From: Chloroflexota bacterium
GTDB lineage: Bacteria > Chloroflexota > Dehalococcoidia > Lucifugimonadales > UBA1127
NCBI GenBank assembly: GCA_026713825.1
Contig: JAPONS010000016.1
Span: forward strand, 1-56,496
Length of the DNA: 56,496 nt
Reading direction: 5' to 3'
This document shows positions 1 through 56,496 of this stretch, one piece after another. Every line of letters begins with the position of its first letter. Position 1 is the first letter of the stretch. A model generated the notes under the pieces. It did not search any database. It was not told the DNA's origin and saw only the letters and a program-made list of their open reading frames with translations. Position numbers and translations under genes: made by a program.

Positions 1-359
1 GGGGAGCGGGCTTGACCGCGGGGGGGCGCGGCGGCCGCGGGGGGGGGGGCCGCCGGTCGGGCAGCGGTCGGGCGCGGCGCGGCCGCCGCTCGGCGCGGGG
101 CGATCGAGGCGCCGCTGGAGACCGGCGCGACCGCGGCCGCGACGGCCTGGGCCAGCGTCGGCGAGAGGGTCACGCCCTCGCTCTCGCTGAGGTAGTTGAC
201 CGTGCGCAGGACGCCGTTGCCGGCGGGCCCCGCCAGCCGGTCAAGCTGGTCAATGGTGATGTCGCCCTTGATCAACCGCCGCGCCAGACGCCGACGCTCA
301 TGCTGCTTTTTCCTGGTGCTGCGGTGCTTGAGGGCTGAAACCCTGCTCTTCTTGTACAT
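1..359 (-). CDS. Small basic protein with Ala/Pro-rich tail, partial (runs off window)
   Basis: An open frame starts at an ATG (359-357) preceded by an AGGGAG ribosome site and continues off the window edge after 119 codons. The first 35 residues are strongly basic (MYKKSRVSALKHRSTRKKQ, then HERRRLARRLIKGD) and suggest nucleic-acid or ribosome binding. From about residue 65 the protein becomes an alanine/proline-rich low-complexity stretch, coded by very GC-rich DNA. It lies 22 bases after the rhodanese gene on the same strand, so it is probably the last visible gene of the mtnA operon. I do not recognise the family; the function is unknown. The start and frame are well supported, the 3' end is not visible. 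Confidence 0.6.
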   Translation of the reverse strand, partial: MYKKSRVSALKHRSTRKKQHERRRLARRLIKGDITIDQLDRLAGPAGNGVLRTVNYLSESEGVTLSPTLAQAVAAAVAPVSSGASIAPRRAAAAPRPTAARPAAPPPAAAAPPRGQARS

Positions 360-381
360 CGTCTCCCTTTCGACTCTGACT

Positions 382-738
382 TTACGGCTCGTCGCCGTAG
401 CTGACGGGGTAATCGCGATTGACCCAGCCGGGGGTGCCGTCCTCAATGTTGTACAGCTTCTCGGGGTCGAAGCCCATTGCCGCCGACATCTCACACGCCA
501 GCGCACTCCGCTGCCCCATGGCGCAGATGAAGAGGAGGGTCTTGTCCTTGGGCAGCTCATCGAAGCGGGCCAGCACCTGGTCGACGGGCACCCAGAGGGC
601 GTCCTTCACATGCCCGGCGGTGTACTCGTCCGGGTTGCGCACATCGACGACGGCGACGTTGGGGTCGCTGTCGACCATTTGCTTGGCTTCCTCTGAGCTG
701 ATCCGGTAGAAGGGCTCGCCCGGGTTCTTCCTTGGCAT
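382..738 (-). CDS. Single-domain rhodanese-like sulfurtransferase
   Basis: A 118-residue protein that is one rhodanese domain. Visible marks are VAVVDVRNPDEYTAGHVKDALWVP (residues 28-51, the CH2A-like entry) and the active-site loop CAMGQRS with Cys72 as the predicted persulfide carrier, matching the family pattern CxxGxRS. It probably moves sulfane sulfur or acts as a thiol-linked partner in the cytoplasm; no signal peptide is seen. It sits 47 bases after mtnP in the methionine-salvage operon, and a sulfurtransferase there fits handling of sulfur from methylthio compounds, but that link is inference from position. Confidence 0.9.
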   Translation of the reverse strand: MPRKNPGEPFYRISSEEAKQMVDSDPNVAVVDVRNPDEYTAGHVKDALWVPVDQVLARFDELPKDKTLLFICAMGQRSALACEMSAAMGFDPEKLYNIEDGTPGWVNRDYPVSYGDEP

Positions 739-785
739 GGTTGTCCTCCCTCAGGGTCGTTGTGTCCCGTCCTCTATCGTATGGG

Positions 786-1638
786 CTATGCCCTATCACC
801 GAGAAGCAGCTTCAGCCGCTGCTTCGCACCCTCGGGCCGCGCGTCCGGCGCGGTGACGACGGCCATGTCGAGCGCGTGGCCGCAGGGGCAGTCGCGGTCG
901 CCGGTGAGCTGCGGCACGATGGTCTGCAGCACGGCCTGCGCCGTCGCGACGTTGTGGTGCAGGTTGCGCAGCACAACCTCGACGGTGACCGAATCGTGGT
1001 CCGGATGCCATACATCGTAATCGGTCACGCAGGCGAGCGTCCCGTAGCACAGCTCAGCCTCCCGCGCGAGCTTCGCCTCCGGGAGCGCGGTCATGCCGAT
1101 GACGCCCGCGCCCCAGGAACGGTACAACTGCGACTCGGCAACCGTCGAGAAGGCCGGGCCCTCCATCACGACGTAGGCGCCGCCGTCGTGGACCGTGGCC
1201 TCGGCCTCGCGGCAGGCGTCGACGAGGAGGTGGCGGAGGGTGGGGCAGAAGGGCTCGGCGAAACTCACGTGGGCCACGATGCCGTCGCCAAAAAACGAGG
1301 ACACGCGCTGGCGTGTCCTGTCTATAAGCTGGTCGGGGACCACCATGTGCTGGGGGGCCATTTCCTCCCTGAGGCTGCCGACGGCGCTGATGGAAATGAC
1401 GCGCTCGACGCCGAGGAGCTTGAGGGCGTAGATGTTGGCGCGGACGGGAAGCTCCGTCGGGGTGAGCCGGTGCCCCACCCCGTGGCGGGAGAGAAAGGCG
1501 ATCTCGACACCGTGGTAGCTGCCGACGACGATGGGCCCGCTGGGCGCGCCGAAGGGCGTGTTGACGTTGATCTCCTGGACGTCCGTCAGACCCGACAACT
1601 CACTGAGGCCGGTGCCGCCGATGACGCCGATGATCGCG

Positions 1639-1646
<8 letters not shown>
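786..1646 (-). CDS. mtnP: S-methyl-5'-thioadenosine phosphorylase
   Basis: A 286-residue PNP/MTAP family enzyme. It splits methylthioadenosine with phosphate into adenine and 5-methylthioribose-1-phosphate, the substrate of the gene before it. The GGTGLSEL phosphate loop is at residues 10-17, SRHGVGHRLTPTELPVRANIYAL at about 53-75 is typical of the family, and the late segment MTALPEAKLAREAELCY followed by VTDYDVW carries the adenine-side Asp typical of MTAP rather than guanosine/inosine-specific PNP. The length is normal for the family. The start overlaps the mtnA stop by 8 bases, so the pair is translationally coupled. Confidence 0.93.
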
Positions 1647-2664
<1,018 letters not shown>

Positions 2665-2715
2665 TTGTCCGGTCCTGGCGATTGTCGTAATTGTTTCCCC
2701 CCGCGCGCCGGGCAA

Positions 2716-2746
2716 CAAAAAGAGCTTCCCGGCGAGAGAAGCTCTT
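2716..2746 (-). terminator. Intrinsic terminator of the SAM-I riboswitch
   Basis: On the minus strand AAGAGCTTC, a 9-base loop and GAAGCTCTT form a perfect 9-bp stem followed by a U-rich run (TTTTG). It lies between the SAM-I aptamer and the mtnA start and so is the expression platform. GAGAG at the 3' side of aptamer P1 could pair with CUCUC in the terminator loop region to form the antiterminator when SAM is low. Confidence 0.88.
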
Positions 2747-2758
2747 GACAGAAGAACA

Positions 2759-2867
2759 CTCTCATCGACTCAAGCCACCCTGCAGCTTGACGGCGTTGGC
2801 ACCGTGTCCCCTTGGGGCCGGTTGCCGGGCATCGTCGGGCCGTTCCCTCAGCCACTCTGGATAAGAG
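2759..2867 (-). promoter_or_regulatory. SAM-I (S-box) riboswitch aptamer
   Basis: The minus strand reads CTCTTATCCAGAG, then GGCTGAGGGAACGGCCC, GATGCCCGGCAACC, GGTGCCAACGCC and closes with GATGAGAG. These are the conserved S-box blocks in order. P1 pairs CTCTTATC (2867-2860) with GATGAGAG (2766-2759) with one G-U pair. The SAM-binding internal loop (GATG..CCGGCAACC) and the GGTGCCAA junction are intact. A terminator follows directly, so SAM binding should stop transcription of mtnA-mtnP, meaning salvage enzymes are made when SAM is scarce. No tool was run; identification rests on block order and pairing. Confidence 0.93.
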
Positions 2868-2896
2868 CAGTGCGCCGGTATCTGATTGTTGGTGCC

Positions 2897-2925
2897 ATAG
2901 TAGCTGAGGGCCTACAGTGTGTCAA
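2897..2925 (-). promoter_or_regulatory. Sigma-70-type promoter of the mtnA operon
   Basis: On the minus strand TTGACA (2925-2920), a 17-base spacer and TACTAT (2902-2897). Transcription would begin near 2890, about 23 bases before the riboswitch P1 stem, which fits. Confidence 0.85.
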
Positions 2926-3019
2926 GGAAATACTGCATATGGTTTACCAACGCTGACGCTTATATTGTTGGCTACAACGCCATGCGGCGATGTGGGCGCC
3001 GGGAGACGCTGATTCAGAC

Positions 3020-3781
3020 TCAGGGGTTGACCGCAATTGTCAGCGAAACGGCGTAGCCGCCGCCTACTTGTGTCACGCTGCCCAGGAGGCCAAGTTCGAC
3101 GGGGTCGTCGCGGAGAACGCTGTCGTTTGCGTTGGTCGTAGTGCGGACACCCAGCGCCGAATAGGGCTCCGTTGCGGCGACAGTTTCCGTGATGTCGTCG
3201 GGGAAGTACAACTGTGACGCAATCAGGTCCCGTTCATCTGTGCGGGCCTTGAAGTGAATGTGGGCTGTCCTGCCGGAATACTCGCCAGGGTAGACCGTTT
3301 CGAACTCGACGAAGCCGCCGAAGTCCGTGATCTGCGTGCCGCGGAGGAACGTCTCTCCCCTGGTGTCCGCGTTGTTAACGCCCTGGCCCGTGTAGCCTGA
3401 GTACTGGCCAAGCGCATCCGAGTGCCAAATGTCAACGCTAGCGCCGGGAATCGGCACGCACGTTTCCGCCTCCACGAGACGGAGTTCGACTACAAGGGGT
3501 GTGCCTGGCTTGCCCTCGGTGATGTCGCGCCGCTCCATGCCCGGGTCGAAGTAGAACGGGCCTTCCGTTTGCCGAGGGGTGAGGTCACACGAGGGCTGGG
3601 TGACATCGACGGAGCCGACTGAACTGCCGGTAGACTCGGGCTCGAGTGAGGAGGACGGTGCGCCCGCCACGGATGCTCCCGCGGCGTCTGGGTCGCTCGA
3701 AGCATCCGTGCACGCGACCGAGGCCGGCGCAATCGACAGCAGTGAGGCTAGAACGATGAACCTGATGGCTTTCAACTTCAC
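3020..3781 (-). CDS. Intradiol ring-cleavage dioxygenase-like lipoprotein
   Basis: A 253-residue exported protein. From the GTG at 3781 it begins KLKAIRF, a hydrophobic stretch and a lipobox ending at Cys24, then a Ser/Ala/Asp-rich linker. The rest matches the intradiol dioxygenase fold: TEGPFYFDPGMERRDI, DIWHSDALGQYSGY and YPGEYSGRTAHIHFK. Likely non-heme Fe(III) ligands are Tyr127, Tyr168, His174 and His176 (HxH). The PGEYSGRTAHIH arrangement, with Tyr close before HxH, resembles secreted actinobacterial and fungal members rather than classical catechol 1,2-dioxygenase. The substrate is probably a catechol-type compound met outside the membrane, but this is inference. A longer frame starting at 3823 exists but would bury the signal peptide. 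Confidence 0.85.
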   Translation of the reverse strand: MKLKAIRFIVLASLLSIAPASVACTDASSDPDAAGASVAGAPSSSLEPESTGSSVGSVDVTQPSCDLTPRQTEGPFYFDPGMERRDITEGKPGTPLVVELRLVEAETCVPIPGASVDIWHSDALGQYSGYTGQGVNNADTRGETFLRGTQITDFGGFVEFETVYPGEYSGRTAHIHFKARTDERDLIASQLYFPDDITETVAATEPYSALGVRTTTNANDSVLRDDPVELGLLGSVTQVGGGYAVSLTIAVNP

Positions 3782-3966
3782 TCCAGTCCAGTTGCCGATC
3801 CGGCACTGAGTATCCGTTCTCACGATTCTACCTGAATAGAACGTGGAACCTTGTGTGAGGATAGGGCGGTCCTTCGCAATGTCCAGTTTCTGAGTCTTAC
3901 CCCTTTTGGAGCGTTCTTGCTGGCCGTATAGTGGGGCGCAGAACAGGCTGAACGAGGAGGCACGGC

Positions 3967-4722
3967 ATGGGCAGGCTGGACGGCAAGGTGGCGCTCATCA
4001 GCGGCGGGGCAAAGGGCCAGGGGGCGACGGAGGCCCGCATGTTCGCCAAGGAGGGCGCGAAGATCGTCATCGGCGACCTGCTGGACGCCGAGGGGCAGGC
4101 GGTGGCGGCGGAGATTGCGGAGATGGGCGGCGACTGCACGTACGTGCACCTCAACGTGACGAGCGAGGCCGACTGGCGGGCGGCGGTCGAGACGGCGGTG
4201 TCGGAGTACGGCAAGGTGGATGTGCTGATCAACAACGCGGGCATCCTGATGAACGGCCGCGTAGAGGACACGACGGAAGCGGAATGGGACGCTGTGCTCG
4301 ATGTTAACGCGAAGGGCGTGTTTCTCGGGACGAAGGCGGTCATCGACGAGATGCGGAAGGCGGGGGGCGGTTCCATCATCAACATCTCCTCGACGTCGGG
4401 GCTGGTGGGCTCCTTTAACACGACCGCCTACAACGCGTCGAAGGGCGCGGTGCGGCTGCTGACCAAGTCGACGGCGCTGCAATATGGCCGCGAGGGAATC
4501 CGGGCGAACTCGATTCACCCGGGGCCCATCGACACGGAGATGATCCAGCTCGTCTGGCAGGACCCGGGCCGGAGCCGCGAGGAGACGGTCGCGAGGATCG
4601 CGCTGGGGCGGATCGGGACGGTGGAGGACATCGCGAACGGGGCGCTGTTCCTGGCGTCGGAGGAGTCGTCGTTCATGACGGGGAGCGAGTTGGTGATGGA
4701 CGGGGGGATGACGGCGTTTTAG
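3967..4722 (+). CDS. Short-chain dehydrogenase/reductase (classical SDR)
   Basis: A 251-residue NAD(P)-dependent oxidoreductase. The cofactor loop is GGAKGQG (13-19), Asp37 in VIGDLLD at the end of beta-2 favours NAD over NADP, NNAG is at 89-92, Asn114 in DVNAKG, a serine at 142 in INISSTSG, and the catalytic YNASK at 155-159. The C-terminus ends FMTGSELVMDGGMTAF as in the 3-alpha/20-beta-hydroxysteroid and cyclopentanol dehydrogenase-like group. The ATG follows GAGGAGG at a good distance. It stands alone between the divergent dioxygenase-like gene and a small membrane protein. The substrate cannot be told from the sequence. Confidence 0.92.
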   Translation: MGRLDGKVALISGGAKGQGATEARMFAKEGAKIVIGDLLDAEGQAVAAEIAEMGGDCTYVHLNVTSEADWRAAVETAVSEYGKVDVLINNAGILMNGRVEDTTEAEWDAVLDVNAKGVFLGTKAVIDEMRKAGGGSIINISSTSGLVGSFNTTAYNASKGAVRLLTKSTALQYGREGIRANSIHPGPIDTEMIQLVWQDPGRSREETVARIALGRIGTVEDIANGALFLASEESSFMTGSELVMDGGMTAF

Positions 4723-4813
4723 GGGGGGAAGGCCCATCCGACGCAGCGAAACCGATGGAAAGTGGCCGCACTGGATGGGTTGCATTTCTCTGTGATGTGG
4801 TACAGTAAGACAA

Positions 4814-5275
4814 ATGTTTCCATTCATAAGCGACCAACAACGTGCGACCATCTGCCGCGACGGCAAGGCGGTACTGGTGCAGGTCTTCGTGATGTTTCCG
4901 GCGCTGCTGCTGGCCAGTGCGTGGGTGATCTGGTGGGCGGCGGGTCTCCAAGGAAACGATCAGTCCACGGGCGTTTTGGACGATGTGTTCAAGCTGTTCG
5001 TGTTCGTCCAAGCGTACATCGTGATGGTCATGGCAGGCCCCGTCATCCTCTGTCACCTAAGCGACCCGGTGGAGACCAGGATGGCCATACGGACGTTGAC
5101 GGCCAGCCTGTTCAGCCTCTTGCCTCGAGTCGCTCTACTCTTTGAGACGTTGGGGGGCCAGACGGCGACCCTGACAGTCCCGGCGGCCCTCGGCGGTGTG
5201 CGATTGGCCGTCCGGCCACAGACGCCCATCTCCGCACCAGGGTTCTTCCCCGGCGCTTCTCCTCAACTGGAATAA
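4814..5275 (+). CDS. Small hypothetical membrane protein
   Basis: A 153-residue frame with two clear hydrophobic segments, about residues 18-42 ([20 protein letters not shown] region) and 60-82 ([18 protein letters not shown] region), followed by a polar, proline-rich tail. There is no ribosome site before the ATG; instead TACAGT (4801-4806) ends exactly 7 bases before it, which would fit a leaderless transcript. I recognise no family. The frame is plausible because of the two membrane segments and the lack of any competing gene, but it has no functional hint. Confidence 0.45.
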
Positions 5276-5373
5276 CTCCACTCCTCCAATAGACCCCGTT
5301 CTCCGATTCCCTATTTCTCGTGGATATCGGCTGGGGTGCGCTTTTTTCCAAAACAGCACATTGGAGGAATGTC

Positions 5374-5988
5374 ATGTCTTCATTGAAATTGACAGTAACG
5401 GCGCTCATGCTCCTTATCGTCGTCGCGGCTGGAGCGTGCGGGCCGTCGGAGGAAGAGTTGGCGGCGTTGGTTGCGGCAGAAGTCGAGCGGCAGGTGGCGT
5501 TGGTGCCGCCCGCACCCCAGGGGGACCAGGGCGAACAGGGACCGCAAGGGCCACAGGGCGTCGAGGGACCGCAAGGGGCGGTCGGGCCGGTGGGGCCACA
5601 GGGGTTGACCGGGCCGCAAGGGCCTCAGGGTGCAACGGGGCCGCAGGGGCGCGTCGGGCCGGCAGGGCCGATTGGTCTGCAGGGGCCTAAGGGTGATCCA
5701 GGGGCAGCGGGGCCAGCGGGTGCGACCGGCCCGCAGGGCACCGCTCAGATTCCCAAGGTGCTGGAAGTCGAAGAACTGATCGTGCGGAGTGACAACAGCG
5801 GCGGGTACCTCCGTCTTGAGGGTGGAACTGGGGGCACGGTCGCCGCAATCGAGTGGTACTCCAGCGACGGCAGCCAGTCTGCAACGCTATGGGGCGGCAC
5901 CGTTGATGGCATGGTATTGAGCAATCGGAATTCGGACGGCGGCTGGACGCAGTACTGTATTGATGAAGGTATAGCCAGAGTCTGCTAG
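5374..5988 (+). CDS. Collagen-like lipoprotein with 24 Gly-X-Y triplets
   Basis: A 204-residue exported protein starting at the ATG six bases after TTGGAGG (an upstream in-frame start at 5320 lacks a site). A signal sequence ends in a lipobox with Cys22 (VAAGAC). A short acidic helix ([19 protein letters not shown], 26-44) that could be a coiled-coil trimer seed leads into 24 uninterrupted Gly-X-Y triplets. The 70-residue C-terminal head contains [25 protein letters not shown], beta-rich and resembling repeats of phage-tail or surface-adhesion heads. It probably forms a lipid-anchored trimeric stalk on the cell surface. Its head is unrelated to those of the three collagen-like genes near 50-52 kb. 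Confidence 0.85.
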
Positions 5989-6018
5989 TAGTCCGCTTAG
6001 GCACTTCCGCCTCTCCTA

Positions 6019-6050
6019 GCCCGTGCCGCCTTCGTGCGGCGCGGGCTTCT
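6019..6050 (+). terminator. GC-rich hairpin after the collagen-like gene
   Basis: GCCCGTGCCGC (6019-6029) pairs with GCGGCGCGGGC (6036-6046) with one G-U pair and a 6-base loop, followed by TTCT. It sits 31 bases after the stop codon. The U-tract is weak. Confidence 0.6.
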
Positions 6051-6156
6051 GACGCAATGCTCCATGCGTTGCCCGCTTTCCGCCGTTTCACCCCGTCAGC
6101 CTTGGGCTGTATACTTAGCACTAAGTCCTGAAGAGGGCGAAGCTGTTGCGGAGGGC

Positions 6157-7197
6157 ATGCTTGTGGCTGGACAGCCCATTATCGCGATTACGATGGGGGA
6201 CCCTTGCGGCATTGGGCCGGAGGTCATTGCGAAGGCGTTGACTCGGCCTGAGGTGGCTGAGTTGTGCACGCCGGTGGTAATCGGGAACGCCGATATTATG
6301 CGGCGGGCCGTGGAGCTGACGGGCGTGGGTCTCGACGTGCGGGCGGTGGAGTCGGTGGAGGATGCCTCGGTCGCCGCTATGGCGGCGGGCGGCGAGGGCT
6401 CGGTCACGGTGCTGGACATCGGCAACTACGACGCTGCTGGCATGGTGGCTGGGGAGATCTCGGCGGTTGCCGGCAAGGCGGCGATGGAGTGGGTGGTGCG
6501 CGCGGGTGAGCTGTGCCTCGACGGGACCGTCGCGGCGATGGCGACCGCGCCGCTGCACAAGGAGGCCGCGAGCCTTGCGGGGTACGTGGACATTGGCCAC
6601 ATGGAGGTGCTGCAGCGGCTGGCGGAGGCGCCCAAGGTGCTGACGATGCTGATGTCGAAGGGGCTACGCGTGGTGCACCTGACCACGCACCGCTCACTGC
6701 GGCGCGCCTGCGAGTACGTCACGCACGACAACATCCTGACGGCGCTGCGTCTGACCGACTCGTCGTTCAAGACGTGGGGAGTCCCGGAGCCGCGCATAGG
6801 CGTGGCGGCGCTCAACCCGCACGCCTCCGACGGCGGGCTCATCGGGGACGAGGAGGCGACGGAGATCACGCCCGCGGTCGAGTCGGCTCTCGGGGAGGGG
6901 ATCAACGCCGTCGGGCCCGTGCCAGCGGACACCGTGTTCCTGCAGGGCGTTCGCGGCGACTATGACGCCATTCTCGCGATGTACCACGATCAGGGGCACA
7001 TCGCGGTGAAGATGTTCGGGTTCGAGGAGAGCATCACCGTGAACTTGGGGCTCCCCTTCATCCGCACGTCCGTGGACCATGGGACGGCGTTTGACATCGC
7101 GTGGCAGAACAAGGCGGACGCGACGAGCATGGTGGAGTCCATCCGTGCTGCGGCAGACCTCGTCACGGGCGAGGGCATCGCGCGGCCGGTGGGGTAA
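6157..7197 (+). CDS. PdxA-family 4-phospho-hydroxyacid dehydrogenase (PdxA or PdxA2)
   Basis: A 346-residue NAD-dependent oxidative decarboxylase of the PdxA family. Visible motifs are ITMGDPCGIGPEV (11-23), YVDIGHMEVLQ with a metal-binding His, LTTHRSLRRA, LNPHASDGGLIGDEE, AMYHDQGHIAVK and TSVDHGTAFDIA. Classical PdxA (vitamin B6 pathway) normally has YHDQGLxPxK; the YHDQGH form seen here is, to my knowledge, more like PdxA2, which acts on phosphorylated threonate or erythronate. The substrate is therefore left open. The start is ATG 6157 or GTG 6163, the latter better spaced from GGAGG. No other B6 gene is nearby. Confidence 0.85.
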   Translation: MLVAGQPIIAITMGDPCGIGPEVIAKALTRPEVAELCTPVVIGNADIMRRAVELTGVGLDVRAVESVEDASVAAMAAGGEGSVTVLDIGNYDAAGMVAGEISAVAGKAAMEWVVRAGELCLDGTVAAMATAPLHKEAASLAGYVDIGHMEVLQRLAEAPKVLTMLMSKGLRVVHLTTHRSLRRACEYVTHDNILTALRLTDSSFKTWGVPEPRIGVAALNPHASDGGLIGDEEATEITPAVESALGEGINAVGPVPADTVFLQGVRGDYDAILAMYHDQGHIAVKMFGFEESITVNLGLPFIRTSVDHGTAFDIAWQNKADATSMVESIRAAADLVTGEGIARPVG

Positions 7198-7250
7198 TCG
7201 GGGCCCAAAGTTAGCCCTTCAAAAGGAACAGGGCGAACGGGGGACGCTGG

Positions 7251-7270
7251 ATACCGGCCTTCGCCGGTAT
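7251..7270. repeat. Short palindromic repeat, family A copy 1
   Basis: ATACCGGCCTTCGCCGGTAT is an inverted repeat, followed by GACGAG. Copies at 24615 and 42574 keep the TTCG core and the fold while the stem bases change in pairs. Confidence 0.75.
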
Positions 7271-7289
7271 GACGAGAGCGGGAGTATCA

Positions 7290-8096
7290 ATGCGCATTGG
7301 TTTCATCGGCGGGGGGACGATGGCGGAGGCCATTCTGAGCGGCGTGCTGGAGCGCGAGCTGGCGTCTGCGGAGGACATTGCGGTGGCCGAGGTCATCGAG
7401 AGGCGGCGCGAGTACCTCTCGGAGCGGTACGGCGTCGTCGTGACGGACGACGGCGTGGCGGCGGCGCAGCACGGGAGCCTGGCGCTGCTGGCGGTGAAGC
7501 CGCAGGACCTGCCGAAAGCGATGGAGGGGCTGCGGAAGTCGCTGTCAGAGGAGCAGGCGGCGCTGAGCATCGTGGCGGGAGCGACAATCAAGTCGATCAG
7601 CAGGGGGCTGGACCACGACAGCATCGTGCGGATCATGCCCAACACCCCGGCGCAAATCGGCGCGGGGGTGAGCGTGTGGACGGCGACGGACAAGACGCCG
7701 CCGGAGCGCGTCGAGGAGACGCGGGAGCTGCTGCAGGCCATCGGCAAAGAGGTGTACGTGCCGAGCGAGAAGTACGTCGACATGGCGACGGGGTTGAGCG
7801 GCAGCGGACCGGCGTACGTGTTCCTGTTCATCGAGGCGCTGACGGACGCAGGCGTGCAGGTGGGGCTGTCGCGAGACATCGCCGCGACGCTGGCGACGCA
7901 GACGGTGCTCGGGAGCGCGCAGCTGCTGCAGCAGAGCGGCCGGCACCCGGCGGAGCTGCGGAACGCGGTGACCTCGCCGGGCGGGACGACGGCGGAGGGG
8001 CTGCTGTCGCTCGAGAGCAACCGGTTCCGCGCGGCGGTGATGGAAGCGGTGGAGGCTGCATACGAGAAGGCTGTGCAGCTTGGTGAGGAGGACTAG
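7290..8096 (+). CDS. proC: Pyrroline-5-carboxylate reductase
   Basis: A 268-residue enzyme for the last step of proline synthesis, reducing pyrroline-5-carboxylate with NAD(P)H. It begins MRIGFIGGGTMAEAIL with the Rossmann GxGxMA loop, contains MPNTPAQIGAG, and ends with the family signature region SGSGPAYVFLFIEALTDAGVQVGL and LRNAVTSPGGTTAEGL. The ATG at 7290 follows GGGAG; an upstream in-frame start at 7269 lies partly in a palindromic repeat. Its stop overlaps the next start by one base, so proC and yggT are translated together. Confidence 0.95.
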   Translation: MRIGFIGGGTMAEAILSGVLERELASAEDIAVAEVIERRREYLSERYGVVVTDDGVAAAQHGSLALLAVKPQDLPKAMEGLRKSLSEEQAALSIVAGATIKSISRGLDHDSIVRIMPNTPAQIGAGVSVWTATDKTPPERVEETRELLQAIGKEVYVPSEKYVDMATGLSGSGPAYVFLFIEALTDAGVQVGLSRDIAATLATQTVLGSAQLLQQSGRHPAELRNAVTSPGGTTAEGLLSLESNRFRAAVMEAVEAAYEKAVQLGEED

Positions 8097-8356
8097 TGCA
8101 AGCTATCGGAGCCCTGCTCATCAACCTGCTGTACCTGTTTGTCTTTGCCATATTCATACGTTCGATTCTGACGTGGTTTCCCATCTCGCCCAACAATCCC
8201 ATCAAGATGGCGCTGGACCAGCTCACGGAGCCGATCCTCGGCCCCATCCGACGCTACATGCCCCGCTTCGGCATGCTGGACCTGAGCCCGATGATCACCA
8301 TCATTGTCATCATCTTCCTCATCGTTCCGCTGATGCGCGCCCTGTTCGGGGTCTAG
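8096..8356 (+). CDS. yggT: YggT family membrane protein
   Basis: An 86-residue integral membrane protein with two hydrophobic segments (about 4-24 and 66-84) and the family block FIRSILTWFPISPNNPI between them. YggT proteins are linked to cell-division genes and osmotic or ion tolerance, but their molecular role is not settled. The GTG start at 8096 shares its G with the proC stop, and GGAGG lies in the end of proC. The proC-yggT pairing is a common bacterial arrangement. Confidence 0.88.
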   Translation: MQAIGALLINLLYLFVFAIFIRSILTWFPISPNNPIKMALDQLTEPILGPIRRYMPRFGMLDLSPMITIIVIIFLIVPLMRALFGV

Positions 8357-8385
8357 CTCCAACCCAAGTCCGAGGAGGTGCTCAC

Positions 8386-8601
8386 ATGCCGATGAAGTGG
8401 GAGCAGTCACAGACCGGGGAGATGTGGCGGTGGAAGAAGAACGACAACACCGTGGTCATCCATCTCAACAAGTTCAACGGCACATACCAGGTCTCCGTGG
8501 TGCGCTCTATCAGCAGCGCGGGCATGGGACTCTCCGCGGAGGGTTTTGACTCGCTGGAGGAAGCGCAGGAGTGGGCGGCGCTGCTGCTTCGCGAGGACTA
8601 G
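8386..8601 (+). CDS. Small hypothetical protein (71 aa)
   Basis: A 71-residue soluble protein after a strong GAGGAGG site. It has a WKKNDNTVVIHLNKFNGTYQVSVV core that reads as alternating beta strands and an end helix SLEEAQEWAALLLRED. The order of beta strands then helix could be a small single-domain alpha/beta fold. I know no function. It lies 29 bases after yggT and probably belongs to the same transcript. Confidence 0.75.
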   Translation: MPMKWEQSQTGEMWRWKKNDNTVVIHLNKFNGTYQVSVVRSISSAGMGLSAEGFDSLEEAQEWAALLLRED

Positions 8602-8637
8602 GGCGGCAGCACGCCAAAACTGGGGGAAGCGAACACC

Positions 8638-9087
8638 ATGGACAGGATTCCACTCGCAGGGAAGATCGCCATCGCCGTATTCGCGCTGGCTGCTGCCGTT
8701 GCCGTCATCGTCGTGGTCGTGCTCGTCTCAAATGACACGATCGGCGAGAACTGGGGGCTGGGGCTCTTCTCGGTCTTCGCGATACTGGGCGGCATCGGCT
8801 TCATCACCGACGCGTTCAAGCGGGAGGGCGCGCCCAAGGCGTTCCTTGCGGTCGTGTTCAAGTTCGCGTCGCTGGGGTTGACGCTGGGGCTCATCGCCGG
8901 CGACTGGGGCGAGTACTGGTGGCAACTCACCATCGGCGGGCTGCTCGTGGGCATCGTCGTCGCGCTGGTGGAAGGCCGGATTCGGACGGGTGATGCGCCT
9001 CCTCGCGTGTTCCGGCTGGTCGTGTGGAACCTTGTGGGCGTGGCTGCCATCGGCGAGGGCGTGTACAAGCTGACGACGCTCCTGTAA
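8638..9087 (+). CDS. Four- to five-helix membrane protein, tandem paralogue 1
   Basis: A 149-residue integral membrane protein with hydrophobic segments at about 8-30, 41-57, 68-86, 95-111 and 122-147. It shares the order and wording of the next gene: VSND/VSNG, FAILxGxGF, DAFxxEGxP, FTLGLIxG, GDAPxRxxRLxVW and AxGEGxY. This marks a tandem duplication with much later drift. The family is unknown to me. An AUG follows GGGGGAAGCGAACACC, with the site somewhat distant. Confidence 0.75.
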   Translation: MDRIPLAGKIAIAVFALAAAVAVIVVVVLVSNDTIGENWGLGLFSVFAILGGIGFITDAFKREGAPKAFLAVVFKFASLGLTLGLIAGDWGEYWWQLTIGGLLVGIVVALVEGRIRTGDAPPRVFRLVVWNLVGVAAIGEGVYKLTTLL

Positions 9088-9173
9088 CGCCGGACTGCCG
9101 ATAGCATCGCAGGAGCGGGCCGCGCTGCTGCTGAGCGAGAAGCAAGGCGATGCCGCGCCTGCAGGGAGGAAGC

Positions 9174-9629
9174 GTGCCCGCGGTAGCTGGATTGCCCGTC
9201 AGCGGCAGGAATGCCGTTGTAGTCATTGCCCTGGCGATGATTGTCGTGGTCATTGCGATGATTGTCCTGGTCTCCAATGGGGCCGTTGAAGAGCAGGCAG
9301 CCAGAAACTTCTTCGCGTTGTTCGCCATTCTCTTTGGGGCCGGCTTTGTCAGGGACGCGTTCCGGGGTGAAGGCGGGCCGCAGGGCGTCCGCTCGGTGAC
9401 GCTCAAGTTCACGACGCTGGCATTCACGCTGGGGCTCATCGTGGGCGGGTGGACGGCGAACTGGCTGCTGCTCACCGCCAGCGGGGTGGCCGCGGGCATC
9501 CTGTTTTCCGTTGTCGAGAGGCTCATCATCGGGGGCGACGCCCCGAACCGCGCGCTACGGCTGGCGGTCTGGATTCCTGTTGGGCTGGCCGCGATGGGAG
9601 AGGGCGCGTACATCATCGCGCCACTGTAG
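9174..9629 (+). CDS. Membrane protein, tandem paralogue 2
   Basis: A 151-residue membrane protein with the same five-segment plan as the gene before it (RNAVVVIALAMIVVVIAMIVLV, then FFALFAILFGAGFVRDAF, FTTLAFTLGLIVGGW, GVAAGILFSVVERLI and VWIPVGLAAMGEGAYII). The GTG at 9174 follows GGGAGGAAGC at the right distance, so I prefer it to the upstream ATG at 9150. Neither copy shows a catalytic motif or a charged pore residue pattern. The pair could act as a two-subunit membrane complex, which is only a guess from tandem position. Confidence 0.72.
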   Translation: MPAVAGLPVSGRNAVVVIALAMIVVVIAMIVLVSNGAVEEQAARNFFALFAILFGAGFVRDAFRGEGGPQGVRSVTLKFTTLAFTLGLIVGGWTANWLLLTASGVAAGILFSVVERLIIGGDAPNRALRLAVWIPVGLAAMGEGAYIIAPL

Positions 9630-9708
9630 TCTCCGAGACGGTCGAACTCCTCTAACGCCGCAATCGCATCCCTTCCATTCTCCTCGCATTTGCTGCAATC
9701 TGTGGCCG

Positions 9709-10593
9709 ATGGAACGCACCCCACAAGGCACGGCAGCCGTAGCGGTCATCGTGGACAGCACGTCGTCATTGACGGCTGCGCACATTGGCGACCTGCCGAT
9801 TGAGGTTGTCCCGATGCAGGTGAGCGTTGGCGGGCGGAACTACCTGGACGGCGTCGACATCACAGCGGAGGAGTTCTACCGCCTGATCAGGGACGACAGC
9901 GTCCCGGCGCAGACGGCCGCGCCCCCGCCTGCGGCCTTCGAGGACGCGTTCCAGCGCGCTTTTGCCGCCGGTCGAGACGTGCTCTGCATTACGACCACCT
10001 CGAAGTTGAGCGCGACGTACAGCATCGCGACGGCCGCGCTGGAGTTCACGTTGGCGTCATTTCCTGAGCGCCGGGGCGTCGTGATTGACAGCGCGACTGC
10101 GGGAGGCGCGGAGGCGCTCGTGGCGCTGGCGGCTGCGCGACTGGCGGCCGACAGCGCGAGGCTCGAGGCGGTGGAAGAGGTCGCGAGGAGTATCGTCGGG
10201 CGGGTGTACTTCATCGGCATCCTGGAGTCGTTGCGGCGGCTGCAGTTCGGCGGGCGCGTGCCTCGGGCGGCCATGTGGGCGGCGTCGCTGCTGAACATCA
10301 AGCCGATCCTGGGCATCTGGCCGGGCGAGGGCGAGGTCCGGATGGTGGCGCGGCCCCGCACAAGGGCAAGGGCCATCGAGAGGGTGCTGGACACCATGGC
10401 CGAGGAGACCGGCGGGAGGCCGGTGCGCGTGGTGGTCATGCACGCTGCCGCCGCGGAGGACGCCGAGGAGATACACCGCCGGATCTCGGAGCGGTTCGAG
10501 TGCAGGGAGAGCCTCATCGTGCCGTTCACGCCGGTCATCGGCGCGCATACGGGGCCGGGCCTGCTGGGCGTAGCCTTCTACGCGGAGGAGTAG
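9709..10593 (+). CDS. DegV family fatty-acid-binding protein
   Basis: A 294-residue DegV-fold protein. The fatty-acid pocket marks are VIVDSTSSL (14-22), the early block LPIEVVPMQVSVGGRNYLDGVDI, ITTTSKLSATY, the central GILESLRRLQFGGR and the end HTGPGLLGVAFY. Family members bind a fatty acid and hand it to kinases such as FakA in Gram-positive bacteria; no fakA is in view. The ATG at 9709 has no ribosome site. CAATCT ends 7 bases before it, so a leaderless start is possible but weak. fabF follows, consistent with a lipid role. Confidence 0.88.
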   Translation: MERTPQGTAAVAVIVDSTSSLTAAHIGDLPIEVVPMQVSVGGRNYLDGVDITAEEFYRLIRDDSVPAQTAAPPPAAFEDAFQRAFAAGRDVLCITTTSKLSATYSIATAALEFTLASFPERRGVVIDSATAGGAEALVALAAARLAADSARLEAVEEVARSIVGRVYFIGILESLRRLQFGGRVPRAAMWAASLLNIKPILGIWPGEGEVRMVARPRTRARAIERVLDTMAEETGGRPVRVVVMHAAAAEDAEEIHRRISERFECRESLIVPFTPVIGAHTGPGLLGVAFYAEE

Positions 10594-10661
10594 GCCTGCT
10601 CCCATTGCGTCGTTATCAAGAGAACGGGTTTTGGCTTGTTCCGTCGCCCATCCCACCCTGA

Positions 10662-10667
10662 TATAAT
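10662..10667 (+). promoter_or_regulatory. Candidate -10 box upstream of fabF
   Basis: TATAAT at 10662-10667 lies about 100 bases before the fabF start. The only -35-like match is TTGTTC at 10637-10642 with a long 19-base spacer, so the call is modest. Confidence 0.4.
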
Positions 10668-10768
10668 CGCAGCGACGGCCACAGCCGCCGGACTGCGCCA
10701 GCAGGCAATACAGGGGGGCCTGTCGAGGCCAATGAACGCATCAGCGCAACGCTGGTAAGGAGCGATTC

Positions 10769-12013
10769 GTGACGGACGCGAGAATAGTGGTGACAGGGAT
10801 AGGCGTGGTCAGCCCCATCGGCCTGACGGCGGACGCGACGTGGGAGTCGCTGGTTGCGGGGAAGTCGGGCGTCGGGCGCATCAGCGCTTTTGACCCGGAG
10901 GGGTTTGAGACGACGATTGCCGCGGAGATCCCTGAGTTTGACCCGACGAACTACATGGACCGCAAGGAAGCCCGCCGAGCCGACCGGTTCTCGCAGTTTG
11001 CGCTTGCCGCGGCGCGGGAGGCGCTGGGGCAGGCGGACCTGCTGCGCGAGGAGCCGCTGGGCGACCGGGTGTCGTCGCTCATCGCGAGCGGCGTGGGCGG
11101 CATCATCACGCTGTCCGAGCAGTACGACGTGCTGCGGGAGAAGGGCCCGAAGCGCATCAGCCCGTTCCTTGTCCCCATGATGCTGGTGGACATGGCGGGC
11201 GGCAACGTCTCGATCACCTACGGCGCGCGCGGACCCAGCTTCGCCACGGTGTCCGCATGCGCCAGTGGCGCGGACGCCATCGGCATGGGCATGGACCTCA
11301 TCCGCAAGGGCGACATCGACGTGGCCATCTGCGGCGGCTCCGAGGCGCCCATCTGCCCCATTGCCGTAGCGGGCTTCAACTCGGCGGGCGCGCTCTCGCG
11401 GAACAACGAGGTGCCTGAGGCGGCCTCGCGCCCCTTCGACGCGCAGCGCGACGGCTTCATCATCGGCGAGGGCGGGGCGGTCCTCATCATCGAGCGGCTG
11501 GAGCACGCGCTGGCGCGCGGCGCGCGGCCGATCGTCGAGCTTGGGGGCTACGGCGTCACCTCGGACGCGTCGCACATCACGCAGCCGGCGCCCTTCGGCG
11601 AGGGCGGCGCGCGGGCGATGCGGCAGGCCATCGCGGGGGCGGGCCTCAAGCCGGAGGACGTCGACTACATCAACGCCCACGGCACATCGACGCCCATCAA
11701 CGACAAGGCGGAGACGGACGCCGTCAAGTCCGTCTGGGGTGAGGACGCACACAAGGTGGCGATCAGCTCGTCCAAGTCGATGACGGGGCACCTGCTGGGG
11801 GCCGCGGGCGCCATCGAGTCGGCGATCTGCGTGATGGCGATCGAACGCGGCGCCATCCCGCCCACCATCAATCTGACCAACCCGGACCCGGAGTGCGACC
11901 TGGACTACACGCCGCACAACGCCCGGATGACGAAGGTGGACGTGGCCATGACCAACTCCCTGGGGTTTGGCGGCCACAACACCTCACTGCTCTTCCATCG
12001 GTTCGAAGCGTAG
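10769..12013 (+). CDS. fabF: Beta-ketoacyl-ACP synthase II
   Basis: A 414-residue condensing enzyme that extends acyl-ACP with malonyl-ACP in fatty acid synthesis. The catalytic triad is visible: Cys164 in SACASGADAIG, His304 in NAHGTSTPINDKAE and His341 in SSKSMTGHLLGAAGA, with Lys336. It begins RIVVTGIGVVSPIG and ends NSLGFGGHNTSLLF, both typical of FabF. The GTG start follows AAGGAG. Length matches the family. recJ follows after 14 bases, so the two are likely co-transcribed. Confidence 0.96.
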   Translation: MTDARIVVTGIGVVSPIGLTADATWESLVAGKSGVGRISAFDPEGFETTIAAEIPEFDPTNYMDRKEARRADRFSQFALAAAREALGQADLLREEPLGDRVSSLIASGVGGIITLSEQYDVLREKGPKRISPFLVPMMLVDMAGGNVSITYGARGPSFATVSACASGADAIGMGMDLIRKGDIDVAICGGSEAPICPIAVAGFNSAGALSRNNEVPEAASRPFDAQRDGFIIGEGGAVLIIERLEHALARGARPIVELGGYGVTSDASHITQPAPFGEGGARAMRQAIAGAGLKPEDVDYINAHGTSTPINDKAETDAVKSVWGEDAHKVAISSSKSMTGHLLGAAGAIESAICVMAIERGAIPPTINLTNPDPECDLDYTPHNARMTKVDVAMTNSLGFGGHNTSLLFHRFEA

Positions 12014-12027
12014 CCGGGCCGCCCCGA

Positions 12028-13728
12028 ATGGCGGGTGACTCACTACCGCCCCGCCCCAGATGGGCGCTTGCACCCCGCGTGCCCGACGAGGCCGTTGAGG
12101 CGCTGCGGCTGCCCCGGCTGTGGGCGCAGCTCCTCTACAACCGGGGCATCGAGACGCGCGACATGGCGTGGGAGCTCCTGCACGCCTCAGAGGACGCGCT
12201 GCACGACCCGTTCCTCTTCTCCGAGATGGATGCCGCCGTCGACCGCGTGATGTTGGCGGTGACTGAGGGGGAGACGATCGCCATCTTCGGCGACTTCGAC
12301 ACGGACGGCGTCACGGCGTCCGTGCTGCTGTACGAATCGCTGCTCGCGGCAGGAGGGGACGCATTCGTCCACCTGCCGCACCGGGTGCGCGACGGGCACG
12401 GGCTGAACGCCGAGGCGGTGACGGCCATCGCGGAACAAGGCGCGTCGCTCATCATCACCGTCGACTGCGGCATCACCTCTGGCGAGGAGGTGCGGCTGGC
12501 CAAAGGCCTCGACATGGACGTCATCCTGACGGATCACCACGCGCCCATAGGGACGCCGCCCGAGGCGTTCGCCATGGTCACGCCCACGGAGGCCTACCCC
12601 TTCCCGTTCCTCACGGGCGCTGGGCTGGCGTTCAAGCTGGTGCAGGCCATCCACAGCCGGATGGAGACGCCCGTGCCCGCCGGCGCGCTGGAGCTTGCAT
12701 CTCTGGGCACGGTTGCGGACATGGCCCCTCTGCTCGGCGAGAACCGGGCGATAGCGACGCTGGGGCTGGAGCGACTGCGCGAGACGGAGCGGCCCGGCCT
12801 GCTGGCGCTGCTTGCGTCGGCGGGCGTGTCGCGGGAGACGCTGGACCACGAGTCGATCCCGTTCATCATCGCGCCGCGCCTCAACGCCGCCGGGCGCATG
12901 GACAGCCCCGACCTTGCCTTCAGCCTGCTGACGGAGGAGGACCCGTCCGCCGCGCAGGAGCTGGCGTCGCGCATCGAGATGCTCAACCGCGAGCGGCGGG
13001 CGCTCACGCAGGAGCTGCTGGACGAGGGGATGCGGCTGGCGGGGCCGCAGGTGGCGGATGGCGAGCGGCTCCTGTTCCTCGCGGGCGAGCAGTTCAACCC
13101 CGGCGTCAGCGGGCTCGTGGCCGGCCGGCTTGTCGAGCGATTCTCGCGACCCGCCATTGTGGTAGCTATCGACGGTGACATTGCCCGCGCGAGCGGGCGC
13201 AGCATCGCGGACTTTCACCTCGCCAACGCGCTCGCGGAATGCGGCGAGCGCTTCCTGCATTTCGGCGGGCACCCGGCTGCGGCCGGGTTTGTGGCGCGGA
13301 CGGATGACCTCGACGCCATCCGCGCGTCGTTGCAGGCGCTCGCGCGGGAGCGGCTCCACGACGCGACGCTGGAGCCGACGCTGCGCGTGGACGCCGAGGC
13401 AAGCTTCGCCGAGATGCCGGGGCAGACGATGGGCTTCCTCCAACGGCTGGCCCCGTTCGGGCAGGAAAACCCGCCGCCAGCGTTCCTCGCAAGGGAGGTC
13501 GCGGTGACCGGCGTGCGCCGGATGGGCAGCGAGGGACAACACATGCGGCTGCAGCTTCGACAAGACGGCACGACGTGGGAGGCCGTCGCGTTCAACCAGT
13601 CGTGGCCGGAGGACTTCGACGAGCGGGGGGCGATTGACGTGGTGTATACGCCCGAGAGCAACACATTCAACGGGCGCACACGGCTGCAGATGCGGGTGGT
13701 GGACTTGCGGGCGGCGGGGGACGGCTAG
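12028..13728 (+). CDS. recJ: Single-stranded-DNA-specific exonuclease
   Basis: A 566-residue DHH-family 5'-3' exonuclease for recombination and mismatch repair. Motif I reads GDFDTDGVTAS (88-98) with Asp89, Asp91 and Asp93, motif II has Asp146 in TVDCGI, motif III is DHH at 169-171 and motif IV SLGTVADMAPL. The DHHA1 part has APRLNAAGRMD and GGHPAAAGF, and a C-terminal OB-like domain follows. Thr replaces the more usual Val in DxDxDG, a minor change. The ATG at 12028 has no clear ribosome site but gives the usual N-terminus; the frame upstream overlaps fabF. Confidence 0.94.
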   Translation: MAGDSLPPRPRWALAPRVPDEAVEALRLPRLWAQLLYNRGIETRDMAWELLHASEDALHDPFLFSEMDAAVDRVMLAVTEGETIAIFGDFDTDGVTASVLLYESLLAAGGDAFVHLPHRVRDGHGLNAEAVTAIAEQGASLIITVDCGITSGEEVRLAKGLDMDVILTDHHAPIGTPPEAFAMVTPTEAYPFPFLTGAGLAFKLVQAIHSRMETPVPAGALELASLGTVADMAPLLGENRAIATLGLERLRETERPGLLALLASAGVSRETLDHESIPFIIAPRLNAAGRMDSPDLAFSLLTEEDPSAAQELASRIEMLNRERRALTQELLDEGMRLAGPQVADGERLLFLAGEQFNPGVSGLVAGRLVERFSRPAIVVAIDGDIARASGRSIADFHLANALAECGERFLHFGGHPAAAGFVARTDDLDAIRASLQALARERLHDATLEPTLRVDAEASFAEMPGQTMGFLQRLAPFGQENPPPAFLAREVAVTGVRRMGSEGQHMRLQLRQDGTTWEAVAFNQSWPEDFDERGAIDVVYTPESNTFNGRTRLQMRVVDLRAAGDG

Positions 13729-13803
13729 CGGGGGCGCCACTGCCTGAGCAGTCAGCCTCCCCCGCGCCATTAAGTGACGTCTTGGACCTGTGGCTTCTCT
13801 CCC

Positions 13804-13893
13804 AGTCGTCTTCCAGGGTGGACGTGTCGCCGAGGGGGAGGCCGAGCTCCTCCGCCTTCAGGAGGCGGCGCATGATCTTGCCGCTGCGGGCGC
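13804..13893 (-). pseudogene. Remnant of the acs 3' end (direct repeat copy DR1)
   Basis: On the minus strand this stretch encodes SGKIMRRLLKAEELGLPLG then DTSTLEDD, identical at protein level to the last 27 residues of the acs gene at 18433. The DNA has drifted at several positions, mostly silent. The stop codon is lost (TGG instead of TAG), so the frame reads on as WERSHRSKT. Upstream of it the similarity to acs stops abruptly. It lies just downstream of the GLUG lipoprotein gene and marks the far edge of the duplicated lipoprotein region. The sequence from 13894 to 13998 shows nothing I recognise. Confidence 0.85.
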
Positions 13894-13998
13894 TCGACCC
13901 GCGGGCGGCAGGTGAGGGAGGCGGTGGGAGTCGCCGTAGGCGCGGTCGCCGGTGATGGCGTGGGGGCCGACGTGGCGTAGGGGTGGTGTGGCGGTCGT

Positions 13999-16164
13999 CT
14001 AAGCGCTGCTTCCACTGCCGCGCTGGTCTGACACACGCAGCCCTCCGTAATCCAGGGCGGGATACTGAGACGCAGACCCGAAGTCCCACGGATCGTCGCC
14101 AGTGCCGTCGCCGTCCAGGTCCACGTTCCAATCGGCGTAGATGCCGGTGTAACCGGTGGGCGACTGCAACTCGCTGGTGGTCTTGCCCATTCCGCCGTTG
14201 CTGGTAGACAGACCGGATGTCTGCGTGTCCCAGTAACTGGCCGTTGCGGTCCCAGCGTCTAGTCCGATTACGGTGTCGTCTCCAACCAGCCCGCCCAGGG
14301 CGCCGCCCCGGTAAAGGCGAGAAACCGCCCCTGTTGCATAGCTTGCACTGATGGTTCCACTGTTAACACCCACCAGACCGCCGATCTCTTGATTGCCGGA
14401 TACCGTCCCCCCTGCATAGCTTGCACTGATGGTTCCACTGTTAACACCCACCAGACCGCCGACGGAAGTTATATGGCCAGTGGGCTCCCCGCTGCGAAAC
14501 ACCTCCCCTGTTGCATAGCTGGCAGTGATGCTCCCATCGTTTTCACCCACCAGACCGCCGATGCTTCTGGTGCCGGATACCGTCCCCGTTCCGTAGCTGC
14601 CAGTGATGATCCCCCCGTTAGCGTTACCACCCACCAGACCGCCGATGCTCCTGGCGCCGGATACCGTCCCCGTTGCGTAGCTGCCAGTGATGATCCCCCC
14701 GTTACCGTTACCGCCCACCAGACCGCCGATGCCGCTGCCGCCGGATACCGCCCCTGTTGCATAGCTGGCACTGATGGTTCCACTGTTACCACCCACCAGA
14801 CCGCCGATCGCTACACTGCCGGATACCGTCCCCCCTGCATAGCTTGCGCTGATGGTTCCTCTATTACGACCCACCAGACCGCCGAAGGAAGTTTTATGGC
14901 CAGCGGGCTCTCCGCTGCGAAACACCTCCCCTGTTGCATAGCTGGCAGTGATGCTCCCATCGTTTTCACCCACCAGACCGCCGATCATTTCATTGCCGGA
15001 CACCATTCCCGTTGCGTGGCTTTCAGTGATGGTTCCACTGTTATCGCCCACCAGACCGCCGATCAAATAATTGCCGGATACCGTCCCCGTTGCGTAACTG
15101 CCAATGATGGTCCCTACATTGAATTTCTGACCCACCAGACCGCCGATCGAGTTATTGCCGGACACCATCCCCGTCGCATAGCTGTTAGTGATGGTTCCCC
15201 CATTGTCCCTACCCACCAGTCCACCAACCATGAACTCACTGCCGTGTGTTTCTACTTCGGCATGGCTGGCGCTTATCGTCCCTGCGTTCCACCCTACCAG
15301 TCCGCCGATCCAGCGAGCACCGGACACCGTCCCCGTTGCATAGCTGGCAGTGATGATCCCACCGTTAGAACCGACCAACCCGCCAACGAACTCTCCACCG
15401 ATGATCCTGACCCCGGTCAGCGCCACATTACGTATCACGCCCGTGTCGTCCACACTGCCGAACAGCCCAACATAAGCGGTCGCCGGTCTGTTGATGAACA
15501 GGCCAGAGACGGTGTTGTCGTTCCCCTCGAACGTGGCGGTGAACTCCGCTCGCCCAACATTGACAGGCTGCCAGCCCTCGCCCGTGTTGTACGGAGCGAC
15601 GTCCAGGTCTATGCCGGACGTCAACTCGTAGCCGGTGCAATCTAAGGACGGGCACCCCATGCCAGTTGCCGCGTTCGGGAACGCCGAGGAATAGTCCGAC
15701 GCGTTCGCGGAAGCGGGTGCGCCATCGCCGTCCAGGTCCCAGCGGATGGCATTCAACTGCGCCGCACTCGATACCTCGATCAGGCCGTCGTCGTCAGCGT
15801 CGTAGTCGGTGCCCGGCACCGCTGTGGGGGTGGGCGTGGGCGCAGGAGTGGGCGTAGGTACAGGCGTGGGGGTGGCCGTGGGCGCAGGAGTGGGCATCGG
15901 CGTGGGGACGGTCGTGGGCGCGGGGGCGGGCATCGGCGTGGGGACGGTCGTGGGCGCAGGGGCGGTCGTAGACGCAGGGGTGGGCATCGGCGTGGGGGCG
16001 GCCGTGGGCGCGGGGGCTGGAACTTGAGTGGACGGCGCTGTTCCCTCAAGTCCAAGCTCATCAGTGCATGCAGCCAGAGACGCGGAGCCAAGCGCCACCA
16101 ACAGACCAAATGCCAGGATCCAGCGAATCCCCTCCCGCAGACTGTGCGGCACAAAGAACGCCAT
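13999..16164 (-). CDS. GLUG-repeat surface lipoprotein
   Basis: A 721-residue exported lipoprotein. The N-terminus (signal peptide, lipobox Cys33 in GSASLAAC) is nearly identical to the next gene. A PT-rich linker of about 75 residues (APTPMPTPAPT type) leads to a DYDADDDGLIEVSSAAQLNAI block, with a Ca-binding-like DxDxDG, and then 14 GLUG-type repeats with core GGLVGxNxGTIxxSYATGxVSG. The C-terminus has YWDTQTSG and DLDGDGTGDDPWDFG. Such proteins are beta-helix-like surface or adhesion proteins. A 74-base stretch is exactly repeated inside the gene (14489-14562 and 14912-14985). The GTG just before the ATG is an alternative start. Confidence 0.9.
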   Translation of the reverse strand: MAFFVPHSLREGIRWILAFGLLVALGSASLAACTDELGLEGTAPSTQVPAPAPTAAPTPMPTPASTTAPAPTTVPTPMPAPAPTTVPTPMPTPAPTATPTPVPTPTPAPTPTPTAVPGTDYDADDDGLIEVSSAAQLNAIRWDLDGDGAPASANASDYSSAFPNAATGMGCPSLDCTGYELTSGIDLDVAPYNTGEGWQPVNVGRAEFTATFEGNDNTVSGLFINRPATAYVGLFGSVDDTGVIRNVALTGVRIIGGEFVGGLVGSNGGIITASYATGTVSGARWIGGLVGWNAGTISASHAEVETHGSEFMVGGLVGRDNGGTITNSYATGMVSGNNSIGGLVGQKFNVGTIIGSYATGTVSGNYLIGGLVGDNSGTITESHATGMVSGNEMIGGLVGENDGSITASYATGEVFRSGEPAGHKTSFGGLVGRNRGTISASYAGGTVSGSVAIGGLVGGNSGTISASYATGAVSGGSGIGGLVGGNGNGGIITGSYATGTVSGARSIGGLVGGNANGGIITGSYGTGTVSGTRSIGGLVGENDGSITASYATGEVFRSGEPTGHITSVGGLVGVNSGTISASYAGGTVSGNQEIGGLVGVNSGTISASYATGAVSRLYRGGALGGLVGDDTVIGLDAGTATASYWDTQTSGLSTSNGGMGKTTSELQSPTGYTGIYADWNVDLDGDGTGDDPWDFGSASQYPALDYGGLRVSDQRGSGSSA
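14489..14562. repeat. Exact 74-base internal direct repeat, copy 1
   Basis: Identical to 14912-14985 inside the GLUG gene. It codes for the repeat ending in FRSGEP and the preceding GGLVGENDGSITASYATG. The exact identity at silent positions points to a recent duplication or gene conversion. Confidence 0.9.
14912..14985. repeat. Exact 74-base internal direct repeat, copy 2
   Basis: Second copy of 14489-14562, separated by 349 bases. Flanking bases on both sides are similar but diverged. Confidence 0.9.
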
Positions 16165-16264
16165 CACCTCACCATCCCCTTCTTTACTGTCCGAATAGTC
16201 TCTTCTATCGCGCTATCGCCGACTTGAAGGCGAGGGGTACTTGATGTTCAGTTTGCAGCCCCCT

Positions 16265-16304
16265 AGTCGTCTTCCAGCGTTGACGTGTCTCCGAGGGGGA
16301 GGCC
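16265..16304 (-). repeat. Short copy of the acs 3' end (direct repeat copy DR2)
   Basis: Forty bases match 18435-18474 with one mismatch, including the acs stop codon region. The match continues into the promoter and leader of the lipoprotein gene (to about 16019), giving about 285 bases at roughly 98 percent identity with 18189-18474. On the other side the match ends abruptly at 16304, close to the end of the metallopeptidase gene. Confidence 0.92.
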
Positions 16305-16315
16305 TTTCATGGCAA

Positions 16316-18334
16316 TCACAATCTCCCAATCTCGTACGAGGCTTCGGCGATCTTCTGGTCTCCCAAGTACGCGTACACCCAATACCGGCCCTCCGGCCCT
16401 CCGCTGGCGTAACTGCCCAATCTAAACCGTTGTGCGTACCTGTCTCCCGACACGCGTTCCACATGCGATACATGGCCTTCCAAACTGAAGCTGAGTCTTT
16501 CGCCCTCATAGTGCCTGGGGTTGAAATTGAACCCATCCCCCTCAAAATACTGGATGATGGTCAACGGCAGTATGTGCGTGCACAGAGACTCGTGCTGACA
16601 GGAGTACTCTATGTTGAAATCCAAGCGGTTGCCAGGATAGGCCTTGGCGGTTATCGGGCGCGGACCGTCACTGACCCAAGCTCGCTCTATATGGCTGTGC
16701 ATGAACGCGATGACCGGGTCCGGCGCAGATGTGTCCTGATGGCTGGTGTCAAACGGTTCGCTCCCGTCGTACCAGCGGGCAATCACTTTCTCCACCGCGG
16801 CCACCGTATCCGCAGAGACGTCCGCCGTGAACGCTGCCCTGACGTGGCAAATGCCGAGGTTGGTGCCATCGCATCCGTCGTTGGGGTCGTCGTATTCGGA
16901 CAGCAAGTATAGCTGCCGGAAGGCCATCCTGAATGCGGTCTCATCCATGTTCCGGTAGAGATCGTGGAACAGCCGCTCCCCAAATCGGTAATCGCAGTCC
17001 CCCTCGACATCTTCGGCGATATAGCGGGCGGATGGGCACGGCTGCCGCTCCATGGCAATCGGCCACCCTGTTGCCCTGGATTCAATGACGGTTTCCAAGA
17101 ACGTGGCCGCCCCCTCCGTTATCCAGTTTGCGGAATTGCCTCTCCAATAGTAATGAGATGCTTCGTGTATGAAGTGGCGGAAGGGACTCTTTATCGTTGA
17201 GGCAACGTCGTAATACTCGGGGACAGTCACCACGTGGGTTCCGAAGTTCGATCCATTGGCGCCGGGGCGCACCGCTCTTTCAAACAGCCAGATCACCTGC
17301 GATTTCGGGAAGGGGAACGACATGAAGTTCTCGATGGCCAGCACGGCGTCCTCCAGCAAGTCCATATTGCGTTCCATGCCAGGTTTGGTGCGAATCATTG
17401 TGAGGTCCACGTCCCCGGCCAGAGGCAAGAAGACGGTCCGCTCCTCCAGCATCACCCGGTCCGGGTCAAGCAGAACGTCTATGAGTGGCGGGTTGTATCG
17501 CGCGGCGCTGCTGAGGACGACGAATATCTTTCCCTCATCGTCAGTGATGCCGTCGGCGATGGTAGGATGGGCTATCACCGTGTCCAAAAGCTCCGTGTTC
17601 GCCTGAGCCAACGGTGCAAGGAGCCTCAGGGCGTCGCCGCCGATGTCAAAGAGTTTGTCCAACGTATCCCGTTCATGATAGGCCAACCACGCGATTGCAT
17701 TCATGGCATTCACCGAGAGCCTGTCATTGCCTTCCAAAACCCATGGTTCCTGCAATAGATCAAAGAAGACGTCATCGAAGTAGAGCGCCAGATAGATCAA
17801 TACTTCTACGCCCTCTACTTCCCTGCTGCTGAGGCCATCCTTGACCCAGGGCAGATCCCTGATCATCCTCTCAATGTCGTCATTCAACTGATCGGCCCTG
17901 GGATAAGAGGACCAATCCGTCGTCTCCTCAGCGCTTGCTGTTGGAGGCGGCGGTAGAACGGGCCAAGGTTCGGGTGTGGGAGTGGGTGTGGGCGTAGGTA
18001 CAGGCGTCGGGGTGGCCGTGGGCGCGGGGGTGGGTGTGGCCGTAGGCGCAGGCACCGGCGTGGGCGTGAGGGCGATCGTGGGTACAGGTGTGGGGGCGAT
18101 CGTGGGCGCAGGGGTGGGCATCGGCGTGGGGGCGGCCGTGGGCGCAGGGGTGGGCATCGGCGCGGGGGCGGTCGTGGGCGCAGGGGCTGGAACTTGAGTA
18201 GACGGCGCTGTTCCCTCAAGTCCAGGCTCATCAGTGCATGCGGCCAGAGACGCGGAGCCAAGCGCCGCCAACAGACCAAATGCCAGGATCCAGCGAATCC
18301 CCTCCCGCAGACTGTGCGGCACAAAGAACGCCAT
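16316..18334 (-). CDS. Zinc metallopeptidase-like surface lipoprotein (HEXXH)
   Basis: A 672-residue exported lipoprotein with lipobox Cys33 and a PT-rich linker of about 80 residues. A helical region (about 145-300) contains LPWVKDGLSSREVEGVEVL and similar segments, a repeat type I know from Chloroflexota surface proteins. The catalytic part has HFIHEASHYYW with HEASH at 390-394 and Glu407 in WITEGAATFLE, fitting a gluzincin zinc site. The last 120 residues (YPGNRLDFNIEYSC onward) look like a beta-sandwich. It likely degrades protein or peptides at the cell surface. It lies directly after acs, and the leader is shared with the GLUG gene. Confidence 0.85.
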   Translation of the reverse strand: MAFFVPHSLREGIRWILAFGLLAALGSASLAACTDEPGLEGTAPSTQVPAPAPTTAPAPMPTPAPTAAPTPMPTPAPTIAPTPVPTIALTPTPVPAPTATPTPAPTATPTPVPTPTPTPTPEPWPVLPPPPTASAEETTDWSSYPRADQLNDDIERMIRDLPWVKDGLSSREVEGVEVLIYLALYFDDVFFDLLQEPWVLEGNDRLSVNAMNAIAWLAYHERDTLDKLFDIGGDALRLLAPLAQANTELLDTVIAHPTIADGITDDEGKIFVVLSSAARYNPPLIDVLLDPDRVMLEERTVFLPLAGDVDLTMIRTKPGMERNMDLLEDAVLAIENFMSFPFPKSQVIWLFERAVRPGANGSNFGTHVVTVPEYYDVASTIKSPFRHFIHEASHYYWRGNSANWITEGAATFLETVIESRATGWPIAMERQPCPSARYIAEDVEGDCDYRFGERLFHDLYRNMDETAFRMAFRQLYLLSEYDDPNDGCDGTNLGICHVRAAFTADVSADTVAAVEKVIARWYDGSEPFDTSHQDTSAPDPVIAFMHSHIERAWVSDGPRPITAKAYPGNRLDFNIEYSCQHESLCTHILPLTIIQYFEGDGFNFNPRHYEGERLSFSLEGHVSHVERVSGDRYAQRFRLGSYASGGPEGRYWVYAYLGDQKIAEASYEIGRL

Positions 18335-18432
18335 CACCTCACCATCCCCTTCTTTACTGTCCGAATAGTCTCGTCTATCGCGCTATCGCCGACTTGAAGG
18401 CGAGGGGTACTTGATGTTCAGTTTGCAGCCCC

Positions 18433-20181
18433 CTAGTCGTCTTCCAGCGTTGACGTGTCTCCGAGCGGGAGGCCAAGCTCCTCTGCCTTCAGGAGGCGGC
18501 GCATGATTTTTCCGCTGCGGGTCTTGGGGAGGGAGGCGCGGAACTCGATGCTGCGGGGGGCGATGGCCTGCAGGCGCTGACGGCCGTGGCCGAGGATCTC
18601 GCGGCGGAGCTCCTCGGAGGGCTCGTAGCCGTCCTTGAGGGCGACGAAGCCCTTGACCACCTCCATCGCGAGGTCGTCAGGGACGCCGATGGCCGCGGCC
18701 TCCGCGACCGCTGGGTGCTCGATGAGGACGCTCTCGACCTCGAACGGGCCTACGAGGTGGCCGGCAGTGTTGATGACGTCGTCGGCGCGGCCAACAAACC
18801 AGACATAACCGTCCTCATCCATGCGCGATTGATCGCCGGAGATGTACCAGCCCTTGTGGAACTTGGTGTTGTACATCGGCTGGTTGTTCCAGTAGGTGTG
18901 GAACATGGACGGCCAGCCGGGCCGCACGGCGAGGTAGCCCTCGTTGCCGGGGGGCAGCGGGTTGTAGTCGTTGTCGAGGATGGCGACCTCAATGCCGGGG
19001 ATGGGGCGGCCCATGGAGCCGGGGCGCACCTCCATCGAGGGGTAGTTGGCGACCATGATGGCGCCGGTTTCCGTCTGCCACCAGTTGTCGTGGATGGGCT
19101 GGTCGAATACCTTGGTGCCCCACACGACGGCCTCCGGGTTCAGGGGCTCTCCGACGCTGTTGATGTGCCGCAGCGAGGAGAGGTCGAAGCGGCCGGGGAC
19201 CTCCTCGCCGGCCTTCATCAGCATGCGGACGGCGGTGGGCGCGGTGTACCACACGGTCACGCCGTATTTCTCGATGAGCTGGTACCAGGCGCTGGCCCCG
19301 AAGCCGCCCTCGTAGATGAGCTGGGTCACGCCGTTGGACCACGGCGCGAACATGCCGTAGGACGTGCCGGTCACCCAGCCGGGGTCCGCCGTGCACCAGT
19401 AGAGGTCCTCCGGGTGGAAGTCCAGCACCCACTTGCCCGTCGCGTACTGCTGGACGACGGCGAGGTGCCGGTGGGCGGCGCCCTTCGGCTTGCCGGTGGT
19501 GCCGGAGGTGTAGTGGATAACCGAGTAGTCGTACATGCTGGTGGTGGCCGTCTGGTAATCGTCCGAGGCGTCGGCCATGAGCGCCTCGTAGCTGAGGTCA
19601 CCCTCGACCAGCGGCTCCTGGGAGCGGCCGTTCTTGTTGACGATGATGGTGTGCTGCAACGCCGGAAGGCCGGGCAGCACCTCCGCGATGCGCTTGCGGA
19701 GGTCGGGCTGGGTGATGAGCACCGTCGCGCCGCTGTCTTCCATCCGGTCGCGGACGGGGTCCGGGCCGAAGGCGGAGAAGAGCGGGCCGACGACGGCGCC
19801 ATGCTTGAGGACGCCGAACATCGCGAAATAGAGCTCAGGCAGGCGCTCCATGAAGATGAAGACGCGCTCGCCGTGCTCGATGCCAAGGCTCTCGAGGACG
19901 TTGGCGAACTTGGCGGTCTCGCGCTTCATGTCGCTGAAGGTGTACTGCTCTTCCTCGCCGTTCTTGCCGACCCAGATCATCGCCGTCTTGTCGCCGTTGC
20001 CGGCCTCGACGTGGCGGTCAATGCACTCATGGGCCTGGTTCAGGTAGCCGCCGGGCAGCCAGCTGATCTCCTTGTACATGTCGGCCCACTGGAAGCCCTC
20101 TTTCGCCGCGTCGAGGTCGGGCAAGTTCGGGGTTACGGCCATGGCCTCCGCCGGCGGTTTGCCGATGGTCTGGTACTCCAT
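18433..20181 (-). CDS. acsA: Acetyl-CoA synthetase (AcsA type)
   Basis: A 582-residue AMP-forming ligase that activates acetate (or another short acid) to the CoA ester. Motifs are YTSGTTGKPKGAAHRHL (ATP loop), GWVTGTSYG, NWWQTETGAIM, GWYISGDQSRMDEDGYVWFVGRADDVI (hinge) and the C-terminal TRSGKIMRRLLK with the lysine that is acetylated in regulated family members. The ATG at 20181 follows AAAGGAGG. Length is closer to Bacillus AcsA than to the longer Acs. Its last 40 bases are copied at 16265 and, in older form, at 13804. Confidence 0.93.
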   Translation of the reverse strand: MEYQTIGKPPAEAMAVTPNLPDLDAAKEGFQWADMYKEISWLPGGYLNQAHECIDRHVEAGNGDKTAMIWVGKNGEEEQYTFSDMKRETAKFANVLESLGIEHGERVFIFMERLPELYFAMFGVLKHGAVVGPLFSAFGPDPVRDRMEDSGATVLITQPDLRKRIAEVLPGLPALQHTIIVNKNGRSQEPLVEGDLSYEALMADASDDYQTATTSMYDYSVIHYTSGTTGKPKGAAHRHLAVVQQYATGKWVLDFHPEDLYWCTADPGWVTGTSYGMFAPWSNGVTQLIYEGGFGASAWYQLIEKYGVTVWYTAPTAVRMLMKAGEEVPGRFDLSSLRHINSVGEPLNPEAVVWGTKVFDQPIHDNWWQTETGAIMVANYPSMEVRPGSMGRPIPGIEVAILDNDYNPLPPGNEGYLAVRPGWPSMFHTYWNNQPMYNTKFHKGWYISGDQSRMDEDGYVWFVGRADDVINTAGHLVGPFEVESVLIEHPAVAEAAAIGVPDDLAMEVVKGFVALKDGYEPSEELRREILGHGRQRLQAIAPRSIEFRASLPKTRSGKIMRRLLKAEELGLPLGDTSTLEDD

Positions 20182-20231
20182 GACGCCTCCTTTGCGGTTG
20201 CACATCAAGTGCGAGGGGATAGGTTGGCCTC

Positions 20232-20260
20232 AGACTACAAAAGGGGTATGGGGGCGTCAA
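20232..20260 (-). promoter_or_regulatory. Promoter of acsA
   Basis: Minus strand TTGACG (20260-20255), 17-base spacer, TAGTCT (20237-20232). It lies 51 bases before the acsA start. Confidence 0.75.
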
Positions 20261-20344
20261 GGTGGGGGAGGGCAAGGCGTTGAAAGGCGGAGGTTTAGGC
20301 GCCGAGCAATGCTGTCCAAGCTCCGTGTCTTTCGGAGGCAAACC

Positions 20345-20713
20345 CTACCCGTCGCCGTTGCGATCGATCAGGGCAAGCAGGTGGTGTACAAAGCGGTGGA
20401 CTCGCGGACGGTCAGTGGCGATCTCATAGTCTTCCATCTCATCGTGGTAGAAGTTCTTATGGAACTTCTCAGCAAGCCCGAACCCGCCAGGCAACGACTC
20501 ATCCTCGAATTCGTCCGCAAGCTGGTCTACGGCGAGCTTGAGGGCTCGGTGGGTGCGGCAGGGCCAGTTGCGCTGTACGGCAGCAGCCATGACGGCGTGC
20601 GTTGCTGCGCCCCAAAGCTTCTCTGAGGCTTGCAGCTTGTCGCCGTCAAGGAACTCACGGTCTGAGGCCGTCAGGAAGTCCCGCGCCGTCTGTTGGTGGT
20701 TTTCGTGCTCCAT
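20345..20713 (-). CDS. Helical HEPN/PaREP1-like protein
   Basis: A 122-residue, all-helical soluble protein. The segment LQASEKLWGAATHAVMAAAVQ (about 28-48) looks like the SEKxxGAxxHAV motif of PaREP1/HEPN-like domains, and an RNxxR-like stretch (QRNWPCRTHR, 47-56) is present, although not the canonical RX4-6H at a clear place. HEPN proteins are often RNases or nucleotide-pocket partners; none of this is proven here. It follows the fusion gene by only 13 bases, so both are likely one transcript and it may work with that enzyme. Confidence 0.7.
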   Translation of the reverse strand: MEHENHQQTARDFLTASDREFLDGDKLQASEKLWGAATHAVMAAAVQRNWPCRTHRALKLAVDQLADEFEDESLPGGFGLAEKFHKNFYHDEMEDYEIATDRPRVHRFVHHLLALIDRNGDG

Positions 20714-20726
20714 GCTGCTCCGTCCT

Positions 20727-22775
20727 CTACGCCTTTGGTTGGATGAGCACGCGGACCGTGCCGTCGCCCTCGTCGCGGCGGTTGATGAAGGTGTGGCCTT
20801 CCTTTTCCGACCAGAGCATGACGTCGAAGATGTTCAGGGCGTCGCCGAGGATGGCTTCCACCATGGAATGGTGGTCGGCCTCTGTCTGCTTGGCGAGGGC
20901 GGCGATGACGCCGGCGCAGGACTTGCCGCGGCCGTCGATGACGACCCAGCCGGCGCCCTGCGTGACGACCGGCGCGTGTCCGTTGCCGGGCACATACAGG
21001 TCCGGGCGGACGTTGATTGCGCCCGTCTTGCGCAGGTCGACCTGGCGCTTGAACTCGGCGACGGACTCCCATGCGACGGCGCGGCCGCGGTCGCCGCTGG
21101 CGCACACTGCGCCGCGCACGCCAACGATGTCGGGGTTGACGCGGGCCAGCTCGTCAAGGTCGTCCATCTTCAGGTGGCCGGAGAGGGCCGTGCTCATGCC
21201 GAGCTTCTTGCCCTCCAGCACGATGTCGCGGAGCTCCTCCTCGCTCAGGAAGTCGAAGAGGTTGCGGCCGTCCTTGATGAGCGTGTCGATGAGGAAGCCG
21301 TCGCACTCGCCGTCCTTGGCGAGCTGCACCATCAGGTGGGGGTCAAGTCCGCCCTCGTAGAGGAGGTTGTCGGCGAAGAGGGAGCCGACGAGCTTGGTGT
21401 TGTAGCCCTCCATCGCGCGGCGGGACTCTCGGAGCACCTCGACGGCCACGTCATAGTCGGCCTGCATGAAGCCGACCTTCACGGAGGTGGCGTCCATGAC
21501 GGCGGCGGCGTAGGCGGCCATTGCGACGGTGCCGGCCTGGTTGGGGACGACGCCGAGGGTCACGCTGACGTGGTTCTCCGGCTGGATCATCGCGCGCACC
21601 TGGCGGACGGTGTTCGGGTGGCCGGAGCCGACGAGCGCCTCCTGCAGGTTCTTCACGTCCACGACATCGGCGCCGCCACGCTCGGCCTCGAGGGCCTCGG
21701 CGACGTCCTGGACGCTGACCATGAGCAGCATGCCGGTGGCGAAGAAGGGGCTGTTGTTGCCGGTGAGCCACGCGGCCCTCGGCTGCACGGAGACTGCGGG
21801 CTGCGGGGGCCTCGGCTTGAGGGGCTCGAGCTCGGACTTGAGCTGGGCCTTCTCGGAGGCGGTGAGCTGCGGCAGGGGCTGGCGGGTCGGGCCGCCGGCC
21901 ATGCCCATGAGCTCGCCCCAGTACTTGACCATCGCGACGGGGAGCGCGCCGCCGTTCTTGTCCATGGTGCGCGTCCACCAGGTGTCGTTCAGCTCCTTGA
22001 GGCGGCGGAGGTGCTTCTCGTAGAAGGCGTCATCGTAGTCGCCGACGGACGCTTTCTCGATGAACTGGACGTAGTAGTTGCACTCCGGCGTGTCGAAGCG
22101 CCAGTCGGAGGTGTTGGCGAACATGACCTGCTGCTGGAAGCCTAGATCCTGCGCGAAGGGGTAGATCCACTCGTCGGGCGTGCTGATGACGTAGTCCTTG
22201 CCGAGCGAGAGGTGGGTCTCGATGGAGAGCTGCTGGTTGAAGCTGGCTTCCTTGACGCCGACGACCTGCTGCAGCTCGCAGATGCGGCGGAGGCCCTGCG
22301 GGCTCATGACGATGCCGAACTGCGGCGAGTTGTAGAACATGATGCCGAGGTTGGTGTTGTCGCTGAGGGTCTTGACGTAGTCGATGACCTGATCCTCGGT
22401 CTTGGCCTCCATGTAGGGGGCGGCGACGATGAGGAGGTCGAAGCCGGCATCCTCGGCGTGGCGGGCGAGGTCAAGGGGCTCGCGGGCCGAGGTGTGGGTG
22501 ACGTGCGCGCCGACAGGCCATCGGCCGGCGGCTTCCTCCGCGACGATGTCCATGACGCGGACGCGCTCGTCGTGGGTCAGGCTCCAGAACTCGCCCATGC
22601 CCCAGGTGCAGCCGGCGCCTCGCGTTCCGAGGCTGCGCACGTGGCGTACGTTGCGGCGCAAGCCGTCCTCGTCGAGGTCACCGTCGTCCGTGAAGGGCGT
22701 GATCAGCGTGCTCCACTGCCCCTTCAGCGTTTCCCATGCCCAGTCCTGTGCTTCATGCGCCTTGTAGTGCGCCAT
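20727..22775 (-). CDS. Three-domain fusion: DapA-like aldolase, MfnB-like furan synthase, TusA-like domain
   Basis: A 682-residue protein. Residues 15-310 form a DHDPS/N-acetylneuraminate-lyase barrel with Tyr148 (IMFYNSP) and Schiff-base Lys175 (VGVKEAS). Residues 348-580 match MfnB, (5-formylfuran-3-yl)methyl phosphate synthase: VSVQDVAEALEAERGGAD, then VDVKN with Asp373 and Lys375, VKVGF with Lys433, IDTLIKDG with Asp497 and Lys501, and VRGAVCASGDR. The spacing matches the catalytic residues known for the archaeal enzyme. Residues 610-682 (DGRGKSCAGVIAALAK, then DVMLWSEKEGH) resemble TusA, with Cys620 kept but the CPxP proline lost. The ATG at 22775 follows GGAGGGG. The product and pathway are unknown. 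Confidence 0.85.
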   Translation of the reverse strand: MAHYKAHEAQDWAWETLKGQWSTLITPFTDDGDLDEDGLRRNVRHVRSLGTRGAGCTWGMGEFWSLTHDERVRVMDIVAEEAAGRWPVGAHVTHTSAREPLDLARHAEDAGFDLLIVAAPYMEAKTEDQVIDYVKTLSDNTNLGIMFYNSPQFGIVMSPQGLRRICELQQVVGVKEASFNQQLSIETHLSLGKDYVISTPDEWIYPFAQDLGFQQQVMFANTSDWRFDTPECNYYVQFIEKASVGDYDDAFYEKHLRRLKELNDTWWTRTMDKNGGALPVAMVKYWGELMGMAGGPTRQPLPQLTASEKAQLKSELEPLKPRPPQPAVSVQPRAAWLTGNNSPFFATGMLLMVSVQDVAEALEAERGGADVVDVKNLQEALVGSGHPNTVRQVRAMIQPENHVSVTLGVVPNQAGTVAMAAYAAAVMDATSVKVGFMQADYDVAVEVLRESRRAMEGYNTKLVGSLFADNLLYEGGLDPHLMVQLAKDGECDGFLIDTLIKDGRNLFDFLSEEELRDIVLEGKKLGMSTALSGHLKMDDLDELARVNPDIVGVRGAVCASGDRGRAVAWESVAEFKRQVDLRKTGAINVRPDLYVPGNGHAPVVTQGAGWVVIDGRGKSCAGVIAALAKQTEADHHSMVEAILGDALNIFDVMLWSEKEGHTFINRRDEGDGTVRVLIQPKA

Positions 22776-22829
22776 TGTCCCCTCCGTCACACGGCTTGCC
22801 ACGCACGGGAGGTGCGTGGAGCTAGATTG

Positions 22830-22858
22830 AGTCTAGTTTGGGGCATATGCAGTGTCAA
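22830..22858 (-). promoter_or_regulatory. Promoter of the MfnB fusion gene
   Basis: Minus strand TTGACA (22858-22853), 17-base spacer, TAGACT (22835-22830), placed about 55 bases before the start codon. Confidence 0.78.
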
Positions 22859-22950
22859 TTGCGCGGCTTTGACCCTGCCACTAGTTTTCAGCTAAAGTCC
22901 GTAGAAGGCCCAACCCCGCGTGTCCAGAGGCCATGCAGCCATGCTTAAGG

Positions 22951-24102
22951 CTACGTTCCTAGCGCGCCTAAATCATCAATTACGGCTGCTAACCTCTCAG
23001 CAAGAGTATCCTGATGCGCGACCACCTCTGCGTGGGACAGAATTCTGGTGGTGTCAGCCTTACGTTTATCGAGTGTGTAGCTGAATCCGAAGTCATCCCT
23101 TCTAAACTGCTCCACCCATGAGTCCATTAGGTCGTCCAGCTTCTCATCGTCGTACGAGGGGTACGCGGCCCCGAATGTGAAGTTTCTCAGGCCCGCCCAC
23201 ATGGGCGCGTCCGGCACGGGAAAGAACCAGGCAACCGTCACTGGAGCGTAATACACATCTTTGGGCATGACGACTCGGACGCTGTAGCCACGAACGCCAG
23301 CGTCAATCTGTGCGCCGTGTTTGCGTGCAACACTCAACAGGCGTTCAGCAGCGACTCGCGTGTCATCGTTCGGGAGTTGGGCCAGAAACTCCTCATGGGT
23401 GATCTTCGTGCGCGGGCTCGTATGGGGCTTCACTACGGCACTGTGGCCGGATACTCTCGGCACCAAGGTTTGCCCGGCCGGCCCTTTGTACTGTTTCACT
23501 TCGACCGTTAGTACCTCAACGTTCGGCATCTGTTCGTTGAGGAATGTCACTACATTTGCGAGTGTGACGGGGATAGTATCGGCCACAAAGAGCAGACGAA
23601 GTCGCCTGGCGGCAAGATTTGTACCCACATTCTCCCAGAATGCATTCTTCGCAGCATCCCAATCAGCCGCTTCCTCAACGTCATGACCAAGAAGATCTCG
23701 TAGTGCAGCTTCAGGGTCGACGTTCGACTCTTCAAAGGCGGTGCGAAGACCGTTGATTGTCCAGTATTCAGCGTGGGAGGCGTAGTCAAGCATCTGCCCA
23801 ACGACCTCGCGCCGCACCTGAGAATTATCACCACGTTTCACCTCGACCAAAGTCGGCGTGGCGTCCTGGTCAACAAGAAGGTGGTCGACTGACCACCAAT
23901 CTGCGGCATTGGGAGACTGAGGGATTCCCTTCTCCCGTTTGATGAGGATCCAACGTCGCGGATTGCCGGGCGTGATTTGCTCCCCGTCCAGAAGTTCAAT
24001 ATGGGTGGCAATCAACTCCTGGAGCTCATCTTCCGAGGAAAATGGCTGTTCCTCCAACGACTCAAGCCCATTGGCAGTTCTACGGTAGATTCTGTTTGCC
24101 AT
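22951..24102 (-). CDS. PD-(D/E)XK nuclease-like protein (NucS/DUF91-like fold)
   Basis: A 383-residue protein with a clear nuclease core: VDHLLVDQDATPTLVEVKRG with Asp73, Glu87 and Lys89, followed by QMLDYA (Gln103, Tyr107) of the QxxxY type. This pattern is shared by NucS and other restriction-like endonucleases. The second half (about 180-383) is not recognised. The ATG at 24102 follows GGAGGGG, so the longer frame to 24180 is not used. The base composition is lower in GC than its neighbours, which hints at transfer. It may act in DNA repair or defence, but no partner gene is present. Confidence 0.78.
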   Translation of the reverse strand: MANRIYRRTANGLESLEEQPFSSEDELQELIATHIELLDGEQITPGNPRRWILIKREKGIPQSPNAADWWSVDHLLVDQDATPTLVEVKRGDNSQVRREVVGQMLDYASHAEYWTINGLRTAFEESNVDPEAALRDLLGHDVEEAADWDAAKNAFWENVGTNLAARRLRLLFVADTIPVTLANVVTFLNEQMPNVEVLTVEVKQYKGPAGQTLVPRVSGHSAVVKPHTSPRTKITHEEFLAQLPNDDTRVAAERLLSVARKHGAQIDAGVRGYSVRVVMPKDVYYAPVTVAWFFPVPDAPMWAGLRNFTFGAAYPSYDDEKLDDLMDSWVEQFRRDDFGFSYTLDKRKADTTRILSHAEVVAHQDTLAERLAAVIDDLGALGT

Positions 24103-24148
24103 GAATCCCCTCCGGATAGAGTGTAGCACCCTCCGACCCCCACCCTCT

Positions 24149-24177
24149 TTGACGGCGGTGTGATCAACGACTACATT
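24149..24177 (+). promoter_or_regulatory. Promoter of the RidA-like gene
   Basis: TTGACG (24149-24154), 17-base spacer, TACATT (24172-24177). It lies within an in-frame extension of the RidA gene starting at 24160, so it supports the later GTG start. Confidence 0.75.
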
Positions 24178-24207
24178 CACCGAAAACCGCTAATAGAGGA
24201 GGAACCT

Positions 24208-24594
24208 GTGGAGAAAAGCTATCACAACTACCCGGACATTGCGCCGACGATTGGCAACTACTCGCGAGCGGCGCGGGCGGGCGACCTGTTCTTCTTCGCG
24301 GGGACGACGGCGGGCGGGAGCGAGTCGGAGCACGGCGACCTGCCGGCACAGGTGCGGGTGACGCTCGACCGGATCCGGCGCATCCTGGAGCGCGAGGGGC
24401 AGTCGCTTGGCGACATTGTGCGGCTGGTGACGTACGTGACGAGCATCGGTGAGTGGCGGTCGCACGGGGCGGAGCTTGGCGAGATCTTCGAGGAGTTCTT
24501 TCAGGGGAACTATCCGCCGAACACGCTCATAGGCATCGCGGAGCTGGCGGAGCCGACGATGAAGGTGGAGATTGAGGCGACGGCTGTGTTTTAG
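24208..24594 (+). CDS. RidA/YjgF-family protein lacking the usual arginine
   Basis: A 128-residue protein of the RidA (YjgF/YER057c) trimer family. The GTG at 24208 follows GAGGAGG. The order is FFFAGTTAGG, DLPAQVRVTLDRIRRILEREGQSLGDIVRLVTYVTS and the C-terminal NYPPNTLIGIAELAEPTMKVEIEATAVF. In active imine deaminases the last block has an arginine just before the S-C/V strand (PARS type); here it reads PPNTLIG, so that arginine is absent and deaminase activity is doubtful. It may belong to a non-RidA subgroup that binds a small metabolite. It is divergent from the nuclease gene. Confidence 0.88.
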   Translation: MEKSYHNYPDIAPTIGNYSRAARAGDLFFFAGTTAGGSESEHGDLPAQVRVTLDRIRRILEREGQSLGDIVRLVTYVTSIGEWRSHGAELGEIFEEFFQGNYPPNTLIGIAELAEPTMKVEIEATAVF

Positions 24595-24614
24595 GGAGGC
24601 GTCCCCGCCTCTGG

Positions 24615-24634
24615 ATTCCGGCTTTCGCCGGAAT
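24615..24634. repeat. Short palindromic repeat, family A copy 2
   Basis: ATTCCGGCTTTCGCCGGAAT, followed by GACAGA. Its stem differs from the copy at 7251 by paired changes. Confidence 0.75.
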
Positions 24635-24647
24635 GACAGATCGAAAG

Positions 24648-24680
24648 AGGAGCGCCCTGCCGGTCCGGCAAGGCGCTCCT
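24648..24680 (-). terminator. Hairpin after the Rieske oxygenase gene
   Basis: AGGAGCGCC and GGCGCTCCT arms enclose an inner CCGG-rich stem. On the minus strand the hairpin is followed by CTTTCG, so it likely ends the oxygenase transcript; it may also serve the converging RidA gene. Confidence 0.6.
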
Positions 24681-24705
24681 GTGGTGTGCATGGCTATGAC
24701 CGGCG

Positions 24706-26001
24706 CTAGGCCTTGGTGGGCACCCAGGTCGTTGGGCCGGCCATTCTGGACTTGACCAGATCGACCGCCTCCAGCGGGGGCATGTCGCCGGGGACGGTGA
24801 CGCGGGCCGTGTGGACGCGGTAGGCCTCAGGGTTCGTGGGGCCTGAGGGCTCGACACCCTCCATCAGTGCGCGGGCGGCGTTTATGAGGCGGCGTCGCAC
24901 CTTGATGATGGACTCGTCCGAGCTTACCAGGCGCTCCTTGCTCCGGTCGGCGCGCGGGCCCCACTGATCCTCGACGAGGGCGAGGTCCTGGATGGGGAAG
25001 GCCTTGATGCCCGTGTAGGAATAGTTCTTCTGGGCGATGCGGTCGACGAGGTAGTCGTTGTCCTTGTTTTCCTTCGCCATGAAGGAGCCCGGTATCTGCT
25101 CCGGGTAGGTGTAGCCGCCGTACTTGTCCTCCATGACCTGCTGCTGCGTGAAGGGGTTGTAGCTCCAGCGCAGGCGGTACATGTAGCAACTCTCGTCGTC
25201 GATGGGGATGCGCATGTTGCTGGAGTAGACGTCCGGGCCGGAGATGCCGGCGGAGCTGTAGCAGGGCATGTAGAAGTGGCCGACGTTGGCCTGCTGCTGA
25301 CCGTCGGAGGTGCGGGAGACGGCGACGTTCATGACGCCGTAGTCGGTGTCGATGTAGTCGGCGTAGGTGCGGTTGAGGAAGCTGTTGAACACACCCGCGC
25401 CGAAGCGGCGGCCGGGGTTGCCCTCGTTGTTGTCCAGCGTGCTGTGGAGGAAGAAGGCGTGGGAGGGGTCGTAGTCGCCCTCGAGCGCCTGGAAGTAGTT
25501 GCAGCGGAGGTGGTACTTGCGGACGTAGCGGCGGTCCTCGCCGAACTCCAGCCACTCAAAGCCGGGCTTCGGGGGCTCCTTGTCCGCCGGGCCCATGTAG
25601 GTCCAGACCATGCCGCCGCCCTCGAAGCACGGGTAGGCCTTGACGTTCACCTTGTCCTTGTAGGTCTCACCCTCGGGCGAGTTGGGCAGGTCGACGCACT
25701 TGCCGGAGACGTCGAACTTCCAGCCGTGGTAGACGCAGCGGATGCCGGCCTCCTCGTTGCGGCCGAAGAACAGCGGCGCACCGCGGTGGGGGCAGTAGGC
25801 GTCGACGAGGCCTGGGTTGCCGTTGGAGTCTCGGAAGGCGATGAGCTTCTCGCTGAGCAGCGTCACGCGGACGGGCGGGCAGTCCGCCGAGGGAATCTCC
25901 TCGGCCAGGAGCGCGGGGATCCAGTGGCGGCGGAACAGGTCGCCCATGGGGGTGCCGGGGCCTGTTTGCGTGAGCATGTCATTTTCTTCGACACTTAGCA
26001 C
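24706..26001 (-). CDS. Rieske-type ring-hydroxylating oxygenase, alpha subunit
   Basis: A 431-residue oxygenase. The Rieske 2Fe-2S site is CPHRGA (Cys70, His72) and CVYHGW (Cys89, His92). The mononuclear iron site is in NYFQALEGDYDPSHAFFLH with His181 and His186 and an acidic Asp176/178. The N-terminus MLSVEENDMLTQTGPGTPMGDLFRRHWIPALLAEEIP resembles the phthalate 4,5-dioxygenase and toluenesulfonate monooxygenase group. The GTG start follows GAAGGAGG. No reductase or ferredoxin gene is nearby, so it must borrow electrons from elsewhere. The substrate is unknown; an aromatic or other recalcitrant carbon compound is likely. Confidence 0.9.
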   Translation of the reverse strand: MLSVEENDMLTQTGPGTPMGDLFRRHWIPALLAEEIPSADCPPVRVTLLSEKLIAFRDSNGNPGLVDAYCPHRGAPLFFGRNEEAGIRCVYHGWKFDVSGKCVDLPNSPEGETYKDKVNVKAYPCFEGGGMVWTYMGPADKEPPKPGFEWLEFGEDRRYVRKYHLRCNYFQALEGDYDPSHAFFLHSTLDNNEGNPGRRFGAGVFNSFLNRTYADYIDTDYGVMNVAVSRTSDGQQQANVGHFYMPCYSSAGISGPDVYSSNMRIPIDDESCYMYRLRWSYNPFTQQQVMEDKYGGYTYPEQIPGSFMAKENKDNDYLVDRIAQKNYSYTGIKAFPIQDLALVEDQWGPRADRSKERLVSSDESIIKVRRRLINAARALMEGVEPSGPTNPEAYRVHTARVTVPGDMPPLEAVDLVKSRMAGPTTWVPTKA

Positions 26002-26063
26002 GACGATTCCTCCTTCTGGTCTGTACGGGTCTCGTTCTCGAATTCGGGGTAGAATCTAGGGCG

Positions 26064-26092
26064 ATGCTAGCGCGGCCCAGACAGCGTGTCAA
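26064..26092 (-). promoter_or_regulatory. Promoter of the Rieske oxygenase gene, with overlapping palindrome
   Basis: Minus strand TTGACA (26092-26087), 17-base spacer, TAGCAT (26069-26064). The -35 box is half of a perfect palindrome TGTCAATTGACA (26087-26098), which could be chance or an operator. Confidence 0.75.
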
Positions 26093-26150
26093 TTGACATC
26101 AACGTGTGCCCGTGAGCGCGGCGTCGTGAGCGGCACGCAGGGAGAACGGA

Positions 26151-26393
26151 ATGACCGAAGGTCACAGCGACATCATCACCATGGCGGACATGGCCGCCGT
26201 ATTTGACGTAACCGACGCCCTTTCCATCGACCGGGAGAGCATCAGCGTGGAGCTCACGAAGGAGGACCCCGGCGCGGTGCAGCAGAGCAGCAATGGCGAG
26301 ATCGAGATCACGCTGCCGCTGACGTCGCCACTCGCGGAGTTTCTTGCGGGGGTGCGGCAGGAGCTCATCGGCATGGGGTATACGGCGGAGTGA
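26151..26393 (+). CDS. Small hypothetical protein (80 aa)
   Basis: An 80-residue soluble, acidic protein with a GGGAGAACGG site before the ATG. It has a possible N-terminal helix, a short strand region SISVELTKEDPG and a C-terminal helix (SPLAEFLAGVRQELIGMGY). I do not recognise the family. It lies alone between the divergent oxygenase and pepN. Confidence 0.6.
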   Translation: MTEGHSDIITMADMAAVFDVTDALSIDRESISVELTKEDPGAVQQSSNGEIEITLPLTSPLAEFLAGVRQELIGMGYTAE

Positions 26394-26515
26394 GGAGACG
26401 GGTTCCAGCATTGGGCGTCAGCGTGTAAGCTAGGGTTGCCCCTCGCTTGTGCGGATTGCTATGTGATGCGACGTAGCGCGGCGGGCACACCGCCAACTAA
26501 GGAGGACCCCGGCAC

Positions 26516-29113
26516 ATGCCCGAATCGCAAGCTGTACTACTGCCCAAGAACGTCAGGCCGCTGCGCTATGCCGTCCACCTGACGCCCGATCTGGAGGCCT
26601 TCACTTTCGACGGCGAGGAGTCCATCGACATCGAGGTGCTGGAGGCGACGGACACCGTCGTGCTGAACGCGTGCGAGATGACCGTGCACTCGGCGAGCCT
26701 GATGGACGCCGGGAACGCGCAGGTCGACGCCACCGACATCGAGATGAACGCCGACGACGAGACGGTCGCGATCCGCTTTCCCTCGGCCGTCCAGCCCGGG
26801 CCCGCCGTGCTGCGCATCTCGTTCACGGGCGAGCTCAACGACCGGCTCACCGGCTTCTACCGGAGCACCTACACGCGAGAGGACGGCACGCCTCGGACGA
26901 TGGCGACCACGCAGTTCGAGCCGTCGTCGGCGCGGCGAGCGCTCCCGTGCTGGGACGAGCCCGCCATGAAGGCGAGCTTCCAGGTCACGCTGACGGTCCC
27001 GTCGGACATGGACGCCATCTCCAACATGCCCGCAGTGGATGAAACGGTGGACGGCGACACCAAGACGGTGCGATTCGGCGAATCGCCGGTCATGTCGACG
27101 TACCTGCTGGCGTTCGTGGTCGCGGAGCTGGGCTCCATCGAGCAGGAGGCGGCGAACGGGACGATGATCAGGGTGCTGACGACGCGCGGCAAGGAGGAAC
27201 AGGGACGGTTTGCGCTGGAGACCTCGGTCGCGCTGCTCACCTACTTCAACGACTACTTCGGCATCCCGTACCCGCTGGAGAAGCTGGACCACATCGCCAT
27301 CCCGGACTTCGCGGCGGGGGCAATGGAGAACTGGGGCATCATCACGTACCGCGAGACGGCGCTCCTCGTCGACCCGGCCATCAGCCCCGCGGCGACGCGT
27401 CAGCGCGTGGCGGAGGTCGTATCGCACGAGATGGCGCACATGTGGTTCGGCGACCTCGTCACGATGCAGTGGTGGGACGACCTGTGGCTCAACGAGAGCT
27501 TTGCCTCGTGGATGGGCGACAAGGCGGTCGACCACATCCACCCCGAGTGGAAGATGTGGACACAGTTTGTCGCCAACGACACGATCCGCGCCTTCAACCT
27601 CGACGGCCTGAAGAACTCGCACCCCATCGAGGCGACCGTCCACACGCCGGCCGAGGTGGAGGAGCTCTTCGACGCCATCAGCTACAGCAAGGGCGCGTCC
27701 ACCATCCGGATGCTGGAGCACTACCTGAGCGAGGAGACGTTCCGGGAGGGCCTGCGCCGCTACCTGGACGCCCACCAGTACGACAACGCGCGCACGGCCG
27801 ACCTCTGGGCGGCGCTTGAGGATGCGTCGGGCAAGCCGGTCAAGGCGCTGATGGACACCTGGACGGGGCAGATGGGCTACCCGGTGCTCACCGTCGGGTC
27901 GCGCCACGAGCCGGACGGCGTGAAGCTGGACGTGTCGCAGTCGCGGTTCCTGCTCAGCAACATCGCGGAGGACGTTGGAGACGACGAATCTTCGTGGAAG
28001 GTGCCGCTCAACGTTGCGGCGTCCTGGGACGACGGCGGACTGGCGACGCTTATGGAGTCCCGCGAGGACACCATCGTGCTCCCGCCCGCGCCCAGCACCG
28101 AAGGTTCATGGTTCAAGGTCAACGCGGGCCAGACCGGTTTCTACCGGGTGAACCTCAGCCCGCGCGACTGGGACGCGCTCATCCCCGCGGTCACGTCTCG
28201 CGCGCTGTCGGACACGGACCGGCTCGGCCTGCAGAACGACGCGTACGCGCTTGCGCGGGCGGGGTACCTGCCGATCAGCCAGTTCCTCGCACTCGCCGAG
28301 GGGTACCGCGACGAGACGGACGCCAGCGTGTGGCGCGACCTCGCGGGGAACCTCGGCGACCTCGACACGCTGCTTTCGGACGAGGCGTGCTACCCGGCGT
28401 TCAAGGCGCTGTGCCAGGGGCTGTTCAGCCCCCTCGCCGAGCGGATGGGCTGGGAGCCGAAGCCGGGCGATGGGCACCTCGACGCGATCCTGCGCAGCGT
28501 GGCCCTCGGGCAGGCGGGCTACTACGACGACCCGGCGGTGCTCGCGGAGGCGCGGCGCCGGTTCGAGCTGTACCTGGAGGACCCGTCGACGCTGCGGCCT
28601 GACCTTCGCGGGGTTGTGTTCAGCCTTACGGCGCAGCAGGGCGACACGGACACGTACAACAAGCTGTGGGAACTGCAGAAGAGCGCGGAGTCGCAGGAGG
28701 AAAAGGTCCGGCTGCTGATCTCGCTCACGCGCATCCCGGACCCGGAGCTCATCAGTGACGTCCTGCAGCGCTCGCTTACCGACGACGTCCGGTCGCAGGA
28801 CACCGTGTCCGTGGTGGGCGCAGTCTCGGCCAACCCGAAGGGCAAGGAGCTCGCGTGGGACTTTCTGAAGGACAACTGGGACACCTTCATGGACCGCTAT
28901 GGACACGGCGGGTTCATGCTCATGCGGATTGTCGGGCTGCCGCGCGGCTTTACGACGCGGGAGAAGCTCGACGAGGTGCGCGAGTTCTACGAGTCGCACC
29001 CTGCGCCGGCGGCGGAGCGGTCGGTGCGGCAGACCATCGAGGGGCTGGAGCTCAACGTGGCGTGGGTGGAGCGCAACAAGGACGACGTTGCGGACTGGTT
29101 CGCGGGGCGATAA
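26516..29113 (+). CDS. pepN: M1 family aminopeptidase
   Basis: An 865-residue zinc aminopeptidase. Substrate motif GAMENWG is at 268-274, zinc site HEMAH at 304-308 with Glu327 in NESFASW, and the transition-state tyrosine likely in ISYSKGASTIRMLEHYL. An N-terminal beta domain (1-200) and a C-terminal helical ERAP1-like domain (from about 510) complete the usual plan. It lacks a signal peptide and so acts in the cytoplasm. AAGGAGG lies well before the ATG. An FAH-family gene follows after 29 bases and may share the transcript. Confidence 0.95.
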   Translation: MPESQAVLLPKNVRPLRYAVHLTPDLEAFTFDGEESIDIEVLEATDTVVLNACEMTVHSASLMDAGNAQVDATDIEMNADDETVAIRFPSAVQPGPAVLRISFTGELNDRLTGFYRSTYTREDGTPRTMATTQFEPSSARRALPCWDEPAMKASFQVTLTVPSDMDAISNMPAVDETVDGDTKTVRFGESPVMSTYLLAFVVAELGSIEQEAANGTMIRVLTTRGKEEQGRFALETSVALLTYFNDYFGIPYPLEKLDHIAIPDFAAGAMENWGIITYRETALLVDPAISPAATRQRVAEVVSHEMAHMWFGDLVTMQWWDDLWLNESFASWMGDKAVDHIHPEWKMWTQFVANDTIRAFNLDGLKNSHPIEATVHTPAEVEELFDAISYSKGASTIRMLEHYLSEETFREGLRRYLDAHQYDNARTADLWAALEDASGKPVKALMDTWTGQMGYPVLTVGSRHEPDGVKLDVSQSRFLLSNIAEDVGDDESSWKVPLNVAASWDDGGLATLMESREDTIVLPPAPSTEGSWFKVNAGQTGFYRVNLSPRDWDALIPAVTSRALSDTDRLGLQNDAYALARAGYLPISQFLALAEGYRDETDASVWRDLAGNLGDLDTLLSDEACYPAFKALCQGLFSPLAERMGWEPKPGDGHLDAILRSVALGQAGYYDDPAVLAEARRRFELYLEDPSTLRPDLRGVVFSLTAQQGDTDTYNKLWELQKSAESQEEKVRLLISLTRIPDPELISDVLQRSLTDDVRSQDTVSVVGAVSANPKGKELAWDFLKDNWDTFMDRYGHGGFMLMRIVGLPRGFTTREKLDEVREFYESHPAPAAERSVRQTIEGLELNVAWVERNKDDVADWFAGR

Positions 29114-29142
29114 TTCGGACGACGCAAGACTAGGAGGAAAAA

Positions 29143-30072
29143 ATGAAGCTCGTGATGTACAACGACAACCAGCCGGGCATCCTGACCGATGCGGGAGTAA
29201 TTGACGTAAGCGACATCAGTCCCGGCGGCGGCCAGGCCGCGATGGTCCACTTGATCACCAACTACGACGACCTGAAAGGGCAGCTCGAGGCGCGGGCCGC
29301 GGAGGGTACGCCGGTCGAGGGCGCGCAGCTACGGGCCCCGTTGCCGCGCCCCAACAAGGTCCTCTGCATGGGCGGCAATTTCCGGGAGTTTGGCGCGCGG
29401 GAGCCATCGCCGATGTGGGGATTCACCAAGGCGCTCGACAGCATCATCGGGCCGGGCGACACCGTCGTACTGCCGGACGTCGACGCCAACATCTTCCACC
29501 ACGAGGCGGAGCTGCTGCTGGTCTTCGGCAAGGGCGGGAAGGACATCCCGGCGTCGGAGGCGATGGACCACGTCTTCGGCTACACCGCGGGCGTGGACGT
29601 CTCGGCGCGCATGTCCGGCGGCGGGGGCCGGGTGCCGAACACGATGCCGATCTCGGAGCACAAGTCCTACGACACCTTCTGCCCCATGGGCCCGTGCATC
29701 GTGACCAAGGACGAGATTGCCGACCCGGAGAACTTGCAGGTCACGCTCAAGGTCGACGGTGAGGTACGGCCCAACTACAACACGAGCGACCTGGCGCACT
29801 CCATCGCGGAGTCGATCGAGTACGTGGCGGCGATCGAGGAGATCAGCGCCGGCGACGTGCTGTTCATGGGCACGAATCACCAGGGACTCGGCGCGATGCA
29901 GGACGGCGAGACCATCGAGATGGGCATCGAGGGCATCGGCAGCTTCACGTTCAGTGTGAGCGACCCGTTGAAGCGCCGCTGGCCGAAGGGCGTCGACGAG
30001 GCGACGGCCAAGGACATCCGCGAGGGCACCGGCGGGCCGGGGCGGCAGTCGCGGCCGATGCCGGCGGGGTAG
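29143..30072 (+). CDS. Fumarylacetoacetate hydrolase family protein
   Basis: A 309-residue FAH-fold enzyme. The metal site is Glu121 and Glu123 in HHEAELLLVFG and Asp152 in GYTAGVDVSAR. The N-terminal YNDNQPGILTD is the usual small domain, and the core ends MGTNHQGLGAMQDGETIEMGIEGIGSFTFSV. Relatives cleave C-C bonds in beta-diketone or acylpyruvate compounds or decarboxylate oxaloacetate-like acids. The gene follows TAGGAGGAAAAA. It may act on ring-cleavage products together with the oxygenase of this region, which is inference. Confidence 0.9.
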   Translation: MKLVMYNDNQPGILTDAGVIDVSDISPGGGQAAMVHLITNYDDLKGQLEARAAEGTPVEGAQLRAPLPRPNKVLCMGGNFREFGAREPSPMWGFTKALDSIIGPGDTVVLPDVDANIFHHEAELLLVFGKGGKDIPASEAMDHVFGYTAGVDVSARMSGGGGRVPNTMPISEHKSYDTFCPMGPCIVTKDEIADPENLQVTLKVDGEVRPNYNTSDLAHSIAESIEYVAAIEEISAGDVLFMGTNHQGLGAMQDGETIEMGIEGIGSFTFSVSDPLKRRWPKGVDEATAKDIREGTGGPGRQSRPMPAG

Positions 30073-30085
30073 GCGCCGCTCGGCC

Positions 30086-30628
30086 ATGGACATCGAGATC
30101 GGCAACGGGTTCGCCCTGCGCGACTGGGCGTCGGCGTGGGAGAACGCCGACCGGGAGCGGTTCGTCACGTTTGCCAACGACTACGACGTCTGGAGGCAGC
30201 TGTACGACCGCTTCCCCCGCCCGTACACGTCTGCGGACGCCGACGAGTGGATTGCGCTGAATGCCGGACGGACCACGCTCTCAACCTTCGCCATCTGCGA
30301 CGCCGACGGGCCCATCGGCAGCGCCGGACTCACGCTGCGGGACGCCGACTACCGGCACTCGGCCGAGATCGGCTACTGGCTGGGGAAGCCGTTCTGGGGC
30401 CAGGGCATCGTGACCGCCGCGGTGAAGGCCTTGACGCACTACGCGTTCGAGTCGCTCGGACTCATCCGGATTGAGGCGCACATCTTCGCTCGCAATCACG
30501 CGTCGGCGAGGGTGCTGGAGAAGGCCGGGTACCAGCGCGAGGGGCTGCTGCGCAAGGCCAGCATGAAGGAGGACGAGGCGCTCGACAACGTGCTGTTCGC
30601 GGCGCTGAGGGACGAGTGGCGGCCGTAG
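30086..30628 (+). CDS. GNAT acetyltransferase of the RimJ/RimL type
   Basis: A 180-residue acetyltransferase. The acetyl-CoA loop is within AEIGYWLGKPFWGQGIVTAAVKALTHYAF (about 93-122), followed by IRIEAHIFARNHASARVLEKAGYQREGLLRK, both typical of RimL-like proteins. It probably acetylates an N-terminal amino group of a protein or a small molecule. It starts 13 bases after the FAH-family gene and is likely in the same transcript. No strong ribosome site. Confidence 0.9.
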   Translation: MDIEIGNGFALRDWASAWENADRERFVTFANDYDVWRQLYDRFPRPYTSADADEWIALNAGRTTLSTFAICDADGPIGSAGLTLRDADYRHSAEIGYWLGKPFWGQGIVTAAVKALTHYAFESLGLIRIEAHIFARNHASARVLEKAGYQREGLLRKASMKEDEALDNVLFAALRDEWRP

Positions 30629-30672
30629 CCGAGCGGGCGGCGGGCGGCCGGCAATCGGAAGGAGCGTGAACG

Positions 30673-31005
30673 ATGGCGATGTACCGCGTGTTCCCTGACG
30701 AGAACGGGGAGAGCCACATCGAGCCGCTGTCGCTGGACGACCATGCCTACCTGGAGGCGTTCAACAACGTCACGGAAGCGGGCATCCGGCACTACTCGGA
30801 GCTGCGGTGGATGGACTTCCACCCGCTGCCGGAGCGGCGACTGATCATTCAGCTCGTGGGCGAGATCGAGATCGGGCTGAGCGACGGCACGAAGCAGCGA
30901 TTCGGCCCCGGCGACGTTCGGCTGATGGAGGACGTCACCGGCAAGGGGCACACGCACGAGGACGTGACGGAATGTACGCAGTTCATCATGATGCTGAAGG
31001 ACTAA
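30673..31005 (+). CDS. Cupin-domain protein, copy 1
   Basis: A 110-residue single-domain cupin. The second cupin motif is FGPGDVRLMEDVTGKGHTHE (about 76-95). It shares with the minus-strand cupin at 31441 the wording RIV/RVF-PDENGESHIE, QxxIxLxGEIEIxxxDGxxxRFGPGDVxLxEDxTGxGH, so both are paralogues. The first motif histidines are partly missing, so a metal-dependent activity is uncertain. An AAGGAGCG site precedes the ATG. Confidence 0.85.
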   Translation: MAMYRVFPDENGESHIEPLSLDDHAYLEAFNNVTEAGIRHYSELRWMDFHPLPERRLIIQLVGEIEIGLSDGTKQRFGPGDVRLMEDVTGKGHTHEDVTECTQFIMMLKD

Positions 31006-31010
31006 GGGGG

Positions 31011-31427
31011 CTAGTAGACTCTGTTTCCTGACTTATCGCGTTTAAACGCTCCGATGCAGAACTCGTTACCCTCAGGGTCAGCACAGGTGACTCCGCCTCC
31101 AGGCCGGATTTCGCCAACTTGGCTTCCACCGAGAACAATTATCTTTCGAAGTGCTTCGTCGACATCAGTAACATGAAAGTCAAGGTGGCAGCGGTTCTTA
31201 ACCAACTTAGCCTCAGGGACTCTCTGAAGCACCAACCACATCGCGGGAGCGAGTTCACCTACCGTTAGCCATCCACCATCACCACGAAGAGGCCCCGGCT
31301 CCTCATCAATTACTACACTCCAGAATGCTGCTTCCCTTTCAATGTCGTTGACATCCAACACTACGGCACCGGAATTAAGGACAATGCCGCCGGCAGACGG
31401 CGGACTGAATCGTTCCTTGTCGATCAT
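31011..31427 (-). CDS. VOC/glyoxalase-fold protein
   Basis: A 138-residue protein of the vicinal-oxygen-chelate fold. The plan is NSGAVVLDVNDIEREAAFWSVVIDEEPG (first beta-alpha-beta), CHLDFHVTDVDEALRKIIVLGGSQVG (second) and the ending CADPEGNEFCIGAF. It starts at an ATG after GGGAGGG. Codon use is richer in A/T than its neighbours, hinting at recent arrival. The gene lies directly against the end of cupin 1 on the opposite strand. The activity is unknown; relatives act as dioxygenases, isomerases or resistance proteins. Confidence 0.85.
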   Translation of the reverse strand: MIDKERFSPPSAGGIVLNSGAVVLDVNDIEREAAFWSVVIDEEPGPLRGDGGWLTVGELAPAMWLVLQRVPEAKLVKNRCHLDFHVTDVDEALRKIIVLGGSQVGEIRPGGGVTCADPEGNEFCIGAFKRDKSGNRVY

Positions 31428-31440
31428 GGAGTTGCCCTCC

Positions 31441-31794
31441 CTAATCCAGCGGGACCCACATCATGGTGCGGGGCTTGCCGACTACTACACGGGTGACGTG
31501 GCCCTGGCCGGTGAGGTCCTCGGCGAGGAGGACGTCTCCGGGGCCGAAGCGCTTGGTGGCGCCGTCGCCGACCTCGATCTCGCCCTCGCCCTCCAGGGTG
31601 ATGACGTACTGGCGGCCGGGCGCGCAGTGCCAGTCGAGGACGTAGCCGGCCGACTGGCGGGTGAAGAAGGCGTGCTTGGCGTTCGAGGGCGGGGTTGCCT
31701 CGGACTGGCCATCGCCCCTTGGGTTGAAGTCGAGGTCGACTACCTCGAAGTGGGACTTGCCGTCGTCGCCGGTGTAGATGCGCGTGACGTGCAT
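31441..31794 (-). CDS. Cupin-domain protein, copy 2
   Basis: A 117-residue cupin paralogous to the one at 30673. The first motif is near DWHCAPGRQYVITLEGEGEIE and the second FGPGDVLLAEDLTGQGHVTRVV. An AGGAGG site precedes the ATG. It is followed after 13 bases by the VOC gene, so these two are probably co-transcribed. The function is unknown. Confidence 0.85.
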   Translation of the reverse strand: MHVTRIYTGDDGKSHFEVVDLDFNPRGDGQSEATPPSNAKHAFFTRQSAGYVLDWHCAPGRQYVITLEGEGEIEVGDGATKRFGPGDVLLAEDLTGQGHVTRVVVGKPRTMMWVPLD

Positions 31795-31900
31795 GGTGGC
31801 GCCTCCTGATGTCTAGGTGAAGCCGCGACTCAGTTTGTTGGTGAGGGCAGTATAGCGTTTCCCCACGCCAAAACCCCTACCTGCGCATAGCTCAGTTTCC

Positions 31901-31929
31901 TTGACCCGCGACGAATTTCGTGATACTTT
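31901..31929 (+). promoter_or_regulatory. Promoter of hppA
   Basis: TTGACC (31901-31906), 17-base spacer, TACTTT (31924-31929). It overlaps an upstream in-frame extension of hppA, which supports the TTG start at 31979. Confidence 0.75.
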
Positions 31930-31978
31930 CGGCAATTGCCTGAGACAGACACCCAAAGTCGATACGGAGGTGACTCCC

Positions 31979-34033
31979 TTGGACGGCCTGATATTGGCCA
32001 TTGTGGCGGGCTTGGCTGCACTTGTTTTTGCTGCGTTCCTGGCTATGCGCGTCCTTGCTGCGGACGAAGGAACCGATCGCATGAAGGAGATCGGCGCAGC
32101 CATCCAGGAGGGCGCGAATGCCTTCCTCAAGCGCGAGTATACGGTCCTGGCTGGATTCGTTGTCATTGTTTTCATCGTCCTGCTGGCGCTAGGACTCTAT
32201 GGTGAGGGTCAGGACGAGAGGACGGCCTACGCCTACCTTGTGGGCGCCATAGCGTCCGCGGTGGCGGGCTTTGCGGGCATGCGCATCGCGGTGAAAGCCA
32301 ACATGCGAACCGCTTCAGCGGCGCGCACCGGCCTGAATCGTGCCCTAAGAATTGCCTTCTCCAGCGGCGGCGTCATGGGCGTCACCGTAGTCGGCATCGG
32401 GCTCCTTGGCGCGGTGATCCTCTGGATCATCTTCGAGGACCCCAACGTTGTCGCAGGGTTCAGCTTTGGCGCATCCAGCATTGCGCTCTTCGCCCGCGTC
32501 GGTGGGGGCATCTACACCAAGGCCGCCGACGTGGGAGGCGACCTCGCGGGCAAGGTGGAGGCGGGCATCCCGGAGGACGACCCGCGCAACGCCGCCGTCA
32601 TTGCCGACAACGTGGGCGACAACGTCGGCGACGTGGCCGGCATGGGGGCCGACCTCTTCGAGTCCTACGTCGGCTCGATCATCGCTAGCCTCGCGCTGGC
32701 AGCCACCGGGGCGGCGTTCCTCGGCGCGCCGGAGACGATTTCACGCGAGGCGCCCCTGAGCGTGCTCCCGTTCGCCATCGCCGCAGTCGGCATCGTGGCG
32801 TCCATCATCGGCACGTTCCTCGTGCGCACGGGCGAGACCACCAACATTGGAAGTCTCCTCTGGTCCCTGAGGCGGGGTATCTTTGCCGCCGCGATCCTGG
32901 CGCTCGCCGGTTCGTTCGGGGCCATTTACTGGGTGATAGAGTCTCAGGCCGGTCTGGGAATGGATAGCGTCTGGCAGCTCTGGGGCGCGGTAGCCGTCGG
33001 ACTTGGGGCCGGGGTCATCATCGGCGTCAGCACTGAGTACTACACCAGCTATGAATACAAGCCGACCCGCGGCATCGCCGGACGCGCAGTAACCGGCCCC
33101 GCAACGGTTATCATCAGCGGTTTCGCTACGGGGATGCTCAGCACCGTCATCCCGATCCTCGTCATTGCTGCCGCCGTCATCGGCGCTCACGAGCTTGCGG
33201 GACTGTACGGCATCGCGATCGCGGCCGTCGGCATGCTCTCCACCCTCGGAATCACACTGGCCACTGACGCCTACGGGCCCGTGGCCGACAATGCAGGCGC
33301 GATTGCGGAGCAGGCCCACCTGGACCCGGAGGTCCGGGAGCGGACGGACGCCCTGGACTCCCTGGGCAACACTACGGCCGCCACGGGCAAGGGATTCGCC
33401 ATCGGCTCGGCCGTCCTCACGGCCCTGGCGCTCATGGCAGCCTACGCCAATGTTGTCGGACTCGAGGCCATTGACCTGCTGGAGGTTTCCACGCTGGTGG
33501 GCCTCCTCATCGGCGCACTGATGCCATTCGTGTTCAGCGCGCTCACGATGGAAGCTGTGGGCCGCGCCGCGCAGGACATGGTCGAAGAGGTGCGGCGGCA
33601 GTTCAACGAGATCCCGGGGCTCCGGGAAGGGAAAGAGGGCGTGCGCGCGGAGTACGCACGCTGCGTGGACATCAGCACCAAGGGCGCGCTGCGCGAGATG
33701 ATCGTACCGGGACTGCTCGCGGTCATCGTTCCGATTGCGGTTGGGATGACCCCATTCCTCGGCAAAGAGGCAGTGGGCGGTCTGCTCATCGGCGCCATCG
33801 CCGCCGGGTCGTTGCTCGCCATCACCATGGCGAACAGCGGCGGAGCCTGGGACAACGCCAAGAAGTACATCGAAGCAGGCGCCCTAGAGGGCAAGGGTGG
33901 CGAGCCGCACAAGGCCGCTGTGGTTGGCGACACCGTCGGCGACCCGTTCAAGGACACTTCCGGCCCGTCCCTGAACATCCTGTTGAAGCTGATGTCAATT
34001 GTGGCACTGGTGTTTGCGCCGCAATTCATCTAG
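31979..34033 (+). CDS. hppA: Membrane-bound pyrophosphatase, K+-dependent type
   Basis: A 684-residue integral membrane pump with about 16 helices that uses pyrophosphate hydrolysis to move H+ or Na+ outward. The substrate site reads [38 protein letters not shown] and a later [33 protein letters not shown] has Ala467 where K+-independent enzymes have Lys, so this is the K+-dependent class. The sequence does not decide between H+ and Na+. The start is TTG at 31979, 8 bases after CGGAGG. It likely recycles biosynthetic PPi into ion gradient. Confidence 0.95.
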
Positions 34034-34045
34034 GGGTGCATGAAA

Positions 34046-34111
34046 GGCCGCACCGCACTGGTCACGATATAAGAACTTTCTTAGAACTTGACAAGCACGT
34101 GCGGTGCGGCC
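34046..34111. repeat. Long-loop perfect inverted repeat after hppA
   Basis: GGCCGCACCGCAC (34046-34058) and its exact complement (34099-34111) flank a 40-base AT-rich loop that contains AGAACTT twice. It starts 12 bases after the hppA stop. It could be a terminator-like structure or a mobile-element relic. Confidence 0.65.
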
Positions 34112-34203
34112 AAGATATTGGGTGAAGCGTGGTCCGGCACGTATTGGCGGGCCATCCGGAGAACTGGGACGGACAGCGTTCCACAGTTAGCGGCGTGGTA
34201 CAC

Positions 34204-34224
34204 TGGGAGTGGACCCACTCCCTT
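34204..34224 (+). terminator. Small hairpin upstream of the metallopeptidase lipoprotein
   Basis: GGGAGTG, GACC loop, CACTCCC and TTTG. It may end a transcript coming from hppA. Between 34112 and 34203 I see no gene. Confidence 0.4.
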
Positions 34225-34261
34225 TGATTACTCCCGCTGTAGATAACAAGGCAGGGCCATC

Positions 34262-36634
34262 ATGGTCAAGTCGAAGTCAGCGCTTGCGCTGGCGGCCTTG
34301 GCGGTATTCATTGTAATGCTGCCCATGGGCTGCGATATCACCACAGCCGCCCCTCCCACGCCATTGCCGCCTACACCCACGGCCGTCGCACCGCTGCCCT
34401 CGCCGTCGCCGCTTCTCGTAGATGCGTCCACGCCCGTTGGCAACGGCTCGGCGAACGGCATCTTCCCTTCGCCGATTCCCTTCGCCGTCTCCCTCCGGCC
34501 CGCGAAGCCCGAGGGCTGGGCGTCTTCGCTCATCGTGTCCGGGCAGCCTGAGGCGACTGAGAGCGGGCCCATCGGCCCCGACGGGCAGATGTACGTCAGC
34601 TGGGCCGTGACCAACGGCGGGCCCGACGACGCGTCCGTGCCCTTCTCCGTCGACCTGCTGGTGGACGGCGTGCCCGTGGAGCGGTGGGCCTCCTTCGGGC
34701 TAACCTCGGGCGAAGTGCAGACCGTCCGCGATTGGGAGAATCTGCCGCTGCGCGCCCACCTGTCGCCGGGCAGCCACACGCTGGAGCTGGTGGTGGACTC
34801 GACCGGCTACCTGCAGCCGTTGGACATGCAGGGCAACAGCGTCTCCGTCACCTTTGAGTGGCCGGATCTGCCCAACGGCAACGGCGCCACCACGATCGCT
34901 CCGGAGCGGCTGCCCAACCTGACGCCCTACTTGCCCGAGGGCTGGCAGGACGCCGTCAGGCTGGAGGGCGTTCCCGCATCGATAAGCGCGGCGGTGAACG
35001 GCGCCGACCCGGCGCTGCAGATCGCCTACCGCAACGGCGGTCTCTCCAGCATCAGCCGGTTCTTCCTGGTGTACGTCTACCTGGACGGCGTGCTTGTCAC
35101 CAAGTTCAACCAGCACGGCCTGATCGCCGATGAGGCCGTTGTCTCACCGCCGTGGCACGAACTGCTGAACACCATTCACGTGACGCCCGGCCGGCACACC
35201 CTGACCCTGGCGCTGGACCCGACGGGACTCGTCACCGAGGCCGACGAGACCGATAACGTGATCTCCGTGGACTTCACCTGGGCCGGGCCTGCCGTCGCGC
35301 AACCCGCGCCCGCGCAGACCGCCATTGCCGGGCAGCCGGCGGTCACCGGCTACACGCTCTCCGGGTGGTCCGGGTCCCTCGTGGTCAGCAGCTACCTCGG
35401 CGAGACCTCGCAGGCGAGCAACGCCTACCTGAACTCACAGGCCTACGCGAACTGGGCCGTGAGGAATGCGGGCGCGGCGGTCACCGACCCCTACACGATC
35501 GAGCTCCTCATCAGCGGCGAGGTGGTGCACACGTGGGAGCGCGAGGGCCTGGACGCCGGCGCCATCGACATCATCGTCGACGAGCCGATCCCGGCGGCGT
35601 TCGCGCCCGGTATCCACAGCGTCGAGCTGCGGATGCGCACATCGGACGGCGAGGAGACTCCCCTCGCCCGCAGGCCGACCAACTGGCGCACCGGCTTTGC
35701 GCCTCCGCGCGGGGGCGCCCCGCTGGACGACGCCGAACGCCGCAGCCGGCTGGCGGCCCTGGAGGGCATCCGGTCGTCCACCGCGCTTTTGAGCAGCTCA
35801 GATGAGATGCGCCAGGACGTCATCGACCTCGTGGACATGGTCTACCAGTCCATCTACAACCGCTCCCTGGAAGAGGAGGCGTTAGGCATCAGCATCATCA
35901 CGGACGAGGAGTTCACCGCGTGGGTGGACGCCGAGTGCAATGACGTCGCGCCGAACCTTTCGGGCAGCGCCCGCGACATCTACCTGCAGCGGTGCGCGAT
36001 GGCCAAGGGATTCGCCGGCTACTACTCGGACTGGCGCGGCGCGGCGCGCATCGTCGTCCGCAGCAACAGGACGCCCATGGACGTGGTGAGCATCATCGCG
36101 CATGAACTCGGCCACTTCCTGCAGGCGCAGGCCAACACTTCGCTGAACGACCAGCCGGACATCAACGTCGTGGCCCTGCGGGAGGCGCAGGCATACGCGC
36201 ACCAGGCGGTCTTCTTCCGGACGCTGGAGTCCCTGGCGGGCCTGGACCTGCTGCTCTACCCGCGCCTCAGCGGCTACGAGAACTTCGTGCAGATGCGCGT
36301 GGGCAACCTGCGGTCCAGCGCCGAGACCAGCGAGCACGCTCGCGGCCAACTGGTGCTGTGGCTCGCAATCCTGTCCGACCCTGAACTGCGCCGGCAGCGG
36401 ACGGTGCTGCTGAACAACCTCGCCATACCGGCGGACACGGCACGGGAGGTCTTCGACTACCTGGTGGACTTCTCGCCGGGAGAGGCGCGGCTCTACGTGA
36501 CGCGGATCCTGGGGAACGCGAGCGCGCAAATCGGCGCCATCGAGTCGCTGGTCTCGGCCCGGCTGATCACCGGCCTGCCCTACTGGAACGAGGGCTCGCC
36601 AGAGCTCCGCGACATCGGGCTGCTGCTGCCGTAG
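34262..36634 (+). CDS. Lipoprotein with CARDB-like domains and HEXXH metallopeptidase
   Basis: A 790-residue exported lipoprotein. A signal sequence (KSKSALALAALAVFIVMLPMGC) ends at lipobox Cys24, followed by a PT-rich linker. Three CARDB-like beta-sandwich units follow (about 75-200, 215-340, 355-480), seen in repeats such as YVSWAVTNGGPDDASVPFSV, LLVDGVPV and SPGSHTLELVVD. The C-terminal part has IIAHELGHFLQAQ with HELGH at 614-618 and acidic Glu641 in ALREAQAYAH, fitting a zinc peptidase. It should work outside the membrane. AAGGCAGGG precedes the ATG. Confidence 0.87.
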   Translation: MVKSKSALALAALAVFIVMLPMGCDITTAAPPTPLPPTPTAVAPLPSPSPLLVDASTPVGNGSANGIFPSPIPFAVSLRPAKPEGWASSLIVSGQPEATESGPIGPDGQMYVSWAVTNGGPDDASVPFSVDLLVDGVPVERWASFGLTSGEVQTVRDWENLPLRAHLSPGSHTLELVVDSTGYLQPLDMQGNSVSVTFEWPDLPNGNGATTIAPERLPNLTPYLPEGWQDAVRLEGVPASISAAVNGADPALQIAYRNGGLSSISRFFLVYVYLDGVLVTKFNQHGLIADEAVVSPPWHELLNTIHVTPGRHTLTLALDPTGLVTEADETDNVISVDFTWAGPAVAQPAPAQTAIAGQPAVTGYTLSGWSGSLVVSSYLGETSQASNAYLNSQAYANWAVRNAGAAVTDPYTIELLISGEVVHTWEREGLDAGAIDIIVDEPIPAAFAPGIHSVELRMRTSDGEETPLARRPTNWRTGFAPPRGGAPLDDAERRSRLAALEGIRSSTALLSSSDEMRQDVIDLVDMVYQSIYNRSLEEEALGISIITDEEFTAWVDAECNDVAPNLSGSARDIYLQRCAMAKGFAGYYSDWRGAARIVVRSNRTPMDVVSIIAHELGHFLQAQANTSLNDQPDINVVALREAQAYAHQAVFFRTLESLAGLDLLLYPRLSGYENFVQMRVGNLRSSAETSEHARGQLVLWLAILSDPELRRQRTVLLNNLAIPADTAREVFDYLVDFSPGEARLYVTRILGNASAQIGAIESLVSARLITGLPYWNEGSPELRDIGLLLP

Positions 36635-36705
36635 CGCGCCGAGGCTGCTCGCCCGGCTGCCAGCCAACCATGTTGAGGATGACACTGGCGGCGGTCGCCG
36701 CCTTG

Positions 36706-37830
36706 CTACCCCACCATATTCAGAATAACTCCGGCGGCGATTGCCGAGCCCAGTACGCCCGCCACGTTCGGCCCCATCGCGTGCATGACCAGGTAGTTGT
36801 TGGGGTTGGCCTCCAGCGCCACGCGATGCACCACGCGAGCCGACATCGGCACGGCGGAGACGCCGGCGGCCCCGAGCAGCGGGTTGACCTTTCGCCCTGA
36901 CGCCAAGTACATGATCTTGCCGAAGACCACGCCGCCCGCCGTCGCCAGCGAGAAGGCCACCAGCCCCAGGCCGAACACCTTCAACGTATCGACGTCCAGG
37001 AAGGCGTCGGCCACCATCGTCCCGCCCACGGTGAGGCCGAGCAGGATGGTCACGATGTTGATGAGCTCGTTCTGCGCCGTGGAGGAGAGGCGCTCGACAA
37101 CGCCGCTCTCGCGCAGCAGGTTGCCGAACATGAACATGCCGATGAGCGGGATGGAGCCCGGCGCGAAGAGGACCGCCAGCAGCAGCACGGTCAGCGGGAA
37201 AAGCAGCTTGAGCAGCTTCGGGACGGGGCGGGGCTCGTAGGGCATCTCGACCATGCGCTCGGACCTGGACGTGAGCGCGCGCATGATGGGAGGCTGGATG
37301 ATGGGGACCATCGCCATGTAGGAGTAGGCCGAGATGGCGATTGGACCGAGCAGCGCCTCGTCGGCGAGGCGAATGGAAACGAAGATTGCCGTCGGGCCGT
37401 CCGCGCCGCCGATGATGCCGATGGCCCCCGCGTTCTCCAGCGTGAACCCGAGCGCAATGGCCCCCAGCAGCGTTCCGAAAATGCCTATCTGCGCCGCCGC
37501 GCCCAGCAGCGCCATCCAGGGCCGCTGGATGAGCGGCGTGAAGTCCGTGAGCGCGCCGAGGCCCAGGAACATCAGCAGCGGGAAGAGCTCTGTGCTCAGG
37601 CCGTAACGCTTGAGCAGCACCAGGAGGCCCTCGTCCTCGCCGAGGCCGCCAAAGGGGACGTTCGCCAGCATGATGCCCACGCCGATGGGGATGAGCAGCA
37701 GCGGCTCAAAGCCCTTATGGATCGCCAGGAAAATGAATCCCAGCGCAATCAGGACCATCACGCCGTTCTTCCAGAGGCTCACAACCTCGCTGAAGAACTG
37801 GCTGTCGAAGGGAATTTCGCCGGTTAGCAC
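36706..37830 (-). CDS. oadB: Sodium-ion-translocating decarboxylase beta subunit
   Basis: A 374-residue membrane protein with about nine helices, the beta subunit of oxaloacetate, glutaconyl-CoA or methylmalonyl-CoA decarboxylase. Asp144 in IIGGADGPTAIFVS equals the Na+-binding Asp of known beta subunits. GTMVADAFLDVDTLKV and ANPNNYLVMHAMGPNVAGVLGSA at the end are also typical. It releases CO2 from carboxybiotin and pumps Na+. The GTG start follows GAAGGAACACA. No alpha (carboxyltransferase) gene or biotin carrier is nearby. Confidence 0.93.
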   Translation of the reverse strand: MLTGEIPFDSQFFSEVVSLWKNGVMVLIALGFIFLAIHKGFEPLLLIPIGVGIMLANVPFGGLGEDEGLLVLLKRYGLSTELFPLLMFLGLGALTDFTPLIQRPWMALLGAAAQIGIFGTLLGAIALGFTLENAGAIGIIGGADGPTAIFVSIRLADEALLGPIAISAYSYMAMVPIIQPPIMRALTSRSERMVEMPYEPRPVPKLLKLLFPLTVLLLAVLFAPGSIPLIGMFMFGNLLRESGVVERLSSTAQNELINIVTILLGLTVGGTMVADAFLDVDTLKVFGLGLVAFSLATAGGVVFGKIMYLASGRKVNPLLGAAGVSAVPMSARVVHRVALEANPNNYLVMHAMGPNVAGVLGSAIAAGVILNMVG

Positions 37831-37855
37831 TGTGTTCCTTCAGGTGGAGATGGGG

Positions 37856-38248
37856 TCAGTCCCGGGCATTCCGAGGGCGCACACGGTTGCCCTGCGATGA
37901 CATGAACGCCTGCCGCCCCTGCACGCGCCATGCGCCGGCGGCCTCCGCCGTTTCTCGCCGCGGCGTTGAGGCTTGGCCCGAGCCGAAACTGCGCCGCACG
38001 AATTGCACCGCCGCCGCCATCGCCGCGACCATCGCGGGGGCGACGGGGCGGTCGTCCGCGGGGGCGCTTGCTTCGCCGGCATCGGCAACGACGGGCGCGG
38101 GCGCCGCGCTGTCCGATACGGGCTCCGCTTCACCTCGCATGAGCGCCTTGCCGAGGAGCGCCGTCACAATGGCCAGCGACACCAGCGCGGCAAACACCAC
38201 ACCGACACCCGTGCCCGCGATCTCAAACCCTTTCTGCAGCTCGTCCAT
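37856..38248 (-). CDS. Decarboxylase gamma-subunit-like protein (OadG-like)
   Basis: A 130-residue protein with one N-terminal membrane helix (GTGVGVVFAALVSLAIVTALLG, about 10-31) and an Ala/Pro-rich acidic linker, then a basic tail. This is the plan of OadG, which holds the alpha subunit to the membrane beta subunit. It lies 25 bases before oadB and has AAGGAGTCCC before the ATG. The sequence is too low in motifs to be certain, so the call leans on context. Confidence 0.75.
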   Translation of the reverse strand: MDELQKGFEIAGTGVGVVFAALVSLAIVTALLGKALMRGEAEPVSDSAAPAPVVADAGEASAPADDRPVAPAMVAAMAAAVQFVRRSFGSGQASTPRRETAEAAGAWRVQGRQAFMSSQGNRVRPRNARD

Positions 38249-38361
38249 GGGACTCCTTTGCACTGGCGGCCATGACATTGTAGCCGGGCGCATTGTCCAA
38301 TGCCATTGCAGCATCGCGCTTTTGGCCCTGTTATGCGTGCCTTTCCGGCTCACCTTGCCCT

Positions 38362-38390
38362 TGCGACAGGTTGCCGCCCCTGCTAGGGTA
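38362..38390 (+). promoter_or_regulatory. Candidate promoter of lutABC
   Basis: TTGCGA (38362-38367), 17-base spacer, TAGGGT (38385-38390), 26 bases before the lutA start. The same TAGGGT -10 form occurs at 50824. Confidence 0.55.
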
Positions 38391-38416
38391 CTTAGACCTT
38401 TTCCAGCGGGAGTGTT

Positions 38417-39169
38417 ATGGCCCAAAAGAGCGTTTCCCTGTTCGTGACGTGCCTTGTGGACCAGTTCTACCCAGAGGTCGGAGAGGCGACGGTCCGGCTC
38501 CTCCGTCACCTCAACGTCGAGGTCGATTTCCCTGCCGACCAGACGTGCTGCGGGCAGGTCGCGCTGAACGGCGGCTACCGCTCGCACGCGACAGCCGTCG
38601 CCAAGCGCTTCATCGAGGTCTTCCGCAACAGCGAGACGATCGTCGCGCCGTCAGGGTCCTGCGTCGCAACCATCCACACTCACTACGCCGACCTGCTGCG
38701 CGGCTACCCGGAGCTTGCTGCCGAGGTCGCGTCGTTGCAGGCGCGGACCTACGAACTCTCGCAGTACCTGGTGGACGTGCTTGGCGTGGAGGACGTGGGG
38801 GCACACCTGCCGTCGCCGACGCGGGTCACGTACCACGACTGCTGCCACGCGCTGCGGGACCTCGGCGTGGGCGCCCAGCCGCGCAAGCTGCTGTCGGCAG
38901 TCGACGGCGCCGAGCTTGCCGAGATGAAGGACTCGGCATCGTGTTGCGGCTTCGGGGGCACGTTTGCGGTGAAGTTTGCGGACATCTCGTCGGCGATACT
39001 GCGCGAGAAGCTGCGAAACGTCGAGGTGACAGGCGCTAGCGTGCTCACAGCCGTCGACTCGAGCTGCCTGATGCACATGGGCGGCGCGCTGCGGCGGCAG
39101 GGCTCGCGGACGCGGGCGGTGCACCTCGCGGAGCTGCTGTGCGAGGGCATCGAGGGGGAGCGGGCATGA
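38417..39169 (+). CDS. lutA: L-lactate utilization protein LutA (CCG-domain)
   Basis: A 250-residue protein with two cysteine-rich CCG domains: TCCGQVALNGGY (about 43-54) and CCHALRDLG with SCCGFGGTFAVKF (about 137-185). It is part of the LutABC complex that oxidises L-lactate to pyruvate with iron-sulfur clusters. The usual Fe-S cysteine sets are present. The start is an ATG after GCGGGAG. Its stop overlaps the lutB start (ATGA), so the genes are coupled. Confidence 0.93.
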   Translation: MAQKSVSLFVTCLVDQFYPEVGEATVRLLRHLNVEVDFPADQTCCGQVALNGGYRSHATAVAKRFIEVFRNSETIVAPSGSCVATIHTHYADLLRGYPELAAEVASLQARTYELSQYLVDVLGVEDVGAHLPSPTRVTYHDCCHALRDLGVGAQPRKLLSAVDGAELAEMKDSASCCGFGGTFAVKFADISSAILREKLRNVEVTGASVLTAVDSSCLMHMGGALRRQGSRTRAVHLAELLCEGIEGERA

Positions 39170-40602
39170 CGGACGTGCTCTCGGAACATTTCAAGGAGCA
39201 GGCTGCCGAGGCCCTCGGCAACGCGACGATCCAGGAGTCGCTGGACCGGCTGGTGAACTTCCGGCAGGGGCGCGTAGACGCCATCGCGGAGTATGGGCAG
39301 GAGCGGTGGGACGCTCTCAGCCAGAGCGCACGCGAGATCAAGCGGGAGACGCTCGAGCACCTCGACTACTACCTTGACGAACTCTCGCGCAACGTCGAAC
39401 GGGCGGGCGGCCACGTCTTCTTCGCGAGGGACGCGGCGGAGGCCAACGAGTACGTCGCCAAGGTGGCGGCGGACAACGGCGTCAAGACCGTCATCAAAAG
39501 CAAGTCGATGGTGTCCGAGGAGATGGGCATCGCGGACGTGCTGGAGGCGATGGGCATCGAGCCGGTGGAGACGGACCTGGGCGAGTACATTATTCAGCTA
39601 GCGCGCGAAGCGCCCTACCACATCATCGCGCCCGCGCTGCACAAGTCGAAGGAGGAGGTGTCCGAGCTCTTCGAGCGCATTTTGGGCACGCCCGCCGAGA
39701 GCGACATAACGGCGCTGGCGGGCGTCGCGCGAAAGGTGCTGCGGGAGAAGTTCCTGGAAGCGGACATGGGCATGACGGGCGCCAACTTCGGGGTGGCGGA
39801 GACGGGCACCATCGTCATGGTCACCAACGAGGGCAACGGGCGCATGTGCTCGTCGCTGCCGCGTGTACACGTGGCGACTATGGGGATGGAGCGCGTCATC
39901 CCGCGCCTCCGCGACGTCGCGACGTACCTGCCGCTCCTGACGCGTTCGGCGACGGGGCAGCGGATCTCGAGCTACGTCTCCTTCGTCACGGGCCCGCGTC
40001 GCAGCGGCGAGGAGGACGGGCCGCAGGAGTTCCACCTGGTCATTCTCGACAATGGGCGCTCTCGGATGCTGGCCGACCCGGAGCTGCGCGAGGCGCTGTA
40101 CTGCATCCGGTGCGGCGCGTGCCTGAACGCCTGCCCGGTGTACGGCAAGGTGGGCGGCCACGCCTACGGCTGGGTGTACCCGGGGCCGATTGGCGCGGTG
40201 GTAACGCCGTCGCTGGTGGGCGTGCCAAAGGCGAAGGACCTGCCCTTTGCGTCGACGCTGTGCGGCGCGTGCCGCGACGTGTGCCCGCTGAAGATCGACA
40301 TCCCTCGGATGCTGCTCAAGCTGCGCAGCGACGCCGTCGAGGGTCCGCCGGAAACGCGGGTGCCCCGAAGTGTGGAGTCGTTGATGATGCGTGCATGGCG
40401 GAAGACGGTGGCCGGGCCGCGTCTGTTCACACTGGCGGGGAAGGTCACGTCCGCAGCGCAGTGGCCGCTCTCGCGACAGGGTGTGCTGCGATGGCTTCCG
40501 CCGCCGCTCTCGGGCTGGACGCGCACGCGGGACTTCCCCCGCGCCGCCATGCGGCCATTCCGCGCTCGCTGGCGCAAGGATGGGGGCAGCCGTGGCGGAT
40601 AG
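39166..40602 (+). CDS. lutB: L-lactate utilization iron-sulfur protein LutB
   Basis: A 478-residue protein with an LUD domain and two 4Fe-4S sets at the C-terminal side: CIRCGACLNACPVYGKVGGHAYG and CGACRDVCPLKID. The LUD part includes KSKSMVSEEMGI, GANFGVAETGTIVMVTNEGNGRM and RVHVATMGMERVIPR. It should carry electrons from lactate to the respiratory chain. It overlaps lutA by four bases and lutC by about 23 bases. Confidence 0.94.
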   Translation: MTDVLSEHFKEQAAEALGNATIQESLDRLVNFRQGRVDAIAEYGQERWDALSQSAREIKRETLEHLDYYLDELSRNVERAGGHVFFARDAAEANEYVAKVAADNGVKTVIKSKSMVSEEMGIADVLEAMGIEPVETDLGEYIIQLAREAPYHIIAPALHKSKEEVSELFERILGTPAESDITALAGVARKVLREKFLEADMGMTGANFGVAETGTIVMVTNEGNGRMCSSLPRVHVATMGMERVIPRLRDVATYLPLLTRSATGQRISSYVSFVTGPRRSGEEDGPQEFHLVILDNGRSRMLADPELREALYCIRCGACLNACPVYGKVGGHAYGWVYPGPIGAVVTPSLVGVPKAKDLPFASTLCGACRDVCPLKIDIPRMLLKLRSDAVEGPPETRVPRSVESLMMRAWRKTVAGPRLFTLAGKVTSAAQWPLSRQGVLRWLPPPLSGWTRTRDFPRAAMRPFRARWRKDGGSRGG

Positions 40603-41287
40603 GGAACAGTTCCTCGCGGGAATCCGCGCCGCGCTGGCCTCGGGGCCGAGCAGCGCCGCGCCGCCGAGCGCAGCACCGCCGACGGCCGCGTCGTCAACGC
40701 CGTCACGCGATGAACTGCTCGCGCAGCTCGAACGGAGCGCGGGGCTGCAGAGCTGGCATTTCGTACGAGCGGCCAATGCGGATGAAGCAACCGCCCGTGT
40801 CGTCGAGATCGCGAAGGGGCACGGCGCGGGAACGGTCGTGCGGACGGCCCACGACGTGCTAGAACGGATGTCGCTCGACGACGCGCTCAGTGGCGCGGGC
40901 ATGGAGAGTGTCGTGCTGGCGGAGGGCCCCGGCGGGCTCGACGCTGCGCAGCGGCAGGCTACGGCGGCCGCGGCGGCGGTTGGCGTCACGGGCGTGGACG
41001 CCGTCATCGCGGAGACGGCCTCTGTGGCGCTTGTGCCGCGCAAGGGGATGAGCCGGCAGGCGTCGCTACTGCCGCCGGTGCATGTGGCCGTCGCGACGGC
41101 GGACCAGGTCGTCGGGACGCTGGACGACGTGCTGGCGATGCGCCTTGCCGAGCTCGCGGCGGCGGAGGAGACCACCTGGTACATGAACCTCGTCAGCGGG
41201 CCCAGCCGCACCGCGGACATCGAGCAGACACTGGTGGTGGGGGTGCACGGGCCGGGGGTGGTGTATCTGGTGATCATCGAGGAGTAG
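40580..41287 (+). CDS. lutC: L-lactate utilization protein LutC
   Basis: A 235-residue LUD-domain protein, third member of the LutABC set. Seen motifs are DAVIAETASVALVPRKG, PPVHVAVATADQVVGTLDDVLA and the late GPSRTADIEQTLVVGVHGPGVVYLVII. The start is ATG 40580 or GTG 40592, both within the end of lutB; the GTG is better spaced from GGGGG. A variable Ala/Ser-rich linker (about 20-40) follows the N-terminal helix. The gene ends just before a repeat shared with the convergent glycerate kinase. Confidence 0.9.
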   Translation: MGAAVADREQFLAGIRAALASGPSSAAPPSAAPPTAASSTPSRDELLAQLERSAGLQSWHFVRAANADEATARVVEIAKGHGAGTVVRTAHDVLERMSLDDALSGAGMESVVLAEGPGGLDAAQRQATAAAAAVGVTGVDAVIAETASVALVPRKGMSRQASLLPPVHVAVATADQVVGTLDDVLAMRLAELAAAEETTWYMNLVSGPSRTADIEQTLVVGVHGPGVVYLVIIEE

Positions 41288-41302
41288 CGCCGCGGTCCAG
41301 CG

Positions 41303-41328
41303 CCCTTCGACAGGCTCAGGACGAACGG
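41303..41328. repeat. Short repeat CCCTTCGACAGGCTCAGGAC type
   Basis: A CCCTTCGACAGGCTCAGGAC-like motif with GAACGG behind it, which I know as a widespread interspersed repeat. It lies between lutC and glycerate kinase, and the kinase stop codon (41316-41318) falls inside it. Confidence 0.55.
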
Positions 41329-42464
41329 AGGCGGCTGCGACGCCGCATCGCACGCAGCCCTCGCAACGTCGCCCGCGCCAGGCGCTCGCTTGGGTGCGCT
41401 ATCGCGTCTTCAAGGGAGACTGCGCCCGTCGCCATGCCCGTCAGCGCCGTGAACCCCTCGGCGTAGAGCTTGCGCCAGCCGGGGCCGAGGCTTCCGCCGA
41501 CGCCGAGCACGGGAATGCCGCGTGCCACCGCGCGGTTCGCGACGACAGCGGGGGCCTTGTGGTAGGCGGTCTGCCAGTCGAGACGGCCCTCGCCGGTGAC
41601 CACGAGCGCCGCCCCTTCCAGCCGCGCGTCGAGGCCGACGGCCTCGGCGACGATGTCGGCGCCCCAGGCGAGGCGCGCGCCGAGGAAGGCCACCAACCCC
41701 GCGCCCATGCCGCCGGCCGCGCCGCCGCCCGCAATGCCGGACACGTCCACGCCAAGGTCCCGTCGCGCGATGTCCGCCACGCGCCCCAGCGCGCGGTCCA
41801 GCGTCGCGAGGTCCTCGGGAGAAGCGCCCTTCTGCGGGCCGAAGGTGGCCGCCGCGCCTGCGGGGCCGCACAGGACGTTGGTCACGTCCGTGGCGACGAT
41901 CAGCTCCGTGTCCCGGAGCCGCGCGTCCAGCCCAGAGGCGTCGATGGCGGCGAGGTCAAGCAAGCCTGCGCCGCCGGGGGCGATGGGCTCGCCGCCCGCG
42001 CGCAGGAGGCGGACGCCCATCGACGTTGCGAGGCCGGCGCCGCCGTCGTTGGTGGCGCTGCCGCCGATGCCGAGGATGATGCGCCGGTAGCCGACGTCCA
42101 GCGCGGCGCGGATTACGGAGCCGACGCCGTAGGTGGTCGCGTGGAGCGGATCTCGGACGTTGGGGGGAAGCAGGGCGAGGCCGCACGCCTGCGCGGTCTC
42201 GACGACGGCGGTGTCGCCGCCGCCGAGGGCGCCCCAGCGGGCGGTGACCGGCTCGCCGAGGGGCCCGGTGGTGTCCACGGCGTGGTACGCGCCGCCGGTG
42301 GCCTCCACGAGGGCGTCGAGGGTGCCGTCGCCGCCGTCGGCCATGGGGCAGCGTACGATGCCGGCGGTGGGGTACGCGGCGCGGGCGGCCTCGGCCATGG
42401 CGTCGGCGGCTTGCCCGGCGGACAGGGTGCCCTTGAACGCCTGCGGGGCGATGACGATCTTCAT
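41316..42464 (-). CDS. Glycerate kinase (GlxK/GarK family)
   Basis: A 382-residue glycerate 2- or 3-kinase of the GlxK family. It begins MKIVIAPQAFKGTLSAGQAADAM and contains PMADGGDGTLDAL, GGSATNDGGAGLATSMG, TDVTNVLCGPAGAAATFGPQKG and TGEGRLDWQTAYHKAPAVVA, all conserved. It phosphorylates glycerate from glyoxylate, sugar-acid or serine breakdown. The ATG at 42464 lacks a ribosome site; the longer frame to 42638 is not supported. The C-terminal tail is basic and shaped by a repeat at 41303. Confidence 0.92.
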   Translation of the reverse strand: MKIVIAPQAFKGTLSAGQAADAMAEAARAAYPTAGIVRCPMADGGDGTLDALVEATGGAYHAVDTTGPLGEPVTARWGALGGGDTAVVETAQACGLALLPPNVRDPLHATTYGVGSVIRAALDVGYRRIILGIGGSATNDGGAGLATSMGVRLLRAGGEPIAPGGAGLLDLAAIDASGLDARLRDTELIVATDVTNVLCGPAGAAATFGPQKGASPEDLATLDRALGRVADIARRDLGVDVSGIAGGGAAGGMGAGLVAFLGARLAWGADIVAEAVGLDARLEGAALVVTGEGRLDWQTAYHKAPAVVANRAVARGIPVLGVGGSLGPGWRKLYAEGFTALTGMATGAVSLEDAIAHPSERLARATLRGLRAMRRRSRLRSS

Positions 42465-42518
42465 AGGGACAGGGTAGCGGTCGGCGGGCCGGTGGGCCAG
42501 TTCCCGCTGCCGCGGGAC

Positions 42519-42538
42519 GGGCGGTTCGCGAACCGCCC
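42519..42538. repeat. Short palindrome, family B copy 1
   Basis: GGGCGGTTCGCGAACCGCCC, a perfect palindrome followed by CTAC. A related one with compensating changes is at 49490. The region 42539-42604 also holds the family A copy below and no gene. Confidence 0.7.
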
Positions 42539-42573
42539 CTACGCCTGGAGGTGGGCGGGGAGGGTTTGCCGGG

Positions 42574-42593
42574 GTTCCTGCCTTCGCAGGAAC
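42574..42593. repeat. Short palindromic repeat, family A copy 3
   Basis: GTTCCTGCCTTCGCAGGAAC followed by GACGAG. It keeps the TTCG centre and the inverted arms of the copies at 7251 and 24615. Confidence 0.75.
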
Positions 42594-42604
42594 GACGAGG
42601 GGGC

Positions 42605-43237
42605 CTAGAGCGCAGTAGAGCGGCGGGGGTAGCGCCAACGCTCGGCGCGCATGATGGACTCAAGGGCCTCCGCCGTGTCGTCGATGCGGCCGTTCTCGTT
42701 CACGACGACGTAGTCGAACATGGGCACGCGCTCCATCTCGTGCCGGGCGGTCTCCAGCCTGCGTTCCAGGTCGACGGTCAGCTCGCTCTCGCGGGCGCGC
42801 AGGCGGCGCTCCAGCTCCTCCAGGGACGGCGGCGCGAGGAAGACGAACACGCCATCAGGGTCCAGCCGCTTGATGGTCTGCGCGCCCTGGACGTCGATCT
42901 TGATGATGACGTCCATCCCGCTGGCCAACGCATCGCTCACCTGGTCCCTGGGGACGCCGTAGCGATGGCCATAGACCTCGGCGCTTTCCAGAAAGCCGCC
43001 CTCGGCAAGCTTCTGCTCGAAGGCATCGCGGTCGAGGAAGATATAGTCGACGCCGTCGGTCTCCGTGGGCCGCCGGGGACGCGTGGTTGCCGTCACGACA
43101 AAATGCACCGGGTACTTCCGCTCGCGGAGGCGCAGGAGGACGGCGTCCTTGCCGACGCCAGAGGGGCCGGACACGACCATCATCAGGGGATGAGGCGCGA
43201 GCGCCACGGGGAGCGTTGCGTCATTGGGCGAGGTCAC
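42605..43237 (-). CDS. gmk: Guanylate kinase
   Basis: A 210-residue kinase converting GMP to GDP. The P-loop is GPSGVGKD (24-31), followed by HFVVTATTRPRRPTETDGVDYIFLDRDAFEQKLAEGGFLESAEVYGHRYGVP with the GMP-binding Arg, Tyr and Glu positions, and a lid region ending RLRARESE. The N-terminus has about 18 extra residues compared with E. coli; a start at the Met-Met pair (19-20) is possible. It lies downstream of tyrA with a 105-base gap that holds no gene. Confidence 0.95.
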   Translation of the reverse strand: MTSPNDATLPVALAPHPLMMVVSGPSGVGKDAVLLRLRERKYPVHFVVTATTRPRRPTETDGVDYIFLDRDAFEQKLAEGGFLESAEVYGHRYGVPRDQVSDALASGMDVIIKIDVQGAQTIKRLDPDGVFVFLAPPSLEELERRLRARESELTVDLERRLETARHEMERVPMFDYVVVNENGRIDDTAEALESIMRAERWRYPRRSTAL

Positions 43238-43342
43238 GCGTCACCGCCCGGGCGCGGCGTGGGGCGTTGGATCCGGGGGCAGGCCGGCGGGGCTGTCGCC
43301 ACGATCATGCCGTTCACTCCCGCATTGCCGCCGAGTGGCAGC

Positions 43343-44338
43343 CTAGTCCCGCCTGTAGATCGTCGGGTCCTCTTTTTCCTGGCCCATGTCACGGAACCGC
43401 CTGGCCACCGTGTCTCCCAGCAGCATGCCCATGAACTGGTCGGAGGCCTTGAGGCCCTCGGTGGGGGAGTCCTCTTCGCCCTCGCGGCCGAGCATCCACC
43501 GAGCGCGGGCCTCCCACGCCTCGACGAGCGCCCGCTCCAGCGCGGCCTGATCGTCCTTGACCATGCCGCGCAGCCGGTGCAGGTCCTTGATGAGCTCGTC
43601 GATCCAGTACACGATGGCGTCGCGGTTGGTCACGGCGATATCGCGGTGCATGACGGGGTCGCCGGACGCCAAGCGGGAGATGTCGCGGAAACCGCTCGAC
43701 GCCAGCTTGCCCATCTCGCGCCAGCCGGCGCTCCTAGTCGCCGTGTTGACCAGCGAGACGGAGAGCATGAAGGGCAGGTGGCTCACGGCGGCGACGTAGC
43801 TGTCGTGCTCCGCGGGGTCGACGAAGTAGGGCTTGGCGCCGATGGCCTGCACCAGCGAGACGATGACCTGCACCGACTCCGCAGTGGCGCTGCGGGCCGG
43901 GCAGATGGCGTAGACGGCGCCGTTGATCAAGGCGGCCTCGGCCTCCTTGGGGCCGGAGGTCTCCTTGCCCGCCATCGGGTGGCCGCCGACGAAGCTCACG
44001 CCGTCCGGAAGCAACTCCTCCGCCCATGAGACCACGTCAGCCTTGGTGCTGCCGGTGTCTGTGACGATTGCGCCCGGGGAGAGGAACTCGGCGATGAACT
44101 CGAAGAGGTCGCGCATGGCGAGGACGGGGATAGCGACGATGACGATGCTCGCGTCGCGCACGGCATCGGGGATCGTGCGCGCCTCCCGGTCGATGGCGCC
44201 CATTTTCCGGGCCGTCGAGGTGTAGGACGGCTCCAGGTCGATGCCGACGACCTCGAAGTCCTTGTTCTGCGTCTGCCGGATGGCGAGGCCCATGGACGTG
44301 CCGATGAGCCCCAGTCCGATGATGGCGATCTTGTCCAT
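43343..44338 (-). CDS. tyrA: Prephenate dehydrogenase
   Basis: A 331-residue NAD-dependent dehydrogenase for tyrosine synthesis. It begins MDKIAIIGLGLIGTSMGLAIRQ (Rossmann loop), has GSTKADVVSWA, VGGHPMAGKETSGPKEAEAALINGA with the catalytic His, and the helical C-terminal domain AVSHLPFMLSVSLVNTA. The ATG at 44338 is preceded by GGGAG within the longer in-frame extension. A -10 box TATAAT is at 44382-44377 on this strand. There is no chorismate mutase part. Confidence 0.93.
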   Translation of the reverse strand: MDKIAIIGLGLIGTSMGLAIRQTQNKDFEVVGIDLEPSYTSTARKMGAIDREARTIPDAVRDASIVIVAIPVLAMRDLFEFIAEFLSPGAIVTDTGSTKADVVSWAEELLPDGVSFVGGHPMAGKETSGPKEAEAALINGAVYAICPARSATAESVQVIVSLVQAIGAKPYFVDPAEHDSYVAAVSHLPFMLSVSLVNTATRSAGWREMGKLASSGFRDISRLASGDPVMHRDIAVTNRDAIVYWIDELIKDLHRLRGMVKDDQAALERALVEAWEARARWMLGREGEEDSPTEGLKASDQFMGMLLGDTVARRFRDMGQEKEDPTIYRRD

Positions 44339-44376
44339 GAAGGCTCCCATTCTCCCGGCGCTCGATTCGTGCACCT

Positions 44377-44382
44377 ATTATA
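44377..44382 (-). promoter_or_regulatory. Candidate -10 box of tyrA
   Basis: Minus strand TATAAT with TTGCCG 19 bases upstream as the only -35-like match. It lies about 39 bases before the tyrA start. Confidence 0.5.
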
Positions 44383-44413
44383 CGCGGGTATTTGGTTCTT
44401 GCGGCAAGGCGTG

Positions 44414-45109
44414 CTACAGGACGATGCCCTGAAGGAAGCGGATGGGCGGGCCGATGATCCATGCGAGGATGCCCACGCCAAACATGATGTCCAGCATGAT
44501 GACGACGAGTAGAATGCCCGGGCCGTAGGGTTCCAGCCGGAGGAGAGGTATCGCGAGGGCGCGGGGGAGCAGGCCCGCCGCAACCTTGGAGCCGTCCAGC
44601 GGGGCCAGCGGAATCAGGTTGAACACGCCGAGGATGAGGTTCAGGAAGAGCCACATGGCGAAGAACTGCCCGATGACCATCGACACCGGCGCCCCCGACT
44701 CCAGCGGCGTGAAGACGACGTTGTACGGCCACTCCACGATGCCCAGCTTGAACAGCAGCCCAATCAGGAAGGCCAGCACGAAGTTGGACAGGGGGCCGGC
44801 GAAGGCGACCAGCATCATGGCTTTGAGCGCGTTCGCTCCGAAGGCGTGGCCGTTCACCGGCACCGGCTTGCCCCAGCCGCAACCGGCCAGCAAGAACATG
44901 ATGCTGCCCGCGGGGTCCAGGTGCGCCTTTGGGTTCAGTGACAACCGCCCGAGCCGCCGCGCGGTGTCGTCGCCGAGGGAGCTGGCGGTCAGGGCGTGGC
45001 TGAACTCGTGGAAGGTGACGCTGGCGACCACCGCCAGGAGGAGCATGGCGGTGAAGATGAAGAAGGCCGCCGGGTCCTCGCCCAGGATGCCGATGTTACG
45101 GAAGATCAT
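44414..45109 (-). CDS. Site-2 protease family (M50) membrane metallopeptidase
   Basis: A 231-residue intramembrane protease. The zinc site is HEFSH (34-38) in the first helix pair and Asp172 in NLIPLAPLDGSKV. Four to six hydrophobic segments are seen. The GxxxSN-type AGPLSNFVLAFL motif is also typical of the small M50 group without a PDZ domain. Such enzymes cut membrane-bound regulators or signal remnants. The ATG at 45109 overlaps the end of the gene before it; a start at 45139 would add ten polar residues. Confidence 0.9.
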   Translation of the reverse strand: MIFRNIGILGEDPAAFFIFTAMLLLAVVASVTFHEFSHALTASSLGDDTARRLGRLSLNPKAHLDPAGSIMFLLAGCGWGKPVPVNGHAFGANALKAMMLVAFAGPLSNFVLAFLIGLLFKLGIVEWPYNVVFTPLESGAPVSMVIGQFFAMWLFLNLILGVFNLIPLAPLDGSKVAAGLLPRALAIPLLRLEPYGPGILLVVIMLDIMFGVGILAWIIGPPIRFLQGIVL

Positions 45110-45881
45110 CGGGGTCGTCCGGGTCGAAGTCGTCGTCATCGTCGTGCTGCGGGTGGGAGCGGCTATTGATGCGCGGCAGCACCGCAGAGGGGCCCTCGCT
45201 GCGGGACTTGCGGCGCGGCAGCCCGCGGATCGCCTCCGAGAGCGCCTTCAAGGCGTCGGCGTTGGTGGTCTCAAGGTCCGCGACGACGCCCTCGACGCCA
45301 ATCTCGCGGAGGCATTCGAGCTCCCACGCGGTCAGCGCGCCATGGACAGGCAGCAGGAACGGACGGCCTATCTCGCAGCGGGCCGTCGCCAGGTGCATGA
45401 GCACCTCCAGCGTCAACGGAGACGCGACGGCGTCGGCATAGACGACGGCGTCGACGGGCATGACCTCCAGCGAGTGCGCGTGCTCCTCCTTCAGGTCGAC
45501 CGGAATCACCAAAAGCTTGCCGACGTCCTCGTTGCGCAGCGCATCCAGCGAGGACGTGAGGCCGGTCAGGGAGACGAAGTCGGCGCCAGCGTCCACGAGG
45601 GCGCTCACGTCGTCAGCGGCGAGGGCGTTGACCTGCGCGCCCCAGGGCACGCCGGGCAGCGACTGCATGGCCTGCGACGCGGCGGCCGCATCTGCGCCGT
45701 CGCCGCGGAAGATGACGCCGTCGAGCGCGATACCGTCCGCGTTGGCGACGGCTCGCGGCTCGGCGGTGGCCGCGAGGAGGAGCATGGTGGGCATCGGCTG
45801 CCGCCGGGCGGCCGCGCCAAAGCCCATGGGCGCGGGCGCATCCTTGCCCAGACGTTCAATACGTTGAATCAGCTTGCTCAT
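45096..45881 (-). CDS. Hypothetical barrel-like protein with acidic tail
   Basis: A 261-residue soluble protein that I do not recognise. The repeated pattern of strand then helix (PTMLLLAATAEP, DGVIFRGDGAD, VPWGAQVNAL, DFVSLTGLTSS, KLLVIPVDLK, DAVVYADAV, RPFLLPVHG, GVEGVVADLET) suggests a TIM-barrel-like fold. The last residues are a strongly acidic tail (HDDDDDFDPDDPDDLP). No catalytic motif stands out. Overlap with the M50 protease start by 14 bases suggests co-translation. Confidence 0.75.
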   Translation of the reverse strand: MSKLIQRIERLGKDAPAPMGFGAAARRQPMPTMLLLAATAEPRAVANADGIALDGVIFRGDGADAAAASQAMQSLPGVPWGAQVNALAADDVSALVDAGADFVSLTGLTSSLDALRNEDVGKLLVIPVDLKEEHAHSLEVMPVDAVVYADAVASPLTLEVLMHLATARCEIGRPFLLPVHGALTAWELECLREIGVEGVVADLETTNADALKALSEAIRGLPRRKSRSEGPSAVLPRINSRSHPQHDDDDDFDPDDPDDLP

Positions 45882-46034
45882 ATTGCCTCACAGGTGGAGT
45901 GCCCGTCGGCGGTGCGCGGGTTTTCGGTTCGCCGAGAGGCTACACGTATGGTAGCACACCGAGATTGGGCGCGGGCATGGCGCAGGGGGGCAAGCGCCTG
46001 ATGGCAAGGCATCAGTGCCTGGTCTCACGGTGGC

Positions 46035-46769
46035 TCACCGCCCAAAGCTCAGCCGCGCGGCCAGCGAGTCCGGGAGGCCGGCGGCCGCCATCTTCACCTG
46101 CGTCCGCTCGATGTCGTAGGGCACGCGGTGGTGGGTGATTGTGCGGGCTGCGGTGTCATAGACGGCGTAGGCGGCGCGAGGGTCACCGTCGCGGGGCTGG
46201 CCGACGCTGCCGGGGTTGATTATCAAGCGAGCGCCGTCGAGGGCGACTGACATGCCGGGCTGGAGCGGCGTGACGACGCCGGACTCGTCGCAAGCGAAAG
46301 GGAGATGCGAGTGGCCGAGCAGGCACAGGGGAGTGTCGAAGAGGCTGAAGCACTCGCCGGTGACCTCCGGGGGCATAAGCCAGGGCAGGAAGTACTCCCA
46401 CACCGGCTCGCGCGGCGTGCCGTGCACCAGCGTGGCCTCGGCCTCCTCGTGGCGGAGCAGGTTCGAGCGAAGGTAGTCCTGCTCGCCGGGCGTGAGCCGG
46501 TGGCGCGTCCACAGCGCAGCGGCGCGGGCCGCGGGGTTGAACGTCTCGACGGAAAGCTCGCCGATGGCGGCCAGATCGTGGTTGCCGGCGACCGCGGCGT
46601 GGGGGTAGGAACGCAGCAACGCGAGGCACTCGCCGGGGTCCGGCCCGTACCCGACGACGTCGCCCAGGCAGAGGACGCGCACGAAACCGCCGGACGCCTC
46701 CGCGTGTGCGATGACCGCGTTGAGGGCCTCCAGGTTGCTGTGCACATCGGCCACCACAAGGCAGCGCAT
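46035..46769 (-). CDS. Calcineurin-like metallophosphoesterase
   Basis: A 244-residue phosphoesterase of the YfcE/MJ0936 type. Metal ligands are visible: Asp8 and His10 in VADVHSN, Asp37 in CLGDVVGYG, Asn63 and His64 in AGNHD, a later His in LVHGTP and GHSH in LLGHSHLPF. It hydrolyses phosphodiesters or phosphomonoesters; the substrate is unknown. The ATG at 46769 is preceded by AAGGTGAGG. It is divergent from thiL, with starts only 46 bases apart. Confidence 0.92.
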   Translation of the reverse strand: MRCLVVADVHSNLEALNAVIAHAEASGGFVRVLCLGDVVGYGPDPGECLALLRSYPHAAVAGNHDLAAIGELSVETFNPAARAAALWTRHRLTPGEQDYLRSNLLRHEEAEATLVHGTPREPVWEYFLPWLMPPEVTGECFSLFDTPLCLLGHSHLPFACDESGVVTPLQPGMSVALDGARLIINPGSVGQPRDGDPRAAYAVYDTAARTITHHRVPYDIERTQVKMAAAGLPDSLAARLSFGR

Positions 46770-46779
46770 GTTCCTCACC

Positions 46780-46808
46780 TTGGCCGTAGCTGGCGGCTCA
46801 AGTATAAT
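46780..46808 (+). promoter_or_regulatory. Leaderless promoter of thiL
   Basis: TTGGCC (46780-46785), 17-base spacer, TATAAT (46803-46808). The ATG follows exactly 7 bases later, so the transcript should begin at or next to the start codon. No ribosome site is present. Confidence 0.75.
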
Positions 46809-46815
46809 TCGGTTC

Positions 46816-47823
46816 ATGCTGGTACGGGAACTTGGGGAGTTCGGCCTCATAGCGCGCCTGTCCCGGCGCGTGTCCGCCTCGACCGCCGGCGCATCCCAAC
46901 GCAAGGAGCCGCCGCTCCACGTGCGCGTCGGCATCGGCGACGACGCTGCCGTGTGGGACACTGCGGGCGCGGCTGAGGCGCTGACCACCGACACCATCGT
47001 CGACGGGACGCACTTCACGCTCGCCACGACGGGCTGGGACGATCTCGGCTGGAAGGCGCTGGCCACGAACCTGAGCGACATCGCCGCGATGGGCGCCAGG
47101 CCGGGCGCGGCGGTCGTGACCCTCGGCCTGCCGCCGGACACCCGGGTGGAGGACATCGACGCGCTGTACGACGGCCTGCTGGAGGCCGCGGCAGAGTTCG
47201 GCGCGAGCGTGGCCGGGGGCGATGTCGTTGCCTCGCCGACGCTGTTCATCACTGTCGCCCTGACGGGCACGCTGCAACATGAGCCGATGCTGCGCTCGGC
47301 GGCGCGGCCGGGCGACCTGATTGCCGTGACGGGCTCGCTGGGCGCGTCGGCGGCGGGGCTCGCCGTGCTGCAAGGGGCATCGACTGCCGGGAGAGCCGAC
47401 GCCAAGCCGTTGCTCGACGCACACCGCCGCCCGTGGCCGCGCGTCGCCGAGGGCGCGGCGCTCGCCGAGGCGGGCGTCCTGAGTGCGATGGACATAACGG
47501 ACGGGCTCGTGGACGACCTGGGCAAGCTGTGCGCGGCCGCCGGATGCGCCGCCCGGCTCGACGCGGCATGCGTCCCGGTGCACGCCGCCGCGCTCGCCGC
47601 GTTCCCGGACGAGGCGATGACGATGGCGCTGAACGGCGGCGAGGACTACGAGCTGCTCTTCACCGCGCCGCCGCGGCTGATGGCGTCGATTGGGAGCGGG
47701 CCAGCCTGCGGCGTTCACGTTGTTGGTGAGATAATCTCAGGGACATCCGGAGAAGTTGTCGTGGTAGATGATAAGGGCAATGCGATGGCGCCTCCTCGCA
47801 AGGGATGGGACCACTTCGGATGA
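46816..47823 (+). CDS. thiL: Thiamine-monophosphate kinase
   Basis: A 335-residue ATP-dependent kinase making thiamine diphosphate. It shows GIGDDAAVW (41-49), DTIVDGTHF, LATNLSDIAAMGARPGAAVVTLGLP, GGDVV, and late DITDGLVDDLGKL and LNGGEDYELLFT, all conserved metal- and nucleotide-binding blocks. The ATG has no ribosome site and sits 7 bases after TATAAT. Its stop overlaps the tsaE start (ATGA). It opens a cluster thiL-tsaE-tsaB-ndk. Confidence 0.94.
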   Translation: MLVRELGEFGLIARLSRRVSASTAGASQRKEPPLHVRVGIGDDAAVWDTAGAAEALTTDTIVDGTHFTLATTGWDDLGWKALATNLSDIAAMGARPGAAVVTLGLPPDTRVEDIDALYDGLLEAAAEFGASVAGGDVVASPTLFITVALTGTLQHEPMLRSAARPGDLIAVTGSLGASAAGLAVLQGASTAGRADAKPLLDAHRRPWPRVAEGAALAEAGVLSAMDITDGLVDDLGKLCAAAGCAARLDAACVPVHAAALAAFPDEAMTMALNGGEDYELLFTAPPRLMASIGSGPACGVHVVGEIISGTSGEVVVVDDKGNAMAPPRKGWDHFG

Positions 47824-48305
47824 GCGTCAGGCTGCACATAGCGAGCGGGAGCGCGGAGGAGACGCTGCACATCGGCGCGGAGCTGGGGCGGCGGCTGCAG
47901 CCCGGCGACGCCCTGCTGCTGACCGGCGACCTCGGCGCGGGCAAGACGACGCTGACGCAGGGCATCGCCCTGGGCCTCGACGTGCCGGAACGGCCGCGCA
48001 GCCCGACGTTCGTGATGGCGACCGAGTACGAGGGGCGGCTGCCGCTCTACCACCTCGACCTCTACCGCGTGGAAGACCTCGGCGAGCTGGGCGAACTGGG
48101 CCTGGACGAGTACCTGATCAGCGACGGCGTCACGGTGGTCGAGTGGGCCGACCGCGCGCCCCACGCCTTCCCCGCGCACAGTCTCTGGGTCGACCTGCAG
48201 GCATCAGGCGAGGACGGCAGGGACATTACCGTCTCGTGCGCCGAGCCGCGCAACCCGGCAGTCGCCGAGTGGCTGGAGCAGACGTCCGCCGCGAGGAGCG
48301 TCTAG
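47820..48305 (+). CDS. tsaE: tRNA threonylcarbamoyladenosine biosynthesis ATPase
   Basis: A 161-residue P-loop ATPase needed for the t6A37 tRNA modification. The Walker A motif is GDLGAGKTT (36-44), followed by SPTFVMATEYEGRLPLYHLDLYR and the ending DGVTVVEWADRAPHAFP, all characteristic. It works with TsaB and TsaD; tsaB is the next gene with one base between them. The start overlaps the thiL stop. Confidence 0.95.
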   Translation: MSVRLHIASGSAEETLHIGAELGRRLQPGDALLLTGDLGAGKTTLTQGIALGLDVPERPRSPTFVMATEYEGRLPLYHLDLYRVEDLGELGELGLDEYLISDGVTVVEWADRAPHAFPAHSLWVDLQASGEDGRDITVSCAEPRNPAVAEWLEQTSAARSV

Positions 48306-48306
48306 C

Positions 48307-48999
48307 GTGGAGCTTTGCATCGACACCGCCACGCGCTACGCGGGCGTTGCCCTCTCCGTGGACGGCGTCGTCATCGCCGAGACCTCGTGGCACAGCCGCA
48401 ACAACCACACGGCGGAGCTCGCGCCCACCGTCCTGAAGCTGCTGAAGGATGCGGGCGCCGACGCCAAGCAGATCACCGGCATCGCGGCAATCATCGGGCC
48501 GGGCGGGTTCAGCGCGCTGCGCGTCGGCCTCGGCTTCGCAAAGGGGATGGCTGAATCGCTGGACATCCCCATCGCGCCGGTGAGCGCGCTGGAGGTCGAG
48601 GCCGCACGGCACTTCAAGGCCGAGCCAGGGCCGCTGCTGCCTCTGCTGGAGGTCGGGCGCGACCGCGTGGCGTGGTGCGTGTACCAGCACGACGGCGACG
48701 GCTGGCGGCGCACGACGGAGGAGCGGGTCACAACGGTCGCAGAAATGGTCGAGGCCGCGCTGCCGGACGCCGTCTACTGCGGCGAGGGTGCATGGCACAC
48801 GGCCGATCGCCTGCGGGAGCTCGCGCCGGACGAGCGGGTCATCGCGCTGGAACCGCCGACGCGGTCGCCGGCCGTGCTGGCGGCGCTGGGGCACGCGGCG
48901 CTGGCATCCGGCGGCGCGCCGGACCGGCAGACGCTGGAGCCCAACTACCTGCGCCCGCCAAGCATCACCATGCCGTCCGGGCGGACAAATATACAATAG
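48307..48999 (+). CDS. tsaB: tRNA threonylcarbamoyladenosine biosynthesis protein TsaB
   Basis: A 230-residue ASKHA-fold protein that pairs with TsaD and TsaE. It begins LCIDTATRYAGVAL, has NHTAELAPTVLKLL, IIGPGGFSALRVGLGFAKGMAESL and VSALEVEA, typical of TsaB. The GTG start directly follows tsaE. The C-terminal half is more variable and ends with the usual PNYLRPPS. No tsaD is in the window. Confidence 0.94.
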   Translation: MELCIDTATRYAGVALSVDGVVIAETSWHSRNNHTAELAPTVLKLLKDAGADAKQITGIAAIIGPGGFSALRVGLGFAKGMAESLDIPIAPVSALEVEAARHFKAEPGPLLPLLEVGRDRVAWCVYQHDGDGWRRTTEERVTTVAEMVEAALPDAVYCGEGAWHTADRLRELAPDERVIALEPPTRSPAVLAALGHAALASGGAPDRQTLEPNYLRPPSITMPSGRTNIQ

Positions 49000-49030
49000 G
49001 CTGAGAACAACAAGCACCAGGAGGAACGAC

Positions 49031-49489
49031 TTGGCAGACATCCAGACAACCCTTGTGCTCATCAAGCCGGACGGGCTTCAGCGCGGGCTGGCGGGGGAGA
49101 TCATCAGCAGGCTGGAACGCCGCGGGCTGCAACTGGTGGGCATGAAGCTCATGCGCGTGGACGAGGCGCTGGCCCATCTGCACTACGAGGCCCATGTGGA
49201 ACGGCCCTTCTTCCCGGGACTCGTGCAGTTCATCACGTCAAGCCCGATCATCGCGATGGCGGTGCGCGGGCCGGACAGCGTCGAGCTCGTGCGGCAGACG
49301 GTAGGCGCGACGAACCCCGCGGCAGCGGCGCCAGGCACAATCCGCGGCGACCTCGGCATCGACATCGGGCGCAACCTCATCCACGGGTCGGACTCGCCGG
49401 AAGCGGCGGTGCGCGAGGTCGCGCTCTTCTTCGCGCCGGAGGAGGTCGTCGACTGGGAGCGCAACGTCGAGGGGTGGATCGTCGAGTAG
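49031..49489 (+). CDS. ndk: Nucleoside diphosphate kinase
   Basis: A 152-residue kinase balancing NDP and NTP pools. Lys12 (LIKPDGLQRG) and the phosphorylated His118 in NLIHGSDSPEAA are visible, with GATNPAAAAPGTIRGD conserved. The start is a TTG at 49031, six bases after AGGAGG; an upstream frame overlapping tsaB is not used. Length is typical. It ends against the family B palindrome shared with rsfS. Confidence 0.95.
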   Translation: MADIQTTLVLIKPDGLQRGLAGEIISRLERRGLQLVGMKLMRVDEALAHLHYEAHVERPFFPGLVQFITSSPIIAMAVRGPDSVELVRQTVGATNPAAAAPGTIRGDLGIDIGRNLIHGSDSPEAAVREVALFFAPEEVVDWERNVEGWIVE

Positions 49490-49509
49490 GGGCGATTCGC
49501 GAATCGCCT
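49490..49509. repeat. Short palindrome, family B copy 2, between ndk and rsfS
   Basis: GGGCGATTCGCGAATCGCC with a perfect 18-base inverted core (49491-49508), directly against the rsfS stop. It differs from the copy at 42519 by a paired change (A-T for G-C) and may act as a bidirectional terminator. Confidence 0.7.
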
Positions 49510-49862
49510 TACTGCACGTGCACGAGGGGCACGGCCTCGCGCCAGAGCTGCTCGAGGCGGTAGTACTCACGCTCCTGGGGCGAGAAGACGTGGATGAGGA
49601 CGTCGCCGTAGTCCAGCAGCACCCAGCCGGACTGCACGGTGCCCTCGCGGTGGTTTACCGGGATGCCCTCGCCCTTGAGCGCGAACGTGATGTCCTCGAT
49701 GAGGGCGTTGATCTGCCGTGTGTTATCGGCGCTCAGCAGCACGAAGTAGTCAGCGAAGTCCGCGATCTCGCGGATGTCCAGCAACACGATGTTCGACGCC
49801 TGCTTGTCGCTGGCAATTTCCACTGCGCGCTGTGCAATGTGTAGCGGTCCTGCGTTAGCCAT
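49509..49862 (-). CDS. rsfS: Ribosome silencing factor (Iojap family)
   Basis: A 117-residue protein that binds ribosomal protein L14 and keeps subunits apart in slow growth. The family block SNIVLLDIREIADFADYFVLLSADNTRQINALIEDI and the late HREGTVQSGWVLLDYGDVLIHVFSPQEREYYRLEQLW are seen. The ATG at 49862 has no ribosome site; TATAAT ends exactly 7 bases before it, so a leaderless transcript is likely. An in-frame extension to 49913 crosses this promoter and is rejected. Confidence 0.95.
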   Translation of the reverse strand: MANAGPLHIAQRAVEIASDKQASNIVLLDIREIADFADYFVLLSADNTRQINALIEDITFALKGEGIPVNHREGTVQSGWVLLDYGDVLIHVFSPQEREYYRLEQLWREAVPLVHVQ

Positions 49863-49869
49863 CACAGGC

Positions 49870-49897
49870 ATTATAGTACGCTTCACCAGTACGTCCA
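49870..49897 (-). promoter_or_regulatory. Leaderless promoter of rsfS
   Basis: Minus strand TGGACG (49897-49892), 16-base spacer, TATAAT (49875-49870), then 7 bases to the ATG. The arrangement is the same as at thiL. Confidence 0.65.
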
Positions 49898-50030
49898 GTG
49901 GAACCGGCGGCATCGCTCACAGAGAAGATTGGAAGCGGGGGCAAGGGAACATCCGGGGCCCGCGTTTCGTTCTTTCAAGTAAGGCTGCGTATCTGCGGCA
50001 AAACCGGTTGCAAGGTGCGCATAGCAGGGG

Positions 50031-50059
50031 TTGACACGCCTTACACGCGCCCCTACTAT
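50031..50059 (+). promoter_or_regulatory. Promoter of the first collagen-like gene of the cluster
   Basis: TTGACA (50031-50036), 17-base spacer, TACTAT (50054-50059), about 75 bases before the start. The stretch 49898-50030 holds no gene I can support. Confidence 0.82.
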
Positions 50060-50134
50060 AGGGTGCGGTATTCTGAATGGGTTGCTGTGAATGCAGCAAG
50101 GCCCCAAACACCTCGTAAAACGAAAGGGGATCTC

Positions 50135-50701
50135 ATGGAACGGTATTCACCCAGGCGCATCAGTGGGATTGCTATCATCGCAGTACTTATGCTGGCCCTT
50201 CTGATCGCCGCTTGCGAAGGTCCCGCCGGCCCGCAAGGCATACAAGGTCCCCAGGGTGAGCCAGGTCTTCCCGGTCTCCCGGGCAACCCCGGTCTTCCGG
50301 GCGTCCAGGGCGTCCAGGGCGAGCCCGGTCTCCCCGGCAACCCCGGTCTCCCCGGCGTCCAGGGCCCACAGGGTGAGCAGGGCCCGCCCGGCCCGTCCGT
50401 CGCTGCCTCGATTGCAGTTCCGGTGAACTCGTTTGAGGACGGTATGGAGCACTCTCTGACCGTCATGGGCTCCGGGTTCTCGGCCGGCGACGTGATCTTC
50501 GGTGAGATCGCCATCGGTGGCGAGGACACGGTGGCCGTCGTTGGCGCAACCGCCAACGGGTCCGGCGCGTTCATGAGCACGTCCGGCCTCGACCTCGAAT
50601 CGCTGGCGACCCTCACGCCGGGTGTCTACACCCTCCACGTCCGCGACACCAGCGGCAACAACGCCACCTACCCCATCGTGGTGACGAAGCCCAAGGAATA
50701 G
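50135..50701 (+). CDS. Collagen-like lipoprotein 1 (20 Gly-X-Y triplets)
   Basis: A 188-residue exported protein. Lipobox Cys27 (LLIAAC) is followed at once by exactly 20 Gly-X-Y triplets (GPA to GPS), rich in GLP, GNP and GEP. The head (about 90-188) is beta-rich: [64 protein letters not shown], resembling an Ig or IPT-like sandwich. The likely product is a trimeric stalk of about 17 nm with three heads, anchored by lipid. AAAGGGGA precedes the ATG. A strong terminator follows. Confidence 0.9.
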
Positions 50702-50717
50702 AAGAACAAGGTCAACC

Positions 50718-50758
50718 AAGAGGCCCCCGGGAAGATTTCCCGGGGGCCTCTTTTGTTT
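50718..50758 (+). terminator. Strong intrinsic terminator after collagen-like gene 1
   Basis: AAGAGGCCCCCGGGAA (50718-50733), 3-base loop, exact complement (50737-50752), then TTTGTTT. Perfect 16-bp stem. Confidence 0.93.
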
Positions 50759-50800
50759 GCGCGGAAGGCGGCGCATCCCGGCAACCACTCCGCCGCCCCT

Positions 50801-50829
50801 TTGCGCCTGCCAGGGCGTTCTGTTAGGGT
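50801..50829 (+). promoter_or_regulatory. Candidate promoter of collagen-like gene 2
   Basis: TTGCGC (50801-50806), 17-base spacer, TAGGGT (50824-50829), 32 bases before the start. Confidence 0.6.
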
Positions 50830-50861
50830 AGCGCCACTATCCTCCCGTCAAGGAGTCAAAC

Positions 50862-51443
50862 ATGGCAAGCAACCGATCATCGACATGGCAGCCGAGCAGC
50901 CGCATCGTGGGCATGGCCCTCATCCTCTCGATGCTGGCGGCTCTCGTCATGGCGGCGTGCGGGCCTGAGGGGGCCCAGGGCGCACAGGGGCCGCAGGGCC
51001 CACCCGGCGAGCCGGGCCTTGCCGGCCTCCCCGGCAACCCCGGTGACGCAGGCGTGCAGGGGCCAGCCGGAGATCCCGGCCAGCCGGGCAACCCCGGCTT
51101 CGCCGGCCTCCAGGGCCCGCGGGGACCCGTCGGCCCCAGCACCGTCGCGAGCGTCGTGATCTCGCTGGACGGCGGCCCTATCGTTGTGGGGGCTGAGAAC
51201 AGCTTCACGGTCATCGGCGCGGGCTTTGCCAAGGGCGACGCCATCTACGGCGAGCTGTTCACTGGGGATGAACCCCTCTCCATGGTCGGCGGCACGGTTA
51301 CGGAATCGGGCGCATTCTCGGCCATGGCAAGCATAGACCTCAGGCGTCTCACGGCGCTGGGGCCGGGCGTGTACACGCTCTTCGTCCGCGACAACAGCGG
51401 CAACAACGCGACCGCTCCCCTGGCGATCACGGCGGCGAAGTAG
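50862..51443 (+). CDS. Collagen-like lipoprotein 2 (20 Gly-X-Y triplets)
   Basis: A 193-residue exported protein and a tandem paralogue of the gene before. Lipobox Cys33 (LVMAAC) is followed directly by 20 Gly-X-Y triplets (GPE to GPS). The head has [26 protein letters not shown] and [24 protein letters not shown], clearly related to the heads of its two neighbours. AAGGAG precedes the ATG. It has its own promoter-like boxes and terminator, so the three genes may be separately controlled. Confidence 0.9.
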
Positions 51444-51466
51444 CCCGTTTGCAGCGGGCTGGACGT

Positions 51467-51507
51467 AGAGGCCCCGGTGCGCACGATTGTGCCAGGGCCT
51501 CTTGTTT
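51467..51507 (+). terminator. Terminator after collagen-like gene 2
   Basis: GAGGCCC (51468-51474) and GGGCCTC (51495-51501) enclose an inner GCAC/GTGC stem, followed by TTGTTTG. A second small hairpin GCCCG/CGGGC lies just after the stop codon. Confidence 0.8.
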
Positions 51508-51638
51508 GTACGACGGCAAAGGCGACAACCGGAAACCCTCGATTTTTGCCTGTAGCTACCCAAGCGAAGGCAGCTATTCCAGGATGGCTACTATGTTGCT
51601 GCGAAGCCAGGTGCGGGCAGTAAAGAAGGCCGAAGGCC

Positions 51639-52229
51639 ATGTTTGATCTTCAGCGAGTTGGCGTAATCGCGTGGACCATGCTGTTGATGGCAACGCTTAC
51701 TCTGGCAGCGTGCGGCGCGCAGGGTCCGCAGGGACCATCGGGCGAGCCGGGCGAGCCCGGAGTCCCCGGCCTTCCAGGACTCCCAGGCAATCCCGGCGAT
51801 CCCGGCATTCAAGGCGAACCCGGTTTACCAGGTAACTCCGGGCTCCCGGGTTTGCAGGGCCCACCTGGGCCTGCTGGGACTGAGGGGCCAAGCACGGCAG
51901 CGAGCATTGTAGTTGATCGCGGGAATTGGAATCGCGATGGGTTCCATTTCCGTGTCACTGGAGCTGGATTTGAGCCGGGGGACGCAATCTACGGCGAACT
52001 ACTGAGCGAAGACGGGGCCACTGGAGTACTGGGGTTGACGGCAAACGGAAACAGCGCCTTCACTACAGTTGTCAGCCTAAGCCTGTCAGTAGCTGAGTTA
52101 CTCTCGCCTGGCGTCTACACGCTCTTTGTGCGGGACACCAACGGCAACAACGCCACTGCACCACTATGGGTTGACTGGCCATACTGCTGGTGGCCTGATT
52201 ACGATCCGGATTCTCTAATAGTCTGTTAG
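51639..52229 (+). CDS. Collagen-like lipoprotein 3 (20 Gly-X-Y triplets)
   Basis: A 196-residue exported protein, third tandem paralogue. Lipobox Cys25 (TLAAC) is followed by 20 Gly-X-Y triplets (GAQ to GPS). The head includes [24 protein letters not shown] and [24 protein letters not shown] and then an aromatic tail [17 protein letters not shown] unlike the other two. Its codons use more A/T at third positions, suggesting separate origin or faster drift. The ATG follows GAAGGCCGAAGGCC, a moderate site. Confidence 0.88.
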
Positions 52230-52320
52230 GTATGACGCAATCTGAGGCTCAAAACCCTGGTTGATCTGAGGAAGCAGACCGCCCGCAGAAAAGCAGTTCG
52301 GAGGCGCTAATTCAGCACCC

Positions 52321-53568
52321 CTACTGGCGCTGCACCCGCACTCGCGTGATGCGGCGGCCGGAGGTGCTGAGGACCTCTACGCGGAGGCCGCCGGCGACGA
52401 CCTGGTCGCCCTGGCTGGGGATCTTGCCGAGCTTGTTGTAGACGAGCCCGCCCATAGTGTCGAAGCCGTCGCCCTCCAGGTCTACGGAGAAGTGCTCCTT
52501 CAGGAAGCTCAGGTTCACCCGCGCGTCCAGCACCACCTCATCGTTGCTGATGACCTCGACCTCCTGCTCCTCCTGGTTGAACTCGTCGACGATGTCGCCG
52601 ACGATTTCCTCCAGGATGTCCTCCAGCGTGACGAGGCCGACGGTGCCGCCGTACTCGTCCACGACGACGGCCATGTGGCCGCGGCGCCGCTGGAACTCCA
52701 CCAGCAGCTCGTCGACGCGCTTCCCCTCCGGCACAAAGAGGGCGGGCCGCAGGTAGTCCCGGAGCGCCGCGCCGTTGGGGGTCTCGGCGTACCGCAGCAG
52801 GTCACGGGCGTGCAGGATGCCCTGGACGTGGTCAATGCCGTTGTCGTGGGCCGGGATGCGGCTGTGGCCCGCCTCCCGCATCAGCGCAAGCGCCTCCGTG
52901 ATGGGCGCCTTGACGTCGATGGCCACCAGGTCGGGCCGCGGCACCATGATGTCGCGTACGGCCGTTTCCTCAAGGCTCAGGATCGCGTGGATCATCGCCA
53001 TTTCGCGCTCGTCGGGAGGGTTCACCTCCTTGCGCAGCGGGATGAAGACCCGGTCAAAGCGTGCCGCCAGCTCGGACGTGATCTGCGGCAGTGTCTCGGG
53101 GCGGCCGACGATCGACTGCAGCAGCCGGTAGAGGGGGACGGTGACCGGCCCACAGACGACCGCCACGACGACGCCGACGGGCGCACCGGCCAACGCCATG
53201 CGCTGCCAGCGGCCCCTGAGCACGGGGTAGAAGGCCAGCGGGAGCAGCAGCGCGATGCCGAGCCCGCCCAGCAGCGAGAGCACAAAGAGCCACGTGTTTG
53301 GGTCCCGGGCCAGCAGGTACGCCGTCAGAGCCACAATGCCGATGCCGTGGAGCGCCACACAGACCATCAAGAGCGTAAATGCAGTCTCCATCGGCTTCCG
53401 CATCAGGGCCTGCAATGCGCTCCGCGACAGGCCGGTGTGCTCACCGTTTGCCGCGCCGTTGCGGGACTCCACCCGCGTCAGCGCATGCCGGTACAGGATC
53501 ACCGCCGCGGAGAGCGGCAGGGTGACCAGCCAGATGACCAGGGGGATGAGGACGTTGTTTTCCAACAA
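52321..53568 (-). CDS. CBS-domain/CorC-HlyC transporter-associated membrane protein
   Basis: A 415-residue membrane protein. The N-terminal third has membrane helices (about 4-25, 61-87, 94-115, 125-150). Then come two CBS domains (MVPRPDLVAIDVKAPITEALALMREAGHSRIPAH and the next with RRRGHMAVVVDEYGGTVGLVTLEDILEEIVGDIVDEF) and a CorC/HlyC domain (about 335-415). Such proteins are linked to Mg2+/Co2+ or Na+ export. The membrane part is shorter than a full DUF21/CNNM domain. It starts 3 bases after glmU, so both are one transcript. Confidence 0.9.
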   Translation of the reverse strand: MLENNVLIPLVIWLVTLPLSAAVILYRHALTRVESRNGAANGEHTGLSRSALQALMRKPMETAFTLLMVCVALHGIGIVALTAYLLARDPNTWLFVLSLLGGLGIALLLPLAFYPVLRGRWQRMALAGAPVGVVVAVVCGPVTVPLYRLLQSIVGRPETLPQITSELAARFDRVFIPLRKEVNPPDEREMAMIHAILSLEETAVRDIMVPRPDLVAIDVKAPITEALALMREAGHSRIPAHDNGIDHVQGILHARDLLRYAETPNGAALRDYLRPALFVPEGKRVDELLVEFQRRRGHMAVVVDEYGGTVGLVTLEDILEEIVGDIVDEFNQEEQEVEVISNDEVVLDARVNLSFLKEHFSVDLEGDGFDTMGGLVYNKLGKIPSQGDQVVAGGLRVEVLSTSGRRITRVRVQRQ

Positions 53569-53571
53569 GGG

Positions 53572-54942
53572 CTACCTTTCTTGTTCGGTCGAATCGCCGC
53601 CGCCGGCGTCGATGGGTCTTGCGGGGACGCCGACAACGGTCTCGCCGTCAGCAACGTCGCGGGTGACGACGGCGCCCGCGCCTGTCCGCGCGCCCTTGCC
53701 GACGCGCACCGGAGCCACGAGCACCGTGTCCGAGCCGACGAAGGCGTCCGCCTCGATTTCCGTGCGGCGCTTGCCGGCGCCGTCGTAGTTGGCGGTGACG
53801 GCGCCGGCGCCGATGTTCGCGCCGTCGCCGACGGTGGCGTCGCCGATGTAGCTGAAATGGCCCGCCTTGACGCCGCGGCCGAGGGAGCTGTCCTTGATCT
53901 CGACGAAGTTGCCCACATGCGCCCCCGTGCCGACGTGCGCGCCGGGCCGCAGGTGGGAGAACGGGCCAACGTCCGCGCCTGTCTCCAGCGTCGCCTCCTC
54001 CAGCATCGACGCGACCACCGTGCAGCCGTCGCCAATGACGGAGTCTCGGATGACGGCGTTCGGTCCAATGACGCACCGCTCGCCAATGCGGGTGCAGCCG
54101 CGCAGGTGCGTGTTGGGGTGCACGACCGTGTCACGCCCAAGCGTCACGCCGATGTCTATGTATGTGGCGGAAGGATCGACGAGCGTCACGCCTTCCAGCA
54201 TCCAGCGCTCGCGGATGCGCTCCTGCAGGGAAGTCTCGGCGAGCGCGAGGTCATCGCGCGTGTTCACGCCGATGACGTCGCGCGGGTCGTCTGCTGCGAC
54301 GGCGTGGACGATCTCGCCCCTAGCGCGGAAGAGGGTTGCCAGGGCCGTCAGGTACAGCTCGCCGTTGGGCGCAGGCGAGGGCAGGGAGAGCGCGTCCCAG
54401 AGGCCCTGGGTGCGGAGCGCGTACAGGCCGCCGTTGACCTCGTTCACCGCGCGCTGCTCCGGCGTGGCGTCGCGCTCCTCGACGATGGCCTCCACGCAGC
54501 CGTCGTCCCCTCGCAGGATGCGGCCGAGGCCGGGCTGCAGGGGATTTTCGACAGTCAGCAGGGTCATACTCGCGCCCGTCGCCTCGTGGGCGGCCATCAA
54601 CCGCTCGATGACGCCGGGGGGAATGAGGGGGGTGTCGCCGTTCATGACGAGGACGTGCCCGGTGGACTTATCGACGCTGCCCTCAGCCGCAAGGAGAGCG
54701 CTGCCCGTACCGGTGGGGGATTCCTGCACGGCAAACCGCGCTCGGCCCGCCAGATGCGCCGGCAGCGCGCCGGCGTCCCGCGGCACGACGACGACGGGGG
54801 CATCATGACCGGCGGCGGCGAGCGCGGAGAAAACGTGGTCGATGATGGGCAGACCGCCGACGGGATGGAGGGGCTTGGGAAGGGCAGAACGCATCCGGGC
54901 GCCGGTTCCCGCGGCCAGAACGACTGCTTGCCAGGCGCTCAC
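53572..54942 (-). CDS. glmU: Bifunctional UDP-GlcNAc pyrophosphorylase / GlcN-1-P acetyltransferase
   Basis: A 456-residue enzyme giving UDP-N-acetylglucosamine for cell wall or glycan synthesis. The uridylyltransferase half begins AVVLAAGTGARMRSALPKPLHPVGG and has VMNGDTPLI and NEVNGGLYA. The acetyltransferase half is a left-handed beta-helix of hexapeptides with GHFSYIGDATVGDGANIGAGAVTANYDG carrying the catalytic His. The GTG at 54942 gives the usual N-terminus; a GTG at 54957 is also open. It is the first gene of the glmU-CorC transcript. Confidence 0.93.
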   Translation of the reverse strand: MSAWQAVVLAAGTGARMRSALPKPLHPVGGLPIIDHVFSALAAAGHDAPVVVVPRDAGALPAHLAGRARFAVQESPTGTGSALLAAEGSVDKSTGHVLVMNGDTPLIPPGVIERLMAAHEATGASMTLLTVENPLQPGLGRILRGDDGCVEAIVEERDATPEQRAVNEVNGGLYALRTQGLWDALSLPSPAPNGELYLTALATLFRARGEIVHAVAADDPRDVIGVNTRDDLALAETSLQERIRERWMLEGVTLVDPSATYIDIGVTLGRDTVVHPNTHLRGCTRIGERCVIGPNAVIRDSVIGDGCTVVASMLEEATLETGADVGPFSHLRPGAHVGTGAHVGNFVEIKDSSLGRGVKAGHFSYIGDATVGDGANIGAGAVTANYDGAGKRRTEIEADAFVGSDTVLVAPVRVGKGARTGAGAVVTRDVADGETVVGVPARPIDAGGGDSTEQER

Positions 54943-55045
54943 AGGTCTGCCGTCCACCGCCGATGTTTCGGCGCCGGCTAAGAAGGGCTCTTCCTTGAAA
55001 GGACTACTAAAGGGTTGGCCTCCATGGGCATGCTGTTGCGCACAT

Positions 55046-55075
55046 ATGCTAGGGAAATACTGTTCCCATTGTCAA
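55046..55075 (-). promoter_or_regulatory. Promoter of glmU
   Basis: Minus strand TTGACA (55075-55070), 18-base spacer, TAGCAT (55051-55046), about 100 bases before the start. Confidence 0.7.
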
Positions 55076-55145
55076 GGAGCACGGGTGGGCCATGAGGCCC
55101 ACCTGCTGGGTATAATGGCAGCGAAACGCAAGGATGGAGGAAGAC

Positions 55146-55403
55146 ATGGAAATCTCCGAATTCACTGGCGACGGCATGCGCGTCATCAAGACGAAGACCG
55201 CCCCCGGCGAGTCGTGCGGCTATGCGTACCGCCGACGCCGCATCGACGTCACTGTTCCCGCCGAGACGGACCCCATTCCCATCGATCGCAACCAACTGCT
55301 CTACGTTCTCGCCACGCCGCTGCAGGACGGCGAGCTGGTCAGCAACCGCACAGACGCCAGGATGATTGACCTCGCCGAGCTGTCGCCCTGCGCCGAGGGT
55401 TAA
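55146..55403 (+). CDS. Small hypothetical protein (85 aa)
   Basis: An 85-residue soluble protein after GGAGG with a 5-base gap. The core RVIKTKTAPGESCGYAYRRRRIDVTVPAETDPIPIDRNQLLYVLATPLQDGEL reads as beta strands. A TATAAT box at 55111-55116 could be its -10. I recognise no family. It is convergent with the next gene, with 13 bases between them. Confidence 0.7.
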   Translation: MEISEFTGDGMRVIKTKTAPGESCGYAYRRRRIDVTVPAETDPIPIDRNQLLYVLATPLQDGELVSNRTDARMIDLAELSPCAEG

Positions 55404-55416
55404 CGCGGGATCTGCG

Positions 55417-55692
55417 TTACGCCGGAGGAGCCTCGTCCTCCGCGTAGACAACGTCCAGCAACACCTCGTCGAAGGCCGCCAAAACCTCGCCCGCCACGAG
55501 TCCAACGTAAGCGCGCAGCCGTGCCGTGCTGAGCGACAGCGTGCCGTCGGAGCGCTCCACGATGTCGGCGGGCGCGAGATCGAGGTCGGGGAACTGCAGC
55601 TCCATCAGACGCATCACCCGCGACTCCGCGATCCACTCGACGTTGGTCTGCAGCAATTGGTCAAACTCAAGCCTGGTCAGGGATTTTGGCAT
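55417..55692 (-). CDS. Small hypothetical protein (91 aa)
   Basis: A 91-residue mostly helical protein (SLTRLEFDQLLQTNVEWIAESRVMRLMELQFPDLD, then RLRAYVGLVAGEVLAAFDEVLLDVVYAEDEAPPA). The ATG has a modest GAGAGGACC site before it. No family is recognised. The 170 bases after its start, up to the tRNA, hold no gene I can support. Confidence 0.65.
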   Translation of the reverse strand: MPKSLTRLEFDQLLQTNVEWIAESRVMRLMELQFPDLDLAPADIVERSDGTLSLSTARLRAYVGLVAGEVLAAFDEVLLDVVYAEDEAPPA

Positions 55693-55865
55693 AGGGGGTC
55701 CTCTCGAAAATCAAGTAAGCGGGAACACTCGCACTGTACGCGGACGCGAATCTCGGTGCAAGAGTGCGCAGAGCGTGTGCAACGGGAGTTTACGGCGAGC
55801 CGATTAACATCGGGCCGATTGCCAGCGGGCGGTGTGCTGGCTACCCTAGAAGGTGCAGGCCGCGC

Positions 55866-55953
55866 GGAGAGATGGCAGAGCGGACGAATGCGCCGCACTC
55901 GAAATGCGGTATGGGGCAACCCATCGTGGGTTCGAATCCCACTCTCTCCACCA
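55866..55953 (+). tRNA. tRNA-Ser (anticodon CGA)
   Basis: The acceptor arm GGAGAGA (55866-55872) pairs with TCTCTCC (55943-55949). The anticodon arm CCGCA-CTCGAAA-TGCGG gives CGA, reading UCG. A long variable arm (TATGGGGCAACCCATC) and T-arm GTGGG-TTCGAAT-CCCAC are intact, and CCA is encoded. The discriminator base is A (55950) where tRNA-Ser usually has G. Confidence 0.95.
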
Positions 55954-56013
55954 GACTTGATAAAATCAAGAACTTTTCAGATCAGGTTCGCGCTGGCGCT
56001 GTAGTCCTGTCCT

Positions 56014-56280
56014 TTACCTTCGCCCCTCTGGTGTGTCGAACGCGCCGATAGGGCGAGGGCAGATGCACAAGGCTGAGACCCCTGCCGTAGTGGTGGGGGT
56101 CTCCACTTTGTCGGGTGGTCGCTGTCGTCCCACGGCAAACAAACGCGGGCGCACTCCCATCACGGCACGCAGCACCGTGTCGAAGTCCAGGCTCTCGTTG
56201 ATGCGGAGGCTGGCCGCACTCAGGCGCGACAGGCGCTCCCGCAGCGCCTCTATCTCCCGGTCCCGCCGGTCTGCACTCAC
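56014..56280 (-). pseudogene. Truncated GAF-type sensor start (fragment)
   Basis: An 88-residue frame from a GTG after AGGAGGTGAG. The first 40 residues (REIEALRERLSRLSAASLRINESLDFDTVLRAVM) match the coiled linker and start of GAF domains in bacterial sensor kinases. After residue 42 the sequence no longer fits GAF, passes through a GAGACCCC/GGGGTCTC hairpin (56075-56103) and ends early. It reads as the surviving front end of a deleted sensor gene, or a small standalone protein. Bases 56281-56496 show no gene. Confidence 0.6.
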
Positions 56281-56496
56281 CGAATCTCACCTCCTGGGTT
56301 GGGAGTAACGGAGCCGTTTCCGGCCCGGATGCACTGGGAGTTCTTCACAGAATTATATACCATTTTCCACAAAAGAAGGGTTGAAAACCACGTAGAGGCG
56401 ATAGGTGGTTGAGTATAGTTTTTGCTGGGTCTGTGCGTTCCCGGTTCGAAGGGAGACACGGGCCGCCGCCGACCTTGATCGGAGAGCCGGGAGCAA

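Follow-up and report, generated by a model that had tools for sequence, protein, structure and literature searches.

The window analysed here, a stretch of 56,496 nucleotides from a SAR202 bacterium (Chloroflexota), encodes a protein in which a DapA-like aldolase domain, an MfnB domain and a TusA-fold domain are joined in one reading frame. The DapA-like part is obligately paired with the MfnB-TusA part, either as an adjacent gene or in a fusion. We propose that they constitute a SAR202-specific module in which two lysine-imine domains and a cysteine-bearing, carrier-like domain act on the same small-molecule intermediate, a reading on which our confidence is evenly balanced. All three domains are members of known superfamilies; the literature searched contains no description of their combination, of its strict co-inheritance or of the altered active site of MfnB. 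The module, which is built on an enzyme of methanogen cofactor synthesis and within the genomes sampled does not occur elsewhere in the phylum, would mark an undescribed small-molecule pathway. SAR202 bacteria account for 10-30% of deep-ocean plankton (PMC10444878). Knowledge of their metabolism comes mostly by inference from gene families. With cultured strains now available, and with domains of common fold for which simple candidate substrates can be named, the function of the module is directly testable.

The fusion gene and its start site

The fusion gene (20727-22775, minus strand; open reading frame list and Pfam) codes for 682 residues from an ATG start. The longer open reading frame (20727-22802, minus strand; 691 residues) has an in-frame GTG at 22802, upstream of the ATG. 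A Shine-Dalgarno-like GGAGG read in the sequence at 22781-22785 (minus strand) lies a few bases before the ATG at 22775, and we thus place the real start there, in agreement with the gene coordinates and length of the preliminary description; this position is also consistent with the relatives. Residues are numbered here in the 691-residue frame, and those of the preliminary description are 9 lower. The assembly carrying the window is 2.64 Mb, and the relatives of its host are named SAR202 or Dehalococcoidia.

The three-domain make-up read earlier from the sequence is upheld, with the DHDPS and 4HFCP_synth families identified by Pfam and the TusA-like domain by relatives and by its modelled fold; all of the residues singled out at that stage are present, and vary little or not at all among relatives. 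Dozens of genomes have three-domain frames, and the fusion is therefore real rather than an artefact of assembly. The model of the full-length protein has a pLDDT of 87.6 and a pTM of 0.54, such that the placement of the domains relative to one another is uncertain.

The DapA-like domain

The N-terminal domain (21825-22724, minus strand), assigned from Pfam, fold and profile alignments, belongs to the DHDPS/NAL superfamily of aldolases. Pfam DHDPS matches residues 27-326 (E 2.6e-32), and this part of the full-length model aligns with DHDPS structures at a Z of about 33. The Schiff-base lysine is Lys184 (Lys175 of the preliminary description; coordinates 22251-22253) and Tyr157 (formerly Tyr148) corresponds to Tyr133 of DHDPS. 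The specificity residues differ, as profile alignments to DHDPS chains place Gly68-Met69 at the position of the T44-T45 pair, Phe162 at R138 and, at a variable position, Met131 at Y107. With Gly-Met in place of the threonine pair and Phe162 in place of the arginine, the domain is not a dihydrodipicolinate synthase. The earlier proposal of a Schiff-base aldolase is thus borne out for the fold and for Lys184 and Tyr157 and, with T44, T45, Y107 and R138 replaced, does not extend to pyruvate aldolase activity. The domain has invariant motifs of its own, WGMGEFW and ANTSDWRFD.

The MfnB domain

The central domain (21051-21725, minus strand), defined by Pfam, fold and residue comparison, is similar to 4-HFC-P synthase. 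Pfam 4HFCP_synth (PF04476) matches residues 360-584 (E 4.1e-55) with 187.4 bits against a cut-off of 22.4, and the corresponding part of the full-length model aligns with MJ1099 at a Z of 34.9, with 37% identity over 233 residues. In MfnB the Schiff base forms on Lys27, and the essential residues include two lysines and two aspartates (PMC6604932). The catalytic residues D25, K27, K85, D151 and K155 of MJ1099 are all retained in 66 of 66 SAR202 copies, and in the window protein are D382, K384, K442, D506 and K510 (D373, K375, K433, D497 and K501 in the earlier numbering).

Eight other positions set the SAR202 copies apart from 15 other MfnBs, which come from an archaeon, Streptomyces and proteobacteria. 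Residues P29, G32, L34, A36, D61, M149, A186 and S188 of MJ1099 are invariant or nearly so in those 15, and are replaced in all 66 SAR202 copies by L, A, V, S, V, L, S and H, respectively (L386, A389, V391, S393, V418, L504, S541 and H543 in the window protein). In the model these eight residues sit on the catalytic face, either where a strand ends or within the loop that comes next, beside the catalytic residues. Retention of the five catalytic residues together with the fixed change at the eight positions around them suggests, as far as sequence comparison goes, that catalysis was kept while its surroundings were exchanged once and then frozen, with a changed substrate or product.

The foremost alternative is that the MfnB domain makes canonical 4-HFC-P from two molecules of glyceraldehyde-3-phosphate and that the DapA-like domain joins the furan aldehyde to pyruvate, yielding a furan metabolite other than methanofuran. 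Enzymes of the NAL superfamily do condense aromatic aldehydes with pyruvate, all five catalytic residues are in place, the fold is nearly identical to that of MJ1099, and Streptomyces plasmids have MfnB homologues in operons without methanofuran genes. However, the eight catalytic-face substitutions, including D61 to V and S188 to H, are fixed in the 66 SAR202 copies, the NCBIfam equivalog for (5-formylfuran-3-yl)methyl phosphate synthase scores the same 187.4 bits and falls well below its cut-off of 341, and the threonine pair with which the DHDPS family binds a carboxylate has become Gly-Met; we therefore regard this alternative as unlikely. Membership of the MfnB family and the full set of catalytic residues, both proposed from the sequence, are confirmed, and the furan phosphate product proposed with them is not, as the eight positions differ from all MfnBs compared.

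Methanofuran genes and other MfnB contexts

Among 60 related genomes none has a match to Fae (PF08714), to the formylmethanofuran:H4MPT formyltransferase FTR (PF01913) or to MfnF (TIGR03123), with methanogen controls positive for all three. A role of the module in the use of methanofuran or tetrahydromethanopterin is thereby ruled out, and the earlier suggestion of a pathway other than methanofuran biosynthesis is supported. Within the literature searched, SAR202 is linked neither with methanofuran nor with dihydrodipicolinate synthase.

Other bacterial MfnB genes have different surroundings. In methylotrophic proteobacteria, Orf22/MfnB belongs to an archaeal-like cluster for methylofuran (PMC8141765). 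On Azospirillum and Phyllobacterium plasmids MfnB is found together with the DUF447 and DUF6513 genes of this archaeal-like cluster, and on an Azospirillum plasmid it is near fhcD and the gene for formylmethanofuran dehydrogenase subunit C. On three Streptomyces plasmids (L114, L115 and L116; approximately 9001-13262) an MfnB homologue is the first gene of a conserved operon of four, in company with an aldehyde dehydrogenase, an alcohol dehydrogenase and a SAM methyltransferase, and no methanofuran genes lie beside it. This operon represents a second use of MfnB outside methanofuran synthesis, possibly for a furan metabolite or signal.

The TusA-like domain

The C-terminal domain (20739-20942, minus strand) has a TusA/SirA fold, assigned from the Pfam matches of relatives, the modelled fold and a DGxGKxCAG motif. 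In the window protein itself Pfam TusA matches residues 621-688 at an E of only 0.013, and its 15.8 bits are below the curated cut-off of 28.6. The same family is matched by 19 of 27 orthologues with a best E of 8.4e-6, and among the orthologue matches listed one clears the cut-off (G020, 28.8 bits). A model of the domain alone (pLDDT 92) has six best structural matches that are all of the TusA family, with Z from 12.2 to 10.3: SirA-like 3hz7 (Z 12.2, rmsd 1.8, 72 aligned residues), YeeD (11.9 and 11.8), E. coli TusA (11.2 and 10.9) and the TusA NMR structure 1dcj (10.3). The next fold is Alba, from Z 9.0. Together the orthologue matches and this ranking turn the weak call on the window protein into a firm one. 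A profile of the tail gave no match to PDB sequences at E 1, and a Foldseek comparison of its model with the pdb library gave nothing at E < 0.001.

The single cysteine, Cys629 (Cys620 of the preliminary description; coordinates 20916-20918), occupies the same place as in TusA, where helix 1 begins. It is invariant within the DGxGKxCAG motif, which is present in 66 of 66 copies. CPxP is a conserved motif of TusA-family proteins (PMC11073785), and occurs in the tail of none of the 66 copies. The presence of one cysteine and the lack of the CPxP proline, both remarked upon at the outset, thus hold in all 66 copies. Of the TusA-like carrier then envisaged, the fold and the cysteine remain; the loss of CPxP weakens a role in sulfur carriage.

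Distribution, linkage and fusion history

The genomes sampled are metagenome assemblies. MfnB is present in 36 of the 60 relatives and the DapA-like subfamily in exactly the same 36, and across the order the corresponding numbers are 101 and 99 of 201 genomes; the two MfnB copies not matched by a DapA-like gene (in G473 and G545) are at contig ends. Among 400 genomes spread over the Chloroflexota three have MfnB, all of them of this order, and the roughly 390 Chloroflexota genomes sampled outside the order yielded no copy. Occurrence outside the phylum was assessed from one genome scan with close-relative patterns together with plasmids, and distant cases may exist beyond that scope. No viral contig encodes a relative, and a viral origin of the module was rejected.

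The TusA-like tail is present on every intact MfnB copy in the order (frames of at least 327 residues), and in all of the 47 loci read the DapA-like part directly precedes MfnB-TusA, either separated by -8 to 205 bp or fused to it. The TusA-fold domain is thus always tied to MfnB, and its only connection to the DapA-like part is by way of MfnB. Such exact co-occurrence, with adjacency or fusion, substantiates the view that the three domains are one functional unit. Nearly all carriers have the module in single copy, and it is present in genomes as small as 1.2 to 1.5 Mb. In one genome (G531), the only such case seen, MfnB-TusA and the DapA-like gene are on separate contigs (C74 and C122), which could be a real separation.

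Across the order about 44 frames, counted as those of at least 650 residues, are full fusions, and beyond the fused clade the majority of genomes have the parts as neighbouring genes, DapA-like and then MfnB-TusA. In a maximum-likelihood tree of 66 copies all 31 fused copies are on one side of a branch with 100/99 support, which gives the three-domain fusion a single origin. Given one fused clade and a widespread two-gene form, the ancestral arrangement was most likely a two-gene unit, with the window carrying the derived fusion. One fused copy nested within the SAR202 clade (L005; JADFOJ010000064.1) is from an assembly labelled Planctomycetota, a bin that is probably mislabelled or contaminated.

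Gene neighbourhood

The two-gene form is situated in a conserved housekeeping block, with FakA, DegV and RecG upstream, a YtxH-like gene downstream, and PheA and Trk potassium genes on the opposite strand. No pathway link was found among these neighbours (RecG, FakA, DegV, PheA, Trk, YtxH), and no conserved organic-substrate transporter, dehydrogenase or regulator is beside the module. In the window, a PaREP1-family gene (20345-20713, minus strand; Pfam PaREP1 E 7.9e-14) is 13 nt downstream of the fusion gene and is followed by a gene for acetyl-CoA synthetase. The PaREP1 family is named as archaeal, a similar gene is clustered with the module in only one other locus, and as the gene does not accompany the module in other families, it is probably unrelated. 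Elsewhere in the window two neighbouring genes (13999-16167 and 16316-18337, both minus strand) encode large secreted proteins with a nearly identical signal and Pro/Thr/Ala-rich linker and with different C-terminal parts, one with SYATGTVSG..IGGLVG repeats and the other with a HEASHYY motif and the appearance of a metallopeptidase.

These surroundings bear on a second alternative, in which retro-aldol steps in the DapA-like and MfnB domains split a compound from dissolved organic matter, with the TusA-like domain serving only to stabilise the protein. Catabolic paralogues abound in SAR202 genomes, with aldolases of other families among them (PMC10444878), and both domains have reversible class I aldolase folds. 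Against this, the module is nearly always single-copy, its block is one of housekeeping genes that offers none of the three companions named above, and an invariant cysteine would be odd in a structural domain; a catabolic role appears improbable to us. Single-copy occurrence, strong conservation in genomes of this small size and housekeeping rather than catabolic surroundings indicate instead that the module is probably biosynthetic.

Proposed function

In the reading that we favour, both barrels would most likely work by imine formation at a lysine, on a single small intermediate, an aldehyde or keto compound, that stems from triose phosphate. The retained residues of the MfnB domain suggest that a Schiff base still forms between its Lys384 and an aldehyde of triose-phosphate type, and that the domain carries out elimination and aldol chemistry, with either a changed substrate or a changed product. 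The DapA-like domain, judged by its family and by Lys184 and Tyr157, would make or break a carbon-carbon bond next to the product or substrate of MfnB, probably with a ketoacid as its partner. Cys629 may hold the intermediate as a thiol adduct or deliver sulfur at the MfnB site, a role suggested by its invariance and the weakest step of the scheme; at a pTM of 0.54 its contact with that site is only hypothetical. Of the new pathway first envisaged, in which a furan-type phosphate, an aldolase product and a thiol or sulfur carrier meet in one protein, the single unit and its separation from methanofuran are supported, and the furan phosphate, the pyruvate aldolase and the sulfur carriage are hypothetical.

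A more specific version, to which we give little credence, is a sulfur-incorporating pathway. Here the MfnB domain would eliminate phosphate from a triose phosphate on Lys384, and the unsaturated imine left on the enzyme would take up sulfur or a thiol from Cys629 instead of undergoing the furan-forming aldol step; the thio-product would be extended by the DapA-like domain. If true, the outcome would be a new cofactor or metabolite that contains sulfur and is restricted to SAR202.

That MfnB-TusA replaces ThiG-ThiS in making the thiamin thiazole is highly improbable and largely refuted, for despite the formal likeness (a lysine-imine barrel with a sugar phosphate and a sulfur-carrier fold) and the lack of ThiG in 13 of 36 genomes with the module against 2 of 24 without, a weak figure that kinship of the genomes may explain, canonical ThiG is present in the other 23 of the 36, and 55 of 60 genomes lack ThiC, among them all of those without ThiG, which look like thiamin auxotrophs. 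As an observation in its own right, the order (genomes G000-G059) has ThiG in most genomes and ThiC in only 5 of 60, suggesting synthesis of the thiazole without that of the pyrimidine (HMP) and dependence on external HMP.

Comparison with known systems

The SAR202 protein is like MfnB, or 4-HFC-P synthase (MJ1099; UPF0264, PF04476), in fold and in all five catalytic residues, and unlike MJ1099 it has a TusA-fold C-terminal domain, an obligate DapA-like partner and eight changed positions on the catalytic face, in genomes that lack the methanofuran genes tested. Orf22/MfnB of methylotrophic proteobacteria is likewise a bacterial MfnB with the same catalytic residues (PMC8141765), but adjoins kinase, DUF447, DUF6513 and Fhc genes, whereas the SAR202 genomes are without any tested pathway gene. 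With aldolases of the DHDPS and N-acetylneuraminate lyase superfamily the DapA-like domain shares the fold, the Schiff-base lysine and the tyrosine, and it departs from DHDPS at T44, T45, Y107 and R138 and in the WGMGEFW and ANTSDWRFD motifs, which are the SAR202 protein's own. The C-terminal domain shares with TusA, YeeD and SirA-like carriers the fold and a lone N-terminal cysteine where helix 1 begins, and differs in having DGxGKxCAG in place of CPxP and in being always fused to MfnB. ThiG-ThiS also combines an imine-forming barrel with a sulfur-carrier protein; this likeness is in outline only, as the families are different and the SAR202 carriers mostly have ThiG as well.
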